Source: Candidatus Desulfofervidus auxilii
GTDB lineage: Bacteria > Desulfobacterota > Desulfofervidia > Desulfofervidales > Desulfofervidaceae
DNA: 64,000 nucleotides
Direction: 5' to 3'
Assembly (NCBI RefSeq): GCF_001577525.1
Contig: NZ_CP013015.1
Coordinates: forward strand, 1,136,966 to 1,200,965
Both the position numbers and the translations under genes were made by a program. Below, in pieces: positions 1-64,000 of the stretch (positions are counted from its first letter, which is position 1; each line of letters opens with the position of its first letter). The notes beneath the pieces are model-generated. The model was given only the letters and a program-made list of their open reading frames with translations, was not told the DNA's origin and ran no database searches.

Positions 1-315
1 AGATTTAAAAACGAGAGGCAACTTGCGATCTATTGTGGTGTAGCCTGTATAGATGATGAGTCTGGTAAACACAAAAGGACAAGAGTTGTATATAAGGCTA
101 ATAAGATATGTAAAGCAACTATGATTGAAATTGCGGGCTGCACAATTCGGTATGTTTCAGAATCCGCTACTTACTATGCTAAAAAACGGACTGAAGGGAA
201 AGAGCATAACCATGCCTTGCGCTGCCTTGCTAGACAATTGATAAAAGTTATTTTTAAGATGTTAAAAGAAGATCGAGACTATATCTTAAAGGAGGAAATG
301 GAGAAGGCTGCTTAA
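1..315 (+). CDS. IS110-family transposase, C-terminal part (cut by window edge)
   Basis: The frame is open from base 1 to the TAA at 313-315, so the gene begins outside the window; the ATG at 121 is internal. The roughly 104 visible residues match the C-terminal Transposase_20 half of IS110/IS116/IS902 transposases. They show a YCGVA-x-IDDESGKHKR segment, a short Tyr/Lys-rich stretch (YYAKKR), a small-residue helix (ALRCLARQLIKVIF) and a final acidic/basic tail. These enzymes have an N-terminal RuvC-like DEDD domain and a C-terminal catalytic serine region, and move elements usually lacking terminal inverted repeats. Whether the element is intact cannot be judged here. A copy of the interspersed repeat starts 40 bp after the stop codon. 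Confidence 0.8.
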   Translation, partial: RFKNERQLAIYCGVACIDDESGKHKRTRVVYKANKICKATMIEIAGCTIRYVSESATYYAKKRTEGKEHNHALRCLARQLIKVIFKMLKEDRDYILKEEMEKAA

Positions 316-354
316 AAAATATTTCCATTTTTTACTTGACTTTTTAAATGGAAA

Positions 355-814
355 GTTCAAACCTACAAAATACAGTTAAGAAAATAGAAAACGGAAAACA
401 GAAATTCCCAGTTCCCATTTCTAACATGTAAACGTGTTAACGCGCATAAAGAAGGAAAAGAAGGAAAGGGAAACGGGAAACAGAAAATAGGAAACAGAAA
501 ATAGAAATTCCCAATTCCCATTTCCAACGTGCCAACGTTCTAACGTGCAAACGTGTAAACTTGCCCACTTTCCAACTTGCAACTTTGTAATGCCTCAATC
601 AAAAAGAAGACTAGAATTGACTAGAGACTAAGGACTAGGGACTAAGGACTAAGCACGTCTCATCGTGCAAACGTGTAAACGTGCTAACTTTCCAATTTGA
701 CAGAAGGCGATTTTGCATTTTTCAATTTGCATTCTGCATTGAGCCATCCTGCCTGTCGGCAGACAGGTGCGCTTAACATTTGGATCTCCGTTAAAATTAC
801 TTTGACGAAGTCCT
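355..814 (+). repeat. Interspersed non-coding repeat, copy A (460 bp)
   Basis: This fills most of the 579-bp gap between the transposase end and the next gene. It shares ends with copies at 32184-32660 (inverted) and 58335-58671. The left end reads AACCTACAAAATACAGTTAA. The right end contains CTCCGTTAAAATTACTTTGA followed by CGAAGTCCT. The interior is built of degenerate 7-bp words (AAACGGG, AAACAGA, AATTCCC; later GACTARG repeated at about 605-652) and 8-bp words (AACGTGYN, about 535-590). A 20-bp GC-rich palindrome lies just before GCGCTTAACATTTGG. No reading frame of note and no terminal inverted repeats were seen. Confidence 0.85.
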
Positions 815-834
815 AAATAGTGTTTATTTATTAC

Positions 835-864
835 TTGACATCTTGGATTAAATAGGTTTATTAT
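835..864 (+). promoter_or_regulatory. Sigma-70-type promoter downstream of repeat copy A
   Basis: TTGACA (835-840) and TATTAT (859-864) are separated by 18 bp. Transcription would start near 871 and give a leader of about 25 nt before the strong AGGAGGT ribosome site (884-890) and ATG at 895. The -35 begins 20 bp after the right end of repeat copy A, the same spacing as at repeat copy C. Confidence 0.6.
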
Positions 865-894
865 CTGCTGTAAAAAGCAAGATAGGAGGTCCTG

Positions 895-1200
895 ATGAAA
901 ATACTTATTGGAGGTTTAGCGGCATTGGTATTGGGAATAGTTGGTATTATTGTTTTTTGGAAGCAATTTTTAGCTATTTTAGCGGGAGGTGTGCCTCTTT
1001 TACTTATTCTCTTTGGAGGCCTGGCTGCCTATTTAGGTATTGAGGAACTAAAAGATAAGTTTACTTCTGAAAAGGAGGTCACACCAGGTATAGAGGAAGA
1101 TTATAAACAAGAGATAGAAAAACTCAAATCAGAAATTGAAGAATTGAAAAAAACTAAGGAAGCAAAAGAATCAAAGGAGACAGAAGAGACAAAAACATAG
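895..1200 (+). CDS. Small membrane protein with cytoplasmic coiled coil (MamI-like N-terminus)
   Basis: The 101-residue protein starts at an ATG behind a near-perfect AGGAGGT. Residues 1-22 and 28-50 form two hydrophobic segments rich in Gly and Leu, broken by a Trp-Lys-Gln turn. Residues about 60-101 are a highly charged Glu/Lys helix likely to form a coiled coil. The pattern of the first 50 residues (GLAALVLGIVG, then a Trp, then GGVPLLLILFGGLAAYLG) resembles the small magnetosome protein MamI and many small uncharacterised membrane proteins. The resemblance is by eye and is not enough to assign a function. The next small gene follows after 21 bp. Confidence 0.65.
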   Translation: MKILIGGLAALVLGIVGIIVFWKQFLAILAGGVPLLLILFGGLAAYLGIEELKDKFTSEKEVTPGIEEDYKQEIEKLKSEIEELKKTKEAKESKETEETKT

Positions 1201-1221
1201 GTTTTTAATGAAGGAACAGCT

Positions 1222-1509
1222 ATGGAGAAATGGGAGAGTGTTTTTGAAGATGAGTATTTTTTGGAAGGGGTTAAAGATGCCTTTTTAATTGTATTTTTAC
1301 CAGGTCCCAAAAATGAATTTATAGCTTGGGGTGAAACTTCACAAGGCAGTGTTGATATCCCAGGTGCTCCTCCCCAAGAGGTTTTGGATAAAATAATTGA
1401 GAATTTAGATAAGATATGGAAGAGATATACTAGATTTGAGCGATCAGGATGTGAGGTATTTTTGAGAAAGCCTTATAATACCATCCAAGTAGAAGTCAAA
1501 GAGGAGTGA
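1222..1509 (+). CDS. Hypothetical protein, 95 aa
   Basis: I do not recognise this protein. It is short, soluble and mixed alpha/beta in appearance, with a hydrophobic core strand (AFLIVFLPGP), a GETSQGSVDIPGAPP loop and an amphipathic helix (EEVLDKIIENLDKIWKRY type). It has no signal peptide or membrane segment. It begins 21 bp after the small membrane protein gene behind a purine-rich GAAGGAAC site, and probably shares its promoter. The normal amino-acid composition and the clear overlap-free arrangement support a real gene. Confidence 0.55.
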   Translation: MEKWESVFEDEYFLEGVKDAFLIVFLPGPKNEFIAWGETSQGSVDIPGAPPQEVLDKIIENLDKIWKRYTRFERSGCEVFLRKPYNTIQVEVKEE

Positions 1510-1709
1510 AATATTTGATAGACTATTCTGCTATATATCAAAGTTGGCAAATTATTTTTTAAAAATCTATTAGTTGATTTCAGTTATAAGCCAAATTACC
1601 TATTCTTTTTTAAGGTCAATTTATCCAATATCTGGTGAATCAAGATAAGACTTGTTTTTCTTAAATTTGGACTTATTTATATACCAAAAAATATAAAGGG
1701 GGTGGAACA

Positions 1710-2759
1710 ATGCGTATCGCTCAAGTTGCACCCTTGTATGAGAGTGTTCCTCCAAAACTCTATGGTGGCACCGAAAGGGTCATCTCATATCTCACAGAAG
1801 AATTGGTAAGACAGGGACATAAAGTGACTTTATTTGCTAGTGGGGATTCAGTAACTAAGGCACGTTTAATTTCTTCCTGTCCTAATTCTTTGCGATTGGA
1901 TAAAGACTGTAAAGATACTTTGGCCCATCACATTTTTATGCTTGAACAGGTGTACAAACATGCCTCTGAGTTTGACATTATTCACTTTCATATTGACTAC
2001 ATTCATTTTCCTCTTTTTCGTCGCTCTAATACTCCTCACCTCTCAACACTGCATGGAAGATTAGATATAAAAGATATATTTCCACTTTACAAAGAATTTA
2101 GGGAAGTGCCTTTAGTATCCATTTCTAATGCCCAGCGTAAGCCTCTTCAAGGAGTGAACTGGGTGGGTACGGTATATCATGGTTTACCTAAAGATTTGTA
2201 TAAGTTTAAGGCAAGGCATGGTAAATATTTGGCTTTTTTAGGAAGAATCTCTCCGGAAAAACGCCCTGATAGAGCCATAAAAATAGCACAGGTAGTAGGA
2301 ATGCCTTTGAAAATTGCGGCTAAAGTAGATAAGGCAGACAAAGAATATTTTGAAACAGTAATAAGACCCTTATTAAAGAATCCTTATGTAGAATTTATAG
2401 GGGAGATTTCTGAAAAGGAAAAAAATGATTTTTTAGGCAATGCCTATGCCTTACTTTTCCCTATTGACTGGCCTGAACCATTTGGTTTAGTGATGATAGA
2501 GGCCTTAGCCTGTGGCACTCCAGTGATTGCCTGGCGTTGTGGCTCTGTTCCAGAAGTGATAAAAGACGGAATTAATGGTTTTATTGTTGATAGCCTAAAG
2601 CAAGCAGTAAAGGCAGTAAAAGAGGTCAGGAAATTGAGCCGTAAGAACTGCCGTAAGACATTTGAAGCAAGATTTACAGCTAGCCGTATGGCAAATGACT
2701 ATCTCTGTATTTATGAAAAACTGTTAAGAGAAAGAGAACCATTGCTTAAAGCAGTATAA
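1710..2759 (+). CDS. GT4 family glycosyltransferase
   Basis: This 349-residue retaining glycosyltransferase has the GT-B fold. The N-terminal Rossmann domain carries YGGTERV at residues 18-24. The C-terminal domain has the sugar-nucleotide loop LGRISPEKRPDRA and an EX7E motif in EPFGLVMIE, followed by ALACGTPVIAW, near residues 255-275. A strong GGGGGTGG ribosome site precedes the ATG. The debranching-enzyme gene starts 2 bp after the stop codon, so both are surely co-transcribed. Closely related proteins often sit beside amylo-1,6-glucosidase genes. A role in making or trimming an alpha-glucan or trehalose-like solute is likely, but donor and acceptor cannot be read from sequence. Confidence 0.85.
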   Translation: MRIAQVAPLYESVPPKLYGGTERVISYLTEELVRQGHKVTLFASGDSVTKARLISSCPNSLRLDKDCKDTLAHHIFMLEQVYKHASEFDIIHFHIDYIHFPLFRRSNTPHLSTLHGRLDIKDIFPLYKEFREVPLVSISNAQRKPLQGVNWVGTVYHGLPKDLYKFKARHGKYLAFLGRISPEKRPDRAIKIAQVVGMPLKIAAKVDKADKEYFETVIRPLLKNPYVEFIGEISEKEKNDFLGNAYALLFPIDWPEPFGLVMIEALACGTPVIAWRCGSVPEVIKDGINGFIVDSLKQAVKAVKEVRKLSRKNCRKTFEARFTASRMANDYLCIYEKLLREREPLLKAV

Positions 2760-2761
2760 AA

Positions 2762-4903
2762 ATGGTAGTGGATCCACACAAATATTATATAATTGCCCGA
2801 AAAGGCGAAATTAAGCCTTACTTGGTCTTAAAACAAGGAGATAGTTTTGCTCTTTTTAGCCATTATGGAGATATCGAACAGATTGGTTTGGGAGAAGAGG
2901 GCATTTATCACAAAGGCACTCGCTTTGTATCAAGACTTGAGTTTTTCCTTTTTGATGCCAAACCATTTTTTTTAAGCTCAGGGGTAAGAGAAGATAATAT
3001 CCTTCTTACCGTAGACTTAACTAATCCTGATACTATAGTTAGCAAAAATCTCTTTTTGCCCAGAGGGAGCATCCATGTACTTCGCTCCAAATTTTTGTTT
3101 GAAGGTGGTTATTATGAATGTATAAAAATCCAAAATTTTGCCTTATTTCCTATTAGTCTTCCTTTTTCTATTGCATTTGATGCCGATTTTGCTGATATCT
3201 TTGAGGTAAGAGGAGTAAGGAGAGAAAGGAGGGGAGAACGATTAAAGGCCACTGTTAGAGAAAGAAGTGTAATTTTGGGTTATAGGGGTTTAGATGGCGT
3301 TCTCCGTGAAGCTAGTTTTACATTTTCTCCAAATCCCACAGAAATCCGAGATTCACAGGCTATCTTTTGGACAAACCTAGCACCAAAGGGAACATTCACC
3401 TTATTTTTAACTATTTCTTTTATAGAAAATGGCATTTCCCAAAGTTTTTCTTTTAAAGAAGCCTTTTCAAAAACAAAAAAAACATTAGAAACATTTAAAA
3501 AAAAGAGTTGTATGATTTCCACTTCTAATGAACAGTTTAATGCCTGGGTAGAACGGTCATATACTGACCTTTTTATGATGCTTACAGAGGTCCCTATGGG
3601 ATTATATCCCTATGCAGGCATTCCTTGGTTTAATACTATTTTTGGACGGGACGGAATTATTACTGCCTTGGAGTGCCTATGGGTCAATCCTGACATTGCT
3701 AAGGGGGTTTTGAGCTATCTTGCTGCCACACAAGCAAAAGAGGAAATACCCGAAAAAGACGCTCAACCTGGTAAAATCATACATGAAGTTCGTAAGGGAG
3801 AAATGGCTGCCACGGGTGAGATCCCCTTTGATTATTATTATGGCAGTGTTGATACTACCCCCTTTTTTATTATTTTGGCTGGGGCCTATTATGAAAGGAC
3901 AGGAGATAGGGAATTTATTAAATTGCTTTGGCCACATATTGAGCTAGCCTTGAATTGGATAGATTACTATGGAGATATGGATAAAGATGGATTCATTGAA
4001 TATATGCCTTCGGCTAATGGCCTGGTAAATAAAGGTTGGAAGGATTCTTATGACAGCGTTTTCCATGCAGATGGTTCTCTAGCATCTCCTCCTATTGCTC
4101 TAGTAGAAGTGCAAGGATATGTCTATGCAGCCAAACAAAATGCAGCCTATTTGGCTAAAATATTAGGAAAAGAAAAAATAGCAAAAAGACTTTTAAAAGA
4201 AGCAAAGGCTTTAAAAAGAAAGTTTAACAAACTGTTTTGGTGTGAAGAAATTGGCAGTTATATCTTTGCTTTAGACGGAAACAAATCTCCTTGTAAGGTG
4301 CGGACTTCTAATGCAGGTCATGCCCTTTTTAGTGGAATTGCCACAAAGATTTGTGCCAAGCGTCTGACTCGGACATTATTTGAAGACCACTTTTTTTCTG
4401 GTTGGGGCATAAGAACTGTTTCAAGTCTTGAGAAGAATTACAATCCCATATCTTACCATAATGGTTCAGTATGGCCCCATGATAATGCTCTTATTGCTTA
4501 CGGCCTAAGTCATTATGGTTTTAAAGAACAAGTTTTAACTATTATGAAAGGGCTCTTTGAAGCCAGTAATTTTTTTGGTTTACATAGGTTACCAGAACTC
4601 TTTTGTGGTTTTCCACGCAGGGCAGATGAGGGGCCAACCCATTATCCAGTAGCATGTAGTCCTCAAACCTGGTCTACTGTAGCTGTCTTTTTTTTAATCC
4701 AAGCCTGTTTAGGAATCACCTTTAAAGAGAAAAAACTCTATTTTTATTCTCCCATTCTACCTTCTTTTTTAGAAGAAGTTTATCTAAAAAATCTGAGAGT
4801 TGGGAATGACTTTATTGACCTTTACTTAAAAAGATACCAAAATGATGTAGTAATTAATGTGTTAAAAAAGAAAAGGGATATTGAAATATTAATCCTAAAG
4901 TAA
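2762..4903 (+). CDS. Glycogen debranching enzyme (amylo-alpha-1,6-glucosidase)
   Basis: The 713-residue protein has two parts. Residues about 20-215 form the beta-rich N-terminal domain of the GDE_N type (LFSHYGDI, YHKGTRFVSRLE). Residues about 255-650 form an (alpha/alpha)6 barrel of the GDE_C/GH63-like type. Barrel signatures are WFNTIFGRDGIITALECLW near 290-308, DGFIEYMP, and NGSVWPHDNALIAYGL near 566-581. It would hydrolyse alpha-1,6 branch points of glycogen or maltodextrin in the cytoplasm. It follows the GT4 gene by 2 bp. With the GH57 enzyme at 7482-9905 it suggests a stored alpha-glucan. Length and motifs look complete. Confidence 0.88.
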   Translation: MVVDPHKYYIIARKGEIKPYLVLKQGDSFALFSHYGDIEQIGLGEEGIYHKGTRFVSRLEFFLFDAKPFFLSSGVREDNILLTVDLTNPDTIVSKNLFLPRGSIHVLRSKFLFEGGYYECIKIQNFALFPISLPFSIAFDADFADIFEVRGVRRERRGERLKATVRERSVILGYRGLDGVLREASFTFSPNPTEIRDSQAIFWTNLAPKGTFTLFLTISFIENGISQSFSFKEAFSKTKKTLETFKKKSCMISTSNEQFNAWVERSYTDLFMMLTEVPMGLYPYAGIPWFNTIFGRDGIITALECLWVNPDIAKGVLSYLAATQAKEEIPEKDAQPGKIIHEVRKGEMAATGEIPFDYYYGSVDTTPFFIILAGAYYERTGDREFIKLLWPHIELALNWIDYYGDMDKDGFIEYMPSANGLVNKGWKDSYDSVFHADGSLASPPIALVEVQGYVYAAKQNAAYLAKILGKEKIAKRLLKEAKALKRKFNKLFWCEEIGSYIFALDGNKSPCKVRTSNAGHALFSGIATKICAKRLTRTLFEDHFFSGWGIRTVSSLEKNYNPISYHNGSVWPHDNALIAYGLSHYGFKEQVLTIMKGLFEASNFFGLHRLPELFCGFPRRADEGPTHYPVACSPQTWSTVAVFFLIQACLGITFKEKKLYFYSPILPSFLEEVYLKNLRVGNDFIDLYLKRYQNDVVINVLKKKRDIEILILK

Positions 4904-4983
4904 TTAACCTCAGTAAAGATAAATATCTTTTGGACGAATTTTTTCATTTGACTGCTTAGGTCTTTACCTTTATACAAAAAAGT

Positions 4984-6156
4984 ATGAAGTCTAATTTAAA
5001 ATCTGCCTTTCAATTCATCATCTTGCTTGGTTTGGTTAGTTGTTTTGGTGATATTGTCTATGAAGGGGCAAGGAGTATTACCGGACCATTTTTGGCTGTA
5101 TTAGGTGCAAGTTCTGCTGTAGTAGGCATTATAGCAGGTGTGGGTGAATTTCTAGGCTATGTCCTGCGTCTAGCCTCAGGCTATCTTGCTGATAAAACAA
5201 GGCTATATTGGCCTTTGACCTTCCTGGGTTATGGGGCACTCTTAAGCATTCCCCTATTAGCCCTGGCTGGTAATTGGGAGATGGCTGCTCTTTTAATTAT
5301 ATTAGAGCGGATCGGAAAGGCTATAAGAACCCCAGCCCGAGATACTATACTTTCTCATGCCACAGCTCAAGTGGGTAGGGGTTTTGGTTTTGGCTTACAT
5401 GAAGCTTTAGACCAGATTGGGGCTATCCTTGGTCCTTTAGCCATCTCAGCAATGTTGTTTATCACCCATGGCTACCGGCTGGGATTTGCTCTTTTATTTA
5501 TTCCTGCTCTTTTGGTCTTATTCTTTCTTATTGTGGCCCAAAGAAAATGTCCAACTCCTGTAATATTTGAAGCTAGAACTAAGGAAGGCAAAAAGGGGAT
5601 GGGTAAACTCCCAGCTCTCTTTTGGATTTATGTTCTGTTTAGCTTTTTCAGTATACTGGGTTTTGTTAATTTCCAGCTTATTTCTTACCACTTTGAGGTA
5701 CAGTCTATCATCTCCACTGCTCAGATTCCCATCTTTTATGCCATTGCTATGGGTGTAGATGCCATGGTTGCGCTCATAATCGGCAAGCTCTATGACCGCA
5801 TTGGCCTTAGTTGCTTATTTGCCATACCCCTTTTAACCACCCTTTTACCATTTTTTGTCTTTTCTCATACTTATTCTATTGTGCTCTTTAGTATTATCCT
5901 TTGGGGTGCAATTATGGGTATTCATGAAACTATTATGCGTGCCGCTGTTGCCGATTTAACACCTTTACCCCGACGGGCTACGGCTTATGGTATCTTCAAT
6001 ATTATTTATGGTCTAGCTTGGTTGACAGGCAGCAGCTTAATTGGTTTATTATATAGTATTTCACTGGGACTTATTATTGCTCTAGTGGTGGCCTCAGAAG
6101 TTATTTCAATGGTATTCTGTTGGCAATTAAAAAAATGTCAGCAAAACATTTTTTGA
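4984..6156 (+). CDS. MFS transporter
   Basis: This 390-residue integral membrane protein has about 12 predicted hydrophobic segments in two halves. The loop between segments 2 and 3 carries the MFS motif-A variant GYLADKTRLYW, followed by ERIGKAIRTPARDTIL, a segment common in a branch of bacterial MFS proteins of unknown substrate. A second motif-A-like loop (GKLYDRIG) opens the C-terminal half. The gene lies 80 bp after the debranching enzyme. No ribosome site is obvious before the ATG, so translation may be weak or coupled. Sugar or drug export are both possible; the sequence does not say which. Confidence 0.8.
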   Translation: MKSNLKSAFQFIILLGLVSCFGDIVYEGARSITGPFLAVLGASSAVVGIIAGVGEFLGYVLRLASGYLADKTRLYWPLTFLGYGALLSIPLLALAGNWEMAALLIILERIGKAIRTPARDTILSHATAQVGRGFGFGLHEALDQIGAILGPLAISAMLFITHGYRLGFALLFIPALLVLFFLIVAQRKCPTPVIFEARTKEGKKGMGKLPALFWIYVLFSFFSILGFVNFQLISYHFEVQSIISTAQIPIFYAIAMGVDAMVALIIGKLYDRIGLSCLFAIPLLTTLLPFFVFSHTYSIVLFSIILWGAIMGIHETIMRAAVADLTPLPRRATAYGIFNIIYGLAWLTGSSLIGLLYSISLGLIIALVVASEVISMVFCWQLKKCQQNIF

Positions 6157-6193
6157 GCCACTAAATAGGCAAGATTTGAATCCCTATAGGCGC

Positions 6194-7381
6194 TTATTCC
6201 CAATTTTTATAAATATCTTCTCGATAACAGGGAGTAAGTTTTTCTAAATTACGTAAGAATAATATTTGATATACATTTGTTTCACCAAATTTAAAACCAG
6301 CCGCAGCTCCATTGAGATACAATCTCCACATATTAATAAACTTCTGACCAAACATGGCTTTAATTTTATCTATATTACTTTCAAAGCGTTTAATCCACTC
6401 ATCCAGGGTCTTAGCATAATGAGGACGCAGATTTTCTACATCAATGATATAAAAACCCTCTCGTGTCATATGTTCCAAGACCTCAGGAAGTGCAGGTAAA
6501 TATCCACCAGGGAAAATGTATTTTTTCAACCAAGGGTCGGTTGGCTGACGATTATTGTAACCAATGGTATGTAGAATACCAATAGAGTCATCCGTTAACA
6601 GGCTTTTCACTTTTCTGAAAAAGGTGGAAGCATAATTTTTGCCCACATGTTCATACATGCCTATAGAAACAAATTTGTTAAATCTCCCACTCATTCTTCT
6701 ATAATCTTCTAAAAAAATGCTCACTTTTTTCTCTAGTCCTTCCTTTTTTACCCATTTTTTAGCATATTCATATTGATTATGTGACAAAGTGCAACCTACG
6801 GCTGTAATATCAAATTTTTTGGCAGCATAAACCAAAAAACTTCCCCAGCCACAACCAATATCTATTAACCTATCTCCGTCTTGCAAGTTTATCTTGCGAC
6901 AGATTAGTTGGTGTTTATTATCTTGTGCTTCCTCTAAAGAATCTCTTGGGGTTTTAAAATAAGCACAGGAGTATGTCATATTTTTGTCCAACATAAGTTG
7001 ATAAAAATCGTTGCCTAAATCATAGTGGTGGGCAATATTTCTGCCTATATTTCTAAGGCTATTTAAAGTGGCAATGTGGTTTATAAGTATCCGCAATTTG
7101 GTTTTATTGGGAAGATTTAGTCTTTGTGGTGTTAAATTAACTCCAATTCCCAATAATCTCTGTAAATCACCTTCTACCACGATATTATTATTCATGTAAT
7201 TTTCACCAAATCCAATGGATAAATCTTGCATCAAATCCTTTAAAACATGAGGTGATTTTATATGTATCCGAAATAGTGGTTTTCCTTGACCAAACTTTAT
7301 CCTCTCTCCATCCCAATAGACTACTTCACTGGATATTTCTTTAGAAATACTATTTAAGATGTGATTAACTAATTCTTTCAC
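6194..7381 (-). CDS. cfa: Cyclopropane-fatty-acyl-phospholipid synthase
   Basis: The 395-residue enzyme would transfer a methylene group from S-adenosylmethionine to cis double bonds of membrane phospholipid acyl chains. The SAM-binding loop DIGCGWGSFLVYAAKKF lies near residues 170-187. It is followed by the family markers YEYAKKW, DYRRM, SIGMYEHVG, ILHTIG and KYIFPGGYLP, which match E. coli Cfa closely in order and spacing. The N-terminal domain of about 100 residues, thought to help membrane docking and dimerisation, is present. The gene converges with the MFS gene, 37 bp away. Overall length is normal (E. coli 382). Confidence 0.9.
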   Translation of the reverse strand: MKELVNHILNSISKEISSEVVYWDGERIKFGQGKPLFRIHIKSPHVLKDLMQDLSIGFGENYMNNNIVVEGDLQRLLGIGVNLTPQRLNLPNKTKLRILINHIATLNSLRNIGRNIAHHYDLGNDFYQLMLDKNMTYSCAYFKTPRDSLEEAQDNKHQLICRKINLQDGDRLIDIGCGWGSFLVYAAKKFDITAVGCTLSHNQYEYAKKWVKKEGLEKKVSIFLEDYRRMSGRFNKFVSIGMYEHVGKNYASTFFRKVKSLLTDDSIGILHTIGYNNRQPTDPWLKKYIFPGGYLPALPEVLEHMTREGFYIIDVENLRPHYAKTLDEWIKRFESNIDKIKAMFGQKFINMWRLYLNGAAAGFKFGETNVYQILFLRNLEKLTPCYREDIYKNWE

Positions 7382-7481
7382 AATCCTATAAAAAAAGTAA
7401 TAATGAAAAAATTGGAAGTCAATAAATAGCGGGCGAGCAAGTTTATGGGTTTTCTTTTAAAGTTATCACGGATTTTGGTCA

Positions 7482-9905
7482 TTAAACACATTTGACCTTA
7501 AGATAACTTCCTATGGTATTGAAATGGGAAAACCATTTGGAGGCCATTTCATCCCCCTGTTTTGCCTTATCTTGCATTTTTATACAGAGTTGCTTGCCAA
7601 TAGAAAAATAAATATTTTGCGCCTTCCATAGATTTAATTCTAGGGCTAAATCGCTTAAAATCTGAAGCAATTTCTCTATATTTTCCAGCAGTAAAATATC
7701 TTGAGGTCTTTGGGAAAATCTTTCCATAAGGGTATTAATCTTGTTACTGGCTACAAAACTCAGGGTGGTTTTGTCTAGTTTAAGAGACCATTTTTTGGCC
7801 TCCTCTACTAGTCTTTGAAGTTTGTCCAATTCCATTTCTTTACTTTCCAAAATCCTTTTTATGTCAGTATAAATTATAAACTCCACTACACTACATAGGG
7901 ATTTAGGAAGGGCAGTTTCTATATCCTTCATAAGCTGCATAATTGGGTAATAACGCTCATAAATTTGGCGGAAAGAAAATTCTATTTCTTGGAAAGTAGA
8001 TTCCAAAATTTTATTTAAAATCTGCCTCTGTTGGTCTTTAAATAAATGCCATAAAGAATAATTGGTAGGGCCAAAGTATCTGTCCATGATGTGAATAATT
8101 TCAGAAATATCACTTTTTATAAAGGCATTTTTAATCTCTTGATACATATTGAGAAATTCTTCTTTTTTTATATCTGGTTTTGCCTTTCCATTCAAATAAT
8201 GATTTCCCAAATACAGCACAGCGAATGTTATAATATCTTCTTCCCAAGTGATTTCAGAGGTTATTTTTACTTTACCCACCCCTAGCTTTTGTTTACCTGC
8301 TTCTAGAGAGTGATATATTTGTTTTTTGGCTGTATAACAATAAATTTTAGTAGTCTCTGGATATGCTTCAAAAAGAGAGGATAGAGAATAGTGGACCCCC
8401 GCCCTTAATAAATCTACAATGGCAGGCTTTACTAATATTTCATACACTTGAGCCCCGTTTTTGAATCTAGGGTTGTTGCTTGGTGCTTCTTCTAAAATTT
8501 TTAGATAATTATGCTCAAAATCTCTGCCACTTATCTCTTTAGCCAATTGCATGGCCCTGGATGCATGTCGCATTATTTGGACCGTTTCAATCCCTGAAAT
8601 TTCATCAAAAAACCAGCCACAACTGGTATACATCAACATGGCCTGCCGTTGCATTTCCAGCAGTTTCAATACCTTTATCTTTTCTTGTTTGGTAATTTCT
8701 TTGATTAAATGTAGGGAGAAAAAATTTTCTATATTTTGCCGAGAGCGATCTAAAATTACTTCAATATAATCATCCCTTATCTGCCAAGGGTCTTTTACAT
8801 AAAGACTTATTTGTGCTTGATATACTTTAATTAAGGCATCACGAAGCCAGTCCATTGCCCTTCGTAAAGGTGCCCTCCATGCCTGTGTCCACCCTGGATG
8901 TATTCCTGTATTACACCCGCAATTATTTCTCCATCTTTCTACCCCATGGGCACAACTCCAGGAGGAGAATTCTGTTATCTCTACCTCATGAGTGGGAGGA
9001 TATTTTTCTAGATATTCGCCATATATAGTAATTTGAGCCAGATTATTAGATTCTATATAATAAAGACAATAGGCCAAAGCCATGTCCCCAAAACGGTGGT
9101 GATGGCCATAGGTTTCTCCATCGGTGGCAACGTGAACAAGCTGGGCCCTTTTTGTTTCTTTGAAGGCATTTAGTAATTCCTTAGCAAACATTTCACCATT
9201 ACTTAAAAGTCCACCAAAGGCAATATCCTGAGATATAGGTTTATTATAGAAAAAAATATGAATAGTTTTTCCAGATGGTAATTTACACAAATAAGGCATA
9301 GTGGTGTCTATTTCTCCATTGTTTACCCCTTGCCATGCATTTTCTCCTATCCTTTTTATTCTCTTAGCTTGATGTGGGGCTAAAATAGCAAATTTTATCC
9401 CTTTTTCAGCCAATATAACCAAGGTTTCTAAGTCCACCGCCGTTTCTGGAAGCCACATCCCTTCTGGTAGCCTTTTAAAACGATATTTAAAGTCTTTAAT
9501 ACCCCAGATAATTTGCGTGCGTTTGTCCCTGAAATTGGCTAGAGGCATGATTATATGGTTGTAAATCTGAGCAATGGCAGGACCATGTCCTGAAAATTTA
9601 CTTTGACCCTCTCTATCAGCCAGAAGTATAGCCTGATACACTTCTGGTTTAAATCTCTCTAACCAAGAGAGTAATGTTGGGCCAAAATCAAAGCTTATCT
9701 TAGTATAATTATTGACCATATCAATAATCTTTTTTTCAGCATTAAGAATCCTGGCAGCCATATTGGGGGCATAACACTCTTCGGTTATCCTCTCATTCCA
9801 ATCATGATAAGGATAAGCGGCATCTTGAAGCTCGACCGCTTCTAGCCAGGGATTTTCTCTAGGGGGTTGATAAAAGTGTCCATGGATACAAACATAACGG
9901 TTCAT
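7482..9905 (-). CDS. GH57 alpha-glucan hydrolase/transferase with DUF3536 domain
   Basis: The 807-residue protein opens with the GH57 signature CIHGHFYQPPRENPW. EGMWLPETAVDLETL near residue 155 and HVATDGETYGHHH near 260 correspond to conserved GH57 regions, the latter likely holding the catalytic acid. The C-terminal 300 residues are helical and match DUF3536, found only in this group of large GH57 proteins. GH57 enzymes act on alpha-1,4 or alpha-1,6 glucans (amylase, branching enzyme, 4-alpha-glucanotransferase); the exact activity is unknown here. ATG at 9905 is preferred over TTG at 9908. It diverges from enolase, about 100 bp away. Confidence 0.85.
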   Translation of the reverse strand: MNRYVCIHGHFYQPPRENPWLEAVELQDAAYPYHDWNERITEECYAPNMAARILNAEKKIIDMVNNYTKISFDFGPTLLSWLERFKPEVYQAILLADREGQSKFSGHGPAIAQIYNHIIMPLANFRDKRTQIIWGIKDFKYRFKRLPEGMWLPETAVDLETLVILAEKGIKFAILAPHQAKRIKRIGENAWQGVNNGEIDTTMPYLCKLPSGKTIHIFFYNKPISQDIAFGGLLSNGEMFAKELLNAFKETKRAQLVHVATDGETYGHHHRFGDMALAYCLYYIESNNLAQITIYGEYLEKYPPTHEVEITEFSSWSCAHGVERWRNNCGCNTGIHPGWTQAWRAPLRRAMDWLRDALIKVYQAQISLYVKDPWQIRDDYIEVILDRSRQNIENFFSLHLIKEITKQEKIKVLKLLEMQRQAMLMYTSCGWFFDEISGIETVQIMRHASRAMQLAKEISGRDFEHNYLKILEEAPSNNPRFKNGAQVYEILVKPAIVDLLRAGVHYSLSSLFEAYPETTKIYCYTAKKQIYHSLEAGKQKLGVGKVKITSEITWEEDIITFAVLYLGNHYLNGKAKPDIKKEEFLNMYQEIKNAFIKSDISEIIHIMDRYFGPTNYSLWHLFKDQQRQILNKILESTFQEIEFSFRQIYERYYPIMQLMKDIETALPKSLCSVVEFIIYTDIKRILESKEMELDKLQRLVEEAKKWSLKLDKTTLSFVASNKINTLMERFSQRPQDILLLENIEKLLQILSDLALELNLWKAQNIYFSIGKQLCIKMQDKAKQGDEMASKWFSHFNTIGSYLKVKCV

Positions 9906-10002
9906 CAAGTCTTTTCTAACAAAAATTGATTTATATTTCTAGTCCTTTTCTTGCTTTTCATTCCTATTTGGTCTAAATTGATTTAAAAAAACAAGGAGGT
10001 AG

Positions 10003-11289
<1,287 letters not shown>

Positions 11290-11313
11290 TAGATAATAAG
11301 GGAGTGTGAAAAA

Positions 11314-12168
11314 ATGGCAAAGAAAAAACAATTTCCAATTATTCCATCTAATAGGATAGACGATATCCACTATTTAAACCATCTAGAAGAGGCAGATTTA
11401 ATTTTATATGTAGCTGGCAATCAGTTTATGGTTATGGAAGAATTACTGACTTTCTTTCAGGAATTAAATCCTGAAGTAAAATACATTTTTTATGAAACAC
11501 TCCCCCCAGGTTTAGAATTAAAACAGATCCTGGCTGGTGGTGCCATTTTTCGGGGAAAGATGCTTCCTGGTATACCAGACGTTTATACTGCTGTTAACGA
11601 TGAAGCCATGCATAGACTAGAGGAAAGAGGACTGATCAATAAAGGCAATTACTTTGTATATTTACATAACCGGATTGTGCTGATGGTTAAAGAAGGCAAT
11701 CCCTTAAATATAAACTCTGTTTTGGACTTGGCTAGAGATGAAGTGAGAATTTCTCAGCCTAATCCTGAGGTAGAAGATATTGGCATTCATATTGTTAACA
11801 TGTACCGTGATGCTGGTGGGGAAGAATTAGTTTACCGCATTATGGAAGAAAAGCGGGCTGAAGGAACCACTATCTTCACGGTAGTGCATCATCGAGAAAC
11901 GCCCTTACGACTTCAAAAAAATACAGTAGATGTAGGACCAGTGTGGGCAACAGAGGTTATAGAGGCAAAGAAAAAAGGAATTAGGGTAGAAATGGTAGAA
12001 CCAGGAGAAAAATTGGACCAAAGGGATAGGGTTAATTATTTTATTACCAGTTTTAAAAAGGCCCCTCATCCTGAAAATGCCCAAAAATTTTTAGAATTTA
12101 TTAAATCTAAAACTGCGCAAAAGTGTTATCAAAAATACGGGTTTATCCCCCATTTTAAGATAAATTGA
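11314..12168 (+). CDS. Periplasmic-binding-protein-like protein without signal peptide
   Basis: The 284-residue protein has the alternating alpha/beta pattern of type II binding proteins of the molybdate/tungstate (ModA/SBP_bac_11) sort. Features are an early ADLILYVAGNQ strand, a central LHNRIVLMVKEGNPLNI segment typical of such proteins, and a C-terminal ENAQKFLEFIKSKTAQKCY helix. It begins MAKKKQFPIIPSNRIDD and has no signal peptide or lipobox, so as read it stays in the cytoplasm. No ABC permease or ATPase lies nearby. It follows enolase by 24 bp and probably shares its transcript. A cytoplasmic oxyanion sensor or carrier is possible, but this is inference from fold only. Confidence 0.7.
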   Translation: MAKKKQFPIIPSNRIDDIHYLNHLEEADLILYVAGNQFMVMEELLTFFQELNPEVKYIFYETLPPGLELKQILAGGAIFRGKMLPGIPDVYTAVNDEAMHRLEERGLINKGNYFVYLHNRIVLMVKEGNPLNINSVLDLARDEVRISQPNPEVEDIGIHIVNMYRDAGGEELVYRIMEEKRAEGTTIFTVVHHRETPLRLQKNTVDVGPVWATEVIEAKKKGIRVEMVEPGEKLDQRDRVNYFITSFKKAPHPENAQKFLEFIKSKTAQKCYQKYGFIPHFKIN

Positions 12169-12308
12169 CCAGCTCACTTTATTAGATCTTGATGGTTCCT
12201 AAAGGACGAAGGAGACTGTGAGGTATGCCGCATCTGGGATTAAGTTTGATCTTGACCATACTTTTTTTTAACGGTAAGAAAAATAAATAAAAATTAGGGA
12301 GAAAAAAA
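12169..12308 (+). other. Intergenic leader before purine genes, possibly structured
   Basis: This 140-bp stretch separates the binding-protein-like gene from the IMP cyclohydrolase gene within a run of otherwise tightly packed genes. It contains two copies of GATCTTGA (about 12186 and 12249), a possible ATGGT/ACCAT closing pair around a purine-rich core (GGACGAAGGAGACTG, then GCCGCATCTGGG), and a run of eight T just after ACCATAC. The layout recalls an attenuator or riboswitch, but I could not match it to a known class. Confidence 0.3.
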
Positions 12309-12971
12309 ATGGCAAATACTGTTAGAATTGAAAGGGCATTGATTAGTGTAACAGATAAAGAAGGAATTGTTGATTTTGCTGGATTTTTAGTAGAAAATGG
12401 AGTAGAAATTATTTCTACAGGGGGGACAGCAAACGTATTAAAGAAAAATAATATTCCAGTTACGGAAGTGACTGATTATACAGGTTTCCCAGAAATTTTA
12501 AATGGTAGGGTAAAAACTCTACATCCTAAAATTCATGGTGGCATCTTGGCGCAGTTAGAAAAAAAAGAACATACAGAACAAATGCGAAAATACCAGATAA
12601 AAACTATAAATATGGTGGTAGTTAACCTGTATGATTTTAAAAGCGTTTATGAACAAAAGAAAAATGTAATACTTTTTGAGGCCTTGGAGAAAATAGATAT
12701 TGGGGGTCCTACCTTGTTGCGTGCTGCAGCCAAGAATTTTTCTCATGTAGTGGCTGTATGCGACCCAGCAGACTATCCTGAATTAAAAGAGCAAATTAGA
12801 AGAGAAGGAGGCATAAATGGACTTACTAGATTACGTTTAGCCCAAAAAGTATTTGCCTTAACCAGTGAATATGATGCCATGATTAGCAAATTTCTTGAAG
12901 ATGCTAAAAAGATGTTAGAGTGGAATATAAAAGCAAGCACTGGAATACAGATAGGCACAAAAATCAGTTAA
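12309..12971 (+). CDS. purH: IMP cyclohydrolase domain protein (PurH N-terminal half only)
   Basis: The 220-residue protein matches the MGS-like IMP cyclohydrolase domain of Pur[58 protein letters not shown] and [13 protein letters not shown]. It closes the purine ring of FAICAR to give IMP. Normal bacterial PurH is about 510-530 residues and carries the AICAR transformylase domain after this point. Here the protein ends at residue 220 and the PurD-PurE gene starts 12 bp later, so the transformylase must be encoded elsewhere (a separate domain protein or PurP). The C-terminal tail is normal-looking, with no sign of a recent frameshift. Confidence 0.9.
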
Positions 12972-12983
12972 GGGAGTGAAAAA

Positions 12984-14726
12984 ATGAAGGTTTTAGTCAT
13001 TGGTAGTGGGGGTAGAGAGCATACCTTGGTATGGAAAATTAAACAGTCTACTTTAGTAAAAGAGGTCTTTTGTGCACCTGGAAATGGAGGTATCTCTAAA
13101 TTGGCTACTTGTGTTCCTATTAAGGTAAATGATCTTAAAAGTTTGGCTGATTTTGTAGAAAAAGAAGGCATTGATTTGACAGTTGTAGGGCCAGAAGAAC
13201 CTTTAGTATTAGGTATTGTGAATGAGTTTGAAAAACGCGGTCTTAGAATCTTTGGTCCCAACCAGAAAGCAGCTCAAATTGAAGGTAGTAAGGTCTTTGC
13301 CAAAGAACTTATGCAAAAATACAACATCCCTACGGCTGAATTTGCGGTTTTCTCAGACCCAAAACTAGCTAAAGACTATGTCCAAGAAAAAGGCGCACCT
13401 ATTGTAATCAAAGCCGATGGATTGGCTGCAGGTAAGGGGGTAATCCCAGCACGCACTATAGAGCAAGCATTAGAAGCTATTGATTTAATCATGGTAAAAA
13501 AGGTTTTTGGTCAGGCAGGAGAAAAGATAGTCATAGAAGAGTTTTTAGATGGTGAAGAGGCCTCTTTTTTGGTGTTTAGTGATGGGGAAAATGTATTAGC
13601 CCTCCCTTCTTCTCAGGACCACAAACCCATATATGATGATGACAAAGGGCCTAATACTGGTGGCATGGGGGCTTATTCACCAGCTCCTATTGTTACCAGA
13701 GGGGTAGAAAAGCATATTATGCAAGATATTATATACCCTGCCATTAAAGGCTTAGCTAAGGAAGGTTCTCCTTACAAAGGCGTGCTTTATGCCGGTTTAA
13801 TGATTAAAAATGGACAGCCAAAGCTATTAGAGTTTAATTGTCGTTTTGGAGACCCTGAGGCCCAGCCTTTATTGATGCGTTTAAAAACGGACTTAGTAGA
13901 AATATTAAATGCGGTAGTGGATGGTAATTTAAAAAACCAGACCTTGAAGATAGACCCACGTCCGTCTGTTTGTGTAGTGATGGCTTCAGGTGGATATCCA
14001 GGAAGTTATGAAAAAGGAAAGGTTATTTCTGGCTTGGATGTAGCAGAAAATATGGAAAATGTGATGGTCTTTCATGCTGGCACCAGTCTTAAAGATGGCA
14101 ATTTTTATACGGCTGGGGGAAGGGTGCTAGGGGTTACTGCTTTAGGGAAGACATTACCAGATGCTATATCTACTGCCTATGAGGCCGTAAAATCAATTTC
14201 ATGGGAAGGTGCTTATTATAGAAAAGATATCGGATTTAAGGCCTTAAGGCATTTAGGAAGATTTGTAGGAATAGTAATAGGCAGCACTTCTGATAAAAAA
14301 ATAATGTTAGAAGCTAAAAACACTTTAGCTGAATTATTTATTCCTTGTGAGATGACTTTAGCCTCTGCCCACCGCAGTCCTGAACGGGTAATAAACTATG
14401 CCAAAACAGCCAAAGAAAAAGGAATAAAGGTAATTATTGCTGGGGCAGGTTATGCAGCCCATCTGGCAGGGGTGATAGCCGCTCATACTACTTTACCAGT
14501 AATTGCTGTGCCCTTGGCCACTTCTCCTTTAAATGGAATGGATGCCCTGTTTTCCTCAGTGCAAATGCCCTCAGGGGTGCCTGTGGCTGTAGTTGGGATC
14601 AACGGAGCAAAAAATGCTGCCCTTCTAGCAGCTCAAATTTTGGCCTTAAACGATAAATCATTAGCAAAAGCCTTAGAAAATATGAAAAAGCAGATGGCTT
14701 TAAAAATAGAAAAAATAGAACTATAA
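12984..14726 (+). CDS. purD: PurD-PurE fusion: GAR synthetase plus AIR carboxylase/mutase
   Basis: The 580-residue protein joins two purine enzymes. Residues 1 to about 422 are phosphoribosylamine-glycine ligase: GGREHTLVWKI near the start, GPEEPLV, the ATP-grasp loop KADGLAAGKGV and DKGPNTGGMGAYSPAP. Residues about 428-580 are class I PurE: GIVIGSTSDKKIM, LASAHRSPERV, IIAGAGYAAHLAGVIA, and VQMPSGVPVAVVGINGAKNA. The substrates are not consecutive in the pathway (step 2 and step 6), so channeling is not obvious. The reading frame runs through the junction with no stop. It lies between purH' and nrdG with gaps of 12 and 7 bp. Confidence 0.92.
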   Translation: MKVLVIGSGGREHTLVWKIKQSTLVKEVFCAPGNGGISKLATCVPIKVNDLKSLADFVEKEGIDLTVVGPEEPLVLGIVNEFEKRGLRIFGPNQKAAQIEGSKVFAKELMQKYNIPTAEFAVFSDPKLAKDYVQEKGAPIVIKADGLAAGKGVIPARTIEQALEAIDLIMVKKVFGQAGEKIVIEEFLDGEEASFLVFSDGENVLALPSSQDHKPIYDDDKGPNTGGMGAYSPAPIVTRGVEKHIMQDIIYPAIKGLAKEGSPYKGVLYAGLMIKNGQPKLLEFNCRFGDPEAQPLLMRLKTDLVEILNAVVDGNLKNQTLKIDPRPSVCVVMASGGYPGSYEKGKVISGLDVAENMENVMVFHAGTSLKDGNFYTAGGRVLGVTALGKTLPDAISTAYEAVKSISWEGAYYRKDIGFKALRHLGRFVGIVIGSTSDKKIMLEAKNTLAELFIPCEMTLASAHRSPERVINYAKTAKEKGIKVIIAGAGYAAHLAGVIAAHTTLPVIAVPLATSPLNGMDALFSSVQMPSGVPVAVVGINGAKNAALLAAQILALNDKSLAKALENMKKQMALKIEKIEL

Positions 14727-14733
14727 AAATTGA

Positions 14734-15417
14734 ATGTATATAGGTGGCTTTCAGAAAATAAGTTTATTAGACTATCCCCAAAAAATATGCAGTATTATCT
14801 TTACCGTAGGCTGTAATTTCCGCTGCGTCTATTGTTACAACCGGCTATTAGTATTACCAGAATTTTATCCTAAGAGTCTATCTTTTTTTGAAATAAAAGA
14901 TTATCTTAAAAAAAGAAAGGGATTAATAGATGCGGTAGTCTTTACCGGAGGTGAACCTACTATTCAACCTGATTTAATTGAAAGAATGCTAGAACTGAAG
15001 CAATTGGGTTTTTTAATAAAGTTAGATACCAACGGAGCAAGGCCTGAAATAGTGGAAAAATGTATCAAAGAAGAGGCAGTGGATTACATTGCCATGGATG
15101 TAAAGGCACCTTTAGAAAAATACAAATTTATTACCCAAGTGAATGTAGATACAAATAAGATACTTCAATCTATAAAAATCATAAAATCATTTCCTGCTTA
15201 CGAATTTCGCACCACTGTCTTTCCTGGACTGAGTATAGAAGATTATGAGGCCCTATTTCCTTTAATAAAGGAGGCAAAACGCTATTTTTTGCAGGAATGC
15301 CGTTTGCAAAATACCCTTCAGGACTGTTCTTCTCTTGTTCCTTTTTCTTCTAAAGAGATTAATTTTTTAAAGGAAAAGGCCTCTAAATTTGTGGATTATT
15401 GTGGGGTAAGAGGATAA
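14734..15417 (+). CDS. nrdG: Anaerobic ribonucleotide reductase activating enzyme (radical SAM)
   Basis: The 227-residue radical SAM protein would install the glycyl radical on NrdD. The cluster motif is CNFRCVYC near residue 28, preceded by GGFQKISLLDYP, the opening typical of the NrdG2 subgroup. FTGGEPT (GGE motif, SAM amine binding) and LDTNGARP follow at the expected spacing. It overlaps nrdD by one base at TAATG, so the two are translationally coupled and probably made in fixed ratio. No other nrdG is in the window, so it may also serve the second NrdD at 17562-19646. Confidence 0.9.
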   Translation: MYIGGFQKISLLDYPQKICSIIFTVGCNFRCVYCYNRLLVLPEFYPKSLSFFEIKDYLKKRKGLIDAVVFTGGEPTIQPDLIERMLELKQLGFLIKLDTNGARPEIVEKCIKEEAVDYIAMDVKAPLEKYKFITQVNVDTNKILQSIKIIKSFPAYEFRTTVFPGLSIEDYEALFPLIKEAKRYFLQECRLQNTLQDCSSLVPFSSKEINFLKEKASKFVDYCGVRG

Positions 15418-17513
15418 TGCTCAAACAAGTAATAAAGAGGGATGGAAGAACGGAAGTTTTTAAACCAGAAAAGATTGTGAATGCCATTTTAAAGGCCTTA
15501 AAGGCCATAAGTAAACCTGATTATTCTCTAGCAAAAAGGCTGAAAGACCAGGTGGTTACTATTTTAGAAAAACAGTTTAATGAAATGCACCCACCCACGG
15601 TAGAAGATATTCAAGACATTGTAGAATATGTTTTAGTAGATAACCGTCTTTATGAGGTAGCTAAAGCCTATATTCTTTATCGGCAACAGCACAAAGAATT
15701 AAGAGATTTTAAACGGCTATTAGACCCTACAAATTTGATCGAAACTTATATTGCTCAAACCGATTGGTTGGTAAGAGAGAACTCCAATATGACTTTTTCT
15801 CTTCAGGGTCTAAACAGCTATATCATCCGAAAGATAGTTTCTGAGTATTGGTTAATAAAAATTTTTCCAAAAGAAATAGCTGATGCCCATCGGTCAGGTG
15901 ATATTCATATCCATGATTTGGATTTTTTGGGAGCATATTGTTGTGGTTGGGATTTAAGAGATTTGTTATTGATAGGATTTGGTGGAGTAGCAGGGAAAGT
16001 AGAGTCAAAACCAGCTAGGCATTTCCGCACTGCTTTAGGCCAAGTAACAAATTTCTTTTTTACCTTACAAGGTGAAACTGCTGGAGCCCAGGCATTCTCT
16101 AACTTTGACACTTACCTCTCCCCTTTTATTCGTTATGATGGGCTTAATTACAAACAGGTCAAACAGGCACTCCAAGAATTTTTATTCAATATGAATATTC
16201 CCACCAGGACAGGATTTCAAACTCCTTTTACTAATATTACGCTTGATTTGAAAGTTCCAGAGTTTATGCGAGATGAGGCAGTGATTGTCGGGGGTGAACT
16301 AAAAGATGCTACTTATGGCCAGTTCCAAAAAGAAATGGATATGTTTAATCAGGCATTTGCCGAGATGATGATAGAAGGAGATGCCAAAGGAAGGCCTTTT
16401 ACCTTTCCTATTCCCACTTATAACCTGGTTAAAGAATTTGATTGGGAAAATGAAAACTATTTCCCCATCTGGGAAATGACCAGGCGCTATGGCATCCCCT
16501 ATTTTGCCAACTTTGTTAGCTCAGATATGAAGCCAGAAGACACACGGAGCATGTGTTGCCGTTTACGTCTGGATTTGAGTGTGTTAAAAAAGAGGGGAGG
16601 GAGCCTCTTTGCCTCAAATCCCTTAACCGGCTCCATTGGGGTAGTTACCATCAACATGGCCCGGATTGGATATCTTGCAAAGGATGAAAAGGATTTTTTA
16701 AAGCGATTAGAAAGACTTATGGAAGTTTCAAAATTTGCTTTGGAAATAAAGAGAAAAGTAATAGAGAGACTTACAGATTCGGGTCTATATCCTTACTCCA
16801 AATACTATTTAAAAAACATTAAGGCTAGGTTTGGCCAATACTGGAAAAATCATTTCTCAACTATTGGTCTTTTGGGTATGAATGAGGCCTTGCTTAATTT
16901 TTCTCCCCTGCGTTGTTCTATTGCAGAAAAAAAGGGGAGGGTATTTGCCCTCAAAATCCTTGATTTTATGCGAGAAAAACTCCTTGAGTTTCAGAAAGAG
17001 ACAGGCAATAATTATAATTTAGAAGCTACACCAGCTGAGAGCAGTTCTCATCGCCTAGCTTTGTTGGACAAAGAAAAGTTTCCTGATATTATTACTCAGG
17101 GAAAAGGTAAAGGGGTATATTATACTAATTCCACTCAATTACCGGTAGATTATACAGAAGATGTCTTTGAGGCACTGGATTTACAAGATGAACTTCAATC
17201 AAAATATACTGGAGGCACAGTCTTACATATTTTTTTAGGAGAATCTCTACCTGACCCTTTGGCCATAAGGAGTTTAGTTAGAAAAGTAGTAGAAAATTAC
17301 AAATTACCTTATTTTACTATCACACCTACATTTTCTATCTGCCCTAATTGTGGGTATTTACCTGGAAAGGTAGAAAACTGCCCCCGATGTGGCAATCGTT
17401 GTGAGGTATTTTCAAGAAGTGTTGGTTACTTAAGACCTGTAAGCCAATGGAACGAAGGCAAACAAGCAGAATTCAAAACGCGTAAAACTTATGTGGTATC
17501 TTCAAGGAAATAA
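15417..17513 (+). CDS. nrdD: Class III ribonucleoside-triphosphate reductase, copy 1
   Basis: The 698-residue enzyme reduces ribonucleotides by a glycyl-radical mechanism in the absence of oxygen. I place the start at the ATG sharing its A with the nrdG stop; an in-frame TTG at 15399 lies inside nrdG. Residues 1-90 form an ATP-cone (VIKRDGRTEVFKPEKIVNAIL). Core markers are TPFTNITLDL, RSMCCRLRLDL and GSIGVVTIN. Near the C-terminus, a four-cysteine zinc site (CPNCGY and CPRCG) is followed by the glycyl-radical loop RSVGYLRP. It converges with a second nrdD after a 48-bp gap in which no clear hairpin terminator is visible. Confidence 0.93.
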   Translation: MLKQVIKRDGRTEVFKPEKIVNAILKALKAISKPDYSLAKRLKDQVVTILEKQFNEMHPPTVEDIQDIVEYVLVDNRLYEVAKAYILYRQQHKELRDFKRLLDPTNLIETYIAQTDWLVRENSNMTFSLQGLNSYIIRKIVSEYWLIKIFPKEIADAHRSGDIHIHDLDFLGAYCCGWDLRDLLLIGFGGVAGKVESKPARHFRTALGQVTNFFFTLQGETAGAQAFSNFDTYLSPFIRYDGLNYKQVKQALQEFLFNMNIPTRTGFQTPFTNITLDLKVPEFMRDEAVIVGGELKDATYGQFQKEMDMFNQAFAEMMIEGDAKGRPFTFPIPTYNLVKEFDWENENYFPIWEMTRRYGIPYFANFVSSDMKPEDTRSMCCRLRLDLSVLKKRGGSLFASNPLTGSIGVVTINMARIGYLAKDEKDFLKRLERLMEVSKFALEIKRKVIERLTDSGLYPYSKYYLKNIKARFGQYWKNHFSTIGLLGMNEALLNFSPLRCSIAEKKGRVFALKILDFMREKLLEFQKETGNNYNLEATPAESSSHRLALLDKEKFPDIITQGKGKGVYYTNSTQLPVDYTEDVFEALDLQDELQSKYTGGTVLHIFLGESLPDPLAIRSLVRKVVENYKLPYFTITPTFSICPNCGYLPGKVENCPRCGNRCEVFSRSVGYLRPVSQWNEGKQAEFKTRKTYVVSSRK

Positions 17514-17561
17514 ATTCCTGCTTTCTTTGTTCTTTCAAGTAACTTCTTCTCCCCTAATTTA

Positions 17562-19646
17562 TTAATTTCCCAATATCCCATTAAACTTAAAATATTTCCT
17601 TTCTTTATATTCCTCTTGTTTTCCCTTGTTCCAATTGCTGATGGGCCGATAATAGCCTACTACCCGTGAATAAACTTCGCATTCCTTTCCACATTGGGGA
17701 CAATGCCAGTTTTCACCTGCCAGATAGCCATGGGTTGGACACACACTAAAGGTAGGGGTAATCGAAAGATAAGGAATGCGATAGCGGGAAAGGATGCGTT
17801 TTACTAAGAGTTTGCAAGCCTCTGCATTTGGTAATTTCTCGCCTAAAAATAAATGAAAAACAGTCCCACCGGTATATTTTGTTTGAAGTGCTTCTTGTAG
17901 TTCTAAGGCCAGTATAGGGTCATTAGTATAATTTACGGGTAATTGCGTAGAATTGGTATAATATGGGGCTTCTTCTGTGCCTGCGGTAATGATGCCAGGC
18001 AATTCTTTTTTATCAATCTTTGCCAATCGGTAACTAGTGCCTTCGGCAGGAGTGGCTTCTAGATTATATAGATTTCCAGTTTCTTCTTGAAATTCTATAA
18101 TCTTTTTTCTCATAAAATCAAGCACTGCCAAGGCCAGTTTACGTCCTTGAGCACTGGCAATATCCTCACCTAGGAGATTAAGACAGGCCTCATTCATTCC
18201 TATTAAACCAATGGTGGAGAAGTGGTTTTTAAAAGAGGGCAGGTAACGGGCGGTGTAAGGATAAAGCCCATTTTTTAAATTGTTTTCTAGCATCTTTCGC
18301 TTAATTTCTAAGGAATTTTGGGCCAAAAGCATGTATCTATCAATCATTTTAAAAAATTGCTCTATGTTTCCTTGGCTTAAATAGGCTAAACGGGGTAAGT
18401 TTAAAGTCACCACCCCAATTGAACCAGTAGCATCTCCTGAACCAAATAAACCTCCGGTCTTATGGCGTAATTCTTTCAGATTCATACTCAGACGGCAGCA
18501 CATACTCCTCACATCTTCTGGATTTAAGTCAGAATTGATAAAATTTTGGAAATAAGGTGTGCCATATTTGGCGGTCATTTGAAAGAGTAAATGGGTGTTT
18601 TCACTTTCCCAAGCAAAATCTTCTGTCACATTATAGGTAGGGATAGGAAAAGAAAAAATACGACCTTGATAATCTCCTTCTAACATCACTTCAATAAAGG
18701 CCTTATTAATCATGTCTACTTCTTTTTGATAATCTGCATAGGTTTCATCTTGCAGCTTTCCTGCCCAAACCACCGCCTCCTTTTTAAAATGCTCAGGGAT
18801 AGTAAAATCTAAAGTAATATTGGTAAAGGGGCTCTGCCCTCCCCAACGCGAAGTGGTATTTACCGAAAAGATAAATTGCTGAATTCCTTGCCTTACTTCT
18901 TTATAGGATAGTTTGTCCTTTCTCACATAAGGGGCAAGTAAGGTATCAAAGTTATTAAAGGCCATGGCCCCAGCCCACTCATTTTGGAGGGTGCCTAAAA
19001 AATTGACCATTTGTCCCAGAGCAGTATCAAAGTGCTTTGGTGGACCGGCGGCTATTTTATTTTTTGGCCCATTAAAACCCTCTAACAGCAGTTGTTTTAA
19101 AGACCAACCTGCACAATAACCACAAGTGCCCATACCTAAATCATGAATATGAAAAAAACCGTGAATATGGGCTTCTTTGATGCCATTGGTATAAACATCA
19201 CTTAACACATAGTTGGCAATTACCGCACTGGCCGTATGGAGCATAAGACCAGAATGAGAATAATCAATATTGGCATTTTCTTTGATTCTCCAGTCCATTT
19301 GGGAAAGATATTCGCTAATAGTTTTTTCAATGTTTAAAAGCAATGCCCTGGCTGTTCTAATCTGGGTGCGTTTGTTACGATACAGAATATAGGCCTTGGC
19401 GGTTTTAGCATGTCCATTCTCAATCAAAATCTTTTCTACTACATCCTGGACTTGTTCTACCGTGGGTTTGACTTCACCTGTTTTTATTAAATAGTCATAA
19501 ACCTGAATGGCTAAACGCCAGGCCATCACTTGGTCACTACCTCCTACGGCCTGAGCTGCCTTAAAAATGGCTCGCTGGATACGACTGACATCAAAAGGCA
19601 CCTCTCTGCCATCTCTTTTTATGATAGTTTTTATTTCATCTTGCAT
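17562..19646 (-). CDS. nrdD: Class III ribonucleoside-triphosphate reductase, copy 2
   Basis: The 694-residue paralogue of the facing nrdD has the same order: ATP-cone (IIKRDGREVPFDVSRIQRAI), SPFTNITLDF, RSMCCRLSMNL, GSIGVVTLNLP, zinc site and glycyl-radical loop RVVGYYRP. Its first zinc pair reads CPTHGY instead of CPNCGY, so the site would be Cys3His or rely on another residue. No activase gene is beside it. A GGAGAG ribosome site precedes the ATG, and its promoter carries two NrdR-box-like palindromes. It is diverged enough from copy 1 (many core substitutions) to be an old duplication or separate acquisition. Confidence 0.92.
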   Translation of the reverse strand: MQDEIKTIIKRDGREVPFDVSRIQRAIFKAAQAVGGSDQVMAWRLAIQVYDYLIKTGEVKPTVEQVQDVVEKILIENGHAKTAKAYILYRNKRTQIRTARALLLNIEKTISEYLSQMDWRIKENANIDYSHSGLMLHTASAVIANYVLSDVYTNGIKEAHIHGFFHIHDLGMGTCGYCAGWSLKQLLLEGFNGPKNKIAAGPPKHFDTALGQMVNFLGTLQNEWAGAMAFNNFDTLLAPYVRKDKLSYKEVRQGIQQFIFSVNTTSRWGGQSPFTNITLDFTIPEHFKKEAVVWAGKLQDETYADYQKEVDMINKAFIEVMLEGDYQGRIFSFPIPTYNVTEDFAWESENTHLLFQMTAKYGTPYFQNFINSDLNPEDVRSMCCRLSMNLKELRHKTGGLFGSGDATGSIGVVTLNLPRLAYLSQGNIEQFFKMIDRYMLLAQNSLEIKRKMLENNLKNGLYPYTARYLPSFKNHFSTIGLIGMNEACLNLLGEDIASAQGRKLALAVLDFMRKKIIEFQEETGNLYNLEATPAEGTSYRLAKIDKKELPGIITAGTEEAPYYTNSTQLPVNYTNDPILALELQEALQTKYTGGTVFHLFLGEKLPNAEACKLLVKRILSRYRIPYLSITPTFSVCPTHGYLAGENWHCPQCGKECEVYSRVVGYYRPISNWNKGKQEEYKERKYFKFNGILGN

Positions 19647-19653
19647 AGCTACT

Positions 19654-19669
19654 CTCCTATATATTGTAT
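19654..19669 (-). promoter_or_regulatory. NrdR-box-like site 1 (proximal) for nrdD copy 2
   Basis: On + this 16-mer reads CTCCTATATATTGTAT and agrees with the NrdR box consensus (ACACWATATATWGTGT type) at about 12 of 16 positions. It lies just downstream of the -10 and overlaps the ribosome-site region of nrdD copy 2. Its start is 31 bp from site 2, the usual three-turn spacing of paired NrdR boxes. Confidence 0.6.
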
Positions 19670-19678
19670 AGACAGTTT

Positions 19679-19707
19679 TTTATAATACAAAATATTGCGT
19701 CTGTCAA
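19679..19707 (-). promoter_or_regulatory. Sigma-70 promoter of nrdD copy 2
   Basis: On the minus strand TTGACA (19707-19702) and TATAAA (19684-19679) are exactly 17 bp apart, giving a leader of about 25-30 nt before the ATG at 19646. NrdR-box-like site 2 fills the spacer, so binding there would block RNA polymerase directly. Confidence 0.65.
19685..19700 (-). promoter_or_regulatory. NrdR-box-like site 2 (distal) for nrdD copy 2
   Basis: On + the 16-mer ATACAAAATATTGCGT matches the NrdR box consensus at about 13 of 16 positions. It occupies the whole spacer between -35 and -10 of the promoter. NrdR is an ATP-cone repressor that senses the dATP/ATP level and binds two boxes on the same helix face. 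No nrdR gene is in the window. Confidence 0.65.
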
Positions 19708-19733
19708 GAAAAAAATTTTTACCTTATCATCTC
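19703..19733 (-). repeat. Direct repeat copy 1 upstream of nrdD copy 2 promoter
   Basis: A 31-bp sequence beginning GTCAAGAAAAAAATTTTTAC on + recurs nearly exactly at 19778-19807, 75 bp away. Copy 1 includes part of the -35 box and the A/T-rich zone directly upstream of the nrdD promoter, where an UP element would sit. Confidence 0.7.
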
Positions 19734-19777
19734 TGAAGATCACACGGGCCTTGGGGGAACGTATGGAAGCTTGGAAG

Positions 19778-19807
19778 GTCAAGAAAAAATTTTTACCTTG
19801 TCATCTC
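19778..19807 (-). repeat. Direct repeat copy 2 in the nrdD / 19835 intergenic region
   Basis: A 30-bp near-copy of 19703-19733, with one A fewer in the run and one T-to-G change. It lies 27 bp before the ATG of the rightward unknown gene. The pair could be a duplicated regulator site or a simple local duplication. Confidence 0.65.
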
Positions 19808-19834
19808 CCAGTGGATGGATTATCATAGGCACAC

Positions 19835-20761
19835 ATGCGGGCTTTGTATTATCCTTATTTGATTCTTGATGGGAAGACAGCTAATAATTTAGTTAGCTGG
19901 TTTGGCGAGTTATTTCTCCTTACGCCTGTTGCCTTAAGATCACATCTTCATATTCCGCAAGTAAAATTTATAGACCCTTTACCAGAAACATGGAGACAAC
20001 GGTTTGGGGGTATATTAACTGAATACCGCCTTTTTAGTCAAATGTATACAGATAGGAGTTTTTTGGAATATTTAAAACACGCACACCCTTTTTTAGAAGA
20101 CGAAGAAAGTCCTTCTGTTTTAAGACAATTTTTAAAGGGGAAAGAGAAAAAAGGAGAAGAACTGCCTAAACAAGTAATTGCCACCCTTTTTCTTTACCTG
20201 GCCAATGAATATCAGGAGCAAATACTGGATGTTTATAAAAGACTCCAAGAAGTGAAAAAACAGGAGGAAATGCTCAAATCTATATTAGAACCTTCTTCAG
20301 AACTAAATATAGGTGAGATCACTAGTCTAACAATTGATTACCGACATCCAGAAGAGGATTTAAGAAATTGGATGGATAAGGTCTTTAAGGCCTGGGCATT
20401 TTTAATTCCTGCTGAGGAAGAGTTTCCCATATTTATTACAGATGACGAATTAGCACATCAACATCTAAAACACGCTCTAAAAGACACATCTCACTTTATC
20501 TATAACATTTATTTGCCTGCTAATGGAGATGAAGCCTTATGGGGGGATTTAATAGAAATTCCTTTTACCTCTGATTTTGAATCATGGGCTGAAAAACTTT
20601 TTTCTTTTTATAAAAAACCAACTGAAGACACCCATCCTCTGGAAATTATATTTCTACCTTGTTTGAGTCCTAAAGATGTGTTCTTATGGATAACAGAAAA
20701 AAAAGAAATAATTAAAAGAAAGAAGAACGGATTGTTTATCTTATGGCAAGATAAGGAGTAA
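19835..20761 (+). CDS. Conserved-looking hypothetical protein, 308 aa
   Basis: I do not recognise a domain. The protein is soluble, acidic and largely helical, with no signal peptide. The N-terminus (MRALYYPYLILDGKTANN) is followed by aromatic-rich segments, a charged coiled-coil-like helix around residues 125-150 (YQEQILDVYKRLQEVKKQEEML) written here only as a location, and a C-terminal FILWQDKE. The start is an ATG with only a weak AGG upstream. It ends 3 bp before purL, so the two are co-transcribed, but nothing in the sequence ties it to purine synthesis. Healthy length and codon pattern argue for a real gene. Confidence 0.6.
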   Translation: MRALYYPYLILDGKTANNLVSWFGELFLLTPVALRSHLHIPQVKFIDPLPETWRQRFGGILTEYRLFSQMYTDRSFLEYLKHAHPFLEDEESPSVLRQFLKGKEKKGEELPKQVIATLFLYLANEYQEQILDVYKRLQEVKKQEEMLKSILEPSSELNIGEITSLTIDYRHPEEDLRNWMDKVFKAWAFLIPAEEEFPIFITDDELAHQHLKHALKDTSHFIYNIYLPANGDEALWGDLIEIPFTSDFESWAEKLFSFYKKPTEDTHPLEIIFLPCLSPKDVFLWITEKKEIIKRKKNGLFILWQDKE

Positions 20762-20764
20762 AAA

Positions 20765-23743
20765 ATGCCTTTTCGGGTAGAAGTAGGATTTAAAAAGGGA
20801 ATAAAAGATGCCTATGGAGAGAAAATTAGCCAGAAAATTCGCCATTTTTTAGGTATTAAGATAAAACAAGTAAGAACGGTTTTTGTCTACACTATTGATG
20901 CCAATTTGACAAAAGAAGAAGTAGAAATTATAGCCAGTGGTCCATTTTCAGACCCTATAATTCAAGAATATGCCATTGATCGTCCCTTAATTACAGAGTT
21001 TGATTGGTCTATTGAGGTGGGTTTTAAACCTGGGGTGACTGACAATGTAGGAAAAACTGCCAAAGAAGCCATTGAATGGCGTTTAGGCCGAAGTTTAGGG
21101 CCAGAAGAAAGAGTTTATACCTCTACCCTTTATCTGCTCAACGGAAGCACTTCCCGAAGTGAAGTAGAACGGATAGCTACTGATTTGTTGGCTAATCCGT
21201 TAATCCAACGTTACCATATCATTTCTCATGGAGAATGGAATGGCAAGGTCTTTATCTATGTACCCAAGGTTCGGCTGCTTAAAAAGCCGGAAGTAAAACG
21301 ATACAATTTAAGTCTCATCTCAGATGAAGAGCTTTTAAGATTAAGTCAGGAGCGTCTTTTGGCCCTTGATTTAAAGGAAATGAATGCCATAAAGAATTAT
21401 TTTAATGACCAAATGGTTATAGCTGAAAGAAAAAAGGTAGGCATGGATGAACAGATTACCGATGTAGAACTAGAAGCTATTGCCCAAACCTGGTCTGAAC
21501 ACTGTAAACATAAAATTTTTAATGGCCTTATTCATTATACTGACGAAACTGGGAAAACCACCCTCATAGAAAGTCTTTTTGATACCTATGTTCGGAGAGC
21601 CACTGAAGAAATCAGGAAGGCTAAAGGAAAAGATGACTTTTGTTTGTCTGTATTTAAAGACAATGCAGGTGTGATTAAGTTTAATGAGCACTGGAATCTG
21701 GTATTTAAAGTAGAGACCCACAATTCACCTTCTGCCTTAGATCCTTATGGTGGTGCGTTAACCGGAATCGTAGGGGTAAATCGTGACCCTTTTGGCACCG
21801 GAAAGGGGGCCAAGTTAATCTTTAATACAGATGTCTTCTGTTTTGCCTCGCCTTTTTATGATAAACCACTTCCCCCACGTCTTTTGCATCCCCGCCGTGT
21901 TTTTGAAGGAGTGCGGGAAGGAATAGAGCATGGTGGCAATAAAAGTGGTATTCCCACTATAAATGGCTGTATTGTTTTTGATGAGCGCTATCTGGGCAAA
22001 CCCTTAGTGTATTGTGGAACTGGTGGCATCATGCCAGCTGAGATAAATGGACAACCCAGTCATATTAAACAGGCCAAACCAGGTGATTTTATTGTCATGA
22101 CAGGAGGAAGAATTGGAAAAGATGGCATTCATGGGGCTACTTTTTCTTCAGAAGAACTTCATGAAGCCTCACCGGTGAGTGCTGTTCAAATTGGTGACCC
22201 CATTACCCAGAAAAAGATGTTTGATTTTCTCCTTATAGCTAGAGATAAGGGTTGGTATAACTCTATTACTGATAATGGTGCAGGAGGATTGTCTTCTTCT
22301 GTAGGGGAAATGGCTAGAGAATCCGGTGGGGCAGAGTTGCATTTAGAAAAAGCACCTTTAAAATACCAAGGTTTAGACCCCTGGGAAATTTTGGTTTCTG
22401 AATCTCAAGAAAGGATGACCTTAGCTGTCCCCCCGGAAAATATTTCAGCCTTTTTAGAGCTGGCTAAAAAGATGGATGTAGAAGCTACTGTCTTGGGAAA
22501 ATTCACTGATTCAGGAAAATTTCATGTCCTATACAAAAATGAGACGGTTCTTTATTTAGATATGGATTTTTTGCATAATGGAGTGCCCCAAAAAGAGATG
22601 GTAGCCAGATGGACACCTCCTGTGCACCCAGAACCTGATTTTCCCTGTCCTGAGAACTTGACAGAGACTTTAAATAAAATTTTAGGACGGCTTAATATCT
22701 GTAGTAAAGAAGGAGTAGTGAGGCAGTATGACCATGAAGTGCAGGGGGGAAGTGTAATAAAACCCCTAGTAGGAAAATGGGATAATGGCCCCAGTGATGC
22801 TGCTATTATTAGACCCTTATTGGATAGTTATGAGGGGGTAGTGGTAGCTAATGGGATTTGTCCTCGCTATAGTGATATAGATACCTATCATATGACTGCC
22901 TGTGCCTTGGATGAGGCTATTAGGAATGCCATTTGTGTTGGGGGGAGCTTAAAACACATGGCTGTCCTAGATAATTTTTGTTGGTGTGACCCCATTATTT
23001 CTGAAAAAACACCAGATGGAGATTATAAACTGGCCCAATTGGTTCGGGCCAATCAAGCACTTTATGATTACACCACTGTTTATGGAGTGCCTTGTATCTC
23101 TGGGAAAGATAGCATGAAAAACGATTATCATATTGGTAATATCAAGATCTCTATTCCCCCTACCATTTTATTTTCTATTATTGGCCGGATAGATGATGTT
23201 CGGAAGGCAGTGAGTATGGATGTTAAACATCCAGGGGATTTGGTTTATATTTTAGGTATGACTTATGACGAATTAGGAGGCAGTGAATATTTTGCTCAAT
23301 ATGATTATGTAGGAAATAAAGTTCCTAAAGTAAGGGCAAAGGAGGCAAAAAAACTCTATGATGCGTTAAACCAAGCCATAAGAGATGGCTTGATAGCCAG
23401 TTGTCATGATTGTTCTGATGGTGGATTGGGGGTGGCCTTGGCAGAAACAGCCTTTGCCGGAGGATGGGGAATGGAGATAGATTTAGGTGCAGTTCCATAT
23501 AAAGGAGAAAAAAGGGATGATTATATCCTTTTTTCTGAATCTCAAAGTAGATTGGTAGTAACGGTGCGGAGAGAAAATAAAACCTCTTTTGAAAAATACT
23601 TGGCTGATTGTCCCTTTGCCTGTATAGGCAGTGTAAGAAGTGATATTAAATTTATAATAAAAGGCCTTAATAAAAATATAATTCACACTGACATTTACAC
23701 CTTAAAAGAAAGCTGGCAAAGGACATTAAGGGAAATTTTTTAA
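20765..23743 (+). CDS. purL: FGAM synthase PurL with two N-terminal PurS-like domains
   Basis: The 992-residue enzyme converts FGAR to FGAM in purine synthesis. Two PurS-like repeats come first, at residues about 1-80 (FRVEVGFKKGIKDAYGEK) and 83-165 (SIEVGFKPGVTDNVGK). The catalytic part starts near 235 with WSEHCKHKIFNG, whose histidine is conserved in PurL. It continues with KVETHNSPSALDPYGGA, GGNKSGIPTINGC, DNGAGGLSSSVGEMA, GKDSMKND and SDGGLGVALAE. There is no glutamine amidotransferase domain, so a separate PurQ must supply ammonia. This fused small-subunit layout differs from both the single-chain E. coli form and the three-gene PurS/L/Q form. Confidence 0.9.
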   Translation: MPFRVEVGFKKGIKDAYGEKISQKIRHFLGIKIKQVRTVFVYTIDANLTKEEVEIIASGPFSDPIIQEYAIDRPLITEFDWSIEVGFKPGVTDNVGKTAKEAIEWRLGRSLGPEERVYTSTLYLLNGSTSRSEVERIATDLLANPLIQRYHIISHGEWNGKVFIYVPKVRLLKKPEVKRYNLSLISDEELLRLSQERLLALDLKEMNAIKNYFNDQMVIAERKKVGMDEQITDVELEAIAQTWSEHCKHKIFNGLIHYTDETGKTTLIESLFDTYVRRATEEIRKAKGKDDFCLSVFKDNAGVIKFNEHWNLVFKVETHNSPSALDPYGGALTGIVGVNRDPFGTGKGAKLIFNTDVFCFASPFYDKPLPPRLLHPRRVFEGVREGIEHGGNKSGIPTINGCIVFDERYLGKPLVYCGTGGIMPAEINGQPSHIKQAKPGDFIVMTGGRIGKDGIHGATFSSEELHEASPVSAVQIGDPITQKKMFDFLLIARDKGWYNSITDNGAGGLSSSVGEMARESGGAELHLEKAPLKYQGLDPWEILVSESQERMTLAVPPENISAFLELAKKMDVEATVLGKFTDSGKFHVLYKNETVLYLDMDFLHNGVPQKEMVARWTPPVHPEPDFPCPENLTETLNKILGRLNICSKEGVVRQYDHEVQGGSVIKPLVGKWDNGPSDAAIIRPLLDSYEGVVVANGICPRYSDIDTYHMTACALDEAIRNAICVGGSLKHMAVLDNFCWCDPIISEKTPDGDYKLAQLVRANQALYDYTTVYGVPCISGKDSMKNDYHIGNIKISIPPTILFSIIGRIDDVRKAVSMDVKHPGDLVYILGMTYDELGGSEYFAQYDYVGNKVPKVRAKEAKKLYDALNQAIRDGLIASCHDCSDGGLGVALAETAFAGGWGMEIDLGAVPYKGEKRDDYILFSESQSRLVVTVRRENKTSFEKYLADCPFACIGSVRSDIKFIIKGLNKNIIHTDIYTLKESWQRTLREIF

Positions 23744-23747
23744 ATCC

Positions 23748-25121
23748 ATGCTTTCTGAAAAAATCATTAAAAACCTAGAGAAAATTGTGGGAAAACCATA
23801 TATTTCTCAAAAAAAAGAAGACCTCCTTTGTTATAGCTATGATGCCACGCAATTAATGTATTTACCAGAGGCAGTAATTTTTCCCAATTCTGCCCAGAAG
23901 ATAGCTGAAATTTTAAAATTGGCCAATCAATATAGATTTCCAGTAGTTCCGCGGGGAGCAGGTTCAGGAATGTCAGGAGGGGCAGTGCCTATAAGAAATG
24001 GTGTAGTCTTAGCTATGAACCGTCTGAATCGCATTTTAGAAATTGATGAAAAAAATATGTGGGTGTGGGTAGAACCTGGTGTAGTTACCGGGGACTTACA
24101 GAAGACAGTAGCAGAAAAGGGATTGTTTTATCCTCCTGACCCGGCCAGCCTTTCTTTTTGCACCATTGGGGGTAATGTAGCTGAATGTGCAGGGGGTCCT
24201 AGGGCAGTTAAGTATGGAGTAACTAAGGATTATGTGTTGGCCCTAGAGGTAGTTTTACCTACAGGTGAAATCATTCATACCGGACATAAGACTATTAAAG
24301 GGGTTACAGGTTATGATTTAACTTCCTTATTTATTGGTTCAGAAGGAACTTTAGGTGTTTTTACGAAGATTTTATTGCGTCTTCTTCCGCTCCCACCTAC
24401 CAAAGCTACTATTTTATTAAATTTACCCCGGTTAAACCTTCTTTCTTCTTTGTTAGAACAGTTTTTACACTTAGCCGAGCGTCCTGCTGCTATGGAATTT
24501 GTAGACGATTTATGTAGAGCATGTATTGAGCATCAAATTCAGTTTGCCTTACCTCCAGGAGAAGGGCTTCTTCTATTAGAAACAGATGGAAGCCCAGAAA
24601 TAGTAGAGTTGATGTTAGAAAAGATAACAAAGATTGCCAAACAAACAGGGGCAGAAGTGGTGACTATAGAAAGAGGTGAAAAGGCTGACCAACTTTGGGA
24701 AATCCGCCGCAGTATCTCTCCGGCTGTATTTCAATTGGGTTCAGAAAAGAGCAGTCATGATATTGTAGTCCCATGTGCTCAAATTCTTCCCATGATAGAA
24801 AAAATCAAACAAATAAGAAACAAATGGAAATTACCAGTATTGTGCTTTGGCCACATTGGTGATGGAAATTTACATGTAAATATCATGTATAATTCTGGAG
24901 ATATTTCTAAGGCCGAGGCGGTTACTGAAGAAGTCATTAGGGTAACTTTAGCTCTAGGTGGAACTATTACTGGAGAGCACGGTATTGGTCTCACCAAGGC
25001 GCGGTTTCTTCCTTGGGAGATAGAACCAAATACCCTTAAAGTAATGCAAAAAATAAAATGCACTTTAGACCCAAATAACATTCTCAATTCTGGCAAGATT
25101 TTTCTGGAGGAAAAGACGTGA
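23748..25121 (+). CDS. FAD-linked oxidase, GlcD / D-lactate dehydrogenase family
   Basis: The 457-residue flavoprotein has an N-terminal FAD_binding_4 domain with VPRGAGSGMSGGAVP near residue 66, GGNVAECAGGPRAVKYG near 140 and the GVTGYDLTSLFIGSEGTLG loop near 185. The C-terminal FAD-oxidase_C domain carries GHIGDGNLHVNI near 370 and TGEHGIGLTKARF near 405. The family oxidises 2-hydroxyacids such as glycolate or D-lactate and usually works with an Fe-S partner (GlcF or LutA type). No such partner is adjacent. It lies 4 bp after purL and overlaps the DHH gene by 4 bp. Substrate not determined. Confidence 0.85.
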   Translation: MLSEKIIKNLEKIVGKPYISQKKEDLLCYSYDATQLMYLPEAVIFPNSAQKIAEILKLANQYRFPVVPRGAGSGMSGGAVPIRNGVVLAMNRLNRILEIDEKNMWVWVEPGVVTGDLQKTVAEKGLFYPPDPASLSFCTIGGNVAECAGGPRAVKYGVTKDYVLALEVVLPTGEIIHTGHKTIKGVTGYDLTSLFIGSEGTLGVFTKILLRLLPLPPTKATILLNLPRLNLLSSLLEQFLHLAERPAAMEFVDDLCRACIEHQIQFALPPGEGLLLLETDGSPEIVELMLEKITKIAKQTGAEVVTIERGEKADQLWEIRRSISPAVFQLGSEKSSHDIVVPCAQILPMIEKIKQIRNKWKLPVLCFGHIGDGNLHVNIMYNSGDISKAEAVTEEVIRVTLALGGTITGEHGIGLTKARFLPWEIEPNTLKVMQKIKCTLDPNNILNSGKIFLEEKT

Positions 25122-26080
25122 ATGAAAAAGAGATTGCCATCTATTTTCATCGGGATTTTGATGGTATGATTTCTGCTGCCTTAATTGCTGATTATGTGAG
25201 AAACAAGTGGTCAGAAGCACAGTTAAGACTTTTTCCTGTGGGTTATAGCCGGAAAATAAATTGGAAAGAAATGCCTCTTAGGGGAGATGTGAGTTTTGTA
25301 TTAGATTATATTTTTCATCCTCAGGCTACTTATTGGTTTGACCACCATCAAACGGGCTTAAATAATTATGATGGGAGCTTGGACCCCCATAGGCATTTTT
25401 TTAATCCAGAAAAAACCTCCTGCGCCTTGCTTATTTGGGAAGTGCTTTATGACAAATTTGGCTATCGCAATTTAGAATTTCAAAGACTGGTAAAATGGGC
25501 AGATAAAATAGACAGTGCCCAATTTTCTTTAGAAGAATTGATAAATTGTAAAGAAAGGCCCCTTAAAATCCATCTTTCTCTAGGGATAGAAGCTGATAAT
25601 GCCTATTTAATAGAACTTACCCGTCTATTTATACAATATAAAGACCAACTTCTTTCTTCACAAATACCTTTGCCATTGATTGTTCGCTGGCGATTTGAAA
25701 AAATTCAACAAATGCGCCCCAAAATAACAGAAGAATTTAAAAAAAGGGCCATTTTTGACCCCCAGAGAAAACTGGTTTTTTTCACTATGTCTCAAGATTT
25801 TTTAAGCTGCCGTTGGGCACCTTATTATTTTTATCCTGAGTGTCTTTATGTAGTAGGAATTCTTTCTATGCGCAATGGTCATTATATGATTATGGTAAAT
25901 GCCAATCCCTGGCAAAAAGCCAAAAATTCTATCAATATAGGAAAACTTTGTGCCTCTTATGGAGGCGGAGGCCACCCTCCTGTGGGTGCTATTACAGTAA
26001 CCACTGCCTCCCAGGCTCAAAGGATCGCTGAAGAAATTATTAGTTTTTTAAAGACTAAGCTTTCTTCCGATAAGGATTGA
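25118..26080 (+). CDS. DHH-family phosphoesterase
   Basis: The 320-residue protein starts at GTG (25118), overlapping the stop codon of the preceding gene; GGAGG at 25106 is correctly spaced. The metal site shows HRDFDGMISAALIADY at residues 11-26 and the diagnostic DHH in WFDHHQTG near residue 75. The C-terminal DHHA1 domain ends with YGGGGHPPVGAI. Members hydrolyse short oligonucleotides (NrnA) or cyclic dinucleotides, but this one has a divergent middle region. It lacks the CBS or TM segments of GdpP-type enzymes. Its 3' end overlaps the convergent usp gene by 26 bp. Confidence 0.82.
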   Translation: MNEKEIAIYFHRDFDGMISAALIADYVRNKWSEAQLRLFPVGYSRKINWKEMPLRGDVSFVLDYIFHPQATYWFDHHQTGLNNYDGSLDPHRHFFNPEKTSCALLIWEVLYDKFGYRNLEFQRLVKWADKIDSAQFSLEELINCKERPLKIHLSLGIEADNAYLIELTRLFIQYKDQLLSSQIPLPLIVRWRFEKIQQMRPKITEEFKKRAIFDPQRKLVFFTMSQDFLSCRWAPYYFYPECLYVVGILSMRNGHYMIMVNANPWQKAKNSINIGKLCASYGGGGHPPVGAITVTTASQAQRIAEEIISFLKTKLSSDKD

Positions 26081-26507
26081 TGGTCAAAACAGGACAAGGG
26101 GCTCCCTTTACTACTCTTTCGGCCACACTCCCAAAAATGACCTTATCTAGGCCTTTACGTCCATGGGTCCCCATTAATATTAAATCAAATCCTTCTTTTT
26201 GGGCAAAATTAATAATCTCTTCTGCGGCATCTCCGGTTAAAATATGGGTTTTAACTGGATAGTCTTCAAAATATTCATCTACAAAGTCGTTCATCTTCTT
26301 TTCAGCACCCTTTACAATTTCCTCTTCAAACTTGTGGATAGAAGTGTGGGGCACATAAAAACCACCAAAATAAGCCAGGCTTCGCACTACATAAATCAAA
26401 TGGATTTCCGCTTCCAGTTTTTGCCCCAAATCCTTGGCATAGGAAACTAATACAGGACTAGCAGGAGAAAAATCAACAGGGACTAAAATCTTTTTAATTT
26501 CGCTCAT
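26055..26507 (-). CDS. Universal stress protein, single domain
   Basis: This 150-residue UspA-family protein starts at ATG 26507, chosen for its AAGGAGG site; an upstream in-frame start at 26528 lacks one. It opens with KKILVPVDFSPAS and ends with the ATP-binding loop GTHGRKGLDKVIFGSVAE (G-x2-G-x9-G-S pattern) and APCPVLTI, so it is probably an ATP-binding type. It has its own promoter and converges on the DHH gene with a 26-bp overlap. Targets of Usp proteins are generally unknown. Confidence 0.88.
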   Translation of the reverse strand: MSEIKKILVPVDFSPASPVLVSYAKDLGQKLEAEIHLIYVVRSLAYFGGFYVPHTSIHKFEEEIVKGAEKKMNDFVDEYFEDYPVKTHILTGDAAEEIINFAQKEGFDLILMGTHGRKGLDKVIFGSVAERVVKGAPCPVLTINPYRKKA

Positions 26508-26536
26508 AAAAACCTCCTTATTTAACATTGATTTTT

Positions 26537-26566
26537 ATTTTATCAGTAAATTAAAAAAAATGTCAA
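26537..26566 (-). promoter_or_regulatory. Promoter of the single-domain usp gene
   Basis: On the minus strand TTGACA (26566-26561) and TAAAAT (26542-26537) are separated by 18 bp of T/A-rich sequence. It points toward the usp start at 26507 and lies back to back with the PEP synthase leader. Confidence 0.55.
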
Positions 26567-26661
26567 GGAAATAACTGTTTTTTTCTTGCCTTTTAACTTT
26601 TTTTGAAGTAAAACAAAATGGAAAAACTTAAGAAGGAAAAGTTTAAGGAGGATTTTAGAAA

Positions 26662-29115
26662 ATGGCTGGGAAGGATTTTGTGCTTTGGTTTAAAGAAATT
26701 TCTATTAAGGATGTGCCTTTAGTAGGAGGCAAAAATGCCTCTTTAGGAGAGATGTTTCAGAAACTGACATCCCAAGGTGTTAATGTCCCTGATGGCTTTG
26801 CCATTACTGCCTTTGCTTATCGGTATTTTATTGAAAAGGCAGGATTATTACAAAAAATAAAGGATACCTTAAAGGGTTTAGATACCCATAATATGGAAGA
26901 CTTAAAACGCCGTGGAGCAGAAGTCCGCTCTCTTATTCGGAATGCCCCATTGCCTCCTGAGCTTTCTGAGATAATTGTTGTGGATTATAGGAAGCTATGT
27001 GAAAAATATGGTATAGAAAAATTAGATGTAGCGGTTCGTTCTTCTGCCACAGCAGAAGATTTACCTGATGCCTCTTTTGCTGGCCAACAAGAGACCTATT
27101 TGAATATCCGTGGAGAAGAAAGATTATTGGAGGCATGTAAGGATTGTTTTGCCAGTCTTTTTACCAACAGGGCGATTTCTTACCGTGAAGATAAAGGCTT
27201 TGGACATTTTGATGTCTACCTCTCTATTGCTGTGCAAAAAATGGTGCGAAGTGACGCTGCCAGTGCAGGAGTGATGTTTACCTTAGATACTGAAAGCGGC
27301 TTTAAAGATGTGGTATTTATCAATGCCTCTTATGGTTTAGGAGAAAATGTGGTGCAGGGGGCGGTAAATCCTGATGAATACTATGTATTTAAACCTACTC
27401 TTAAAATGGGTAAACGTCCTATCATAGGAAAAGGTATGGGGTCTAAGCACCAAAAACTGGTTTATACCGAAGATGGCCAGTCAGTAAAAAATATTCCTAC
27501 CACAGAGGAAGAAAGAAGGAGTTATGTATTAAATGATGATGAAATTTTGTTGTTAGCTGATTGGGCATGTAAAATAGAGGAGCATTATGGCAAACCTATG
27601 GATATTGAATGGGCCAAAGATGGTGATGGAGAAAAAATAGGCACTGGACAGTTTTTTATTGTGCAAGCTAGGCCAGAGACTGTGCAATCTCAAAGGGATT
27701 ATTCTTCAATGGAAACCTATGTATTGAAAGAAAAATATTATGAATTAGAGGCTCAAGGCAAAGTCTTGTGCAAAGGTCTAGCCGTAGGTAATAAAATCGG
27801 TCAAGGTAGGGCTTATAATATTATTTCTTCAGAACAAATTAATGAATTTAAGCCAGGAGGTGTGTTAGTTACCGATATGACCGACCCAGATTGGGAGCCC
27901 ATTATGAAAGTAGCGGCTGCCATTGTGACCAATCGGGGTGGAAGGACTTGTCATGCAGCCATTGTTTCTAGAGAATTGGGCATCCCCTGTGTCATTGGTA
28001 CAGGCAATGCTACTGAGCTGATTAAAGAAGGGTATGAAGTAACAGTAGATTGCAGTGAAGGTGAAATTGGCTATGTTTATAATGGCATTATTCCTTATGA
28101 AATTGAACATTTAGACCTAAAGACTTTACCCAAAACAAAGACAAAAATTATGATGAATGTGGGTATCCCAGAAAAGGCATTTTTCCAAGGACAAATTCCC
28201 TGTGATGGTGTAGGTTTAGCTAGAGAAGAGTTCATTATCAATTCTCATATTGGAATTCATCCTTTAGCCCTTATTCATTATGAAGAGTTAAAAGCAAAGG
28301 CCAAAACTGATGCTAACATTGCTCAAATTGTAAAACAAATAGATGAAAAGACCAAAGGCTATCCTGACAAAATTACCTATTTTGTAGAAAGACTGGCCCG
28401 AGGCATAGGGAGAATAGCTGCCGCTTTTTATCCCAATGATGTCATTGTGCGGCTCTCAGACTTTAAGACCAATGAATATGCTAATTTAATTGGTGGTACT
28501 TTGTATGAACCCCAAGAACACAATCCCATGATTGGATGGCGTGGGGCCTCTAGATATTATGATGAAAAGTTCAAACCTGCCTTTGGATTAGAATGTAAGG
28601 CGATATTAAAGGCCAGAGAAGAAATGGGATTGACAAATATTAAGGTGATGATTCCATTTTGCCGCACTCCAGAGGAGGGAAAGAAGGTTATTGAAATCAT
28701 GAAAGAATTTGGTCTGGTGCAGGGAGAAAATGGATTAGAAGTTTATGTAATGTGTGAAATACCCAGTAATGTAGTATTGGCAGATGCCTTTGCTGATATA
28801 TTTGACGGATTTTCTATTGGTTCTAATGATTTAACCCAGCTTACTTTGGGTCTGGATAGAGATTCTGAATTAGTCTCCCACATTTATGATGAGCGAAATG
28901 AGGCCGTAGAGCGTTTGGTGGCTCAAGTGATTAAGGTGGCTAAAGAACGGAATAGAAAAATAGGTATTTGTGGACAGGCCCCTAGTGACTTTCCTGAATT
29001 TACAGAATTTCTAGTAAAGTGTGGAATAGACTCTATCAGTTTAAATCCTGATGTGGTGGTTAAAACAAGGCTATTAGTAGCCAAAATTGAAAAAGAATTG
29101 GGGGTTTTACCCTAA
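26662..29115 (+). CDS. ppsA: Phosphoenolpyruvate synthase
   Basis: The 817-residue enzyme makes PEP from pyruvate and ATP for gluconeogenesis. The N-terminal ATP-grasp part shows VGGKNASLGEMF, VAVRSSATAEDLPDASFAGQ and QARPETVQSQ. The swivelling phosphohistidine domain carries GGRTCHAAIVSRELGIPCV near residue 424. The C-terminal TIM barrel has GVGLAREEF, IGSNDLTQLTLG, and the catalytic cysteine in GICGQAPSDFPEF near 770. A GGAGG site precedes the ATG. It is monocistronic between the divergent usp gene and the convergent kinase gene. With enolase at 10006 it fits growth on C2/C3 compounds or CO2. Confidence 0.95.
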   Translation: MAGKDFVLWFKEISIKDVPLVGGKNASLGEMFQKLTSQGVNVPDGFAITAFAYRYFIEKAGLLQKIKDTLKGLDTHNMEDLKRRGAEVRSLIRNAPLPPELSEIIVVDYRKLCEKYGIEKLDVAVRSSATAEDLPDASFAGQQETYLNIRGEERLLEACKDCFASLFTNRAISYREDKGFGHFDVYLSIAVQKMVRSDAASAGVMFTLDTESGFKDVVFINASYGLGENVVQGAVNPDEYYVFKPTLKMGKRPIIGKGMGSKHQKLVYTEDGQSVKNIPTTEEERRSYVLNDDEILLLADWACKIEEHYGKPMDIEWAKDGDGEKIGTGQFFIVQARPETVQSQRDYSSMETYVLKEKYYELEAQGKVLCKGLAVGNKIGQGRAYNIISSEQINEFKPGGVLVTDMTDPDWEPIMKVAAAIVTNRGGRTCHAAIVSRELGIPCVIGTGNATELIKEGYEVTVDCSEGEIGYVYNGIIPYEIEHLDLKTLPKTKTKIMMNVGIPEKAFFQGQIPCDGVGLAREEFIINSHIGIHPLALIHYEELKAKAKTDANIAQIVKQIDEKTKGYPDKITYFVERLARGIGRIAAAFYPNDVIVRLSDFKTNEYANLIGGTLYEPQEHNPMIGWRGASRYYDEKFKPAFGLECKAILKAREEMGLTNIKVMIPFCRTPEEGKKVIEIMKEFGLVQGENGLEVYVMCEIPSNVVLADAFADIFDGFSIGSNDLTQLTLGLDRDSELVSHIYDERNEAVERLVAQVIKVAKERNRKIGICGQAPSDFPEFTEFLVKCGIDSISLNPDVVVKTRLLVAKIEKELGVLP

Positions 29116-29181
29116 GGAGGCAATTTCCTAAGGTATAGAATAAGTTTTAAACAGTGGATGAGTTAGGCTAAATGGGTGGCG

Positions 29182-32007
29182 TTAGCTAATTATGTCTTTA
29201 AGTACCTTCGCTAAATCTACCATTCTATATGGTTTGGCAATAGCTCCACAAAAACCATACTTTTTATAATCAGCCATAATTGGATCTGTAGAATAACCAC
29301 TTGAAACAATGCCCTTTACATCAGGGTCTATTTCAGATAACCTTTTTATTGCTTCTTCTCCACCCATACTTCCTGGAACAATTAAGTCTAAAATCACTGC
29401 ATCAAAAGGTTTTTTTTCTAATAAAGCCTTTTTGTATAAATCAATTGCTTCATACCCGTCTTTAGCAAATTCTGTTTCATATCCAAGCTGATTTAACATT
29501 TCACCAAGGACTTCTAGAATCATTTCTTCATCATCCATAATAAGCACTCTGCCCTTTCCTTTAATTTTTTCTTCTATACCTTCTATTATCTTTGTTTTTT
29601 TAGAAGCAGGTAAATAGAGGTAAAAAATACTTCCTTTACCTACTTTTGATTTTGCAAATATATGTCCATGGTGTTTTTTTATAATTGAGTAGGCTGTGCT
29701 AAGCCCAAGACCACTTCCTCTTTTCTTGGTAGTAAAAAAGGGGTCAAATATCTTAGATAAGTATTTTTTAGGAATACCCACTCCCTGGTCTTTAATGGAT
29801 ATTTTTAGATATCTTCCTGCTTTAAGCGGCAAATTATCCTTTTTTGTTACTACTACATTCTCACAAATTACTTTAATTACTCCACCAGTGGGCATAGCTT
29901 GGTCTGCATTGATAATAATATTCTGAATCGCTTGAGCTATCTGGCTTTCATCTGCTTCAACCAGCCACAGGTCATCAGGAATAGAAAATTCACATCTTAC
30001 ATTTGAACCACTCAAAGCAAAACTCACCGCATCTCTTATCAATTCAGCCATAGAAATAACTTTTTTCACAGGTTCTCCTCCTTTAGCAAAGGTAAGGAGT
30101 TGCTGGCTCAAACCCTTGCCACGCAAGCATATATTTTCTACATTCTCCAACTTTTTAATAACCACTTCATCTTCGGGTCTTGAGTAAGTCTTGGCTAAAA
30201 TAATATTACCTAAAATACCAGTTAAGACATTGTTAAAATCATGGGCAATACCACCTGCTAATACCCCAAGTGATTCAAGTTTCTCCATCTTCATTAACTC
30301 CTGTTCTCTTTTTCTCTTTTCTGTCACATCCCGAAAGACAATAATAACGCCTATAATCTTTCCTGTGTGGTCTTTAATAGGTGCTCCACTGTCTGCAATC
30401 ACCCTTTCTGTTCCATCTCTGGCTATTACCACAGTATCATTGGCTAACCCTACTATACCTCCTGTGTTTATTACCCTTTCAAATGGATTTTCACACCTTT
30501 TGCGAGTATGTTCATTGATAATCACAAAGACTTTTTCTAATGGTTTTCCTATTGCCTTTTCCTGTTTCCAGCCTGTTAAATCTTCAGCAATTTTATTTAA
30601 CATAATAACTTTTCCTTCAGCATCTGTAACAATTACTCCATCTCCAATAGAACGTAAAGTAACAGAAAGCCTTTCTTTTTCAGCAAAAACCATCTCTCCC
30701 TTCAGTTTGTCCTCAAGGGCAATGCTCCACATATTAGCTATGGTTTCAAAGAAGATAGTGTCTTCTTTAGGTATATCTCTTTTTGTGTAAGCACATAGAT
30801 GAACCACTCCTAAAAGTGTTCTTTTTTCTCCAATAAGAGGATAGCTGATGATTGAATTTATACCCAATTCATTAAGTCTTTGGGCATGGGTATGTAATAT
30901 TTTGTGTTTTTTGACATCTGGGGCAAAGATAGGTATTTTTGTGCGTGCCACTAAAGCAGCTACATATTTTTTATCATCAATAGATTGTGTAGATATCTTT
31001 TCTCTTACTTGTTTTTTAACTAATCCTGATACAGCAATAGGAATAAGTGTTTTTGATTTTTCATTATAAATTCTTACCGCACCAAAATCAAAGTTTAATA
31101 TTTTTAACAAACTATTAAGGATTTTATGGCATAGCTTAGAAGCATCAGGAGCAAGAATAACCGCCTTAGCAACAGCAGAGAAGGCTTCGCGTTCTCTTTT
31201 AATTTTATCTTCTATCTTCTTTTTTTCTGTAATATCCCTTACCATTGTCTGCAAGGCAGGTTTCCCTTTATAAGTGATAGGGGAAAAGCTAACTTGTAAA
31301 TATTTTATTTCCCCGGCCTTTATCCATTTATATTCCTGTATGCCAATTGGTCCATATTTCATTACTCTGTTTATGTTTTCTAAAGCCCGCTGTCTTTCTT
31401 CTGAAGATATAAATTCAATAACATTTTTTTTGAGAATATCTTTTTTGGAAAGGTTTAGTATTTTACACATTGCCTGATTTACAAATACAAACTGGCCATC
31501 CTGAATAATTACAAAACCATCAGAAGAATTTTCAACAAGGGTTCTATATTTTTCTTCAGATTCTGCTAAAGCACTAGTGCGTTCTTTAACTTTTCTTTCT
31601 AATTCCTCTTGTAAGCGTTTTTCCTGGAGAATGGTTTTTCCTTCTACTGTAATATATTTAACTTTACCCTCTTTTATAACAGGCTGGGTATTAAAAATTA
31701 TAGAAATACTACCACCACTTATATCCCTTATACTTGTTTCCATTCTGCTTGAAACACCCTGTTTTGCCTTTTCAATGGCTTCAGTGACCTTTTTTTGTTC
31801 AGTTTTTGAATGAGAAAACCATTTTGTATCAGGAAAGTATTTCCCGTATACCTCTTCTAATTCAATTCCACCTGCTTTCAAAGGAGCTTTATTGCAAAAA
31901 ATCAATTTTCCTTCTGCATCAAGCTTTCCAACAAAGGTATCCAGGGTATCTATCCACTCTTTTAATGCCTCTATTTCCTGTTTGAGCTTTTTTAATTCAT
32001 CTTCCAT
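29182..32007 (-). CDS. Hybrid sensor histidine kinase (PAS-PAS-GAF-PAS-HisKA-HATPase-REC)
   Basis: The 941-residue cytoplasmic protein has no membrane segment. In order: PAS about 15-125, coiled coil (VKERTSALAESEEKYR), PAS about 145-265, GAF about 280-440, PAS about 445-570, HisKA with GGIAHDFNNVLTGILGN near 585, HATPase with FFTTKKRGSGLGLSTAYS, and a receiver domain (VLIMDDEEM, phosphate acceptor in ILDLIVPG). I chose ATG 32007 because a GGGAGGG site precedes it. The frame is open further up to 32271, but that part lies in the repeat and the putative promoter. It resembles the second hybrid kinase at 56019. Signal unknown; no partner regulator is adjacent. Confidence 0.85.
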   Translation of the reverse strand: MEDELKKLKQEIEALKEWIDTLDTFVGKLDAEGKLIFCNKAPLKAGGIELEEVYGKYFPDTKWFSHSKTEQKKVTEAIEKAKQGVSSRMETSIRDISGGSISIIFNTQPVIKEGKVKYITVEGKTILQEKRLQEELERKVKERTSALAESEEKYRTLVENSSDGFVIIQDGQFVFVNQAMCKILNLSKKDILKKNVIEFISSEERQRALENINRVMKYGPIGIQEYKWIKAGEIKYLQVSFSPITYKGKPALQTMVRDITEKKKIEDKIKREREAFSAVAKAVILAPDASKLCHKILNSLLKILNFDFGAVRIYNEKSKTLIPIAVSGLVKKQVREKISTQSIDDKKYVAALVARTKIPIFAPDVKKHKILHTHAQRLNELGINSIISYPLIGEKRTLLGVVHLCAYTKRDIPKEDTIFFETIANMWSIALEDKLKGEMVFAEKERLSVTLRSIGDGVIVTDAEGKVIMLNKIAEDLTGWKQEKAIGKPLEKVFVIINEHTRKRCENPFERVINTGGIVGLANDTVVIARDGTERVIADSGAPIKDHTGKIIGVIIVFRDVTEKRKREQELMKMEKLESLGVLAGGIAHDFNNVLTGILGNIILAKTYSRPEDEVVIKKLENVENICLRGKGLSQQLLTFAKGGEPVKKVISMAELIRDAVSFALSGSNVRCEFSIPDDLWLVEADESQIAQAIQNIIINADQAMPTGGVIKVICENVVVTKKDNLPLKAGRYLKISIKDQGVGIPKKYLSKIFDPFFTTKKRGSGLGLSTAYSIIKKHHGHIFAKSKVGKGSIFYLYLPASKKTKIIEGIEEKIKGKGRVLIMDDEEMILEVLGEMLNQLGYETEFAKDGYEAIDLYKKALLEKKPFDAVILDLIVPGSMGGEEAIKRLSEIDPDVKGIVSSGYSTDPIMADYKKYGFCGAIAKPYRMVDLAKVLKDIIS

Positions 32008-32134
32008 TTTTAATCCCTCCCAAGCCTTCTCTTTAAAATTTCCAACATTCAGTTTTCTTCCTTTTGGGCAGGACAAATCTCTAACAAGCTTATCCTCCCA
32101 ATTCTCATTTTGTAACTTAAGTAAACTATATAAA

Positions 32135-32163
32135 ATTCTAACACAAGATTCGAAAGTCCGAAA
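32135..32163 (-). promoter_or_regulatory. Possible promoter of the hybrid kinase, at fixed distance from repeat copy B
   Basis: On the minus strand a TAGAAT -10-like hexamer (32140-32135) lies 17 bp after a poor -35 match, TTTCGG (32163-32158). It is listed because its distance from the end of the repeat equals that of the better promoters beside copies A and C. Confidence 0.3.
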
Positions 32164-32183
32164 TGTTTCCATTACCTTTACCC

Positions 32184-32660
32184 AGGAGTTCGTCAAAGTA
32201 ATTTTAACGGAGATCCAAATGTTAAGCGCACCTGTCTGCCGACAGGCAGGATGGCTCAATGCAGAATGCAAATTGAAAAATGCAAAATCGCCTTCTGTTA
32301 AATTGGAACGTTAGCACGTTAGAATTGGAAATTGGGAATTGGGAAATGGGAATTTCTGTTTTCTATTTTCTGTTTCCCGTTTCCCTTTCCTTCTTTATCC
32401 ACGTTAGCACGTTAGAACGATGAGACGTGCTTAGTCCTTAGTCCCTAGTCCTTAGTCTTTAGTCAATTCTAGTTTTCTTTTTGATTGAGGCAATGAAGTT
32501 GTTTAATTTGACGCCTAGCTTATCAAGGTTTGGCATTACAAAGTTTGCAAGTTAAAAAGTTGCAAGTTAACACGTTGGAACTGGGAATTGGGAACTGGGA
32601 AATGGGAATTTCTGTTTTCCGTTTTCTATTTTCTTAACTGTATTTTGTAGGTTTGACCCC
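32184..32660 (-). repeat. Interspersed non-coding repeat, copy B (477 bp, inverted)
   Basis: This is the reverse-complement orientation of copies A and C and fills most of the 678-bp gap between the kinase start (32007) and the nuclease stop (32686). Both constant ends are present; the right end differs slightly (CGAACTCCT instead of CGAAGTCCT, and AATTTAACAG instead of AATTTGACAG). The interior holds the same 7-bp and 8-bp word blocks as copy A, including the GACTARG block at about 32430-32465. The 20-bp palindrome is at the same place. The rest of the gap is the kinase leader. Confidence 0.85.
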
Positions 32661-32685
32661 AGGAACAGGAAACAACCCCAGTAAC

Positions 32686-33975
32686 CTACTTGACTATAAA
32701 ATAAGGACGAAATTTTTTAAGTCTTTTTGGCCCAATGCCTTTCACTTTAAGCAAATCATCTATGGTTTTATAAGGTCGTCCAGCTATAATTCTTTCAGAA
32801 AGAACAGGACCGATTCCTTTAATAGACATAAGTTCTTTTTTGCTAGCGGTGTTTAGGTTAAGCAAGCCCTGCGGAGATTTGGTTTCTTCTAATTTCAAGG
32901 AAGTAGTTTCTTTGTTTTTAAAATAGAAGGGTTCAGTGGAAAAATAGGCAAAAATCGGCAAGTGATCTGAGTATCCCTTACCCAGATGCCTGCCCATGCC
33001 ATTTTTGTCCCTTTGCCAACGATAGATGGTGTTTCCTTTAAATAGGTAATCTGGTTCAAACTTGTCAAACGAGTTATCAACATAGGAAATTCCCTTGTTA
33101 TCATAAAGTCCCTTGGATACAATAATACTATCAGGACTGTTTTTATTCCCGAAAAAAATGTAAGACCAGCGTCGGGATTTATCGATTTCAAGCCACAAAT
33201 TGTATAGATACTTATTTCTGGCCTGTTTCTTCAGAATTCTTTCACTTACCATTTTAGAATCTTTGATAGTTCCGAGGATATGATTGATGCCTGTGATACC
33301 ATTAGTATCGTTTAATCTGGAATTTTGGAAGGTTTGATATTCATTGTAATTGGAATTAAAATCACCTATCAGTATAAAATCAACATTATCTTTTAGTCTA
33401 TCAATTTCTTTCTTAAGCGCCTTTGCACAAGCTATCCGCATACTTTCAGGCCCTCGTTTCGATTTCCAGTGATTTATAAATAGGACGAAAGGATTGCCAT
33501 CAACGTTGAGGATTATTTTAAGAATATTCCTTGCATATTCATTGTTGACCTGGATTTCTTTTTTGTTAATAATTGGGAACTTAGACAGAATAGCACACTT
33601 TACTGGCGTAGCCTTGGAATCTGCAATTTCAATATAAGGGTAATACACATTGAAATCCTTTAGTTTATTATTTAGAAAAATAAGGGCCTTTTTCGACTCA
33701 ACCTCTTGCAGAGCAACAACATCAGCTCCCAAATCCTTTATTACTTTAGCAATATTGGTATATTTAATATTTGCAATATTTTCAGTCCAGCCATAGCTCC
33801 CATTTGGAATATACTCCATATATTCCGTTCCTTCTTTAATAAGGTCAAAAAGATTTTCCACATTATAGCTTACGACTTTAAAAGTTTTGGCTTCTATTAA
33901 TGTAATAGAGCACAAAAAAATATGCAAAATTAATACTATTGTTTTTATCTGCCATTTAAACATATACTTATTCAT
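32686..33975 (-). CDS. Exported endonuclease/exonuclease/phosphatase-family nuclease with HhH tail
   Basis: The 429-residue protein begins with a signal peptide (KWQIK, then a hydrophobic TIVLILHIFLCSITLI core, likely cleaved after IEA). Residues about 30-355 are an EEP-fold nuclease: VVSYNVENLFD, VVALQEVESK, INHWKSKRG, ILIGDFNSN and YSDHLPIFA, the usual metal and catalytic positions. Residues about 368-429 are a ComEA-like double helix-hairpin-helix (LNTASKKELMSIKGIGPVL and VKGIGPKRLKKF). An exported DNase with a DNA-binding tail suggests degradation or processing of extracellular DNA. The gene follows the THEP1 fragment by 9 bp. Confidence 0.85.
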   Translation of the reverse strand: MNKYMFKWQIKTIVLILHIFLCSITLIEAKTFKVVSYNVENLFDLIKEGTEYMEYIPNGSYGWTENIANIKYTNIAKVIKDLGADVVALQEVESKKALIFLNNKLKDFNVYYPYIEIADSKATPVKCAILSKFPIINKKEIQVNNEYARNILKIILNVDGNPFVLFINHWKSKRGPESMRIACAKALKKEIDRLKDNVDFILIGDFNSNYNEYQTFQNSRLNDTNGITGINHILGTIKDSKMVSERILKKQARNKYLYNLWLEIDKSRRWSYIFFGNKNSPDSIIVSKGLYDNKGISYVDNSFDKFEPDYLFKGNTIYRWQRDKNGMGRHLGKGYSDHLPIFAYFSTEPFYFKNKETTSLKLEETKSPQGLLNLNTASKKELMSIKGIGPVLSERIIAGRPYKTIDDLLKVKGIGPKRLKKFRPYFIVK

Positions 33976-33984
33976 TGTTTTTGC

Positions 33985-34182
33985 TCATTCTTTACTTACT
34001 TCCACAAGTCTTACTTCCGGTAAGTGCTTAATCTTTTTTATAAATTTATTACCCTTCAAACTAATGCTGCCTAATAAAGGATTTGGCTTAGAAAGCAAAT
34101 TCCACAAGAAGTCTTTGAATTTTTGAGAAAAGCATTCCATTTTTCCAATTTCATCAATTATAATGATTTTAAGATTAGCCAT
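33985..34182 (-). pseudogene. Fragment of a THEP1-type nucleoside-triphosphatase
   Basis: The 65-residue frame begins with LKIIIIDEIGKMECFSQKF, which is the Walker B region of the THEP1/NTPase_1 family. It continues with the expected LLGSISLKGN and VRLVEVSKE. The family is about 170-190 residues, with a Walker A loop at the N-terminus; that part is missing. The region where it should lie is occupied by the end of the flavoprotein gene, which overlaps this frame by 8 bp. Without Walker A it cannot bind nucleotide in the usual way, so I call it a decayed or truncated copy, though a small expressed peptide cannot be excluded. Confidence 0.65.
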
Positions 34183-35182
34183 ACCTTTTAAATATAAGTT
34201 CCCTACAAAATGCTATTTTTAAGCCATTTCTAAAACATTCAAAAAAAGTGTTTAAAAGTGGAAGAGGTAAGCACTTTAACGCCCTAGCTGCTTTCTGGTG
34301 TCTATATTTGACCTTCAGGAGATTGTTATATAAATTTTGTCCATTACTTTTAGATAATATCATTTGGGCTATACTTCTTCCTGACCCCAGGGCAAAGTAA
34401 ATACCTTCTCCTGTTAACCCCGAAGCAAGGCCTGCAGCATCTCCAGCAAGAAATATGCGGCCAAAATGATGACCCCGGTAATCTGTATTGATTAAATAAG
34501 GCTTAAATGGGCTATTTATCACTAATGCATGGGTTTTTTTTAACCAATGTAAAAAACCTGTTTTTGCCTTAAAGGCATTTTTAGGGTTAGAACATACAAA
34601 TCCTATTACCGTGCTTTTTTTATGAGGGAATATCCAACCATAACCAAAACCAAAAACATTTGCATCCAGAAACCACTCAATATCCTTAAGAGGAAAAGGA
34701 ATGGATGTCTGCCAAGCAATGAAAGCATACTTAGTAGGAATATTAAGATGCCGTCTGACAATAGAAGTGCTTCCATCTGCTCCCACCAGATAGCAATAGT
34801 TATACTGCCTACCATTTTTAGTAATGATTATATTCCCATTTATTTTTATCACTTTCTCCTTTTCTATCTTTGTTCCTGCTTTTTTTGCCCTTTCAAATAA
34901 CCATTTATTAAGCACCCTCCGATTGACTGTAAATATAACGGGCTTAGATGTCTTAAAAGTTGTTTTACCTAAAGGAGTGTGGATAATTTGGGTAACAAAT
35001 GCCCTCTCAATAATATCTTTAGGCAGTTCTTCAAAGTCCTTTACTGTCAATCCACCTGCACACAGCTTGTCCACAGGGAAAGCATGTTTCTCAAGCAAAA
35101 TTACATCCTTTCCTGATTTTGCTAGGTAATAAGCACAATTTAAGCCAGCAGGTCCTCCTCCAATGATAATTACTTCACTCAT
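34175..35182 (-). CDS. Geranylgeranyl-reductase-family flavoprotein
   Basis: The 335-residue FAD protein has an N-terminal dinucleotide fold (VIIIGGGPAGLNCAYYLAKS), an LCAGGLT segment near residue 43 typical of the geranylgeranyl reductase family, and the second FAD motif FLAGDAAGLASGLTGEGI near residue 270. The family saturates isoprenoid chains or oxidises small phenolics. Here the substrate is not known; uppS at 59985 shows that isoprenoid chains are made. ATG 35182 behind GAGTGAG is preferred over GTG 35191. It is slightly shorter than typical members (about 380), the difference lying at the C-terminus, where the THEP1 fragment overlaps. Confidence 0.75.
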   Translation of the reverse strand: MSEVIIIGGGPAGLNCAYYLAKSGKDVILLEKHAFPVDKLCAGGLTVKDFEELPKDIIERAFVTQIIHTPLGKTTFKTSKPVIFTVNRRVLNKWLFERAKKAGTKIEKEKVIKINGNIIITKNGRQYNYCYLVGADGSTSIVRRHLNIPTKYAFIAWQTSIPFPLKDIEWFLDANVFGFGYGWIFPHKKSTVIGFVCSNPKNAFKAKTGFLHWLKKTHALVINSPFKPYLINTDYRGHHFGRIFLAGDAAGLASGLTGEGIYFALGSGRSIAQMILSKSNGQNLYNNLLKVKYRHQKAARALKCLPLPLLNTFFECFRNGLKIAFCRELIFKRYG

Positions 35183-35249
35183 TTTTCTCACTCTAAATTA
35201 TCATAATACTTGTTTTTGGAAAACCTCAGAAGAGTGGAATTAAGTGGTT

Positions 35250-35543
35250 TTAAATAATTCTTTCCAATGGTAAAATAAAGACACAAATGCCTTTCCCTTT
35301 GAGCTTATTAGTATATTTCTTTAGTTCTTCCAGAAATTTCTCTCTCTTTTCTTCTTCCTCCGTAGCAATGATTAAAGCACTGTTAAATCCTGGCCAGACA
35401 GAGGTGTCCAGACGGGGTTCAGAATGTTTGCCCTTTCCCAAAACTCGTTCCAATCGGGAGTAAGCTTTTATCCCTGTTTTTTCTAAAATAGCCATTAAAT
35501 CTTCATCGTATTCCACGTGGTAAAAAATCAAAATGGCTTTCAT
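35250..35543 (-). CDS. PII-like small protein (PG0541-type, transporter-associated)
   Basis: The 97-residue protein has the ferredoxin-like beta-alpha-beta pattern of PII-related proteins (KAILIFYHVEYDEDLMAIL at the start). It also carries the block RLERVLGKGKHSEPRLDTSVWPG, written here as residues about 31-53, where WPG and nearby residues mark the PG0541 group. Such proteins usually sit by RND or other transporters and may bind small ligands. Its start overlaps the end of the PAP2 gene by 4 bp, so the two are coupled. The efflux genes lie on the other side of that gene, in the opposite direction. Confidence 0.6.
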   Translation of the reverse strand: MKAILIFYHVEYDEDLMAILEKTGIKAYSRLERVLGKGKHSEPRLDTSVWPGFNSALIIATEEEEKREKFLEELKKYTNKLKGKGICVFILPLERII

Positions 35544-36613
35544 ATGTTCTCCTGATAAACCTTATAGGTTATTAAAGCACTAACTATCCCTACGATACCA
35601 CCTGCTACCACGTCTGTGACATAATGATACCTTCCATACACTGCTCCTAATGCGACCATAATGGATAGAGGAAAAATTATTTTAAAAAGCCAAGGCATGT
35701 ACCTTTTAACAATAAAAGAAGAAGCCATGACCATCGCCACATGAGATGAAGGGAAGGCGGCCCCTCTTAAGGCAAACTTGGCCATCATCCTGGCCTGGAT
35801 TTCAGGCAAAAAATAACCTACAAGCGGTACTGTATATTTATCTGCAAGGGTGAATCTAGGGCCTGCTACAGGGATTAAGACAAAAAGGATAAAGCAAAAA
35901 TAATAGGCTAGACTCATACCAAAAATAAGAGGGGATGCCCCCTGACGCCTGAAAAAATAAAAAATAAAGGGAGGAAAAAGAAAGATTAAATAATAAGAGA
36001 AATAGCCAAAAGACATGATTTCTGTAAGTAATGGAGTGGCAAATCGTTGAAGGTAAACTGTAGGATGGATACCAAAGATAGCCAATTCAAATTGATGAAT
36101 AAAGGGGTCAAGTAGGTAAGGAAAGACGGCATGGATATAATGACGTAATAATTCATAAAAATTGGGCACAGAAAACCAGGGATACATGATAGCAATGAAT
36201 TCCAAAATAGGGTTTGAAAACCCTTTAACTACACGGGTAATAATGATTACAAAGGCAGCATAGCCAAGATAAACTACTAAATAATTTTGCCACAAAGGAA
36301 TATTCTGCTTAAAAACAAAGGTAATTATGGCCATAAGACCAACATAAATAAAGGATACAATATGAATGGGCATAGTTTTAGTATATAAAGAAGTTCCCAT
36401 TTTCCATTTTGATATTTTCTTGTGGGTCTTATTGTAATATAACTTTTCATAAAACTCTGCGAATTCCCTGGCCTGTTTCTCATCAATGCCTAAATCTATC
36501 AACTTTGCATATATATGCAATGGGTTTAAATGATGTCGAGTCATGTCTTCAAAATTGGGGTGCCCTAACTTTCTTGCTATTTTGTCTAAAACAGGTGTAG
36601 GTATCTTTTCCAT
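35540..36613 (-). CDS. PAP2/AUR1-like membrane phosphatase or phosphotransferase
   Basis: The 357-residue protein has a soluble N-terminal helical segment of about 75 residues (LDKIARKLGHPNFEDMTRHH) followed by about eight membrane segments. PAP2 motifs are GAAFPSSHVAMV near residue 285 (SxxH) and GRYHYVTDVVAGGIVG near 330 (RxxxHxxxD). A PVAGPRF block near 250 is typical of the AUR1-like PAP2_3 group, which makes or breaks inositol-phosphate sphingolipids and related phospholipids. It likely acts on a lipid phosphate at the outer face of the inner membrane. A TTGACA-containing promoter lies in the 47-bp divergent gap to the HlyD gene. Confidence 0.8.
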   Translation of the reverse strand: MEKIPTPVLDKIARKLGHPNFEDMTRHHLNPLHIYAKLIDLGIDEKQAREFAEFYEKLYYNKTHKKISKWKMGTSLYTKTMPIHIVSFIYVGLMAIITFVFKQNIPLWQNYLVVYLGYAAFVIIITRVVKGFSNPILEFIAIMYPWFSVPNFYELLRHYIHAVFPYLLDPFIHQFELAIFGIHPTVYLQRFATPLLTEIMSFGYFSYYLIFLFPPFIFYFFRRQGASPLIFGMSLAYYFCFILFVLIPVAGPRFTLADKYTVPLVGYFLPEIQARMMAKFALRGAAFPSSHVAMVMASSFIVKRYMPWLFKIIFPLSIMVALGAVYGRYHYVTDVVAGGIVGIVSALITYKVYQENI

Positions 36614-36636
36614 GTTGTTTTCTTATCTTAAATTCA

Positions 36637-36651
36637 AAGCTTGTCAAGCTT
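36637..36651. promoter_or_regulatory. 15-bp palindrome in divergent PAP2 / HlyD intergenic gap
   Basis: AAGCTTGTCAAGCTT is a perfect inverted repeat (7-bp arms around a central T) in the middle of the 47-bp gap between two divergent genes. It contains the TTGACA -35 candidate of the leftward PAP2 gene. It could be an operator for a dimeric regulator acting on both genes. Confidence 0.4.
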
Positions 36652-36660
36652 GGGAATTTA

Positions 36661-37746
36661 TTGTTAAATAACTCAGTGAAACATAAAAAATATTTTCTTA
36701 TTGGATTTTTGTTTCTCATCATAATAGGTATTTTTTCTTATTTTTTTCTTTTTCCTTCAAAAGAAAAAGGAGTGATTTATGTCAGTGGCCGCATTGAAGG
36801 AGATGAAGTGGATGTGGGCACAAAGGTGGCAGGAAGGGTAAATGAATTAAGAGTAAAAGAAGGAGAGTTTTTAAAGAAAAACCAGGTTATTGCCATCTTA
36901 GATGCCAAGGATTTAAAGGCTAGATTAAATCAGGCCTTAGCTGCTAAGAAAAGCACAGAGGCCCAGGCCGAGGCTGTTTTAAAAGAATTAAATCATTATA
37001 AAAAACAGCTTAAAGCGTCTAAAACTAATAGGAATTATTTGGTTAAACAGGTAGAGGCTCAAATAAAGATTACCAAAGCCACATTAGAGAAAAAAGAGGC
37101 GGATTTTAAGCGATTTAAGAGATTGTGGCAAAAGAGTGTTATTGCTCAAGAAAGATTTGAGAGAGTGAAAGAGGCATATACCATAAGTCTTGCCCGATAT
37201 GAGGTAGCTCAAAAGGGCTGGCTTCAGGTAAAGGCCAAAGATGCAGAGATAGAGAGTTTAAAACAAACCATCAGAGCAAAGGAGAATGCCTATAAATCGG
37301 CACTATCACAGATAAGACAGGCAGAAGCAGTGATCAATGAAATTAAGTCTTATCTTGAGGATACCATTATTACTTCTCCCTGTAGAGGCACAGTAATTGT
37401 AAAAATAGTTGAGCCTGGTGAGGTAGTGCCTGCAGGCACTCCAATTGTTACCGTTGTTAACCTTGATGCCCTTTATCTTAAAGGTTATGTGCCTGAGACT
37501 CAAATAGGAAAGTTTAGTTTAAATACCCCGGCCTATATTGTAGTAGATGCCTTTCCTAAAAGGCGTTTTCCTGCCTATGTAGGTTATATTAGCCAGTATG
37601 CAGAGTTTACCCCTAAAGAGGTGCAAACCAAGGAAGAACGGGTAAAACAAGTCTTTGCAGTCAAGCTCTATTTAAAAGAAAATCCTCATTATTTACTTAA
37701 ACCAGGTATGCCCGCCGATGGCTACATCAAGATAAAGACCCCATGA
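36661..37746 (+). CDS. HlyD-family membrane fusion protein
   Basis: The 361-residue protein has one N-terminal membrane segment (about 10-30), a split lipoyl domain (GTKVAGRVNELRVKEGEF and, after the hairpin, TIITSPCRGTVIVKIVEPGE), a long coiled-coil hairpin at about 85-235, and a beta-barrel domain. It would link the ABC transporter encoded next to an outer-membrane channel. The start is read as TTG 36661; GTG 36676 is an alternative, and neither has a strong ribosome site. The ATPase gene overlaps its stop by 4 bp. The order HlyD / dual ATPase / two permeases matches the E. coli YbhG-F-S-R and YhiI-RbbA-YhhJ systems. Confidence 0.85.
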   Translation: MLNNSVKHKKYFLIGFLFLIIIGIFSYFFLFPSKEKGVIYVSGRIEGDEVDVGTKVAGRVNELRVKEGEFLKKNQVIAILDAKDLKARLNQALAAKKSTEAQAEAVLKELNHYKKQLKASKTNRNYLVKQVEAQIKITKATLEKKEADFKRFKRLWQKSVIAQERFERVKEAYTISLARYEVAQKGWLQVKAKDAEIESLKQTIRAKENAYKSALSQIRQAEAVINEIKSYLEDTIITSPCRGTVIVKIVEPGEVVPAGTPIVTVVNLDALYLKGYVPETQIGKFSLNTPAYIVVDAFPKRRFPAYVGYISQYAEFTPKEVQTKEERVKQVFAVKLYLKENPHYLLKPGMPADGYIKIKTP

Positions 37747-39581
37747 TTGTCCGTGTTCAGGAGTTAAAAAAACAATTTAAAAAAATAGAAGCCGTAAGAG
37801 GAGTAAGCTTTGAAGTAAAAAAAGGGGAGCTCTTTGGCCTTATAGGTCCAGATGGGGCAGGCAAGTCAACAGTGATGAAGATCATAGCTGGAGTAATGAG
37901 CTTTGATGAAGGTAAAGTAGAAGTGCTGGGAAAGGATTTTAAAAAAGAAAAAGAGGCAGAAAAGGCCAAGGCAAAGATTGCCTTTATGCCCCAGGGACTT
38001 GGTTTGAATCTTTATCCTACCCTTTCTGTGGAGGAAAATATAGCGTTTTTTGCCAGTTTACATAATTTGCCTGAAGAAGAATTAGAATATAGAAAAAAAA
38101 TACTCTTAGAAACCACTCACCTCCTTCCCTTTCAGAAAAGAGAGGCCCAAAAACTCTCTGGTGGGATGATGCAAAAGCTGGGCATTTGCTGTGCCTTAAT
38201 TCATAAACCAGAGCTTATTATCCTGGATGAGCCCACCACAGGCATAGACCCTGTTTCAAGAAGGGATTTATGGCAATTGATTATAAAATTTGTTAAAGAA
38301 GAAAAGATTGGAGCTATTATTTCTACCTCTTATATGGATGAAGCAGAGCGTTTTTCTCATCTGGCCCTAATGATGGAGGGTAAGTTTGTAGCTAAAGGAA
38401 CAGCAGAGGAATTAAAGTTTCATTGTGATATAGTGTATGAGATGCAGGAAGATATAGAAAGGGTTTATCCTCTAGTCAAAGAGAAATTCAGACATATAAG
38501 GATTAAAGGGGACACATTAAGGTTTTTGAGTGAAAAGAAAATTAAGGAAAACACGCTTCCATTTATGCCCCAAAGGGTGGAGCCTACATTGGAAGATGTG
38601 TTTTTAACTCTAGAAAAGGCAGAAAAGATGAAAATTGATATTCCTTTTAGCTTAAAAGAAAAAATACCTAAAAATGCCGTAGAAGTGAATAGATTGACTA
38701 AAAAATTTGGTGATTTTACCGCGGTAAAGGAGATTTCTTTTGAAATAAAAGGTGGAGAGGTATTCGGACTTTTAGGTCCTAATGGCGCAGGTAAGACCAC
38801 CTTAATAAAGATGCTTTGTGGATTGCTTCCGCATACAAGTGGAGATTTTTTGATAGCCGGGGAAAGGGATATTGCAAGAATAAAAGAACACATTGGTTAT
38901 ATGTCCCAGCATTTTTCTCTTTATAAGGACTTAACTGTATATGAAAATTTAGAACTCTACGGGCATATTTATAAAATGCCTGCTTCTGCACTTAAAGAAA
39001 GAATCAGATGGGCTATTGAGACCATGAAGCTCCAGGAAGTAAAAGATGAAAAGACAGCTAAGCTCCCTTTGGGAATAAAACAAAGGGTAGCACTTATGTG
39101 TTCTGTTGTCCACAATCCTGCCCTGATATTTTTAGATGAACCCACTTCTGGAGTTGACCCTATAGAAAGAGAGATGTTCTGGGAGATTATTCATATGTTG
39201 GCCAAAAAAGCAGGCGTGACTTTGCTGGTTTCTACTCATTACATGGATGAAGCCGAATATTGTGACCGGGTGTGCTTAATGGATAAAGGAGAGGCCATTG
39301 CCATAGGAAAACCACGGGAACTCAAGGAAGAAATAAAACATAAAATAGGGCATATATACCAGATAATAATGGATAATCCTTTAACTGCCCTGGATGTATT
39401 ACAAAAAAATGGCTTTTATGCCAGTTTTTATGAAAATGGCATTCGTTTGTATAGCAAAAGGTCTTTTACTTTTAATGAGTTTAATGAAATTTTCTCTCCC
39501 CAGGGATTAAAAATCTCTGACTTAAAAGAAGCCTATCCCACTATGGAGGATGTATTTGTATATTTGATTGAAGAAAAATGA
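37743..39581 (+). CDS. ABC transporter ATPase with two fused nucleotide-binding domains
   Basis: In the 612-residue protein, domain 1 (about 1-290) has Walker A GPDGAGKST near residue 34, signature LSGGMMQKLG and Walker B LIILDEPTTGID. Domain 2 (about 310-612) has Walker A GPNGAGKTT, Walker B LIFLDEPTSGVD, but a degenerate signature LPLGIKQRVAL in place of LSGGQ. The same asymmetry is seen in YbhF/RbbA relatives and suggests one full and one weak ATP site. It energises the two ABC-2 permeases that follow, each overlapping its neighbour by 4 bp. Substrate is probably a drug or other hydrophobic molecule. Confidence 0.9.
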   Translation: MIVRVQELKKQFKKIEAVRGVSFEVKKGELFGLIGPDGAGKSTVMKIIAGVMSFDEGKVEVLGKDFKKEKEAEKAKAKIAFMPQGLGLNLYPTLSVEENIAFFASLHNLPEEELEYRKKILLETTHLLPFQKREAQKLSGGMMQKLGICCALIHKPELIILDEPTTGIDPVSRRDLWQLIIKFVKEEKIGAIISTSYMDEAERFSHLALMMEGKFVAKGTAEELKFHCDIVYEMQEDIERVYPLVKEKFRHIRIKGDTLRFLSEKKIKENTLPFMPQRVEPTLEDVFLTLEKAEKMKIDIPFSLKEKIPKNAVEVNRLTKKFGDFTAVKEISFEIKGGEVFGLLGPNGAGKTTLIKMLCGLLPHTSGDFLIAGERDIARIKEHIGYMSQHFSLYKDLTVYENLELYGHIYKMPASALKERIRWAIETMKLQEVKDEKTAKLPLGIKQRVALMCSVVHNPALIFLDEPTSGVDPIEREMFWEIIHMLAKKAGVTLLVSTHYMDEAEYCDRVCLMDKGEAIAIGKPRELKEEIKHKIGHIYQIIMDNPLTALDVLQKNGFYASFYENGIRLYSKRSFTFNEFNEIFSPQGLKISDLKEAYPTMEDVFVYLIEEK

Positions 39582-40693
39582 GATTTAGACAGATAAAATC
39601 CATTTATATCAGAGAATGGAAAGAATTTTATAGGGATAAGATTTCTCGGGTAGTGGTATTTGCTATGCCCACCATTATTATGCTTATCTTTGGCTATGGT
39701 CTAGCCTTAGATATAGAAAATGTGCCTATGGCTATAGTAAATCAGGATAAAACCCCAGCTTCTAGAGAACTCTGTTATAAATTTATGGAAAATAGAGAGT
39801 ATTTTGATTTTAAAGGCTTTCTGCCTAATGTCAAAGGGCTTGAACATGGCATTTTGGCAGGTAAACTGAGGTTTGGCTTGGTCATTCCTCCTAAATTTGA
39901 ACAGAGGTTAAAAAGGGGCTTCCCCTCAGAGGTCCAGGTGCTTATTGATGGCAGTTTTCCCACCCGTGCCTCTGTTTCCAAGACCTATGCCTTAAGCATT
40001 ATCAATGGTTTTAACTTAGAACGACTGAGTAAAACAATGAAAAAATTACCTTTAGAAATAGAGACCCGTTACTGGTTTAATGAGAATTTAAAAGAGAGAA
40101 ATATTACGGTCTGTGGCCTTATTCCTATTATTTTAAGCATCAGTCCTACCATATTTGCCTCACTTCTGATAGTAAAGGAAAAGGAAAGGGGCTCTATTTA
40201 TAACATCTGGACATCTGCCATTACAAAAATTGAATTCCTTTTGGGGAAACAGGTATTTGCAGTAACTATCTCTATGGTAAATTTCTTTATTATATTTCTT
40301 CTATCCATTCTTCTTTTTCAAGTGCCATTTAAGGGGAATTTCTTTTTATTTTTATTTTGCTCCTTTATTTATATTTTGGCCTCTACTGCTCAAGGACTCC
40401 TTATCTCGTGCTTTGTAAATACTCAGGTAGTGGCCTTACTGGGCAGTTTGCTGATCAATATCATTATTGGTTTTCTTTATTCAGGATATCTGGTGCCAGT
40501 AAGCTCTATGTCTAAAGATGCCTATTTCTTTGCCCATCTTTTCCCTCCTTATTATGGATTGAGTATCACTAAGGCACTTTTTTTAAAGGCTGCTGGGTTA
40601 AAAATAATCCTTCCTCATATTTTGGCAATTTTGATATTTTATTTAACTTATTTTGGATTAGCCATTCATTTCTTTAAAAAGAGAGAGACATGA
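39578..40693 (+). CDS. ABC-2 type permease, subunit 1
   Basis: The 371-residue protein has one N-terminal membrane segment (about 22-42), a large extracytoplasmic domain to about residue 175, and five C-terminal membrane segments. This is the ABC2_membrane_3 layout. The first residues (RQIKSIYIREWKEFYRDK) form the cytoplasmic coupling helix common to the family. The IVKEKERGSIYNIWTS loop before the last segments is also characteristic. It starts on an ATGA overlap with the ATPase stop and is followed the same way by subunit 2. The two would form the heterodimeric channel. Confidence 0.88.
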   Translation: MRFRQIKSIYIREWKEFYRDKISRVVVFAMPTIIMLIFGYGLALDIENVPMAIVNQDKTPASRELCYKFMENREYFDFKGFLPNVKGLEHGILAGKLRFGLVIPPKFEQRLKRGFPSEVQVLIDGSFPTRASVSKTYALSIINGFNLERLSKTMKKLPLEIETRYWFNENLKERNITVCGLIPIILSISPTIFASLLIVKEKERGSIYNIWTSAITKIEFLLGKQVFAVTISMVNFFIIFLLSILLFQVPFKGNFFLFLFCSFIYILASTAQGLLISCFVNTQVVALLGSLLINIIIGFLYSGYLVPVSSMSKDAYFFAHLFPPYYGLSITKALFLKAAGLKIILPHILAILIFYLTYFGLAIHFFKKRET

Positions 40694-41781
40694 GATTTTT
40701 ATCCCTTTTGAAAAAAGAATTCTTGCAGTTTATTAGAAACAAAGGATTAGTTATATTGGTTATTTATTTTTTTACTCTGGATATTTATCTGGCCGGTGTA
40801 GGGATAGACCTTTCTTTAAAAAATGCCAAGTTTTTTGTGTATGATAGGGATATGAGTGTAGCCAGTCGTGAGATTGTTTCTCAATTGGTTTCTCCTTGGT
40901 TTTTATTTGAAGGCTATTTGCAAGATGATGACTTAATAGACACAGTATTGCTTAAAGACCAGGCCATGGGAGTGGTTTGCCTCCCCCATAATTTCTCAAA
41001 GCATCTTAAGAAATATAGGGCAAAGATTCAGTTGTTAATCAATGGTTCTGAGGCCCTTATGGGCTATCTCTTTTCAGGCTATGCCAGCCAAATCTTTATC
41101 AATTATGCCTTAGAAGGAATGCAAAAACAAAGACTGCCTTTGGCAGAGGCAAAAACTAGGGTATTTTTTAATCCCAATATGAATAGCCGGTATTTTATGG
41201 GCATTTCAGAGCTACTGACTGTGATGGTGATGCTGGTGTTTATTTTGCCTGCAGCGGCCCTAGTAAGAGAAAAGGAAATGGGAAATATAGAAATGCTTCT
41301 TATTTCTCCCCTTCGGCCTTTTCAGTTTATGCTGGCCAAGGTGATGGTGATGGCTGGAATCATTATTATAGGCGTGATTCTGAGTGTGTTTTTAATTATA
41401 AAACCCATACTTCATGTCCCTTTTTGTGGGAGCTTTCTATTATTTTTACTCTTTACCTTAATTTTTGTCTTCACTACCTCTGCCTTTGGTCTATTTATTG
41501 GCGCTGTTTCTAAAAATATGCTTCAAGTATCACAATTAAGTGCCATTGTCCTTATGCCCACCCTTTTTCTTTCAGGTTCTTGGACACCTATTGAGGCCAT
41601 GCCAGACTGGTTACGTCCATTAACCTATCTTTCCCCCCTTAAATATTATATAGATGCTAGCTATAGTATTATCTTAAAAGGGGTAGGACTTTCCTATCTC
41701 TGGCCAAATCTATTGGGGCTAACCTTCTTAGGCAGTGTATTGTTTATTTTGACTGGATATAAATTAAGAAGGCTATTTTAA
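40690..41781 (+). CDS. ABC-2 type permease, subunit 2
   Basis: The 363-residue paralogue of subunit 1 has the same topology: LLKKEFLQFIRNKG amphipathic start, one membrane segment, an extracytoplasmic domain of about 140 residues, LVREKEMGNIEMLLISPLRP, then five membrane segments including LPTLFLSGSW-like (LMPTLFLSGSWTPIEAMP) near the end. The segment SPLRPFQFMLAK is shared with YbhR/YhhJ permeases. It is the last gene of the operon. Its stop lies 9 bp inside the convergent RND pump gene. Confidence 0.88.
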   Translation: MRFLSLLKKEFLQFIRNKGLVILVIYFFTLDIYLAGVGIDLSLKNAKFFVYDRDMSVASREIVSQLVSPWFLFEGYLQDDDLIDTVLLKDQAMGVVCLPHNFSKHLKKYRAKIQLLINGSEALMGYLFSGYASQIFINYALEGMQKQRLPLAEAKTRVFFNPNMNSRYFMGISELLTVMVMLVFILPAAALVREKEMGNIEMLLISPLRPFQFMLAKVMVMAGIIIIGVILSVFLIIKPILHVPFCGSFLLFLLFTLIFVFTTSAFGLFIGAVSKNMLQVSQLSAIVLMPTLFLSGSWTPIEAMPDWLRPLTYLSPLKYYIDASYSIILKGVGLSYLWPNLLGLTFLGSVLFILTGYKLRRLF

Positions 41782-44700
41782 TTTACTCCCTACACCCATG
41801 CCCCTTTTTTCTCGCCATTCTTCTCCTATGGAATATAGAGTGGGCACCAGTATCAGGGTAATTAAAGTAGAGATGGAGAGTCCACCAATTACGGTGATAC
41901 CTAAGGCATTCCAGATCTCTGAGCCTACACCCCTGTCTAAGGCCAGGGGTATCATCCCAGAAATAGTGGTAATGGTAGTCATTAAAACGGGCCTTAATCT
42001 TGATCTGCCTGCCTCAGTAATGGCCTCAAATAAGGACAATCCTCTTTTTTGCAATAGATGCACATAGTCCAGAAGCACAATGGCATTATTTACCACAATA
42101 CCTACTAGCATGACGATGCCCATAAAGGTAATAATATTTAAGACTGTGCCTGTTAATAAAAATGCCCAGATAACGCCTGTAAAGGCAAAGGGGACAGAAA
42201 ACATAATAATAAATGGGTCTAAAAATCCTTCATACAAGGAGGCCATAACCATATAGGTAAGAATAATGCCTAAAATGAGAAGTTGCGTCAGGGCCTTAAA
42301 TGATTTTTTTTGCTCTTTAACATATCCACCAAATTTAATAGTAATGCCTGATGGAAGACTCAATTCTTTAAGCCTTTTCCTTATATCTCTGGTCACCTCA
42401 CCCAGTGAACGCTTATAAGTATCTGCCTCTACACTAACAATTCTTTGTCTATTCTTTCTATCTATCTCTGTCATACCCATGGTTTCTTCAATTCTTGCAA
42501 TATTTTTTAAGAGTATCATCCTCCCATCTGTAGTAAAAATGGGCACATTGGGCAGGTTTTCTAGTTTATTTTTGTCTCTCTCTGTAAGCCTCACAAAAAT
42601 ATCATAATCCTCACCAACATCCCTAAACTTTGTGGTCTTATGGCCATAAAAATAGGTTCTTACCTGTTCGGCAATCATGGCCACATTTAATCCCAAGCTA
42701 GTAGCCTTTTTCCTGTCAATCTCTACCCAGGTCTCAGGCCTTTTGGGCTTAAAAGAAAGGCTGACATCCACTGCCCCTGGTGTTTCTTCAGTAATTTTCT
42801 TTATTTTATTAGCTACCTTAAGCACCTGTCCTAGATCCCTTCCTAACACCTCAATCACCAGTGGCTTTGTGCCTCCCATTAAAATAGACATCAGTGGATT
42901 GGTGGAAATCACCTTTATACGACTTACACCTGGAATCTGTTTTGTATGCTGCCTTAAAATATTGGCAATCTCTTTGGCCGAACGCTCTCTTTTGTCTTTA
43001 TCTACTAGTTTTAAACCCACCTCCCCACAATTACTGCCCTCTTCAAAGCCCAGCGCCTCACCATATCCCTTTTCTGTCTGCCCAGCAAATCCATAGCTAT
43101 GACGAAATTCCTCTGGTCTTACTTCCTTGGCAATCCATTTATTTATTTGTTCTATTATGCTGGCAGTTTCTTCAAGCCTTGTGCCTTCAGCCAGGCGAAG
43201 GCTGATGCTGACAAACCCTGCATCTGGCTCAGGCATGAATTCAGTGCCAATGATTTTGGTCATAAATAAAGTAGGGATAAAGATTAAAAGGGCAATAAAA
43301 ATGACCGTCTTTCTATGATGAAGCGCCCAAGTAATTAATCTTTTATATCTTTCATCCAGCCAATCAAGGGCAGCCTTCATTTTAAGTGTGAAAAGATTTT
43401 TAGCCTTTGGCCCCTGTTTTAAAATCTTAGAAGAAAGCATGGGGGTAAAGGTCAGGGCGGTAAAAAGAGAAGCTAGTAAAGTAGCGGTGATAACAAATCC
43501 CAATTGCTTAAACACAATCCCCGTAATACCTGTAACAAACATTAAAGGCACAAATACAACAATGGTGGTTAAAGTAGAGGCAGAAATGGCCATGCCCATT
43601 TCTGAAGTGCCATAAATAGAGGCAATATGAGGATAACTGCCTCTTTCCATGTGTCTAGTAATATTTTCAATGACTACAATGGCATTATCCACTACCATGC
43701 CTGTGGCAATGGTCACAGACATAAGGGAAATAACATTGATGGTGTAGCCACCTAAGTAAAGCAAAAGGAAAGAAATGATTAAGGAGCAAGGAATGGTCAA
43801 GGCCACAATAATGCCACTTTTTATATTTAACAAAAAGGCAAATACCACCAGAATCACTAAAAAAATGGCCTGTAAAAGAGTGGTCTTTAATTCATTTAAG
43901 GCAGTGCGAATATATTCTGAATTGTCTTCTACAATACTAACCTTTACATCACTTGGCAATATATTTTTGATTTCTTTTAGCTTTTTCTTTACCCTGTCAG
44001 CTACCTCTACGGTGTTTTTTCCAGTTTGTTTCTGTAACATCATCACAATAGCTGGCTTTGCATCACCCCATCCCATCATAATATGTTCTTTAAAGGCATC
44101 TTCCACATGGGCTACATCCTTTAGATAAACAGGTTTACCCTGATAATAGCCTACAATGGTGTTTCTCATCTCTTGCACATTTTTGTATTTTCCAGGAATT
44201 CTTATAAAATAGGCCCTTTTGCCCTGTTTTATTGTCCCACAGGGAATATCCAGATTTTCTGCCTTTAAAACCTGTTTCACCTGGGAAGGGGAAAGATGAT
44301 ATCCCTTGAGCCTTGCCAGGTCAAAATAGACATTTATCTGCCTTTTCTCCCCGCCATAAAATACAATGGCTCCTACTCCTGGCACCCGTCTTAATTCATC
44401 CCCTATTATCTTGTCTGCAATATGATAAAGGCGTGGCCAGGATTGAGGGCCAGTAATGGTCATAAAAAGAATTGGGGCAGTAGCACTGCTAAATTTGAAT
44501 AATACCGGTTTTTCAATATCCTCAGGCAGGTCTCTTTTGGCCAACTCTATCTTATCCCGAATGTCATTGCTGGCGGTATCTAAATCTGTGCCCCATTCAA
44601 ACTTACATTGAATTAAAGAAAGGTTGTCAATAGACTTGGAGGTAAGTTCATCTAAGTTATTCACTGTAACCAACTGGTCTTCCAGATATTTAGTTACATT

Positions 44701-44883
44701 TTTTTCTACATCCACGGCACTTGCCCCTGGCCAATAGGTAAGCACACTGACTACAGGGGGTTCAATTTCAGGAAAAAGGTCAATCTTCAATTTAAAGATG
44801 GCCACAGCACTCATAAGGATTAAGGCAGAAAACAGCATAAGGGTGGCTACCGGTCTTTTTACGCCAAATTCTGGTAGCTTCAT
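41773..44883 (-). CDS. RND efflux pump, AcrB/HAE family
   Basis: The 1036-residue inner-membrane pump has 12 expected membrane segments in two halves, each with a large periplasmic loop. Recognisable blocks are RPVATLMLFSALILMS at the start, DLFPEIEPPVVSVLTYWPGA near residue 36, GTEFMPEPDAGFVSI after segment 7, and TYMVMASLYEGFLDPFIIMF in segment 9/10 (noted as position only). Segment 4 reads GMVVDNAIVVIENI; AcrB has two adjacent Asp here, so only one is kept, as in many other RND proteins. It overlaps the adaptor gene by 4 bp. Substrate range cannot be read from sequence. Confidence 0.92.
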   Translation of the reverse strand: MKLPEFGVKRPVATLMLFSALILMSAVAIFKLKIDLFPEIEPPVVSVLTYWPGASAVDVEKNVTKYLEDQLVTVNNLDELTSKSIDNLSLIQCKFEWGTDLDTASNDIRDKIELAKRDLPEDIEKPVLFKFSSATAPILFMTITGPQSWPRLYHIADKIIGDELRRVPGVGAIVFYGGEKRQINVYFDLARLKGYHLSPSQVKQVLKAENLDIPCGTIKQGKRAYFIRIPGKYKNVQEMRNTIVGYYQGKPVYLKDVAHVEDAFKEHIMMGWGDAKPAIVMMLQKQTGKNTVEVADRVKKKLKEIKNILPSDVKVSIVEDNSEYIRTALNELKTTLLQAIFLVILVVFAFLLNIKSGIIVALTIPCSLIISFLLLYLGGYTINVISLMSVTIATGMVVDNAIVVIENITRHMERGSYPHIASIYGTSEMGMAISASTLTTIVVFVPLMFVTGITGIVFKQLGFVITATLLASLFTALTFTPMLSSKILKQGPKAKNLFTLKMKAALDWLDERYKRLITWALHHRKTVIFIALLIFIPTLFMTKIIGTEFMPEPDAGFVSISLRLAEGTRLEETASIIEQINKWIAKEVRPEEFRHSYGFAGQTEKGYGEALGFEEGSNCGEVGLKLVDKDKRERSAKEIANILRQHTKQIPGVSRIKVISTNPLMSILMGGTKPLVIEVLGRDLGQVLKVANKIKKITEETPGAVDVSLSFKPKRPETWVEIDRKKATSLGLNVAMIAEQVRTYFYGHKTTKFRDVGEDYDIFVRLTERDKNKLENLPNVPIFTTDGRMILLKNIARIEETMGMTEIDRKNRQRIVSVEADTYKRSLGEVTRDIRKRLKELSLPSGITIKFGGYVKEQKKSFKALTQLLILGIILTYMVMASLYEGFLDPFIIMFSVPFAFTGVIWAFLLTGTVLNIITFMGIVMLVGIVVNNAIVLLDYVHLLQKRGLSLFEAITEAGRSRLRPVLMTTITTISGMIPLALDRGVGSEIWNALGITVIGGLSISTLITLILVPTLYSIGEEWREKRGMGVGSKLK

Positions 44884-46028
44884 GTCTGTTCTCCCACTAT
44901 CTCCACTGCCAAACCTTCTTTCAGACGATTTTGTCCATAAGTTACTACTAACTCTCCTCTCTTAAGACCTTTAATTATTTCTACAAAATTGCCTTCAGAT
45001 ATACCTGTCTTAACATTTCTCATATGGGCGATTTTATTTTTATCAACCACAAACAAATAATACACTCCAGTAGCTGGCATCTTTTGTAAGGCATCTTTAG
45101 GTACAGCCAAAACCAGCTTTTTACCTAAAATTAAATTTACATGGGCAAACATACCTGCCTTCAATAGTCGTTTAGGATTTTGAATATGTATTTCTATAAG
45201 GGCAGTGCGGGTAACAGGGTCAATTCTAGGATTAATGACTTTTACTTCTCCTTTAAAGACCTTATCTGGATAGGCATCTACTTTGATATAAGCAATCTGA
45301 CCGATTTTTACATAAGGTAAATCTTTTTCATTTATAGCTACATTCACCTTTGCTATGCTGTCATCGGTAATCCTTACTATGGGTTTTTTTATATCCATCA
45401 TGGCCCCTTCATCTACATATCTGGCAGTAATAACGCCAGAGATAGGGGCGTAAATGGTATGGTCATGATAACGAATTTGCACTTCTTTTAAAGTGGCCTC
45501 TGCCTGTTTAATCTGAGCTAGGGCTGATTTTTTAGCTGCCAAAGTAGCATCATACTGAGCAGTGATATGGTCTAATCTTTGTTTAGATACGGCCTTTTCA
45601 TTATAGAGCCTTTTTATGCGTTTATAGTCTTTTTCTATACTTTTAAGATTTGCCTCTATTTGAGCCAGGTTTGCCCTGGCTGCATTCAAGGCGGCCTTTG
45701 CCTGATTTAATTTAGCCGTGATGGTTTCTTTTTCTATGACTCCGATTAGTTGTCCCTTTTTTACCCTATCACCTTTTTCTACCAATAATTTTTCTAAAAT
45801 CTCCCCTACAATTTTGGGATACACATTCACTTCTTGTTTTGGTTTTATATTGCCAATCAGATTCAGCTTCCAAGTCATCTGCCTATGTTGGACTTTGCTT
45901 ACCTTCACTGGCACTTTAACCTCTAATTTTTTCTCCCTATGTTGGGAGCGTTGATAAAGCTTATAGACCTGATAGCTAACCCCTAGCCCAATTATTACTA
46001 AAATCAGCCCCACAAGTAGTTTTTTCAT
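44880..46028 (-). CDS. RND periplasmic adaptor (membrane fusion protein)
   Basis: The 382-residue protein has an N-terminal signal-anchor (KKLLVGLILVIIGLGVSYQVYKL), lipoyl halves around residues 55-95 (VEKGDRVKKGQLIGVIE) and 185-215 (YHDHTIYAPISGVITARYVDEG), a coiled-coil hairpin between them and C-terminal barrel domains (NPRIDPVTRTALIEIHI). It bridges the RND pump and the TolC-like channel. It overlaps both neighbours by 4 bp (ATGA type), so channel, adaptor and pump are made as a unit. Confidence 0.9.
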   Translation of the reverse strand: MKKLLVGLILVIIGLGVSYQVYKLYQRSQHREKKLEVKVPVKVSKVQHRQMTWKLNLIGNIKPKQEVNVYPKIVGEILEKLLVEKGDRVKKGQLIGVIEKETITAKLNQAKAALNAARANLAQIEANLKSIEKDYKRIKRLYNEKAVSKQRLDHITAQYDATLAAKKSALAQIKQAEATLKEVQIRYHDHTIYAPISGVITARYVDEGAMMDIKKPIVRITDDSIAKVNVAINEKDLPYVKIGQIAYIKVDAYPDKVFKGEVKVINPRIDPVTRTALIEIHIQNPKRLLKAGMFAHVNLILGKKLVLAVPKDALQKMPATGVYYLFVVDKNKIAHMRNVKTGISEGNFVEIIKGLKRGELVVTYGQNRLKEGLAVEIVGEQT

Positions 46029-47353
46029 AAAGTTTCTCCTTGAACATTGACCGCCTTTCCTATGGCCCTTTCCAATTGTGCAATGGCTGTGTTATAACGA
46101 TAGAGGGCTCCATAATAATTATTTTGTGCCTGAGTAAGCAGTGTTTGAGCATCCAAGACTTCAGTAGAGGTAGTAACCTGATTTTTATATTGTAAATTTG
46201 TGATACGGTAATTTTCTTTGGCCTGTCTTACAGAAATTCTGGCGGTCTCAATATTTTTTTCTGCCTCTTTCAGGTTTAAATAGGCGGTTTTTACCTGTAG
46301 TCTGACCTGGTCTTTTATTCTATTCAATGTCTTCTCTAAGGCATCTTTTTGCCACCTTAATTTTTTTACCTGGGCCTTTGTCTTTCCCCATTCAAAAAAT
46401 GTCCACTTTGCCTGTAAGGTAAGATAGAATTGATCTGGATTTTGGTAACCATTTCCATCCACATTGGGATGATTACCAATCCGCTCATATTTTCCTACCA
46501 TAGCTAGTTGAGGGTAATATTGAGACTTAGCCATCTTGACTTGGGCCTCCATCTGCTCCAACTGTTTGGCAATTTGCTTCAGTTCAGGCCTTTCTTTAAT
46601 GGCTATTTTTAGGGCATAGTTGAGATTCAACTTTAAAGGCTGATAGTTCAATATATCTTTGATTCTGGTGGGGTGATTGACATCCAGACGCAAAATAATA
46701 TTAAAGTTAGAGATGGCGGTTTGTAAGTTGTTTTTTGCCCTGACTAAATCCTGTTTAGCATTGGCAAGTGCCACCTTTGACTTAAGTAAGTCATTCATAG
46801 GAATGATACCAGCATCATATAAGGCCTGGGCATCTTTAAGGTGGGCTTCTAGATTTTTTACTGCTATTTCTGCTACTTCTTTGTATTTCCCTGCCAAAAG
46901 CACCTGAAAATAAGCTACCTTTACCTGTTTTATGACTTCTTGCTCAGCCTCTATCCTTTCTAAGTGAGCTATATCTACACCCAATTTGCTCAATTTATAC
47001 TGACTGCTTAGATAAAAACCGGTAAAAATAGGTTGGCTAAATTGAATGTCCCAGGTGTAATTATTCTCTGGACCCATAATAATATGAGGTTGTCCAGGCA
47101 TTTCTCTAAAGATGGCATAAGGTGATTCTTTTAACCTGGTGTAAGAATAACTGGTCTCCAATTTGGGTAAAAATTCACTTCTGGCCATCTTTACCCCTTC
47201 TTTAGCAGCCTTAATTTGGGCCAGTTTTTCTTGAATGAGCAAGTTGTTTTTCAGGGCCATATCAAGACTGGTTTTTAAATCCAGCATTTCAGCATGAACT
47301 AAAATGGGGAAAAGCACACCCAAAACAAGGGTTATCATAAATTTTTTTATCAT
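46025..47353 (-). CDS. TolC-family outer-membrane channel
   Basis: The 442-residue protein starts at ATG 47353, chosen for the AAGGAGAG site and the signal peptide that follows (KKFMITLVLGVLFPILVHA). The open frame runs 105 bp further up, but without these features. Two OEP repeats follow, rich in long helices with Ala/Gln/Lys heptads (ENYRITNLQYKNQVTTSTEV in the second). LKTSLDMALKNN at the mature N-terminus is typical. The protein would form the trimeric outer-membrane duct for the RND pump. The TetR gene ends 14 bp upstream. Confidence 0.9.
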   Translation of the reverse strand: MIKKFMITLVLGVLFPILVHAEMLDLKTSLDMALKNNLLIQEKLAQIKAAKEGVKMARSEFLPKLETSYSYTRLKESPYAIFREMPGQPHIIMGPENNYTWDIQFSQPIFTGFYLSSQYKLSKLGVDIAHLERIEAEQEVIKQVKVAYFQVLLAGKYKEVAEIAVKNLEAHLKDAQALYDAGIIPMNDLLKSKVALANAKQDLVRAKNNLQTAISNFNIILRLDVNHPTRIKDILNYQPLKLNLNYALKIAIKERPELKQIAKQLEQMEAQVKMAKSQYYPQLAMVGKYERIGNHPNVDGNGYQNPDQFYLTLQAKWTFFEWGKTKAQVKKLRWQKDALEKTLNRIKDQVRLQVKTAYLNLKEAEKNIETARISVRQAKENYRITNLQYKNQVTTSTEVLDAQTLLTQAQNNYYGALYRYNTAIAQLERAIGKAVNVQGETL

Positions 47354-47367
47354 CGCCCTCTCCTTTG

Positions 47368-48003
47368 TTATATTTTTCCCTTTAGGCCATAAAAGAGAAA
47401 ATCCAAAATTATGGGTAGTTTTGAGGTCAATTGAACCTCCTCTTCTGACTTTATCCACTCGTGAATAAAGGCTTGGATCATTCCACTAATTAAAACAGCC
47501 ATTTCTTTAGGAGGAAATCTTTTAAACTCCCCTTGGGAAATACCTTCCTCTATAATCTGAGCTAATGTAGATAGTCCTTCCTGATATTTTTCATCTATTT
47601 TTTTACCTAATTCTTCTCTAAGTAAAACAACTATATTTTGTCTATGTAAGGCATAAATCCTGAAGAAATCACGATTTTTTTGGAAAAATTTTAGTTTTAC
47701 CTGGATAATAGCCTTAATTTTCTCTAGTGGGGTTTGCGCCTCCTCTATGGCTTGTTTAATAAGCTTCAATAACAAATCTATCTTTTCATGTAATAAGGTA
47801 AGGTAAATTTTATCTTTACTCTTAAAAAATTGATAAATGGTGGCCATACCAAATTCTGATGCCTTGGCAATTTCAGCCATGGTAGTTTGATGGTAGCCTT
47901 TTTGCGCAAATAAACGCTCAGCCACATTCAAGATATACTGCCGCCGCCAGCGTCTTTCTTGCTCCCTTCGTCCTAACAAATCTTTAGAATTTAAATTTTC
48001 CAT
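47368..48003 (-). CDS. TetR/AcrR-family repressor
   Basis: The 211-residue regulator has a basic N-terminus (RREQERRWRRQ) and a helix-turn-helix at about residues 25-65 (ILNVAERLFAQKGYHQTTMAEIAKASEFGMATIYQFF, residues 24-60, given as a location). A helical ligand-binding domain follows. It is first in the tetR-tolC-adaptor-pump operon and its promoter contains a palindrome. Autorepression released by a pump substrate is the natural reading. No good ribosome site lies before the ATG, which suggests low expression. Confidence 0.9.
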   Translation of the reverse strand: MENLNSKDLLGRREQERRWRRQYILNVAERLFAQKGYHQTTMAEIAKASEFGMATIYQFFKSKDKIYLTLLHEKIDLLLKLIKQAIEEAQTPLEKIKAIIQVKLKFFQKNRDFFRIYALHRQNIVVLLREELGKKIDEKYQEGLSTLAQIIEEGISQGEFKRFPPKEMAVLISGMIQAFIHEWIKSEEEVQLTSKLPIILDFLFYGLKGKI

Positions 48004-48015
48004 TTGGAATTTTTT

Positions 48016-48039
48016 TTCTAAAATAGAATAATAATTCTA
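48016..48039 (-). promoter_or_regulatory. Probable TetR operator in the efflux operon promoter
   Basis: TAGAATAATAATTCTA at 48024-48039 is a perfect inverted repeat (6-bp arms, 4-bp spacer). It adjoins TTCTAAAATAGAA (48016-48028), a second inverted repeat sharing one arm. The first lies almost exactly between the -35 and -10 of the tetR promoter. Confidence 0.55.
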
Positions 48040-48048
48040 AAATGTCAA
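48020..48048 (-). promoter_or_regulatory. Promoter of the tetR-tolC-adaptor-RND operon
   Basis: On the minus strand TTGACA (48048-48043) and TATTTT (48025-48020) are 17 bp apart, ending about 17 bp before the tetR ATG at 48003. The inverted repeat 48024-48039 fills the spacer. Confidence 0.6.
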
Positions 48049-48137
48049 TAGTTTTATTCTTGAACATTGCCAGGATTTTCAGAAGCTTTCCGAAAAGAAA
48101 GATAAGCTCCTCAAAATAGTAATAACTTTAAAAAAAC

Positions 48138-48213
48138 GGTCAAATGTAGTAACTGACCTTACGCACAGTATGAAAATCATTTTTAAGGTTGCGGTCAAAA
48201 AACTGACCGCAAC
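48138..48213. repeat. Two related inverted repeats (GGTCA/TGACC) in the tetR-usp gap
   Basis: GGTCA (48138) and TGACC (48154) form a weak hairpin. Further on GTTGCGGTCA (48188) and TGACCGCAAC (48204) form a perfect 10-bp stem with a 6-nt A-rich loop. Neither is followed by a T-run on either strand, so they are unlikely to be simple terminators. They may be remnants of an element end. Confidence 0.55.
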
Positions 48214-48241
48214 TATACAAATATTTTATTTAGGGCTGGGG

Positions 48242-48330
48242 CTGTCAAGGAGTGCTCGCCTCCCTGCCTGTCCCCGCCTGCCTGCGGGCAGGCCCGCCTG
48301 CCGTCGGGCAGGGGCAGACAGGCTTGACAG
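48242..48330. repeat. Large GC-rich palindromic cluster
   Basis: CTGTCAAG (48242-48249) and CTTGACAG (48323-48330) enclose nested CCTGCC / GGCAGG inverted repeats on both arms, ending in a core of GCCTGCCTGCGGGCAGGC. It is far more GC-rich than its surroundings. Its words match the 20-bp palindrome in repeat copies A and B, and the hairpin TGTCCTGCC/GGCAGGACA at 48566-48587. Confidence 0.7.
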
Positions 48331-48565
48331 AAAATAGTCTCTTAAAGAAAAACTTCTTCTTTGCCTTCCTCTTTAATATTTTTAAGCTTAATAATTAAGG
48401 AAAAAATTTTTTCCCTTCAACCAAATCTACTTTTTAAAAAGCTATAAATAGGTTGGTGAAAGTTAACCTTGATGTATTACTGTCACCTAAAAGGTGAAAT
48501 GACAAACATCAAAAGAAGCTCCTCCATTGACCGCAGCCCTTAACTAATAAGAAAACTCACCTGCC

Positions 48566-48587
48566 TGTCCTGCCCAACGGCAGGACA
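48566..48587. repeat. Short GC-rich hairpin of the same palindrome family
   Basis: TGTCCTGCC and GGCAGGACA form a perfect 9-bp stem with a CAAC loop. The remainder of the 658-bp gap 48004-48661 is AT-rich; I see no gene in it apart from the promoter, palindromes and terminator listed. Confidence 0.6.
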
Positions 48588-48625
48588 AATTATCCTCATC
48601 TCTATGAAAAAATTTTAAAATAATC

Positions 48626-48653
48626 ATCAGGGATAGAGTATTTTATCCCTGAT
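48626..48653 (-). terminator. Hairpin terminator after the tandem usp gene
   Basis: ATCAGGGATA and TATCCCTGAT form a perfect 10-bp stem with an 8-nt loop, directly after the usp stop codon in its direction of transcription. It is followed on that strand by a T/A-rich tail (GATTATTTTAAAATTTTTT). Confidence 0.65.
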
Positions 48654-48661
48654 TTCAATTA

Positions 48662-49522
48662 CTAACTAGGCACTACCAACACACCACAAGGGCTAAATCC
48701 AATCACTCTTTCTGTAACACTACCCATAAGGAGCTTTTTAAGACCTGTCCTCCCGTGTCTCCCCATTACAATTGTCCCTACATTTTTCTCTTTGGCTACT
48801 TCAACAATAACTTCATGAGGTTCTCCAATTTGAACAATGGCCTCCGCCTCTATGCCTGCCTGAGATGCTTCCTGCTTTACTTGATTTACGATTTTTTCAG
48901 CTTCTTCTCTGTATTCGGACGGTCTTCCAGGTTTTACCACACAAATAACTGTAAAAGCACTTGGACAAGCTTTAGCAATATTTATTGCTTCTTTTACCGC
49001 TGCTTCACTATATTTTGAGCCATCTGTAGCTACCAGTATATTTTTAAGAGAAACCGCACCCTTCAATGGCACTACTAAGACAGAACACGGAGCATAACCT
49101 ATAACCCTAGCTGCTACACTTCCCATGAGGAGCTTTTTAAGACCTGTTCTCCCATGGGTCCCTATAACTATTGCATCAACTTCCTTTTCTTCAGCCATTT
49201 CAACAATATACCGATGAGGTTGTAATCCATGACGAACAAACGTTTCACAATCTACATTTCTCTTTTCAGCTTCTGCCTTTATTTTATCAAGGGTTGTTCT
49301 TGCCTCCTTATCCATTTTTTCCACAAAGGGCAAGCTCCCAGCCATAGCCATCGATTCGGGACTTATTTCTATTACAGTAAGTGCAAAAAGAGTGCTACGA
49401 CAATAACCAGAAAGGTTTAATGCCTGATTAGCTACCATCTCGGTGTATTCTGAGACGTCTATGGCCACAAGAATTTTTTCATGCTTACCTAAAGGACACA
49501 TTTTACAAGTTTCTTTATTCAT
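48662..49522 (-). CDS. Universal stress protein with two tandem Usp domains
   Basis: The 286-residue protein has domain 1 at about 12-145 and domain 2 at about 150-286, each ending with the ATP-binding loop GxHGRTGLKKLLMGSV and PCxVLVVP. The repeated loops are nearly identical. A short Cys-bearing leader (KETCKMCPLGKHEK) precedes domain 1; two cysteines at this spot are unusual for the family and could bind metal or respond to redox state. GGAGG precedes the ATG. It is monocistronic with its own hairpin terminator. Confidence 0.9.
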   Translation of the reverse strand: MNKETCKMCPLGKHEKILVAIDVSEYTEMVANQALNLSGYCRSTLFALTVIEISPESMAMAGSLPFVEKMDKEARTTLDKIKAEAEKRNVDCETFVRHGLQPHRYIVEMAEEKEVDAIVIGTHGRTGLKKLLMGSVAARVIGYAPCSVLVVPLKGAVSLKNILVATDGSKYSEAAVKEAINIAKACPSAFTVICVVKPGRPSEYREEAEKIVNQVKQEASQAGIEAEAIVQIGEPHEVIVEVAKEKNVGTIVMGRHGRTGLKKLLMGSVTERVIGFSPCGVLVVPS

Positions 49523-50048
49523 TTTTCATCCTCCAATTATATTATTTGTTACAGGGCTTTTCCCTAATTATGTTACCCATAAAGACTATTTACCCAAAAA
49601 ATAACATAGATTTCATGACATCTTTGAAATCTCTGAAATTTCCCAAGAGTGACTTTTCTAAAGAATAAGCATAAGACACAAAATCACCTAAAAGTAAATT
49701 CCCATTGATTATATTTTATACATTCTTCTGTTAGATAAACATAACACTTTTTCTCACTGTTAGTGAAAAACAAGTATAAAATAAACCCCATTTTCTACCT
49801 AGAATATCCCAAATGTTATAAAATGTCAAGAAATTAATTACCTCCAAAATTTGTTATTATTCTTAAAAAAATACCTCTCAAACCACCTCATTCTTATAGG
49901 AATTATAAGGAAGCACTTTTTAATAGGTTGTTAAGACTTTCTTGCTGTTTAAATAAGCTTAAAATTAATAAAAAATTTGATTTATTAATAAAATTGGTGT
50001 AAATAATCCCTTGATTAAAGTAGCTTGATTTTTAACCGGGGAATCTTT
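49523..50048. other. 526-bp AT-rich intergenic region between usp and ahbD
   Basis: No gene is visible. It holds the leaders of two divergent genes. The only structures seen are a small hairpin TCACTGTTAGTGA (49754-49766) flanked by T and A runs, and a promoter candidate for ahbD near its right end. I see no FNR- or HcpR-type palindrome that I would defend. Confidence 0.5.
49977..50005 (+). promoter_or_regulatory. Possible promoter of ahbD
   Basis: TTGATT (49977-49982) and TAAATA (50000-50005) are 17 bp apart, with TG directly before the -10. This would give a leader of about 35 nt including CGGGGA before ATG 50049. Confidence 0.4.
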
Positions 50049-51110
50049 ATGAAAAATAAAATTCCTCCTCTTCGTTTAGTGGCGTGGGAACTAACCAAGG
50101 CGTGTAATCTGGCTTGCAAGCACTGTCGGGCCAAGGCCATTACTAAATCTCTTCCAGATGAGTTAAACCATTCAGAAGCAGAGAAAATTCTGGATGATAT
50201 TGCTAGTTTTGCTCAACCTATTATTATCTTAACTGGTGGCGAACCATTAATGCGAAAAGATGTTTTAGACCTAGCTGCCTATGGCACTGAGAAGGGTTTA
50301 AGAATGGTGTTGGCCACAAATGGCACTTTGCTTGATGACATCTGGGTAAAAGAGTTAAAAAAAGTGGGTATAAAGCGGGTGAGTGTGAGTATAGATGGAG
50401 CTACAGCCAAAGCCCATGATACGTTTAGAGGTGTAAAAGGAGCCTTTGACCATACAATGGCTGGGATTGAGGCATTGAAAAGAGGAGGGCTTGATTTCCA
50501 AATAAATACCACTGTTACTAAAACGAACTTAAATCAAATTTCTGCTATTTCTGATTTGGCTGTTGAACTAGGAGCAGTGGCTTTTCATATCTTTTTATTG
50601 GTACCTATGGGCAGGGGCAGTGCCCTTAAAGAAGAAGTGATTACACCCCAGGAATATGAGGAGGTTTTGACTTGGCTAGTAGAGCAGCGAGAAAAACAGC
50701 TTATACAGGTAAAAGCTACTTGTGCACCTCAGTATTATCGTATTTTACGACAAAAGGCAAAAGAGAAAAATAAGAAGGTAACCTTTGAAACTTATGGTCT
50801 AGATGCAGTAACCAGAGGTTGTTTGGCAGGAATGGGATTTTGTTTTATTGATTCTACAGGTAAAGTGCAGACCTGTGGCTATTTAGAAGTAGAATGTGGG
50901 CATGTGCGAAAAGAACCCCTTTCTAAAATCTGGCATGATTCTGAAGTATTTAATAAACTAAGGGACAAAAAACAATATAAAGGTAAATGTGGTAATTGTG
51001 AATACTGGCAGGTATGTGGTGGCTGTCGTGCCAGGGCATATGCTATCACTGGAGATTATTTGGCTCAAGAGCCCATGTGTTTGTATAGACCAAAAGGGAT
51101 AAAGGAGTAG
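50049..51110 (+). CDS. ahbD: Radical SAM heme synthase AhbD (Fe-coproporphyrin III decarboxylase)
   Basis: The 353-residue enzyme performs the last step of the siroheme-dependent heme pathway, removing two carboxyl groups from Fe-coproporphyrin III. LRLVAWELTKACNLACKHC at residues about 7-25 holds the radical SAM cluster cysteines and matches the AhbD opening rather than AhbC. TGGEPLMRKDV and ATNGTL follow. The C-terminal CGNCEYWQVCGGCRARAYA supplies ligands for a second cluster. ATG 50049 behind GGGGA is preferred over an upstream TTG. A siroheme decarboxylase subunit gene follows by 2 bp. This pathway is known from sulfate reducers and methanogens. Confidence 0.88.
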   Translation: MKNKIPPLRLVAWELTKACNLACKHCRAKAITKSLPDELNHSEAEKILDDIASFAQPIIILTGGEPLMRKDVLDLAAYGTEKGLRMVLATNGTLLDDIWVKELKKVGIKRVSVSIDGATAKAHDTFRGVKGAFDHTMAGIEALKRGGLDFQINTTVTKTNLNQISAISDLAVELGAVAFHIFLLVPMGRGSALKEEVITPQEYEEVLTWLVEQREKQLIQVKATCAPQYYRILRQKAKEKNKKVTFETYGLDAVTRGCLAGMGFCFIDSTGKVQTCGYLEVECGHVRKEPLSKIWHDSEVFNKLRDKKQYKGKCGNCEYWQVCGGCRARAYAITGDYLAQEPMCLYRPKGIKE

Positions 51111-51112
51111 AT

Positions 51113-51559
51113 ATGGATGCTATTGATCGCAAAATCATAAATGAGTTACAAACCCGCTTTCCTATTATCTCTCAGCCTTATGCTGAGATAGGGAAAAAGC
51201 TGGGTCTCTCTGAAAAGGAGGTATTAAAACGGGTAAAAAATTTAAAGGAAAAAGGTTATATTAGGCGCATTGGAGCCAATTTTAATTCAGATAAACTGGG
51301 ATTTGTGAGCACCTTATGTGCTGCCAAAGTGCCAAAGGAAAAAATTGCTGAGTTTGCCAAAGTAGTCAATCGGTATAAAGGTGTAACCCACAATTACTTA
51401 CGTCGGAGTGAATTCAATATTTGGTTTACCTTTATCGCACCCACTATGGATGAAATAGAAGAGGCATTAGAGGAGATTAAAAAAGAAACAGGTGTTCATG
51501 AAATATATAATTTCCCAGCTACCAAAACTTTTAAGATTAAGGTAAATTTTAAGGTGTAA
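51113..51559 (+). CDS. Siroheme decarboxylase subunit (AhbA/AhbB family)
   Basis: The 148-residue Lrp-like protein has an N-terminal winged helix (DRKIINELQTRFPI, then GLSEKEVLKRVKNLKEKGYI) and a C-terminal AsnC-type domain. The signatures FPIISQPYAEIG, IRRIGANFNSDKLGF, and VTHNYLRRSEFNIWFT are those of AhbA and AhbB, which together turn siroheme into 12,18-didecarboxysiroheme. HNYLRR contains the histidine and arginines of the siroheme site. Only one of the two subunits is here, so its partner must be elsewhere. I cannot tell AhbA from AhbB with confidence. It ends 1 bp from the convergent GIY-YIG gene. Confidence 0.85.
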   Translation: MDAIDRKIINELQTRFPIISQPYAEIGKKLGLSEKEVLKRVKNLKEKGYIRRIGANFNSDKLGFVSTLCAAKVPKEKIAEFAKVVNRYKGVTHNYLRRSEFNIWFTFIAPTMDEIEEALEEIKKETGVHEIYNFPATKTFKIKVNFKV

Positions 51560-51560
51560 A

Positions 51561-51992
51561 TTACAGTTCAATAAACATACATAGAGAGGGAGAAAAGGCA
51601 TTCATTACTTCTTTTTTGAGTTTTTCAAAATGAGGACAATAATAAAGATGGCTTTCACAATCACAATCACTTACCCCAAAGCCAGGAAAACAGGATAACC
51701 GCTGTGAAAGTACTTGAGCTACTTTACATTCAATTTTTTCTGCTGTAATGGAAAACACTATTGCTTGAATTTTAGTCTTCTCTGTTAAATAATCAATATG
51801 CCAATATTTCTTCTTTTTGTGGTTTATGTGTCTCTTTAAACGCATTCTCAATCCACATTGGGCTGAACCAATATAGGCATAAAAACCAGGTTTAAATAAA
51901 AATCCTCCTAACTTTCCTATAGGAATAAATTTCTTTTTTGGAAGTTCAAAAAGGAGAGAATAAACTCCTTTTTGTCTAGGAATACCTTCCAT
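51561..51992 (-). CDS. DUF123-type GIY-YIG nuclease family protein
   Basis: In the 143-residue protein, GVYSLLFEL and PGFYAYIGSAQCGLRMRLKRH form the GIY-YIG-like core (GVY ... YIG). They are followed by WHIDYL and the C-terminal GFGVSDCDCESHLYY with clustered cysteines typical of DUF123. DUF123 proteins are widespread in archaea and scattered in bacteria. Activity on DNA is likely from the fold but unproven for this group. It is the last gene of the polymerase-helicase run, 23 bp after the helicase. Confidence 0.82.
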   Translation of the reverse strand: MEGIPRQKGVYSLLFELPKKKFIPIGKLGGFLFKPGFYAYIGSAQCGLRMRLKRHINHKKKKYWHIDYLTEKTKIQAIVFSITAEKIECKVAQVLSQRLSCFPGFGVSDCDCESHLYYCPHFEKLKKEVMNAFSPSLCMFIEL

Positions 51993-52015
51993 AACTTACC
52001 TTTAGTAAGACATTT

Positions 52016-53596
52016 TTAAGCTTCTGTCAACTCCGGCGGTAAAAAGTGAGTAAAAGCCCCCCTTGAAAACCGCTTATGAAAAACTTTAATGGTAGGTTTA
52101 TGGGTCACTAAACGGACAAAAAGGTTCTTTCCTTTAATATTTATTACTTCCCACACCTTACCAGCTAAGATAAAACGGTGGCCTTTTGTAGCCTGAGTGG
52201 TGATTTCGCCAATAGACTTTTGGGTTGTAGCTTCTATCACCTTAAATTCTTTGGTATTAGGAATGTTTGAATGAATTAGCCCCTTCTCTCCCATATTCAT
52301 GAGTTTTTCAGAGGCCCTAAAATTTTTTCCAATTTGTTCTATCCAGCTTTTTTCTGAAAGATGAATTATAATTTTTTCTATAATTTCCTCTGGAGCTAAG
52401 GGAGATAGAAGATAAAAAAGCTGTTCTAATTTTAAACCCGCTGGATGTGCAAAAAGAATAGAAAAAATTTGTTGCACTACTACCGAAAAGTCAGGAAGGT
52501 AATTCATAGATTCTACTATACCTTTATGAGCTAAAGAGGCATAAAGATTAAAACACTCTGCTTCTGTTTCCTCCTCATAAAAACCTATAGCTACCTGATA
52601 TTCCTTTTGCCTAGAAGCTCGTCCAATCCTTTGTTGAAAAGCGGAGGGTGTGGGTGGAGGGTAGTAACAAATGGCTACATCAAAATCACCAATATCAATC
52701 CCTATTTCTAGGGTGGAAGTGCAAATGCAAATTCCCCAGCGCCATTGTCTTAATAATATTTCTGTTTCTTCACGCAGACGTCGAGATAGGCTGCCATGAT
52801 GCATGAGCAAACGTTCTTTTGGCCAATATTGAGATAACTGTAAATAAAGCTCTTCTACATCTCTACGGCGATTACAAAATATAATGGCCTTGTGCCACTT
52901 TTTTTTCTTTAAAAGATTTATAATTTTATCCCAATCTTTAAAAAGATAGAATTTAAGTAGACGTGGCTGACCTGTCTGAATAACCTGCACAGGACTGAAA
53001 TATCTCTTTCCTACTTCTTCTGGGTTATACAGAGTAGCAGAAAGGGCAGCAAACTGAGGTGTTGTTTTTAAGTGTTCTTTTAAAAGCCTTCTTAAAAGTA
53101 TACGAAGCTGATCGCCTCTATAAGTATTATCTAAAAAATGGATTTCATCTATTACTATGGCTTGAATATGCCTCCAGATTTTCTTTTGTCTACATAAAAG
53201 AGAATCCAAGGATTCTGGGGTAGTAAAAAGCACCTGGAAAGGATTTTTAGGTAAATAGGGTTTATCGCCAGTCCTCACAATGGCTTTAAAACCACATTTT
53301 TTAAATCCCAAATCCAGACGGACTAAAAGATTATTAAGCAGGGCACGGGTAGGAGCGATATAAAGCAAGATTAAAGCATTTGTTTTTTGAGGTATTAATC
53401 TTTCTATCAAAGGTACTATCACGGCCTCTGTCTTACCGGTGGCAGTGGGCGAGCAGACTATGACATTTTCTCCTTTTAGAATGTGAGGGATGGTAGCCTC
53501 TTGGATAGGAGTTAATCTTCTAAAGCCACCAAAAAACACAGACCAAGTATTTTTAAGACTAGTTTTTAGAGAAACAGTAGGAGTTAATTTGTTCAC
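52016..53596 (-). CDS. DEAD/DEAH-box superfamily II helicase (Lhr/Ski2-like)
   Basis: The 526-residue helicase has Q-motif region RRLTPIQEATIPHIL, Walker A SPTATGKTEA near residue 49, motif Ia APTRALLNN, TTPESL, motif II VIDEIHFLD (DEIH), motif III ALSATLYNP, motif IV region AIIFCNRRRDVEEL, motif V TSTLEIGIDIGD, and motif VI QRIGRASRQ. A C-terminal extension of about 170 residues (winged-helix-like and basic) follows. It is shorter than bacterial Lhr (about 1500) and more like archaeal helicases. The start lies 3 bp from the stop of the DNA polymerase gene, so the two are made together. Confidence 0.87.
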   Translation of the reverse strand: MNKLTPTVSLKTSLKNTWSVFFGGFRRLTPIQEATIPHILKGENVIVCSPTATGKTEAVIVPLIERLIPQKTNALILLYIAPTRALLNNLLVRLDLGFKKCGFKAIVRTGDKPYLPKNPFQVLFTTPESLDSLLCRQKKIWRHIQAIVIDEIHFLDNTYRGDQLRILLRRLLKEHLKTTPQFAALSATLYNPEEVGKRYFSPVQVIQTGQPRLLKFYLFKDWDKIINLLKKKKWHKAIIFCNRRRDVEELYLQLSQYWPKERLLMHHGSLSRRLREETEILLRQWRWGICICTSTLEIGIDIGDFDVAICYYPPPTPSAFQQRIGRASRQKEYQVAIGFYEEETEAECFNLYASLAHKGIVESMNYLPDFSVVVQQIFSILFAHPAGLKLEQLFYLLSPLAPEEIIEKIIIHLSEKSWIEQIGKNFRASEKLMNMGEKGLIHSNIPNTKEFKVIEATTQKSIGEITTQATKGHRFILAGKVWEVINIKGKNLFVRLVTHKPTIKVFHKRFSRGAFTHFLPPELTEA

Positions 53597-53599
53597 TTT

Positions 53600-56011
53600 C
53601 TAAGAAACTAAGTCTTTTTCACTCACTCCCAAAACCTGAAGTACTCTTAAGGCAGCAGGCAGTATTTGATGATAAATGTAATAATCGCTGTCTATTTCCT
53701 TTAAAGAGACAAATTCAACTGGTTCTGCCCTTTGAGAAATAGAGCCTTGTCCTTTAGTGATAATAAACATAATTAACATCCCTTCCCCTACTTCCATGCC
53801 TCTTTCTCTTAATTTCTTAGCAGCCATCACATGAGGCCCTATTTGTTTATAGGTCTCAATAGGTTTAGTTAATTCTTCATAAATAATTAAGTCTTTCAAA
53901 AGAATTTGTTTTTGTTTTATGTTTTCAACTACTTCTTTCACATATTGCTTAGCCATCTCTATATCTTTATCCCTTAATACAAATTCTAATACTTTCCTCT
54001 GGACTTCCTTGGCCAAGTTACACCAATCCCTTCTCACTGTTTCTAACCCTCTGATCAAAAGCTCTCCTTTTTTATCTATTAAGGCATATCTTTTCTTGGC
54101 TGTCCCTGGGGCTGCTCCTCTGGGAATAAAAATGCCTGTTTCATAATATCCCTGCAGGTCGAGTTCCAACATACCTGGGAATTTCTCATTAATATAATCC
54201 AAAAACGCCTCTGTAGCCTGTTTTATGTCTCCATCTTTGGTCTTTAAAAACAAAGAATCCGTATCCGCATAAATTACCTCAAACCCTTTATTCTCTGCTT
54301 CTTCGATGGTCTTTTTTATCCAGTATCTTCCCAAAGCACTACAACTTTCAGCGCATTCCTTAGAATACCATTTGGAACCTGCAAATCCAAAATACCCATA
54401 AGTAGCATTGGCAATAATCTTTAAAGCATACTGCCTATTGTAAAGAACCTTATATTCCAAAGAAGTTTTTTCTGTTTCCTTTAATTTCTTTTTTATCTGA
54501 CTCCTTTTTTCAATTAATTCTTTTATCACACTGGGAATAAACCCTTCTTTTCTCTGACAAAACCAATAATTTAATCCTGCAACTTTATGACCATTTTCTT
54601 CACAACAATCACAATTTAAGGTTTCTGGTGAGATGTTAAAACTGACAATTAGGCTGGGATAAAGAGACCTGAAGTCTAAAATAGCAATCTTTTCATGAAT
54701 ACCAGGCAGAGGTTCTTTTACAAAGCCACCGATATAAGTGATTTTTCTTCTTTTAAGAACTTGTTCATATTTAGGTTGATTGGGAATGATTTCATTTTTC
54801 TCACTGGCCTTTCTGGATAGATACCATTCTACTAACTGTCCATAGGTCATCCTGGAAACATCAAACAGGATTTGCCCCACAGTTTTTGTAATTTCAAAGT
54901 TTTGAGGTAACAAAATCTCAGCCAATCTATAAGTAAGCTCAGCATCTTTTAAACAATATTCAGCCAATTTGCTCAAATTTTTTCCCTTTCTCCAGGCCTC
55001 AAGCATTTCTTGATAATCCACCTCAATTTTTTTGTCTCCCAAAAGTTCACTAGAAACGGCATCCAAGCTCAAAACTTCTGTTTGAAGACTGGGAGATAAA
55101 ATATTGCTTATAAAGTTAAAAATATCTAAATGCACTATTCCATTCAACCTGGCAGAGCTTATTCTTGCTCTTCGGGTAAACTTTGTTTCGGTCTTATCCC
55201 TAGAAACTATTAATTTTACCTTATTTGATTGACATCTATCCATTAACACCTGAAAATCAAAAGAATCACCATAATATGTAACTATAATATCTGGAAGATA
55301 TTCATTGAATGTCTTTACTATCTTTTGAAGAAGTTCTTTTTCGTCTTTGACCACCTCAACCCAATCAGGATAATCTGACTTTTGGTCAGTAATTACTTTT
55401 TTAAACGCCTTTCCATAAAATGAAGCCATTACTATCTGCTTTTCCCCAGCTATTTCTGATGTTTCAATATCAAAGGCCAAAATTTTAAGTTCAGGAATAG
55501 ATATATCCTCTAAAACCTTTATTTTTTTAGCATTTAAAGCCAAATCCACCTTATAATTGGTATTTAGCTTTTCTCCTTCTATCTCCAGCCAGCAATTTCC
55601 ATCAATTCTTTTATCCATTAAAAATCTACGATAAAAATTTATGCTATATTCATATTCTTCAATAATTGAACCCGTACCCCCTCTATTCTTTTCTAAGACT
55701 TTAATAAAATCCCTTATTTTTTGAGTATGTTGAGGGAGGAAACAAGTGATTTTTAAAAATTCTTTTAGTTCTCCATTTAATTTTTTTTCTATTTTTTCAA
55801 TCCCTTTGACTGAAATATTTTTCCCTTTAAGAATTTCTTCTATATCTTTTTGAGCCTTTTTAATATCCTTAGGAAAGACAAAAAAATAGGGATTACTTTG
55901 CACAAAGACAACCACATTTTTACCATCGGCAGTCTTTCCCCAAAGTCTTATCTTTAAACCTTTCTTTTCAGTAATATAATCTATATCTAAAAGAAAGAAC
56001 CTTATTTTCAT
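53600..56011 (-). CDS. Family B DNA polymerase (archaeal-like)
   Basis: The 803-residue polymerase has an N-terminal domain of about 165 residues. Exonuclease motifs are FDIETSE (Exo I, near 178), YYGDSFDF (Exo II) and YCLKDAELTYRL (Exo III), so proofreading is intact. Polymerase motifs A DFRSLYPSLI (near 445), B KIIANATYGYFGF and C YADTDSLF (near 582) are complete. The KISYR-equivalent and thumb regions follow, and the protein ends without a PIP-like tail that I recognise. Length and motif spelling resemble archaeal PolB more than E. coli Pol II. It starts 7 bp after the kinase stop and is followed by a helicase and a nuclease. Confidence 0.9.
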   Translation of the reverse strand: MKIRFFLLDIDYITEKKGLKIRLWGKTADGKNVVVFVQSNPYFFVFPKDIKKAQKDIEEILKGKNISVKGIEKIEKKLNGELKEFLKITCFLPQHTQKIRDFIKVLEKNRGGTGSIIEEYEYSINFYRRFLMDKRIDGNCWLEIEGEKLNTNYKVDLALNAKKIKVLEDISIPELKILAFDIETSEIAGEKQIVMASFYGKAFKKVITDQKSDYPDWVEVVKDEKELLQKIVKTFNEYLPDIIVTYYGDSFDFQVLMDRCQSNKVKLIVSRDKTETKFTRRARISSARLNGIVHLDIFNFISNILSPSLQTEVLSLDAVSSELLGDKKIEVDYQEMLEAWRKGKNLSKLAEYCLKDAELTYRLAEILLPQNFEITKTVGQILFDVSRMTYGQLVEWYLSRKASEKNEIIPNQPKYEQVLKRRKITYIGGFVKEPLPGIHEKIAILDFRSLYPSLIVSFNISPETLNCDCCEENGHKVAGLNYWFCQRKEGFIPSVIKELIEKRSQIKKKLKETEKTSLEYKVLYNRQYALKIIANATYGYFGFAGSKWYSKECAESCSALGRYWIKKTIEEAENKGFEVIYADTDSLFLKTKDGDIKQATEAFLDYINEKFPGMLELDLQGYYETGIFIPRGAAPGTAKKRYALIDKKGELLIRGLETVRRDWCNLAKEVQRKVLEFVLRDKDIEMAKQYVKEVVENIKQKQILLKDLIIYEELTKPIETYKQIGPHVMAAKKLRERGMEVGEGMLIMFIITKGQGSISQRAEPVEFVSLKEIDSDYYIYHQILPAALRVLQVLGVSEKDLVS

Positions 56012-56018
56012 GACAAAT

Positions 56019-58004
56019 TTATTCCTTATCCAAAATCTTTCTGATTTTTCGTGATAATTCCTTCAAAGTAAAAGGCTTCTGGATAAAACCATCACATCCA
56101 CGTTCCAATATTTCTTTTATTTCATCATTCATACTATATCCACTAGAAAGGAGAACCTTTATGTCTGGGTTTATTTTTTTTAACATATCGTATATCTCTC
56201 CACCACCTATATCTGGCATAACCGTATCTAAGATGACCATATCAATTTGTTCATTTTTCGCTCTATAGATCTCAATAACCTCCTTACCACTTTTGGCTAT
56301 TAAGACTTTATATCCTAGGGTTTCTAACAACTCCTTGCCTGTCTTAATTATCATTTCTTCATCATCTACAAAAAGAATAGTTTCACCACCTTTTAACACC
56401 CCTTCTGCTAATTTCTCCTGCTTTATGGCTTCTTTTTCAGAAGCGGGAAAGTAAATGTTAAAAGTAGTTCCTCTACCTTTCTCACTGTATACAGTGATAA
56501 TACCACCATGGTTCTTGATGATTCCATAAGCAGAAGCTAGGCCCAATCCCGTACCCCGATTTCCTTCTTTGGTGGTAAAAAATGGTTCAAATATTCTTTG
56601 TTTGGTTGTTTCATCCATACCAACACCGGTATCCGTCACAGAGATCTTCACATATGGACCAGGTTTTACCTTAAATGGCCTCACATAATTCTCATCAAGA
56701 GTGATATTTTGAGTTTCAAGGTATAACTCTCCACCTCCAGGCATGGCCTGCCAGGCATTGATATAGAGATTTAAAAGCACCTGTTCTATCTGCCCCACAT
56801 CTACTTCCACTGTCCAAATATCTTTTTGAAATTTAGTATAAATCTTAATTTGCCTTTTAGTCTGAGCAAACATATCAGAACTTCTCTTTACCACCTTATT
56901 TAAGTCAGTAGGTTCCACCTGAAATTTACCCCCTCTGGCAAAGTCCAAAAGCTCTTGGCTCAACTTTGCTCCCTCTTGAACAAGATGTTCAACGTTTTTC
57001 AATTTTTCATAATCAGGGTGGCTGGGATTCTTATTAAGGAGGATTAAAGAAATATTTCCCAAAATGCCCATAAGGAGGTTATTAAAATTATGAGCAATCC
57101 CTCCTGCCAAAGTTCCTAGAGACTCCATCCTCTGGATTTTATGAAGTTGGGCTTCAAGACGTTTCTTTTCTTCTTGGGCACGCTTTATTTCACTGAGATC
57201 TGTGACTACAGCATAACTTCCACGATAAACCCAATTTTCAAATATAGGTGATGCCGACATCAGAGTGGGAACTTTTTTGCCTGATTTTGTAGTCCATGTG
57301 AGTTCATATTGTGATGGTTCACCTCGGCGACGCTTTGCAAGTTCTTTTTCTAATATCTCCCGATTCTTTTCATCAAATAATTCTCTTATGTTCTTACCAA
57401 TCAACTCCACCTCGCTATATTCAATCATCTCACACAAACGGGGATTAGCAAATGTTATATATCCCTTTTCGTCAATGGCAACAAATCCCTCATTTATCCG
57501 AAAGATGAGTTCGCGGTATTTTGCCTCAGATTTTCTTAATGCCTCTTCTGCCTGCTTACGTTGGGTGATATCTTGCTGAAAAACCATAAAACCCATGATA
57601 TCTCCAACCTCATACCGCAAAGCAGAAACTGAGCAATCTAGTATTATAATCTTTCCATCCTTACAAATGAACTCCACTTCTTGCCGATGGTGTCCTCTTT
57701 CAAGTAAAATAGGAAACTGTTCGTCAAATATCTTTTTGGAGGTCAAGGTAAAAAAATCAGAAATGCATTTTCCGAGAACTTCTTCTTGTAAATATCCACT
57801 GACTTTTAAGGTAGCATCATTTGTTTGAAGTATATTGCCCTTGGTGTCAATGATATATATAAATTCCGGTGCCGATTCAAAGAAGAACCTAAACCACCTT
57901 TCCCTCTCTTGTAACACTTCCTGTGCCTGTTTATGTTTAGCGATTTTTTCCTTTAAATTCTCGTCCTTTTGTTCTAATTCTTCATCAGATGTTTTTTTGA
58001 CCAT
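56019..58004 (-). CDS. Hybrid sensor histidine kinase (PAS-PAS-HisKA-HATPase-REC)
   Basis: The 661-residue soluble protein has a coiled-coil start (about 1-35), PAS 36-155 (SAPEFIYIIDTKGNILQTND), PAS 160-280 (NEGFVAIDEKGYITFANP), HisKA with GGIAHNFNNLLMGILGN near 305, HATPase (FFTTKEGNRGTGLGLASAYG near 465) and a C-terminal receiver (ILFVDDEEM, acceptor in VILDTVMPD). GGAGGT precedes the ATG. It is the first gene of a run with PolB, helicase and GIY-YIG, the next gene starting 7 bp on. A signal kinase leading a DNA-repair-like operon is unusual; there is no DNA-binding output domain in it. Confidence 0.88.
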   Translation of the reverse strand: MVKKTSDEELEQKDENLKEKIAKHKQAQEVLQERERWFRFFFESAPEFIYIIDTKGNILQTNDATLKVSGYLQEEVLGKCISDFFTLTSKKIFDEQFPILLERGHHRQEVEFICKDGKIIILDCSVSALRYEVGDIMGFMVFQQDITQRKQAEEALRKSEAKYRELIFRINEGFVAIDEKGYITFANPRLCEMIEYSEVELIGKNIRELFDEKNREILEKELAKRRRGEPSQYELTWTTKSGKKVPTLMSASPIFENWVYRGSYAVVTDLSEIKRAQEEKKRLEAQLHKIQRMESLGTLAGGIAHNFNNLLMGILGNISLILLNKNPSHPDYEKLKNVEHLVQEGAKLSQELLDFARGGKFQVEPTDLNKVVKRSSDMFAQTKRQIKIYTKFQKDIWTVEVDVGQIEQVLLNLYINAWQAMPGGGELYLETQNITLDENYVRPFKVKPGPYVKISVTDTGVGMDETTKQRIFEPFFTTKEGNRGTGLGLASAYGIIKNHGGIITVYSEKGRGTTFNIYFPASEKEAIKQEKLAEGVLKGGETILFVDDEEMIIKTGKELLETLGYKVLIAKSGKEVIEIYRAKNEQIDMVILDTVMPDIGGGEIYDMLKKINPDIKVLLSSGYSMNDEIKEILERGCDGFIQKPFTLKELSRKIRKILDKE

Positions 58005-58145
58005 TAATGGAGACCTCCTGAACTTTCTAATAAAGGGAACTTTTTATCATATTTCTTTAGGAAATGCACACTTTATCTCTTAAAGAGAGAGTTGTCCTCC
58101 AGAAAAAAATCCTAAAAAGAAGGTAGCCCCTATAACCTAAATAAA

Positions 58146-58174
58146 AAATTACAAAGCAATCAATTTTTTGTCAA
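58146..58174 (-). promoter_or_regulatory. Promoter of the kinase-PolB-helicase-GIY-YIG run
   Basis: On the minus strand TTGACA (58174-58169) and TAATTT (58151-58146) are 17 bp apart. The leader to ATG 58004 would be about 135 nt, long enough for regulation, and holds the strong CAGGAGGT site. Confidence 0.5.
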
Positions 58175-58230
58175 TGGGATATAATTCCAACCTCAGGGCT
58201 ACATTAAAGTCAGGCCATAAGTAATTTAAA

Positions 58231-58320
58231 AAAATCCAAATGCCAAAATAAAATCCAAATGTCTAAATGCCAAAACATTAAATCAGTGAGTAGTGAAATA
58301 GTGAGGGAATGAAATAGCCA
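58231..58320. repeat. Degenerate 7/8-bp word block next to repeat copy C
   Basis: About 90 bp of short degenerate tandem words: first AAATCC / AAATGCC / AAATGTC variants, then an octamer series close to GTGARNNA (GTGAGTA, GTGAAATA, GTGAGGGA, ATGAAATA). It resembles the interior of the large repeats in style but has different words, and lies just outside the left end of copy C. Confidence 0.5.
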
Positions 58321-58334
58321 AATGTAGTGGAATT

Positions 58335-58671
58335 GGGGTCTAACCTACAAAATACAGTTAAGAAAATAGAAAACGGAAAACAGAAATTCCCAATTCCCAG
58401 TTCCAACGTGTTAACTTGCAAACTTTCTAACTTACAACTTTGTAAACCTGCATAAAGAAGGAAAGGGAAACGGGAAATAGAAAATAGAAATTCCCAATTC
58501 CCAGTTCCTAATTCCCAATTCTAACGTCCCAACGTTCTAACGTGCAAACGTGTAAACGTGCTAACGTTCCAATTTGACAGAAGGCGATTTTGCATTTTTC
58601 AATTTGCATTCTGCATTGAGCCATTGCGCTTAACATTTGGATCTCCGTTAAAATTACTTTGACGAAGTCCT
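58335..58671 (+). repeat. Interspersed non-coding repeat, copy C (337 bp)
   Basis: The same ends as copies A and B are present: AACCTACAAAATACAGTTAA at the left and CTCCGTTAAAATTACTTTGA then CGAAGTCCT at the right. It is shorter: the GACTARG heptamer block and the 20-bp palindrome are absent. At the palindrome site it reads GAGCCATTGCGC without gap or scar. The octamer block (AACGTGCA, AACGTGTA, AACGTGCT, AACGTTCC) is clear at about 58520-58575. No coding frame was recognised. It occupies most of the gap between the kinase promoter and the lipoprotein promoter. Confidence 0.85.
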
Positions 58672-58691
58672 GTGTTGGGTTATTTTTCTAC

Positions 58692-58720
58692 TTGTTTTTT
58701 TGAAAACAATACTTTATAAT
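58692..58720 (+). promoter_or_regulatory. Promoter of the Ala/Cys-rich lipoprotein, downstream of repeat copy C
   Basis: TTGTTT (58692-58697) and a perfect TATAAT (58715-58720) are 17 bp apart. The -35 begins 20 bp after the end of copy C, exactly as at copy A although the intervening bases are unrelated. Confidence 0.6.
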
Positions 58721-58759
58721 TGGCTTAATTTTTATAAATTTTTATGGAGGAGGTTCCTA

Positions 58760-59080
58760 ATGGAGGACTTTAGATGGCGCAGGTTTTTGATTGGTGTTTC
58801 TCTTTTTGTGTTTGTGGTTTCTTTGTTGGGAGGGTGTTGTTTTCCTACTAAAAAGTATGAAGAGGCCATAAAAACCATCCAAGAGGAAACTGCAAAGGCT
58901 GAAGCTGCAGCAAATAAAGCAGAGACAGCTGCTTCTAAGGCTCAAGCAGCTGCGGAAAAGGCTTGCTCTTGTGCGGAAAAGGCTTGTGAGTGTGCTAACA
59001 AAGCTGAAGCAGCGGCAGTGAAAGCCGAAAGATGTGCCGAAAAGTGTGAAAGAACATTTGAAAAAGGATTAAGGAAATAA
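58760..59080 (+). CDS. Lpp-like alanine-zipper lipoprotein with many cysteines
   Basis: The 106-residue protein starts at ATG 58760, behind GGAGGAGGT. A lipoprotein signal (RWRRFLIG, hydrophobic VSLFVFVVSLL, lipobox LGGC) is followed by about 75 residues of Ala/Glu/Lys heptads predicted to form an alanine zipper, as in Lpp and OprI. Cysteines recur along the helix (CSCAEKACECA, CAEKCE), which is very unusual for this fold. The C-terminus is GLRK, ending in Arg-Lys as E. coli Lpp does, where the final Lys is joined to peptidoglycan. The L,D-transpeptidase gene ends 3 bp away on the other strand. The role as an envelope tether is inference. Confidence 0.75.
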   Translation: MEDFRWRRFLIGVSLFVFVVSLLGGCCFPTKKYEEAIKTIQEETAKAEAAANKAETAASKAQAAAEKACSCAEKACECANKAEAAAVKAERCAEKCERTFEKGLRK

Positions 59081-59082
59081 TA

Positions 59083-59985
59083 CTATTGATTTGTGCTCCT
59101 TCTTGTTATGTCTAGCGGAATACCTTTTTTTTCTTTGAGGGCCTGGTGGAGAAAAGAGAAGTTTATTTTCTCTCCAAGGCCCAAAGAAATAGCTTTTTCA
59201 ATACCATATTTAGTTAAATTCCCTATTTTGTTATAAATGTCAGGATGGACTTCTACATAAATCCTCCCTTTTTCAAATCCAAACTTTACTGGTTGATATA
59301 TAATCTTTACAGGCATTCCTATTTTCACTAGGCGAAAAAGCTCTTTTATATCTTCAGGATAAAGCCGGATACAACCATGACTAACTAGTCTTCCTATTCC
59401 CCAAGGAGAATTGGTTCCATGGATACCATAGCCATTCCCTAATCCTATCCAAAAACTTCCTAGGGGATTATCTGGACCAGGTGGGATAAAGGTTCTTCCT
59501 TGGTAATTATCTCGTAAACCAGGTGGGATTTCCCAAGTAGGATTTGTCTTTTTGTCTAAGACCTTGAAGTTGCCAAAGGGAGTGGGAGATTCTTGGACAC
59601 CAATGCCAACAGGGTATGTTTTTACCAGACCCTGTTTGGGTAAATACAAGAAAAGCCGGAATTCAGGAATATTTAATACTATTCCTTTTTTATAAAAGAA
59701 TGGTAAAACCCAGCGTGTAGGGATTATGATAGTTTTTCCCACTGAGGGCAACCAAGGGTCTATTTGGGAATGAAGCAACATCAACTCTTGATATCCAAGG
59801 TCATAGTATCTAGCAATGTCAAGCATGGTTTCTCCTTCTTCAATCTGATGCTTTTGGTAAACCCCTATTACAGTTAATGCTTGGGGATCCATTTTCCCTT
59901 TTGGCATCCTATATGAATAGGCCCCACTCCCATATACCAGAGAAGGGATAAAAATAAAGAAACATAGAAAATCTACCCACTTCAT
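59083..59985 (-). CDS. L,D-transpeptidase with LysM domain (ErfK/YbiS/YcfS/YnhG type)
   Basis: The 300-residue exported enzyme has a signal peptide (FLCFFIFIPSLVYG) and a LysM domain at about 38-90 (HQIEEGETMLDIARYYDL). A YkuD catalytic domain follows at about 100-235 (GIVLNIPEFRLFLYLP; IHGTNSP; catalytic SHGCIRL). A C-terminal extension of about 65 residues follows. The family either makes 3-3 peptidoglycan crosslinks or attaches Lpp to peptidoglycan. The domain order here is that of the Lpp-attaching E. coli group. Its start shares one base with the uppS stop (TAATG), and it ends 3 bp from the Lpp-like gene. Confidence 0.9.
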   Translation of the reverse strand: MKWVDFLCFFIFIPSLVYGSGAYSYRMPKGKMDPQALTVIGVYQKHQIEEGETMLDIARYYDLGYQELMLLHSQIDPWLPSVGKTIIIPTRWVLPFFYKKGIVLNIPEFRLFLYLPKQGLVKTYPVGIGVQESPTPFGNFKVLDKKTNPTWEIPPGLRDNYQGRTFIPPGPDNPLGSFWIGLGNGYGIHGTNSPWGIGRLVSHGCIRLYPEDIKELFRLVKIGMPVKIIYQPVKFGFEKGRIYVEVHPDIYNKIGNLTKYGIEKAISLGLGEKINFSFLHQALKEKKGIPLDITRRSTNQ

Positions 59986-60740
59986 TATTTTCTATCCTTT
60001 TCCCTAAATTGTTCAGAAATTTTACCAAACCGACGTTCTCGCCTTTGGTATTCTTTCAAGGCCTCTATAAATTGGAAACGGTTAAAATCAGGCCATAAAA
60101 TAGGTGTAATATAAAATTCGGCATAAGCCGATTGCCAGAGTAAAAAGTTGCTTAAGCGGAATTCACCACTGGTTCTAATGATAAAATCTGGGTCAGGCAA
60201 TCCCTTTGTCCATAAATACTGACTGAAAATTACTTCGTTAATTTCATCAGATTTAATATTCCCTTGCTTGACATTTTCTATCAATACTTTAACAGCATGA
60301 ATAATTTCCTGACGACCACCATAGCTTATAGCCAGATTGAGTATCATAGTTTGACATTTGGCTGTATTTTTAATTACCTTTTGCAAGACTTCATAAGTAT
60401 CTGGAGGCAAGAGTTTTAAATCACCGATAGCTATGAGACGGATGTCCTGTTTAACTAAATTTTCCCATTCTCCTTCCAAATAATTTTTTAATAGTTGCAT
60501 TAAAACAGCTATTTCTTCTTGAGGTCTTTGCCAGTTTTCATAAGAGAAGGTATAGAGAGTAATTACCTTTATACCTATTTCTCGGGATACTTCCACAATT
60601 TCTTTTGCCCTCTTGATTCCCTCCCTATGTCCAGCAATACGGGGAAGTTCTTTTTTTTTCGCCCAGCGTCCATTACCATCCATAATAATGGCCACATGAA
60701 GGGGTAGTTTATATAACCCTAGTGTTCTTATATTTTTCAT
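59985..60740 (-). CDS. uppS: Isoprenyl transferase (undecaprenyl diphosphate synthase)
   Basis: The 251-residue cis-prenyltransferase makes the C55 lipid carrier for peptidoglycan and other envelope polymers. AIIMDGNGRWAKKK near residue 17 (catalytic Asp, phosphate loop), TLYTFSYENWQRP near 70, and RTSGEFRLSNFLLWQSAYAE near 193 are the diagnostic blocks and are complete. The start overlaps the end of plsC by 32 bp. The L,D-transpeptidase gene follows on a one-base overlap, so lipid carrier and crosslinking enzyme share a transcript. Confidence 0.95.
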   Translation of the reverse strand: MKNIRTLGLYKLPLHVAIIMDGNGRWAKKKELPRIAGHREGIKRAKEIVEVSREIGIKVITLYTFSYENWQRPQEEIAVLMQLLKNYLEGEWENLVKQDIRLIAIGDLKLLPPDTYEVLQKVIKNTAKCQTMILNLAISYGGRQEIIHAVKVLIENVKQGNIKSDEINEVIFSQYLWTKGLPDPDFIIRTSGEFRLSNFLLWQSAYAEFYITPILWPDFNRFQFIEALKEYQRRERRFGKISEQFREKDRK

Positions 60741-61434
60741 AATTTTTAACCACTCGTTCCCTAACTAAATTGGCTAATGTATTCTTGTCCTGCTCAGTAT
60801 AATGCGTAACATCTATAGGTTTGTCAATAACAATAATTGCTGCGCCTGGTTTAATATGTTTACTTGAACGGGGTAATATCTCAAAGGTCCCGATAATAGT
60901 CACTGGCACAATAGGAACACCTGCCCTTAAGGCTAGTATGACACCACCTGATTTAAACGACCCTATTGTGCCATCATAACTCCGCGTTCCTTCTGGAAAG
61001 ACCACAATAGAATAACCTTTTTTTAAAAGTTCCAATGCCTTCAAAAGGGCAACATAGGCTGCCTTGGGACTCTCCCTATCTACAAAAATAGTTCCACAAG
61101 CCTTTATTCCCCAGCCCAATATAGGAATATAGAAAAGGCTTTTTTTGGCCATCCATTTGAATTGAACCGGTAGATAGGCCATGAGAGTGAAAATATCATA
61201 CTGACTTTGATGGTTAGCTGCAAAGACATAAGGTTTTTGGGAATCAATATTTTCTAAACCAATAATTTTTACCTTGACCCCACTTACCCAAAGGATAGTT
61301 TTTGACCAAAAACGGGCAATCAAATGAGGGACATTGCGTTTTGTCCAGGGTAACAAGCTAGCAATTTGGGCAGGAGGATAAAGAATGCAGGTTATTATGG
61401 CTATCCATAAAAAGATAAAAAAGGAGCGTAGCAT
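60709..61434 (-). CDS. plsC: 1-acyl-sn-glycerol-3-phosphate acyltransferase
   Basis: The 241-residue membrane-associated enzyme makes phosphatidic acid from lysophosphatidic acid. An N-terminal hydrophobic segment (SFFIFLWIAIITCILYPP) precedes the HX4D catalytic motif NHQSQYD near residue 75, GTIFVDRES, the substrate-binding block VFPEGTRSYDG near 147, and GVPIVPVTIIGT. All four acyltransferase motifs are in order and at normal spacing. It lies 6 bp after the YjbQ-family gene and overlaps uppS by 32 bp. Confidence 0.93.
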   Translation of the reverse strand: MLRSFFIFLWIAIITCILYPPAQIASLLPWTKRNVPHLIARFWSKTILWVSGVKVKIIGLENIDSQKPYVFAANHQSQYDIFTLMAYLPVQFKWMAKKSLFYIPILGWGIKACGTIFVDRESPKAAYVALLKALELLKKGYSIVVFPEGTRSYDGTIGSFKSGGVILALRAGVPIVPVTIIGTFEILPRSSKHIKPGAAIIVIDKPIDVTHYTEQDKNTLANLVRERVVKNYEKYKNTRVI

Positions 61435-61440
61435 AGGATT

Positions 61441-61839
61441 CTAATCTGTTAAACATTTAACAAAAACTTTTCTATGTCTAGGGCCATCAAATTCACAAAA
61501 GAAAATTCCCTGCCAAGTGCCCAAGATTAAATTACCTCTTTCCACCATCACTGTTACTGAAGAACCAATAATACTAGCCTTAATATGAGCAGGAGAATTT
61601 CCCTCAAAATGTTTATAGTTTGCCGTCCAGGGAACTACTTGGTTGAGGATGCTTAAAATATCTTCTTGAACACTGGGGTCAGCATTTTCATTAATAGTTA
61701 TCCCTGCAGTAGTATGAGGCACATATATCAAACACAAACCTTCTTTTATCCCTGATTCCTTTACGATTTTGCCAATTTTTTCTGTAATATCAACAAATTG
61801 GGTCTTCTTATTGGTGTTGACATAAATTACTTCCGGCAT
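61441..61839 (-). CDS. YjbQ-family protein (secondary thiamine-phosphate synthase type)
   Basis: The 132-residue protein starts at ATG 61839, chosen for its AAGGAGG site. GLCLIYVPHTTAGITINENADPSV near residues 41-64 (location only), then HIKASIIGSSVTVMVERG and LGTWQGIFFCEFDGPRHR, are the family blocks; His and Glu residues in them coordinate metal. E. coli YjbQ has weak thiamine-phosphate synthase activity, but the true role is unknown. It is complete and of normal length. Confidence 0.9.
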   Translation of the reverse strand: MPEVIYVNTNKKTQFVDITEKIGKIVKESGIKEGLCLIYVPHTTAGITINENADPSVQEDILSILNQVVPWTANYKHFEGNSPAHIKASIIGSSVTVMVERGNLILGTWQGIFFCEFDGPRHRKVFVKCLTD

Positions 61840-62064
61840 ATAATTAACCTCCTTAAAATTAGCCAATTTATTACCTTTACAAGTGGGACATTTTATCTTT
61901 CTCCTGCTAAAACTAATTTTAGCCCAATGCCCTTCTCCATTGCAAGCCCTGACGGTTTTGTCTTGCCTAGGCTTTACCTCTGCCCGGTATTAACTTGATT
62001 CATAAAATGGAAATTTGAGGAAGGTTCTGTATTTACTCCTTGCCTTGCCATGTAACTTTTATTT
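61840..62064 (-). other. Intergenic stretch with a possible frameshifted small zinc-knuckle ORF
   Basis: Upstream of the YjbQ start the same frame is open for 50 codons (61840-61989). It reads like protein, with ACNGEGHWAKISFSRRKIK and then CPTCKGNK, but has no ATG, GTG or TTG before a late TTG. A second frame starting at ATG 62051 (MARQGVNTEPSSNFHF) runs to a stop near 61974. One frameshift near 61975-61990 would join them into a protein of about 70 residues. It may be a degraded or wrongly called small gene, or chance. Confidence 0.25.
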
Positions 62065-62595
62065 TTATTCTCTACTAAGTATTACTTCATCCTTTCCGTC
62101 TTTTTCTGACAGAAATACATCTATTCTTTCTTCTTTGGCGGTAGGCACATAGAGGCCAACATAATTGGTCATAATAGGTAATTCACGATGATTTCTATCA
62201 ATAAGCACTGCTACTTCTATTTTTTGGGGTCTTCCAAAATCCATGATAGCATCCATCGCCGCTCTAATAGTGCGACCAGTGAAAATTACATCATCTACTA
62301 ATATTATATTCTTTTCATTTACACTAAAAGGGATGTTGGTCTTTTTTAGAACAGGTTGATAAGTTAAACGTGTCCAGTCATCTCTATAAAGATTAATATC
62401 CAAAGTACCTAAAAGAGGGGTCTGTGCTTCAGTATGACTGATTATATTCTTTAACCTTTCTGCTAAATAAGCACCACCAGTATGGATACCAATTAAGACT
62501 AGATTTTTCACTCCTTTATTGTGTTCTAGAATTTCATAAGCAATTCGCATCAAGACCCTTTTCATTTCTTCTTCATTCATAATAGTCTTGATCAT
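62065..62595 (-). CDS. pyrR: PyrR bifunctional regulator / uracil phosphoribosyltransferase
   Basis: The 176-residue type I phosphoribosyltransferase-fold protein has LVLIGIHTGGAYLAERL near residue 32, the LDINLYRDDW segment typical of PyrR, and the PRPP loop IILVDDVIFTGRTIRAAMD near 97. It ends with KDGKDEVIL. In Gram-positive bacteria PyrR binds pyr mRNA and controls attenuation; elsewhere it may act mainly in uracil salvage. No pyr genes or anti-terminator hairpins are visible around it. It lies 7 bp after the BioD/DRTGG gene. Confidence 0.92.
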   Translation of the reverse strand: MIKTIMNEEEMKRVLMRIAYEILEHNKGVKNLVLIGIHTGGAYLAERLKNIISHTEAQTPLLGTLDINLYRDDWTRLTYQPVLKKTNIPFSVNEKNIILVDDVIFTGRTIRAAMDAIMDFGRPQKIEVAVLIDRNHRELPIMTNYVGLYVPTAKEERIDVFLSEKDGKDEVILSRE

Positions 62596-62602
62596 ATTAT
62601 TC

Positions 62603-63670
62603 CTATCCCTCGTTTAATATTTTTTCTAAACGTTCAAAATTGACATGTTTACGCACCAGGGTCAAGCCTTTATCTACCTTTTCTTTTTCTTTCAGACTCA
62701 AGCGAGCAGCAATATCTTGAATCCTTTGGGCAACAAAATAGGTATTTTCTCTTACTAAAATAATAGGTACCCCTCGCTGCTCTGCCTTAGAGATAATAAT
62801 TTCATTAGGCATAAGATTGCCAGTAAGGACTAAACACTGCACGCCTTGTTCAATAGAGATCAATTGAATGTCTGCCCTATCTCCTCCTACTATCACACAA
62901 GCATTAGGAGTTCGTCGTAAATATTCTACAAACTTGTCTACTTCCATTCCCCCAATTAAGTAATTTTGCACAAAATTATATAGGGATTCTTGCCCACAAA
63001 TTACCCTTCCTCTCAATCTTTCGCTCAATTCAGCCACTGTTATAGACGTAAGAAAATTGTCATAAGGAATACAACCTAGCACAGGGATACCCTGTTTTTC
63101 TAGCCAAGGGATAACCAGTTCATCAATATCTGGTTTTTGTTCTTCTCTTACCCAGTTTATAATTATTCCCAAGAGTTTTTCCCCTAAACCCCCTTTTACT
63201 TCGCCTACACCGTCTAAAAAGACTTCTCCTGTATATTTATTTACTAAAAGCACTTTGGCATTTAATTCTTTTATGATTTTAAATCCAGAGATACCTAAAA
63301 AACTTCCCAGCCAGATAGTTTCAGCTCCTCCCACTAAGACAATATCCTTATTTTGGGCAACAGTCTCAAATGCCCTTTTTACTTGGGGCATAGGGTCCTC
63401 CATCTCACCTCTTAATCTTTTTACCATCAATTCATAAGTCAAGATTACCGGACACAAATTTTTCACATCCTCCTTTAACCCCAAACTCTGATAAACAAAA
63501 TAAGCCAGTTTATCTGTAACAATATTTTCTTCTGTTTTAAAAGGTATCTTACCCAGTGGTTTAAAATACCCTACTTTTAGGCCCTTATCTAGAAAATACC
63601 GGCCCAATCCCAAAGTAATTAAACCCTTGCCTGAAAAGCCTACTGTAGAGCTAATATAAATTACTTTCAT
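62603..63670 (-). CDS. BioD-like AAA / DRTGG domain protein (phosphotransacetylase-N-terminal type)
   Basis: The 355-residue protein has an N-terminal P-loop domain of the dethiobiotin-synthetase type at about 1-205 (YISSTVGFSGKGLITLGLG, Walker A variant GFSGKG). A DRTGG domain at about 215-330 follows (LNP-like GGMEVDKFVEYLRRTPNACVIVGGDRADIQ, given as a location). The same pair forms the N-terminal half of large phosphotransacetylases, but the catalytic Pta domain is missing. It lies 3 bp after an ADP-forming acyl-CoA synthetase gene, which suggests a regulatory link to acetyl-CoA / acetyl-phosphate metabolism. The function is not established. Confidence 0.82.
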   Translation of the reverse strand: MKVIYISSTVGFSGKGLITLGLGRYFLDKGLKVGYFKPLGKIPFKTEENIVTDKLAYFVYQSLGLKEDVKNLCPVILTYELMVKRLRGEMEDPMPQVKRAFETVAQNKDIVLVGGAETIWLGSFLGISGFKIIKELNAKVLLVNKYTGEVFLDGVGEVKGGLGEKLLGIIINWVREEQKPDIDELVIPWLEKQGIPVLGCIPYDNFLTSITVAELSERLRGRVICGQESLYNFVQNYLIGGMEVDKFVEYLRRTPNACVIVGGDRADIQLISIEQGVQCLVLTGNLMPNEIIISKAEQRGVPIILVRENTYFVAQRIQDIAARLSLKEKEKVDKGLTLVRKHVNFERLEKILNEG

Positions 63671-63673
63671 TTT

Positions 63674-64000
63674 TTACTCCTTTTTTATAGTTAATCGGGC
63701 ATCTACAGCTATACATCCCTTTGTTTTTACCAAAAATGGATTGATTTCTGCCTCTACAATCTCTGGGAAGTCTAAGGCCATTTGATTTAAGGCTAGAATC
63801 CCTTCTGCTAAAGCAGAGACATCGGCTGGAGGCTCGCCTCTTATACCCCTTAAAAGAGGATAAGTCTTTATCTCTCTTATCATTTCCAATGCTTCTCTTT
63901 TTCCAATTGGGGCAATGCGAAAACTCACATCCTTCAATACTTCCACATAGATACCTCCCAATCCAAACATCAACAATGGGCCAAATTGAGAATCACGAGT
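63674..64000 (-). CDS. ADP-forming acetate-CoA ligase, ATP-grasp C-terminal part (cut by window edge)
   Basis: The frame is open to the window end and gives about 108 residues. The part reads DSQFGPLLMFGLGGIYVEV, then LKDVSFRIAPI, LLRGIRGEPPADV and EAEINPFLV. This is the C-terminal end of the ATP-grasp_5 (beta) domain of ADP-forming acyl-CoA synthetases. The enzyme converts acetyl-CoA, ADP and phosphate into acetate, ATP and CoA, or the reverse. Whether the alpha and beta domains are fused cannot be seen. It heads the leftward run with the BioD/DRTGG protein and pyrR. Confidence 0.88.
   Translation of the reverse strand, partial: TRDSQFGPLLMFGLGGIYVEVLKDVSFRIAPIGKREALEMIREIKTYPLLRGIRGEPPADVSALAEGILALNQMALDFPEIVEAEINPFLVKTKGCIAVDARLTIKKE

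Follow-up and report, generated by a model that had tools for sequence, protein, structure and literature searches.

A four-gene string with an archaeal-type DNA polymerase and a short BrxHI/SngC-type helicase in Candidatus Desulfofervidus auxilii is probably a local arrangement

In Candidatus Desulfofervidus auxilii, a sulfate-reducing bacterium of the Desulfofervidaceae in the phylum Thermodesulfobacteriota, four adjacent genes encoding a hybrid histidine kinase, a family B DNA polymerase (PolB), a helicase and a DUF123 protein probably form one transcription unit but not one conserved machine, and the helicase would work with ATPases encoded at an unlinked site; we put the probability of this reading at roughly 0.7. 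Related genomes keep these genes apart and the usual partners of the helicase are located elsewhere, which argues for a mostly local gene string rather than a transferred archaeal cassette. The main new result is the predicted identity of the helicase and its link to ATPases in other lineages; the cassette proposed earlier from the sequence alone is mostly unsupported. The window, i.e. the whole 64,000-nucleotide stretch that was analyzed, was compared with other genomes, and the following labels are used: G000, the window's genome; G001 to G004, relatives within the Desulfofervidaceae; L076, a further relative from that family; G005, a member of a sister family in the same order; and G009, a genome of the phylum from outside the order.

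The string lies on the minus strand with gaps of 7, 3 and 23 nt, at the coordinates given by the sequence-only reading (Table 1), and the domains and motifs assigned there, namely a PAS-PAS hybrid kinase, a PolB with intact proofreading residues, a DEIH helicase and a DUF123 GIY-YIG protein, are all present. Judging by the tight spacing, the four genes are likely to be co-transcribed, and the earlier claim to this effect stands as plausible. No terminator-like sites were found in a scan of the gene junctions on the string's strand. Promoter-like matches were not above chance (18 found vs. 25 expected in shuffled sequences), so that a single promoter for all four genes remains plausible but unproven. 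The Shine-Dalgarno sequence is strong for the kinase gene, weak for polB and the DUF123 gene, and absent from the helicase gene, which starts 3 nt past the polB stop codon; this combination suggests translational coupling. As noted previously, there is no LexA-type site (0 matches with ≤3 mismatches), the consensus being of the E. coli type, which says little for the host phylum. The GC content of the kinase, helicase and PolB genes is within 2 sd of the window genes, and by this comparison no block-wide shift in composition was seen across the string. The mosaic repeat upstream of the kinase gene is dispersed in the window and hence not operon-specific. The convergent AhbD-AhbA genes are found near DUF123 in G004 as well.

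Table 1 Features of the four-gene string and its surroundings in the window.
Feature	Coordinates	Strand	Basis or remark
Hybrid histidine kinase gene, 661 aa	56019-58004	-	ORF, Pfam
PolB gene, 803 aa	53600-56011	-	ORF, Pfam
Helicase gene, 526 aa, GTG start	52016-53596	-	ORF, Pfam, PADLOC
DUF123 gene, 143 aa	51561-51992	-	ORF, Pfam
Likely promoter and leader of the kinase gene (inferred)	58005-58333	-	AGGAGGT Shine-Dalgarno just before ATG
Mosaic intergenic repeat, one of the dispersed copies	58334-58694	unassigned	Further copies at 357-837 and 32180-32661
AhbD (heme b synthase) and AhbA (siroheme decarboxylase)	50025-51559	+	Convergent neighbours, outside the string

A conserved kinase-PolB-helicase-DUF123 order is absent from the relatives examined, among which it recurs only as the helicase-DUF123 pair of G002. 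The flanks of polB are readable in four related Desulfofervidaceae; the neighbours differ, and the kinase gene is beside polB in none of them. The G001 polB (80% identical to that of the window) has a PAP2 gene on one side and a divergent flavin reductase gene on the other, with the helicase gene on another contig than polB and approximately 140 kb between helicase and DUF123. In G003 and G004, where PolB identity to the window protein is 71-72%, polB follows a PEBP gene and a His phosphatase gene, respectively, and DUF123 is found at other sites. The L076 polB (78%) is followed by a gene of no recognised family and then by NTPase_1, and DUF123 is on a contig other than that of polB. No helicase was detected in G003, G004 or L076, the last being an assembly of 1.1 Mb only. 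Eight more PolB loci (L079-L086) also have contexts different from that of the window.

The kinase contains two PAS domains, HATPase_c and REC (Pfam), with HisKA at 20.6 bits, under the cut-off of 26.9. It is CckA/AtoS-like, sharing PAS, the catalytic domain and the C-terminal receiver with hybrid histidine kinases of that kind, and has no output domain; no linked regulator was recognised beside it, whereas its closest G001 relative, which shares 51% identity across residues 162-660, has an Hpt gene on either side and is on a contig that does not carry polB. The suggestion that a sensory kinase heads a repair system thus loses its footing: outside the window's genome, none of the relatives compared has the kinase next to polB, and the G001 relative is elsewhere. 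The kinase is probably a lineage-specific upstream neighbour.

The helicase (motifs SPTATGKTE and DEIH; Pfam DEAD and Helicase_C) has its best PADLOC matches to BrxHI (237 bits, residues 24-494) and SngC (230 bits, residues 20-491) and is predicted to be a short BrxHI/SngC-type enzyme, a type that possibly forms a distinct clade (PMC12278908). The SF2 helicase core and the following DNA-binding region are present (PADLOC; alignment with the G009 protein), as in BrxHI and SngC of type-2 BREX and Shango, and BrxD-like ATPases likewise co-occur; unlike in those systems, the ATPases are unlinked and the neighbours are polB and DUF123. The window protein comprises 526 aa and has no C-terminal (Lhr-like) domain as in proteins of about 700 aa in total: more than 100 residues of the G009 helicase are missing near its C-terminus, and the PADLOC match ends at position 515 of 698. 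Single-sequence structure prediction gave a mean pLDDT of 39 and was unusable.

A sample of 297 genomes from the phylum contains 16 with the helicase family (A2, E ≤ 1e-45) and 23 with the ATPase family (A6), and every one of the 16 also has the ATPase (Fisher p = 2 × 10−21, with related genomes counted as independent). Outside the order, the ATPase gene is within ~3 kb of the helicase gene in 13 of 13 sampled phylum genomes. In the window's genome, by contrast with type-2 BREX and Shango, the helicase gene does not adjoin a BrxD/SngB ATPase gene; two tandem ATPase genes with a 4-nt overlap are located 324 kb away (C1, 1512590-1515165). The ATPases match the BrxD/SngB profiles, and the pair is present in 5 of the 6 genomes of the order (G000, G001, G003, G004 and G005), with the helicase adjacent in none. 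BrxD and BrxHI constitute a tight linked dyad, in which the BrxD ATPase is thought to load BrxHI (PMC12839542). Thus, the predicted partners of the helicase are the BrxD-like ATPases, neither the kinase nor the polymerase; the helicase would be a DNA translocase, most likely working in trans with these tandem ORC/Cdc6-type ATPases, which by analogy with the dyad may load it on DNA. We infer such cooperation in this cell. Retention of both ATPases in G003 and G004, where no helicase was found, indicates that the ATPases can have another role.

Within the fetched set, the nearest relative outside the order of both the ATPases (44-46%) and the helicase (38-40%) is an operon of G009. At this locus the order is hypothetical gene-ATPase-ATPase-helicase, and it recurs on Desulfomonile tiedjei and Aulosira laxa plasmids. 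No similarity was seen between the 279-aa gene in the G009 operon and its Desulfomonile counterpart, or between this 279-aa gene and the 226-aa gene upstream of the G001 helicase. The simplest reading is one ancestral ATPase-helicase set from which the helicase gene moved. Being unlinked, a BrxD-BrxD-BrxHI-like set of this kind could serve as a test case for cooperation between BREX-type ATPases and helicases.

A tentative extension, compatible with the main reading and about which we are rather more doubtful than confident, holds that the helicase and ATPases are what remains of an antiphage system, either type-2 BREX-like or Shango-like, that was domesticated in the order to repair the chromosome. 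The BrxHI/SngC and BrxD/SngB matches are suggestive of such an origin, as is the presence of the ATPase pair in nearly all genomes of the order with no defence genes among the few flanking genes scanned; failure to find the helicase in G003 and G004 weighs against it.

An arrangement in G002, which belongs to another genus, bears on a different and unlikely alternative, namely that polB, helicase and DUF123 were a small repair unit ancestral to the Desulfofervidaceae, later broken in G001, G003, G004 and L076, with the kinase joining only in the window lineage; in such a unit, the helicase would open DNA, DUF123 would cut it and PolB would fill. At the start of G002 contig C8 (L065), the helicase stop is at 352 and the DUF123 start at 356. 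The G002 polB, preceded by rplS, rnhB and DUF498, is cut off by the end of contig C25, in an orientation compatible with the helicase being next; the assembly is missing the 3' part of polB and the 5' part of the helicase gene, together ~2.3 kb, which would fit one gap, so that a polB-helicase-DUF123 order is possible there. By polB identity, G002 groups with G003 and G004, apart from the window lineage; helicase-DUF123 adjacency is accordingly seen in two sub-lineages, which suggests that the string may in part have an ancestral origin and a function, and the tight gaps in the window fit this alternative as well. Against it, polB is seen beside the helicase in the window's genome only, helicase and DUF123 are apart in G001, G003 and G004 keep DUF123 with no helicase found, and in other lineages the helicase is linked to ATPases. 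Conceivably, helicase-DUF123, perhaps with polB, could be an ancestral neighbourhood that was repeatedly broken up, and a small family-level repair unit is possible; it is mainly because of G002 that our confidence in the local-string reading is not higher. The more elaborate scenario that, in the Desulfofervidaceae, a BREX-type ATPase-helicase engine left phage defence, lost part of the C-terminal region of its helicase and was rewired to chromosome repair, through a helicase gene that came to share an operon with those of a GIY-YIG nuclease and a proofreading polymerase of archaeal type, with the ATPase loaders acting in trans, appears more improbable still.

PolB (Pfam DNA_pol_B and exo1), the sole one found in the 2.54-Mb genome, retains the acidic residues D181, E183, D252 and D356 as well as D446, D583 and D585. 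It is 42% identical to the Thermococcus KOD enzyme and scores 553 bits with the Pyrococcus enzyme; the corresponding values for E. coli Pol II, a bacterial repair polymerase that is likewise a family B enzyme with proofreading, are 25% and 153 bits, and the NCBIfam DNA polymerase II equivalog cut-off is not reached (310 vs. 570 bits). In a tree of 29 sequences, only three of them archaeal and some on long branches, a clade of 14 sequences, all from bacterial assemblies, is supported at 100/99 and has KOD as its sister (89/96), apart from Pol II and the other PolBs of the phylum. The closest relatives, among the few archaea sampled, are thus archaeal PolB of the PolB3 type rather than bacterial Pol II, which bears out the earlier description of the polymerase as archaeal-type. 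An archaeal origin is likely by sequence and tree position, but the donor cannot be named, given the three archaeal sequences and the long branches. Across the Desulfofervidaceae, polB is 69-80% conserved and nests consistently, which makes a recent ANME donor unlikely, as judged from a tree without an ANME polymerase. The clade includes, besides this family, bins labelled Aminicenantes, Nitrospirae and others; presence throughout the family and in several bacterial groups indicates that PolB predates the gene order of the window. Some host labels in the clade (e.g. Parcubacteria GBS-2) are those of metagenome bins and may be wrong.

Compared with Thermococcales PolB, the exonuclease and polymerase residues are kept, and the differences are the bacterial host, a short RGG-containing insertion common to the bacterial clade and the uracil pocket, in which Tyr7 and Pro36 are retained and Thr or Pro takes the place of Val93, a residue that matters for uracil sensing in archaeal PolB, throughout the bacterial clade (Thr in the window protein). 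Such Thermococcales-like polymerases in bacterial assemblies may be useful enzymes. The polymerase of G009 was set aside as a phylum relative: it groups with Pyrobaculum, the 5.9-kb contig that encodes it carries a Hel308-like helicase of archaeal type next to it, and it is therefore likely contamination.

The DUF123 protein (91 bits, Pfam cut-off 25) contains the GIY-YIG core and the C-terminal Cys/His cluster, with the invariant residues Y11, Y38, Y40, G42, R51, E88, C89, C110, C112 and H115, and its sequence identifies it as a COG1833 GIY-YIG nuclease; core and cluster are as in other members of this group, the window protein being a standalone form of 143 aa. A 2006 paper gave DUF123 a mainly archaeal distribution (PMC1564403), and the sequence-only reading used it as an archaeal marker. 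This picture changes for the host phylum with larger sampling: 89 of the 297 phylum genomes and all 6 of the order genomes examined carry DUF123, which among control genomes was found in Thermotoga maritima and three archaea. The proposal that an archaeal block was acquired together, e.g. from an ANME partner, and serves kinase-controlled, damage-induced synthesis is, for all the clearly archaeal type of PolB and the continuous operon-like spacing, highly improbable, in view of the dispersal of the genes in relatives (separate sites in G001, G003 and G004), the helicase in the sister family (G005, 82% complete) without a detected polB, the wide distribution of DUF123, the unlinked kinase and the lack of a block-wide shift in composition.

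In the preferred reading of a local string, PolB, helicase and DUF123 each probably act on DNA separately, with roles assigned from family knowledge. PolB, a proofreading enzyme long resident in the Desulfofervidaceae, would likely fill gaps or carry out repair synthesis alongside the cell's own replicase, and the DUF123 endonuclease may nick DNA in damage processing. Joint transcription could coordinate protein levels; a link to the kinase signal is without support. The case illustrates that a neat run of four intact genes in one operon can be a poor guide to function, since comparison of neighbourhoods ties the helicase to distant ATPases. Its interest, modest overall, comes from two things: an ATPase-helicase set that is split, and a clade of archaeal-type polymerases in bacterial assemblies.

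Fused forms of DUF123 occur as well: the domain is joined to endonuclease III in Methanococcales (PMC1564403), and two further bacterial genomes encode it fused to SfsA; many additional DUF123 open frames, ~390 aa long, may be SfsA fusions too.

Of six genomes examined from this order, five carry the tandem pair of BrxD-like ATPase genes, predicted partners of the window's BrxHI/SngC-type helicase; in two Desulfofervidaceae relatives (G003 and G004) the pair is retained without the helicase. No obvious defence locus was found around these genes among the few flanking genes scanned.

The PolB of Parcubacteria bacterium GBS-2 (L083), 69% identical to the window enzyme, comes from a 0.7-Mb bin labelled Parcubacteria and reflects either lateral transfer or a misbinned contig. 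The PolB of G009, a bacterial assembly, is close to that of Pyrobaculum (661 bits); its neighbour on the 5.9-kb contig (L072, C49) is a Hel308-like helicase of archaeal type, and this contig is probably archaeal contamination. Two other bacterial genomes with an SfsA-DUF123 fusion (G298 and G299) also encode the window's polymerase type.

The intergenic repeat of the window is a mosaic assembled from short modules (GGGAATTGGGAATTTC, TTCTAACGTGCAAACG and others), the main pieces of its copies being 76-84% alike, and it had no match within the fetched loci of relatives. Two of the three copies lie just upstream of hybrid kinase genes (29182-32271 and 56019-58004).

In G004 (L069), DUF123 is also found near AhbD-AhbA.

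Locations of the features discussed
Feature	Location	Remark
Tandem overlapping BrxD-like ATPase genes	L111:6591-9166 (G000 C1 1512590-1515165)	window's own genome
SfsA-DUF123 fusion	L119:1502-2653; L120:1451-2599	DUF123 behind SfsA; bacterial genomes G298, G299
Mosaic intergenic repeat	window 357-837, 32180-32661, 58334-58694	three copies
AhbD and AhbA genes	window 50025-51559	siroheme-dependent heme pathway; convergent with the four-gene string
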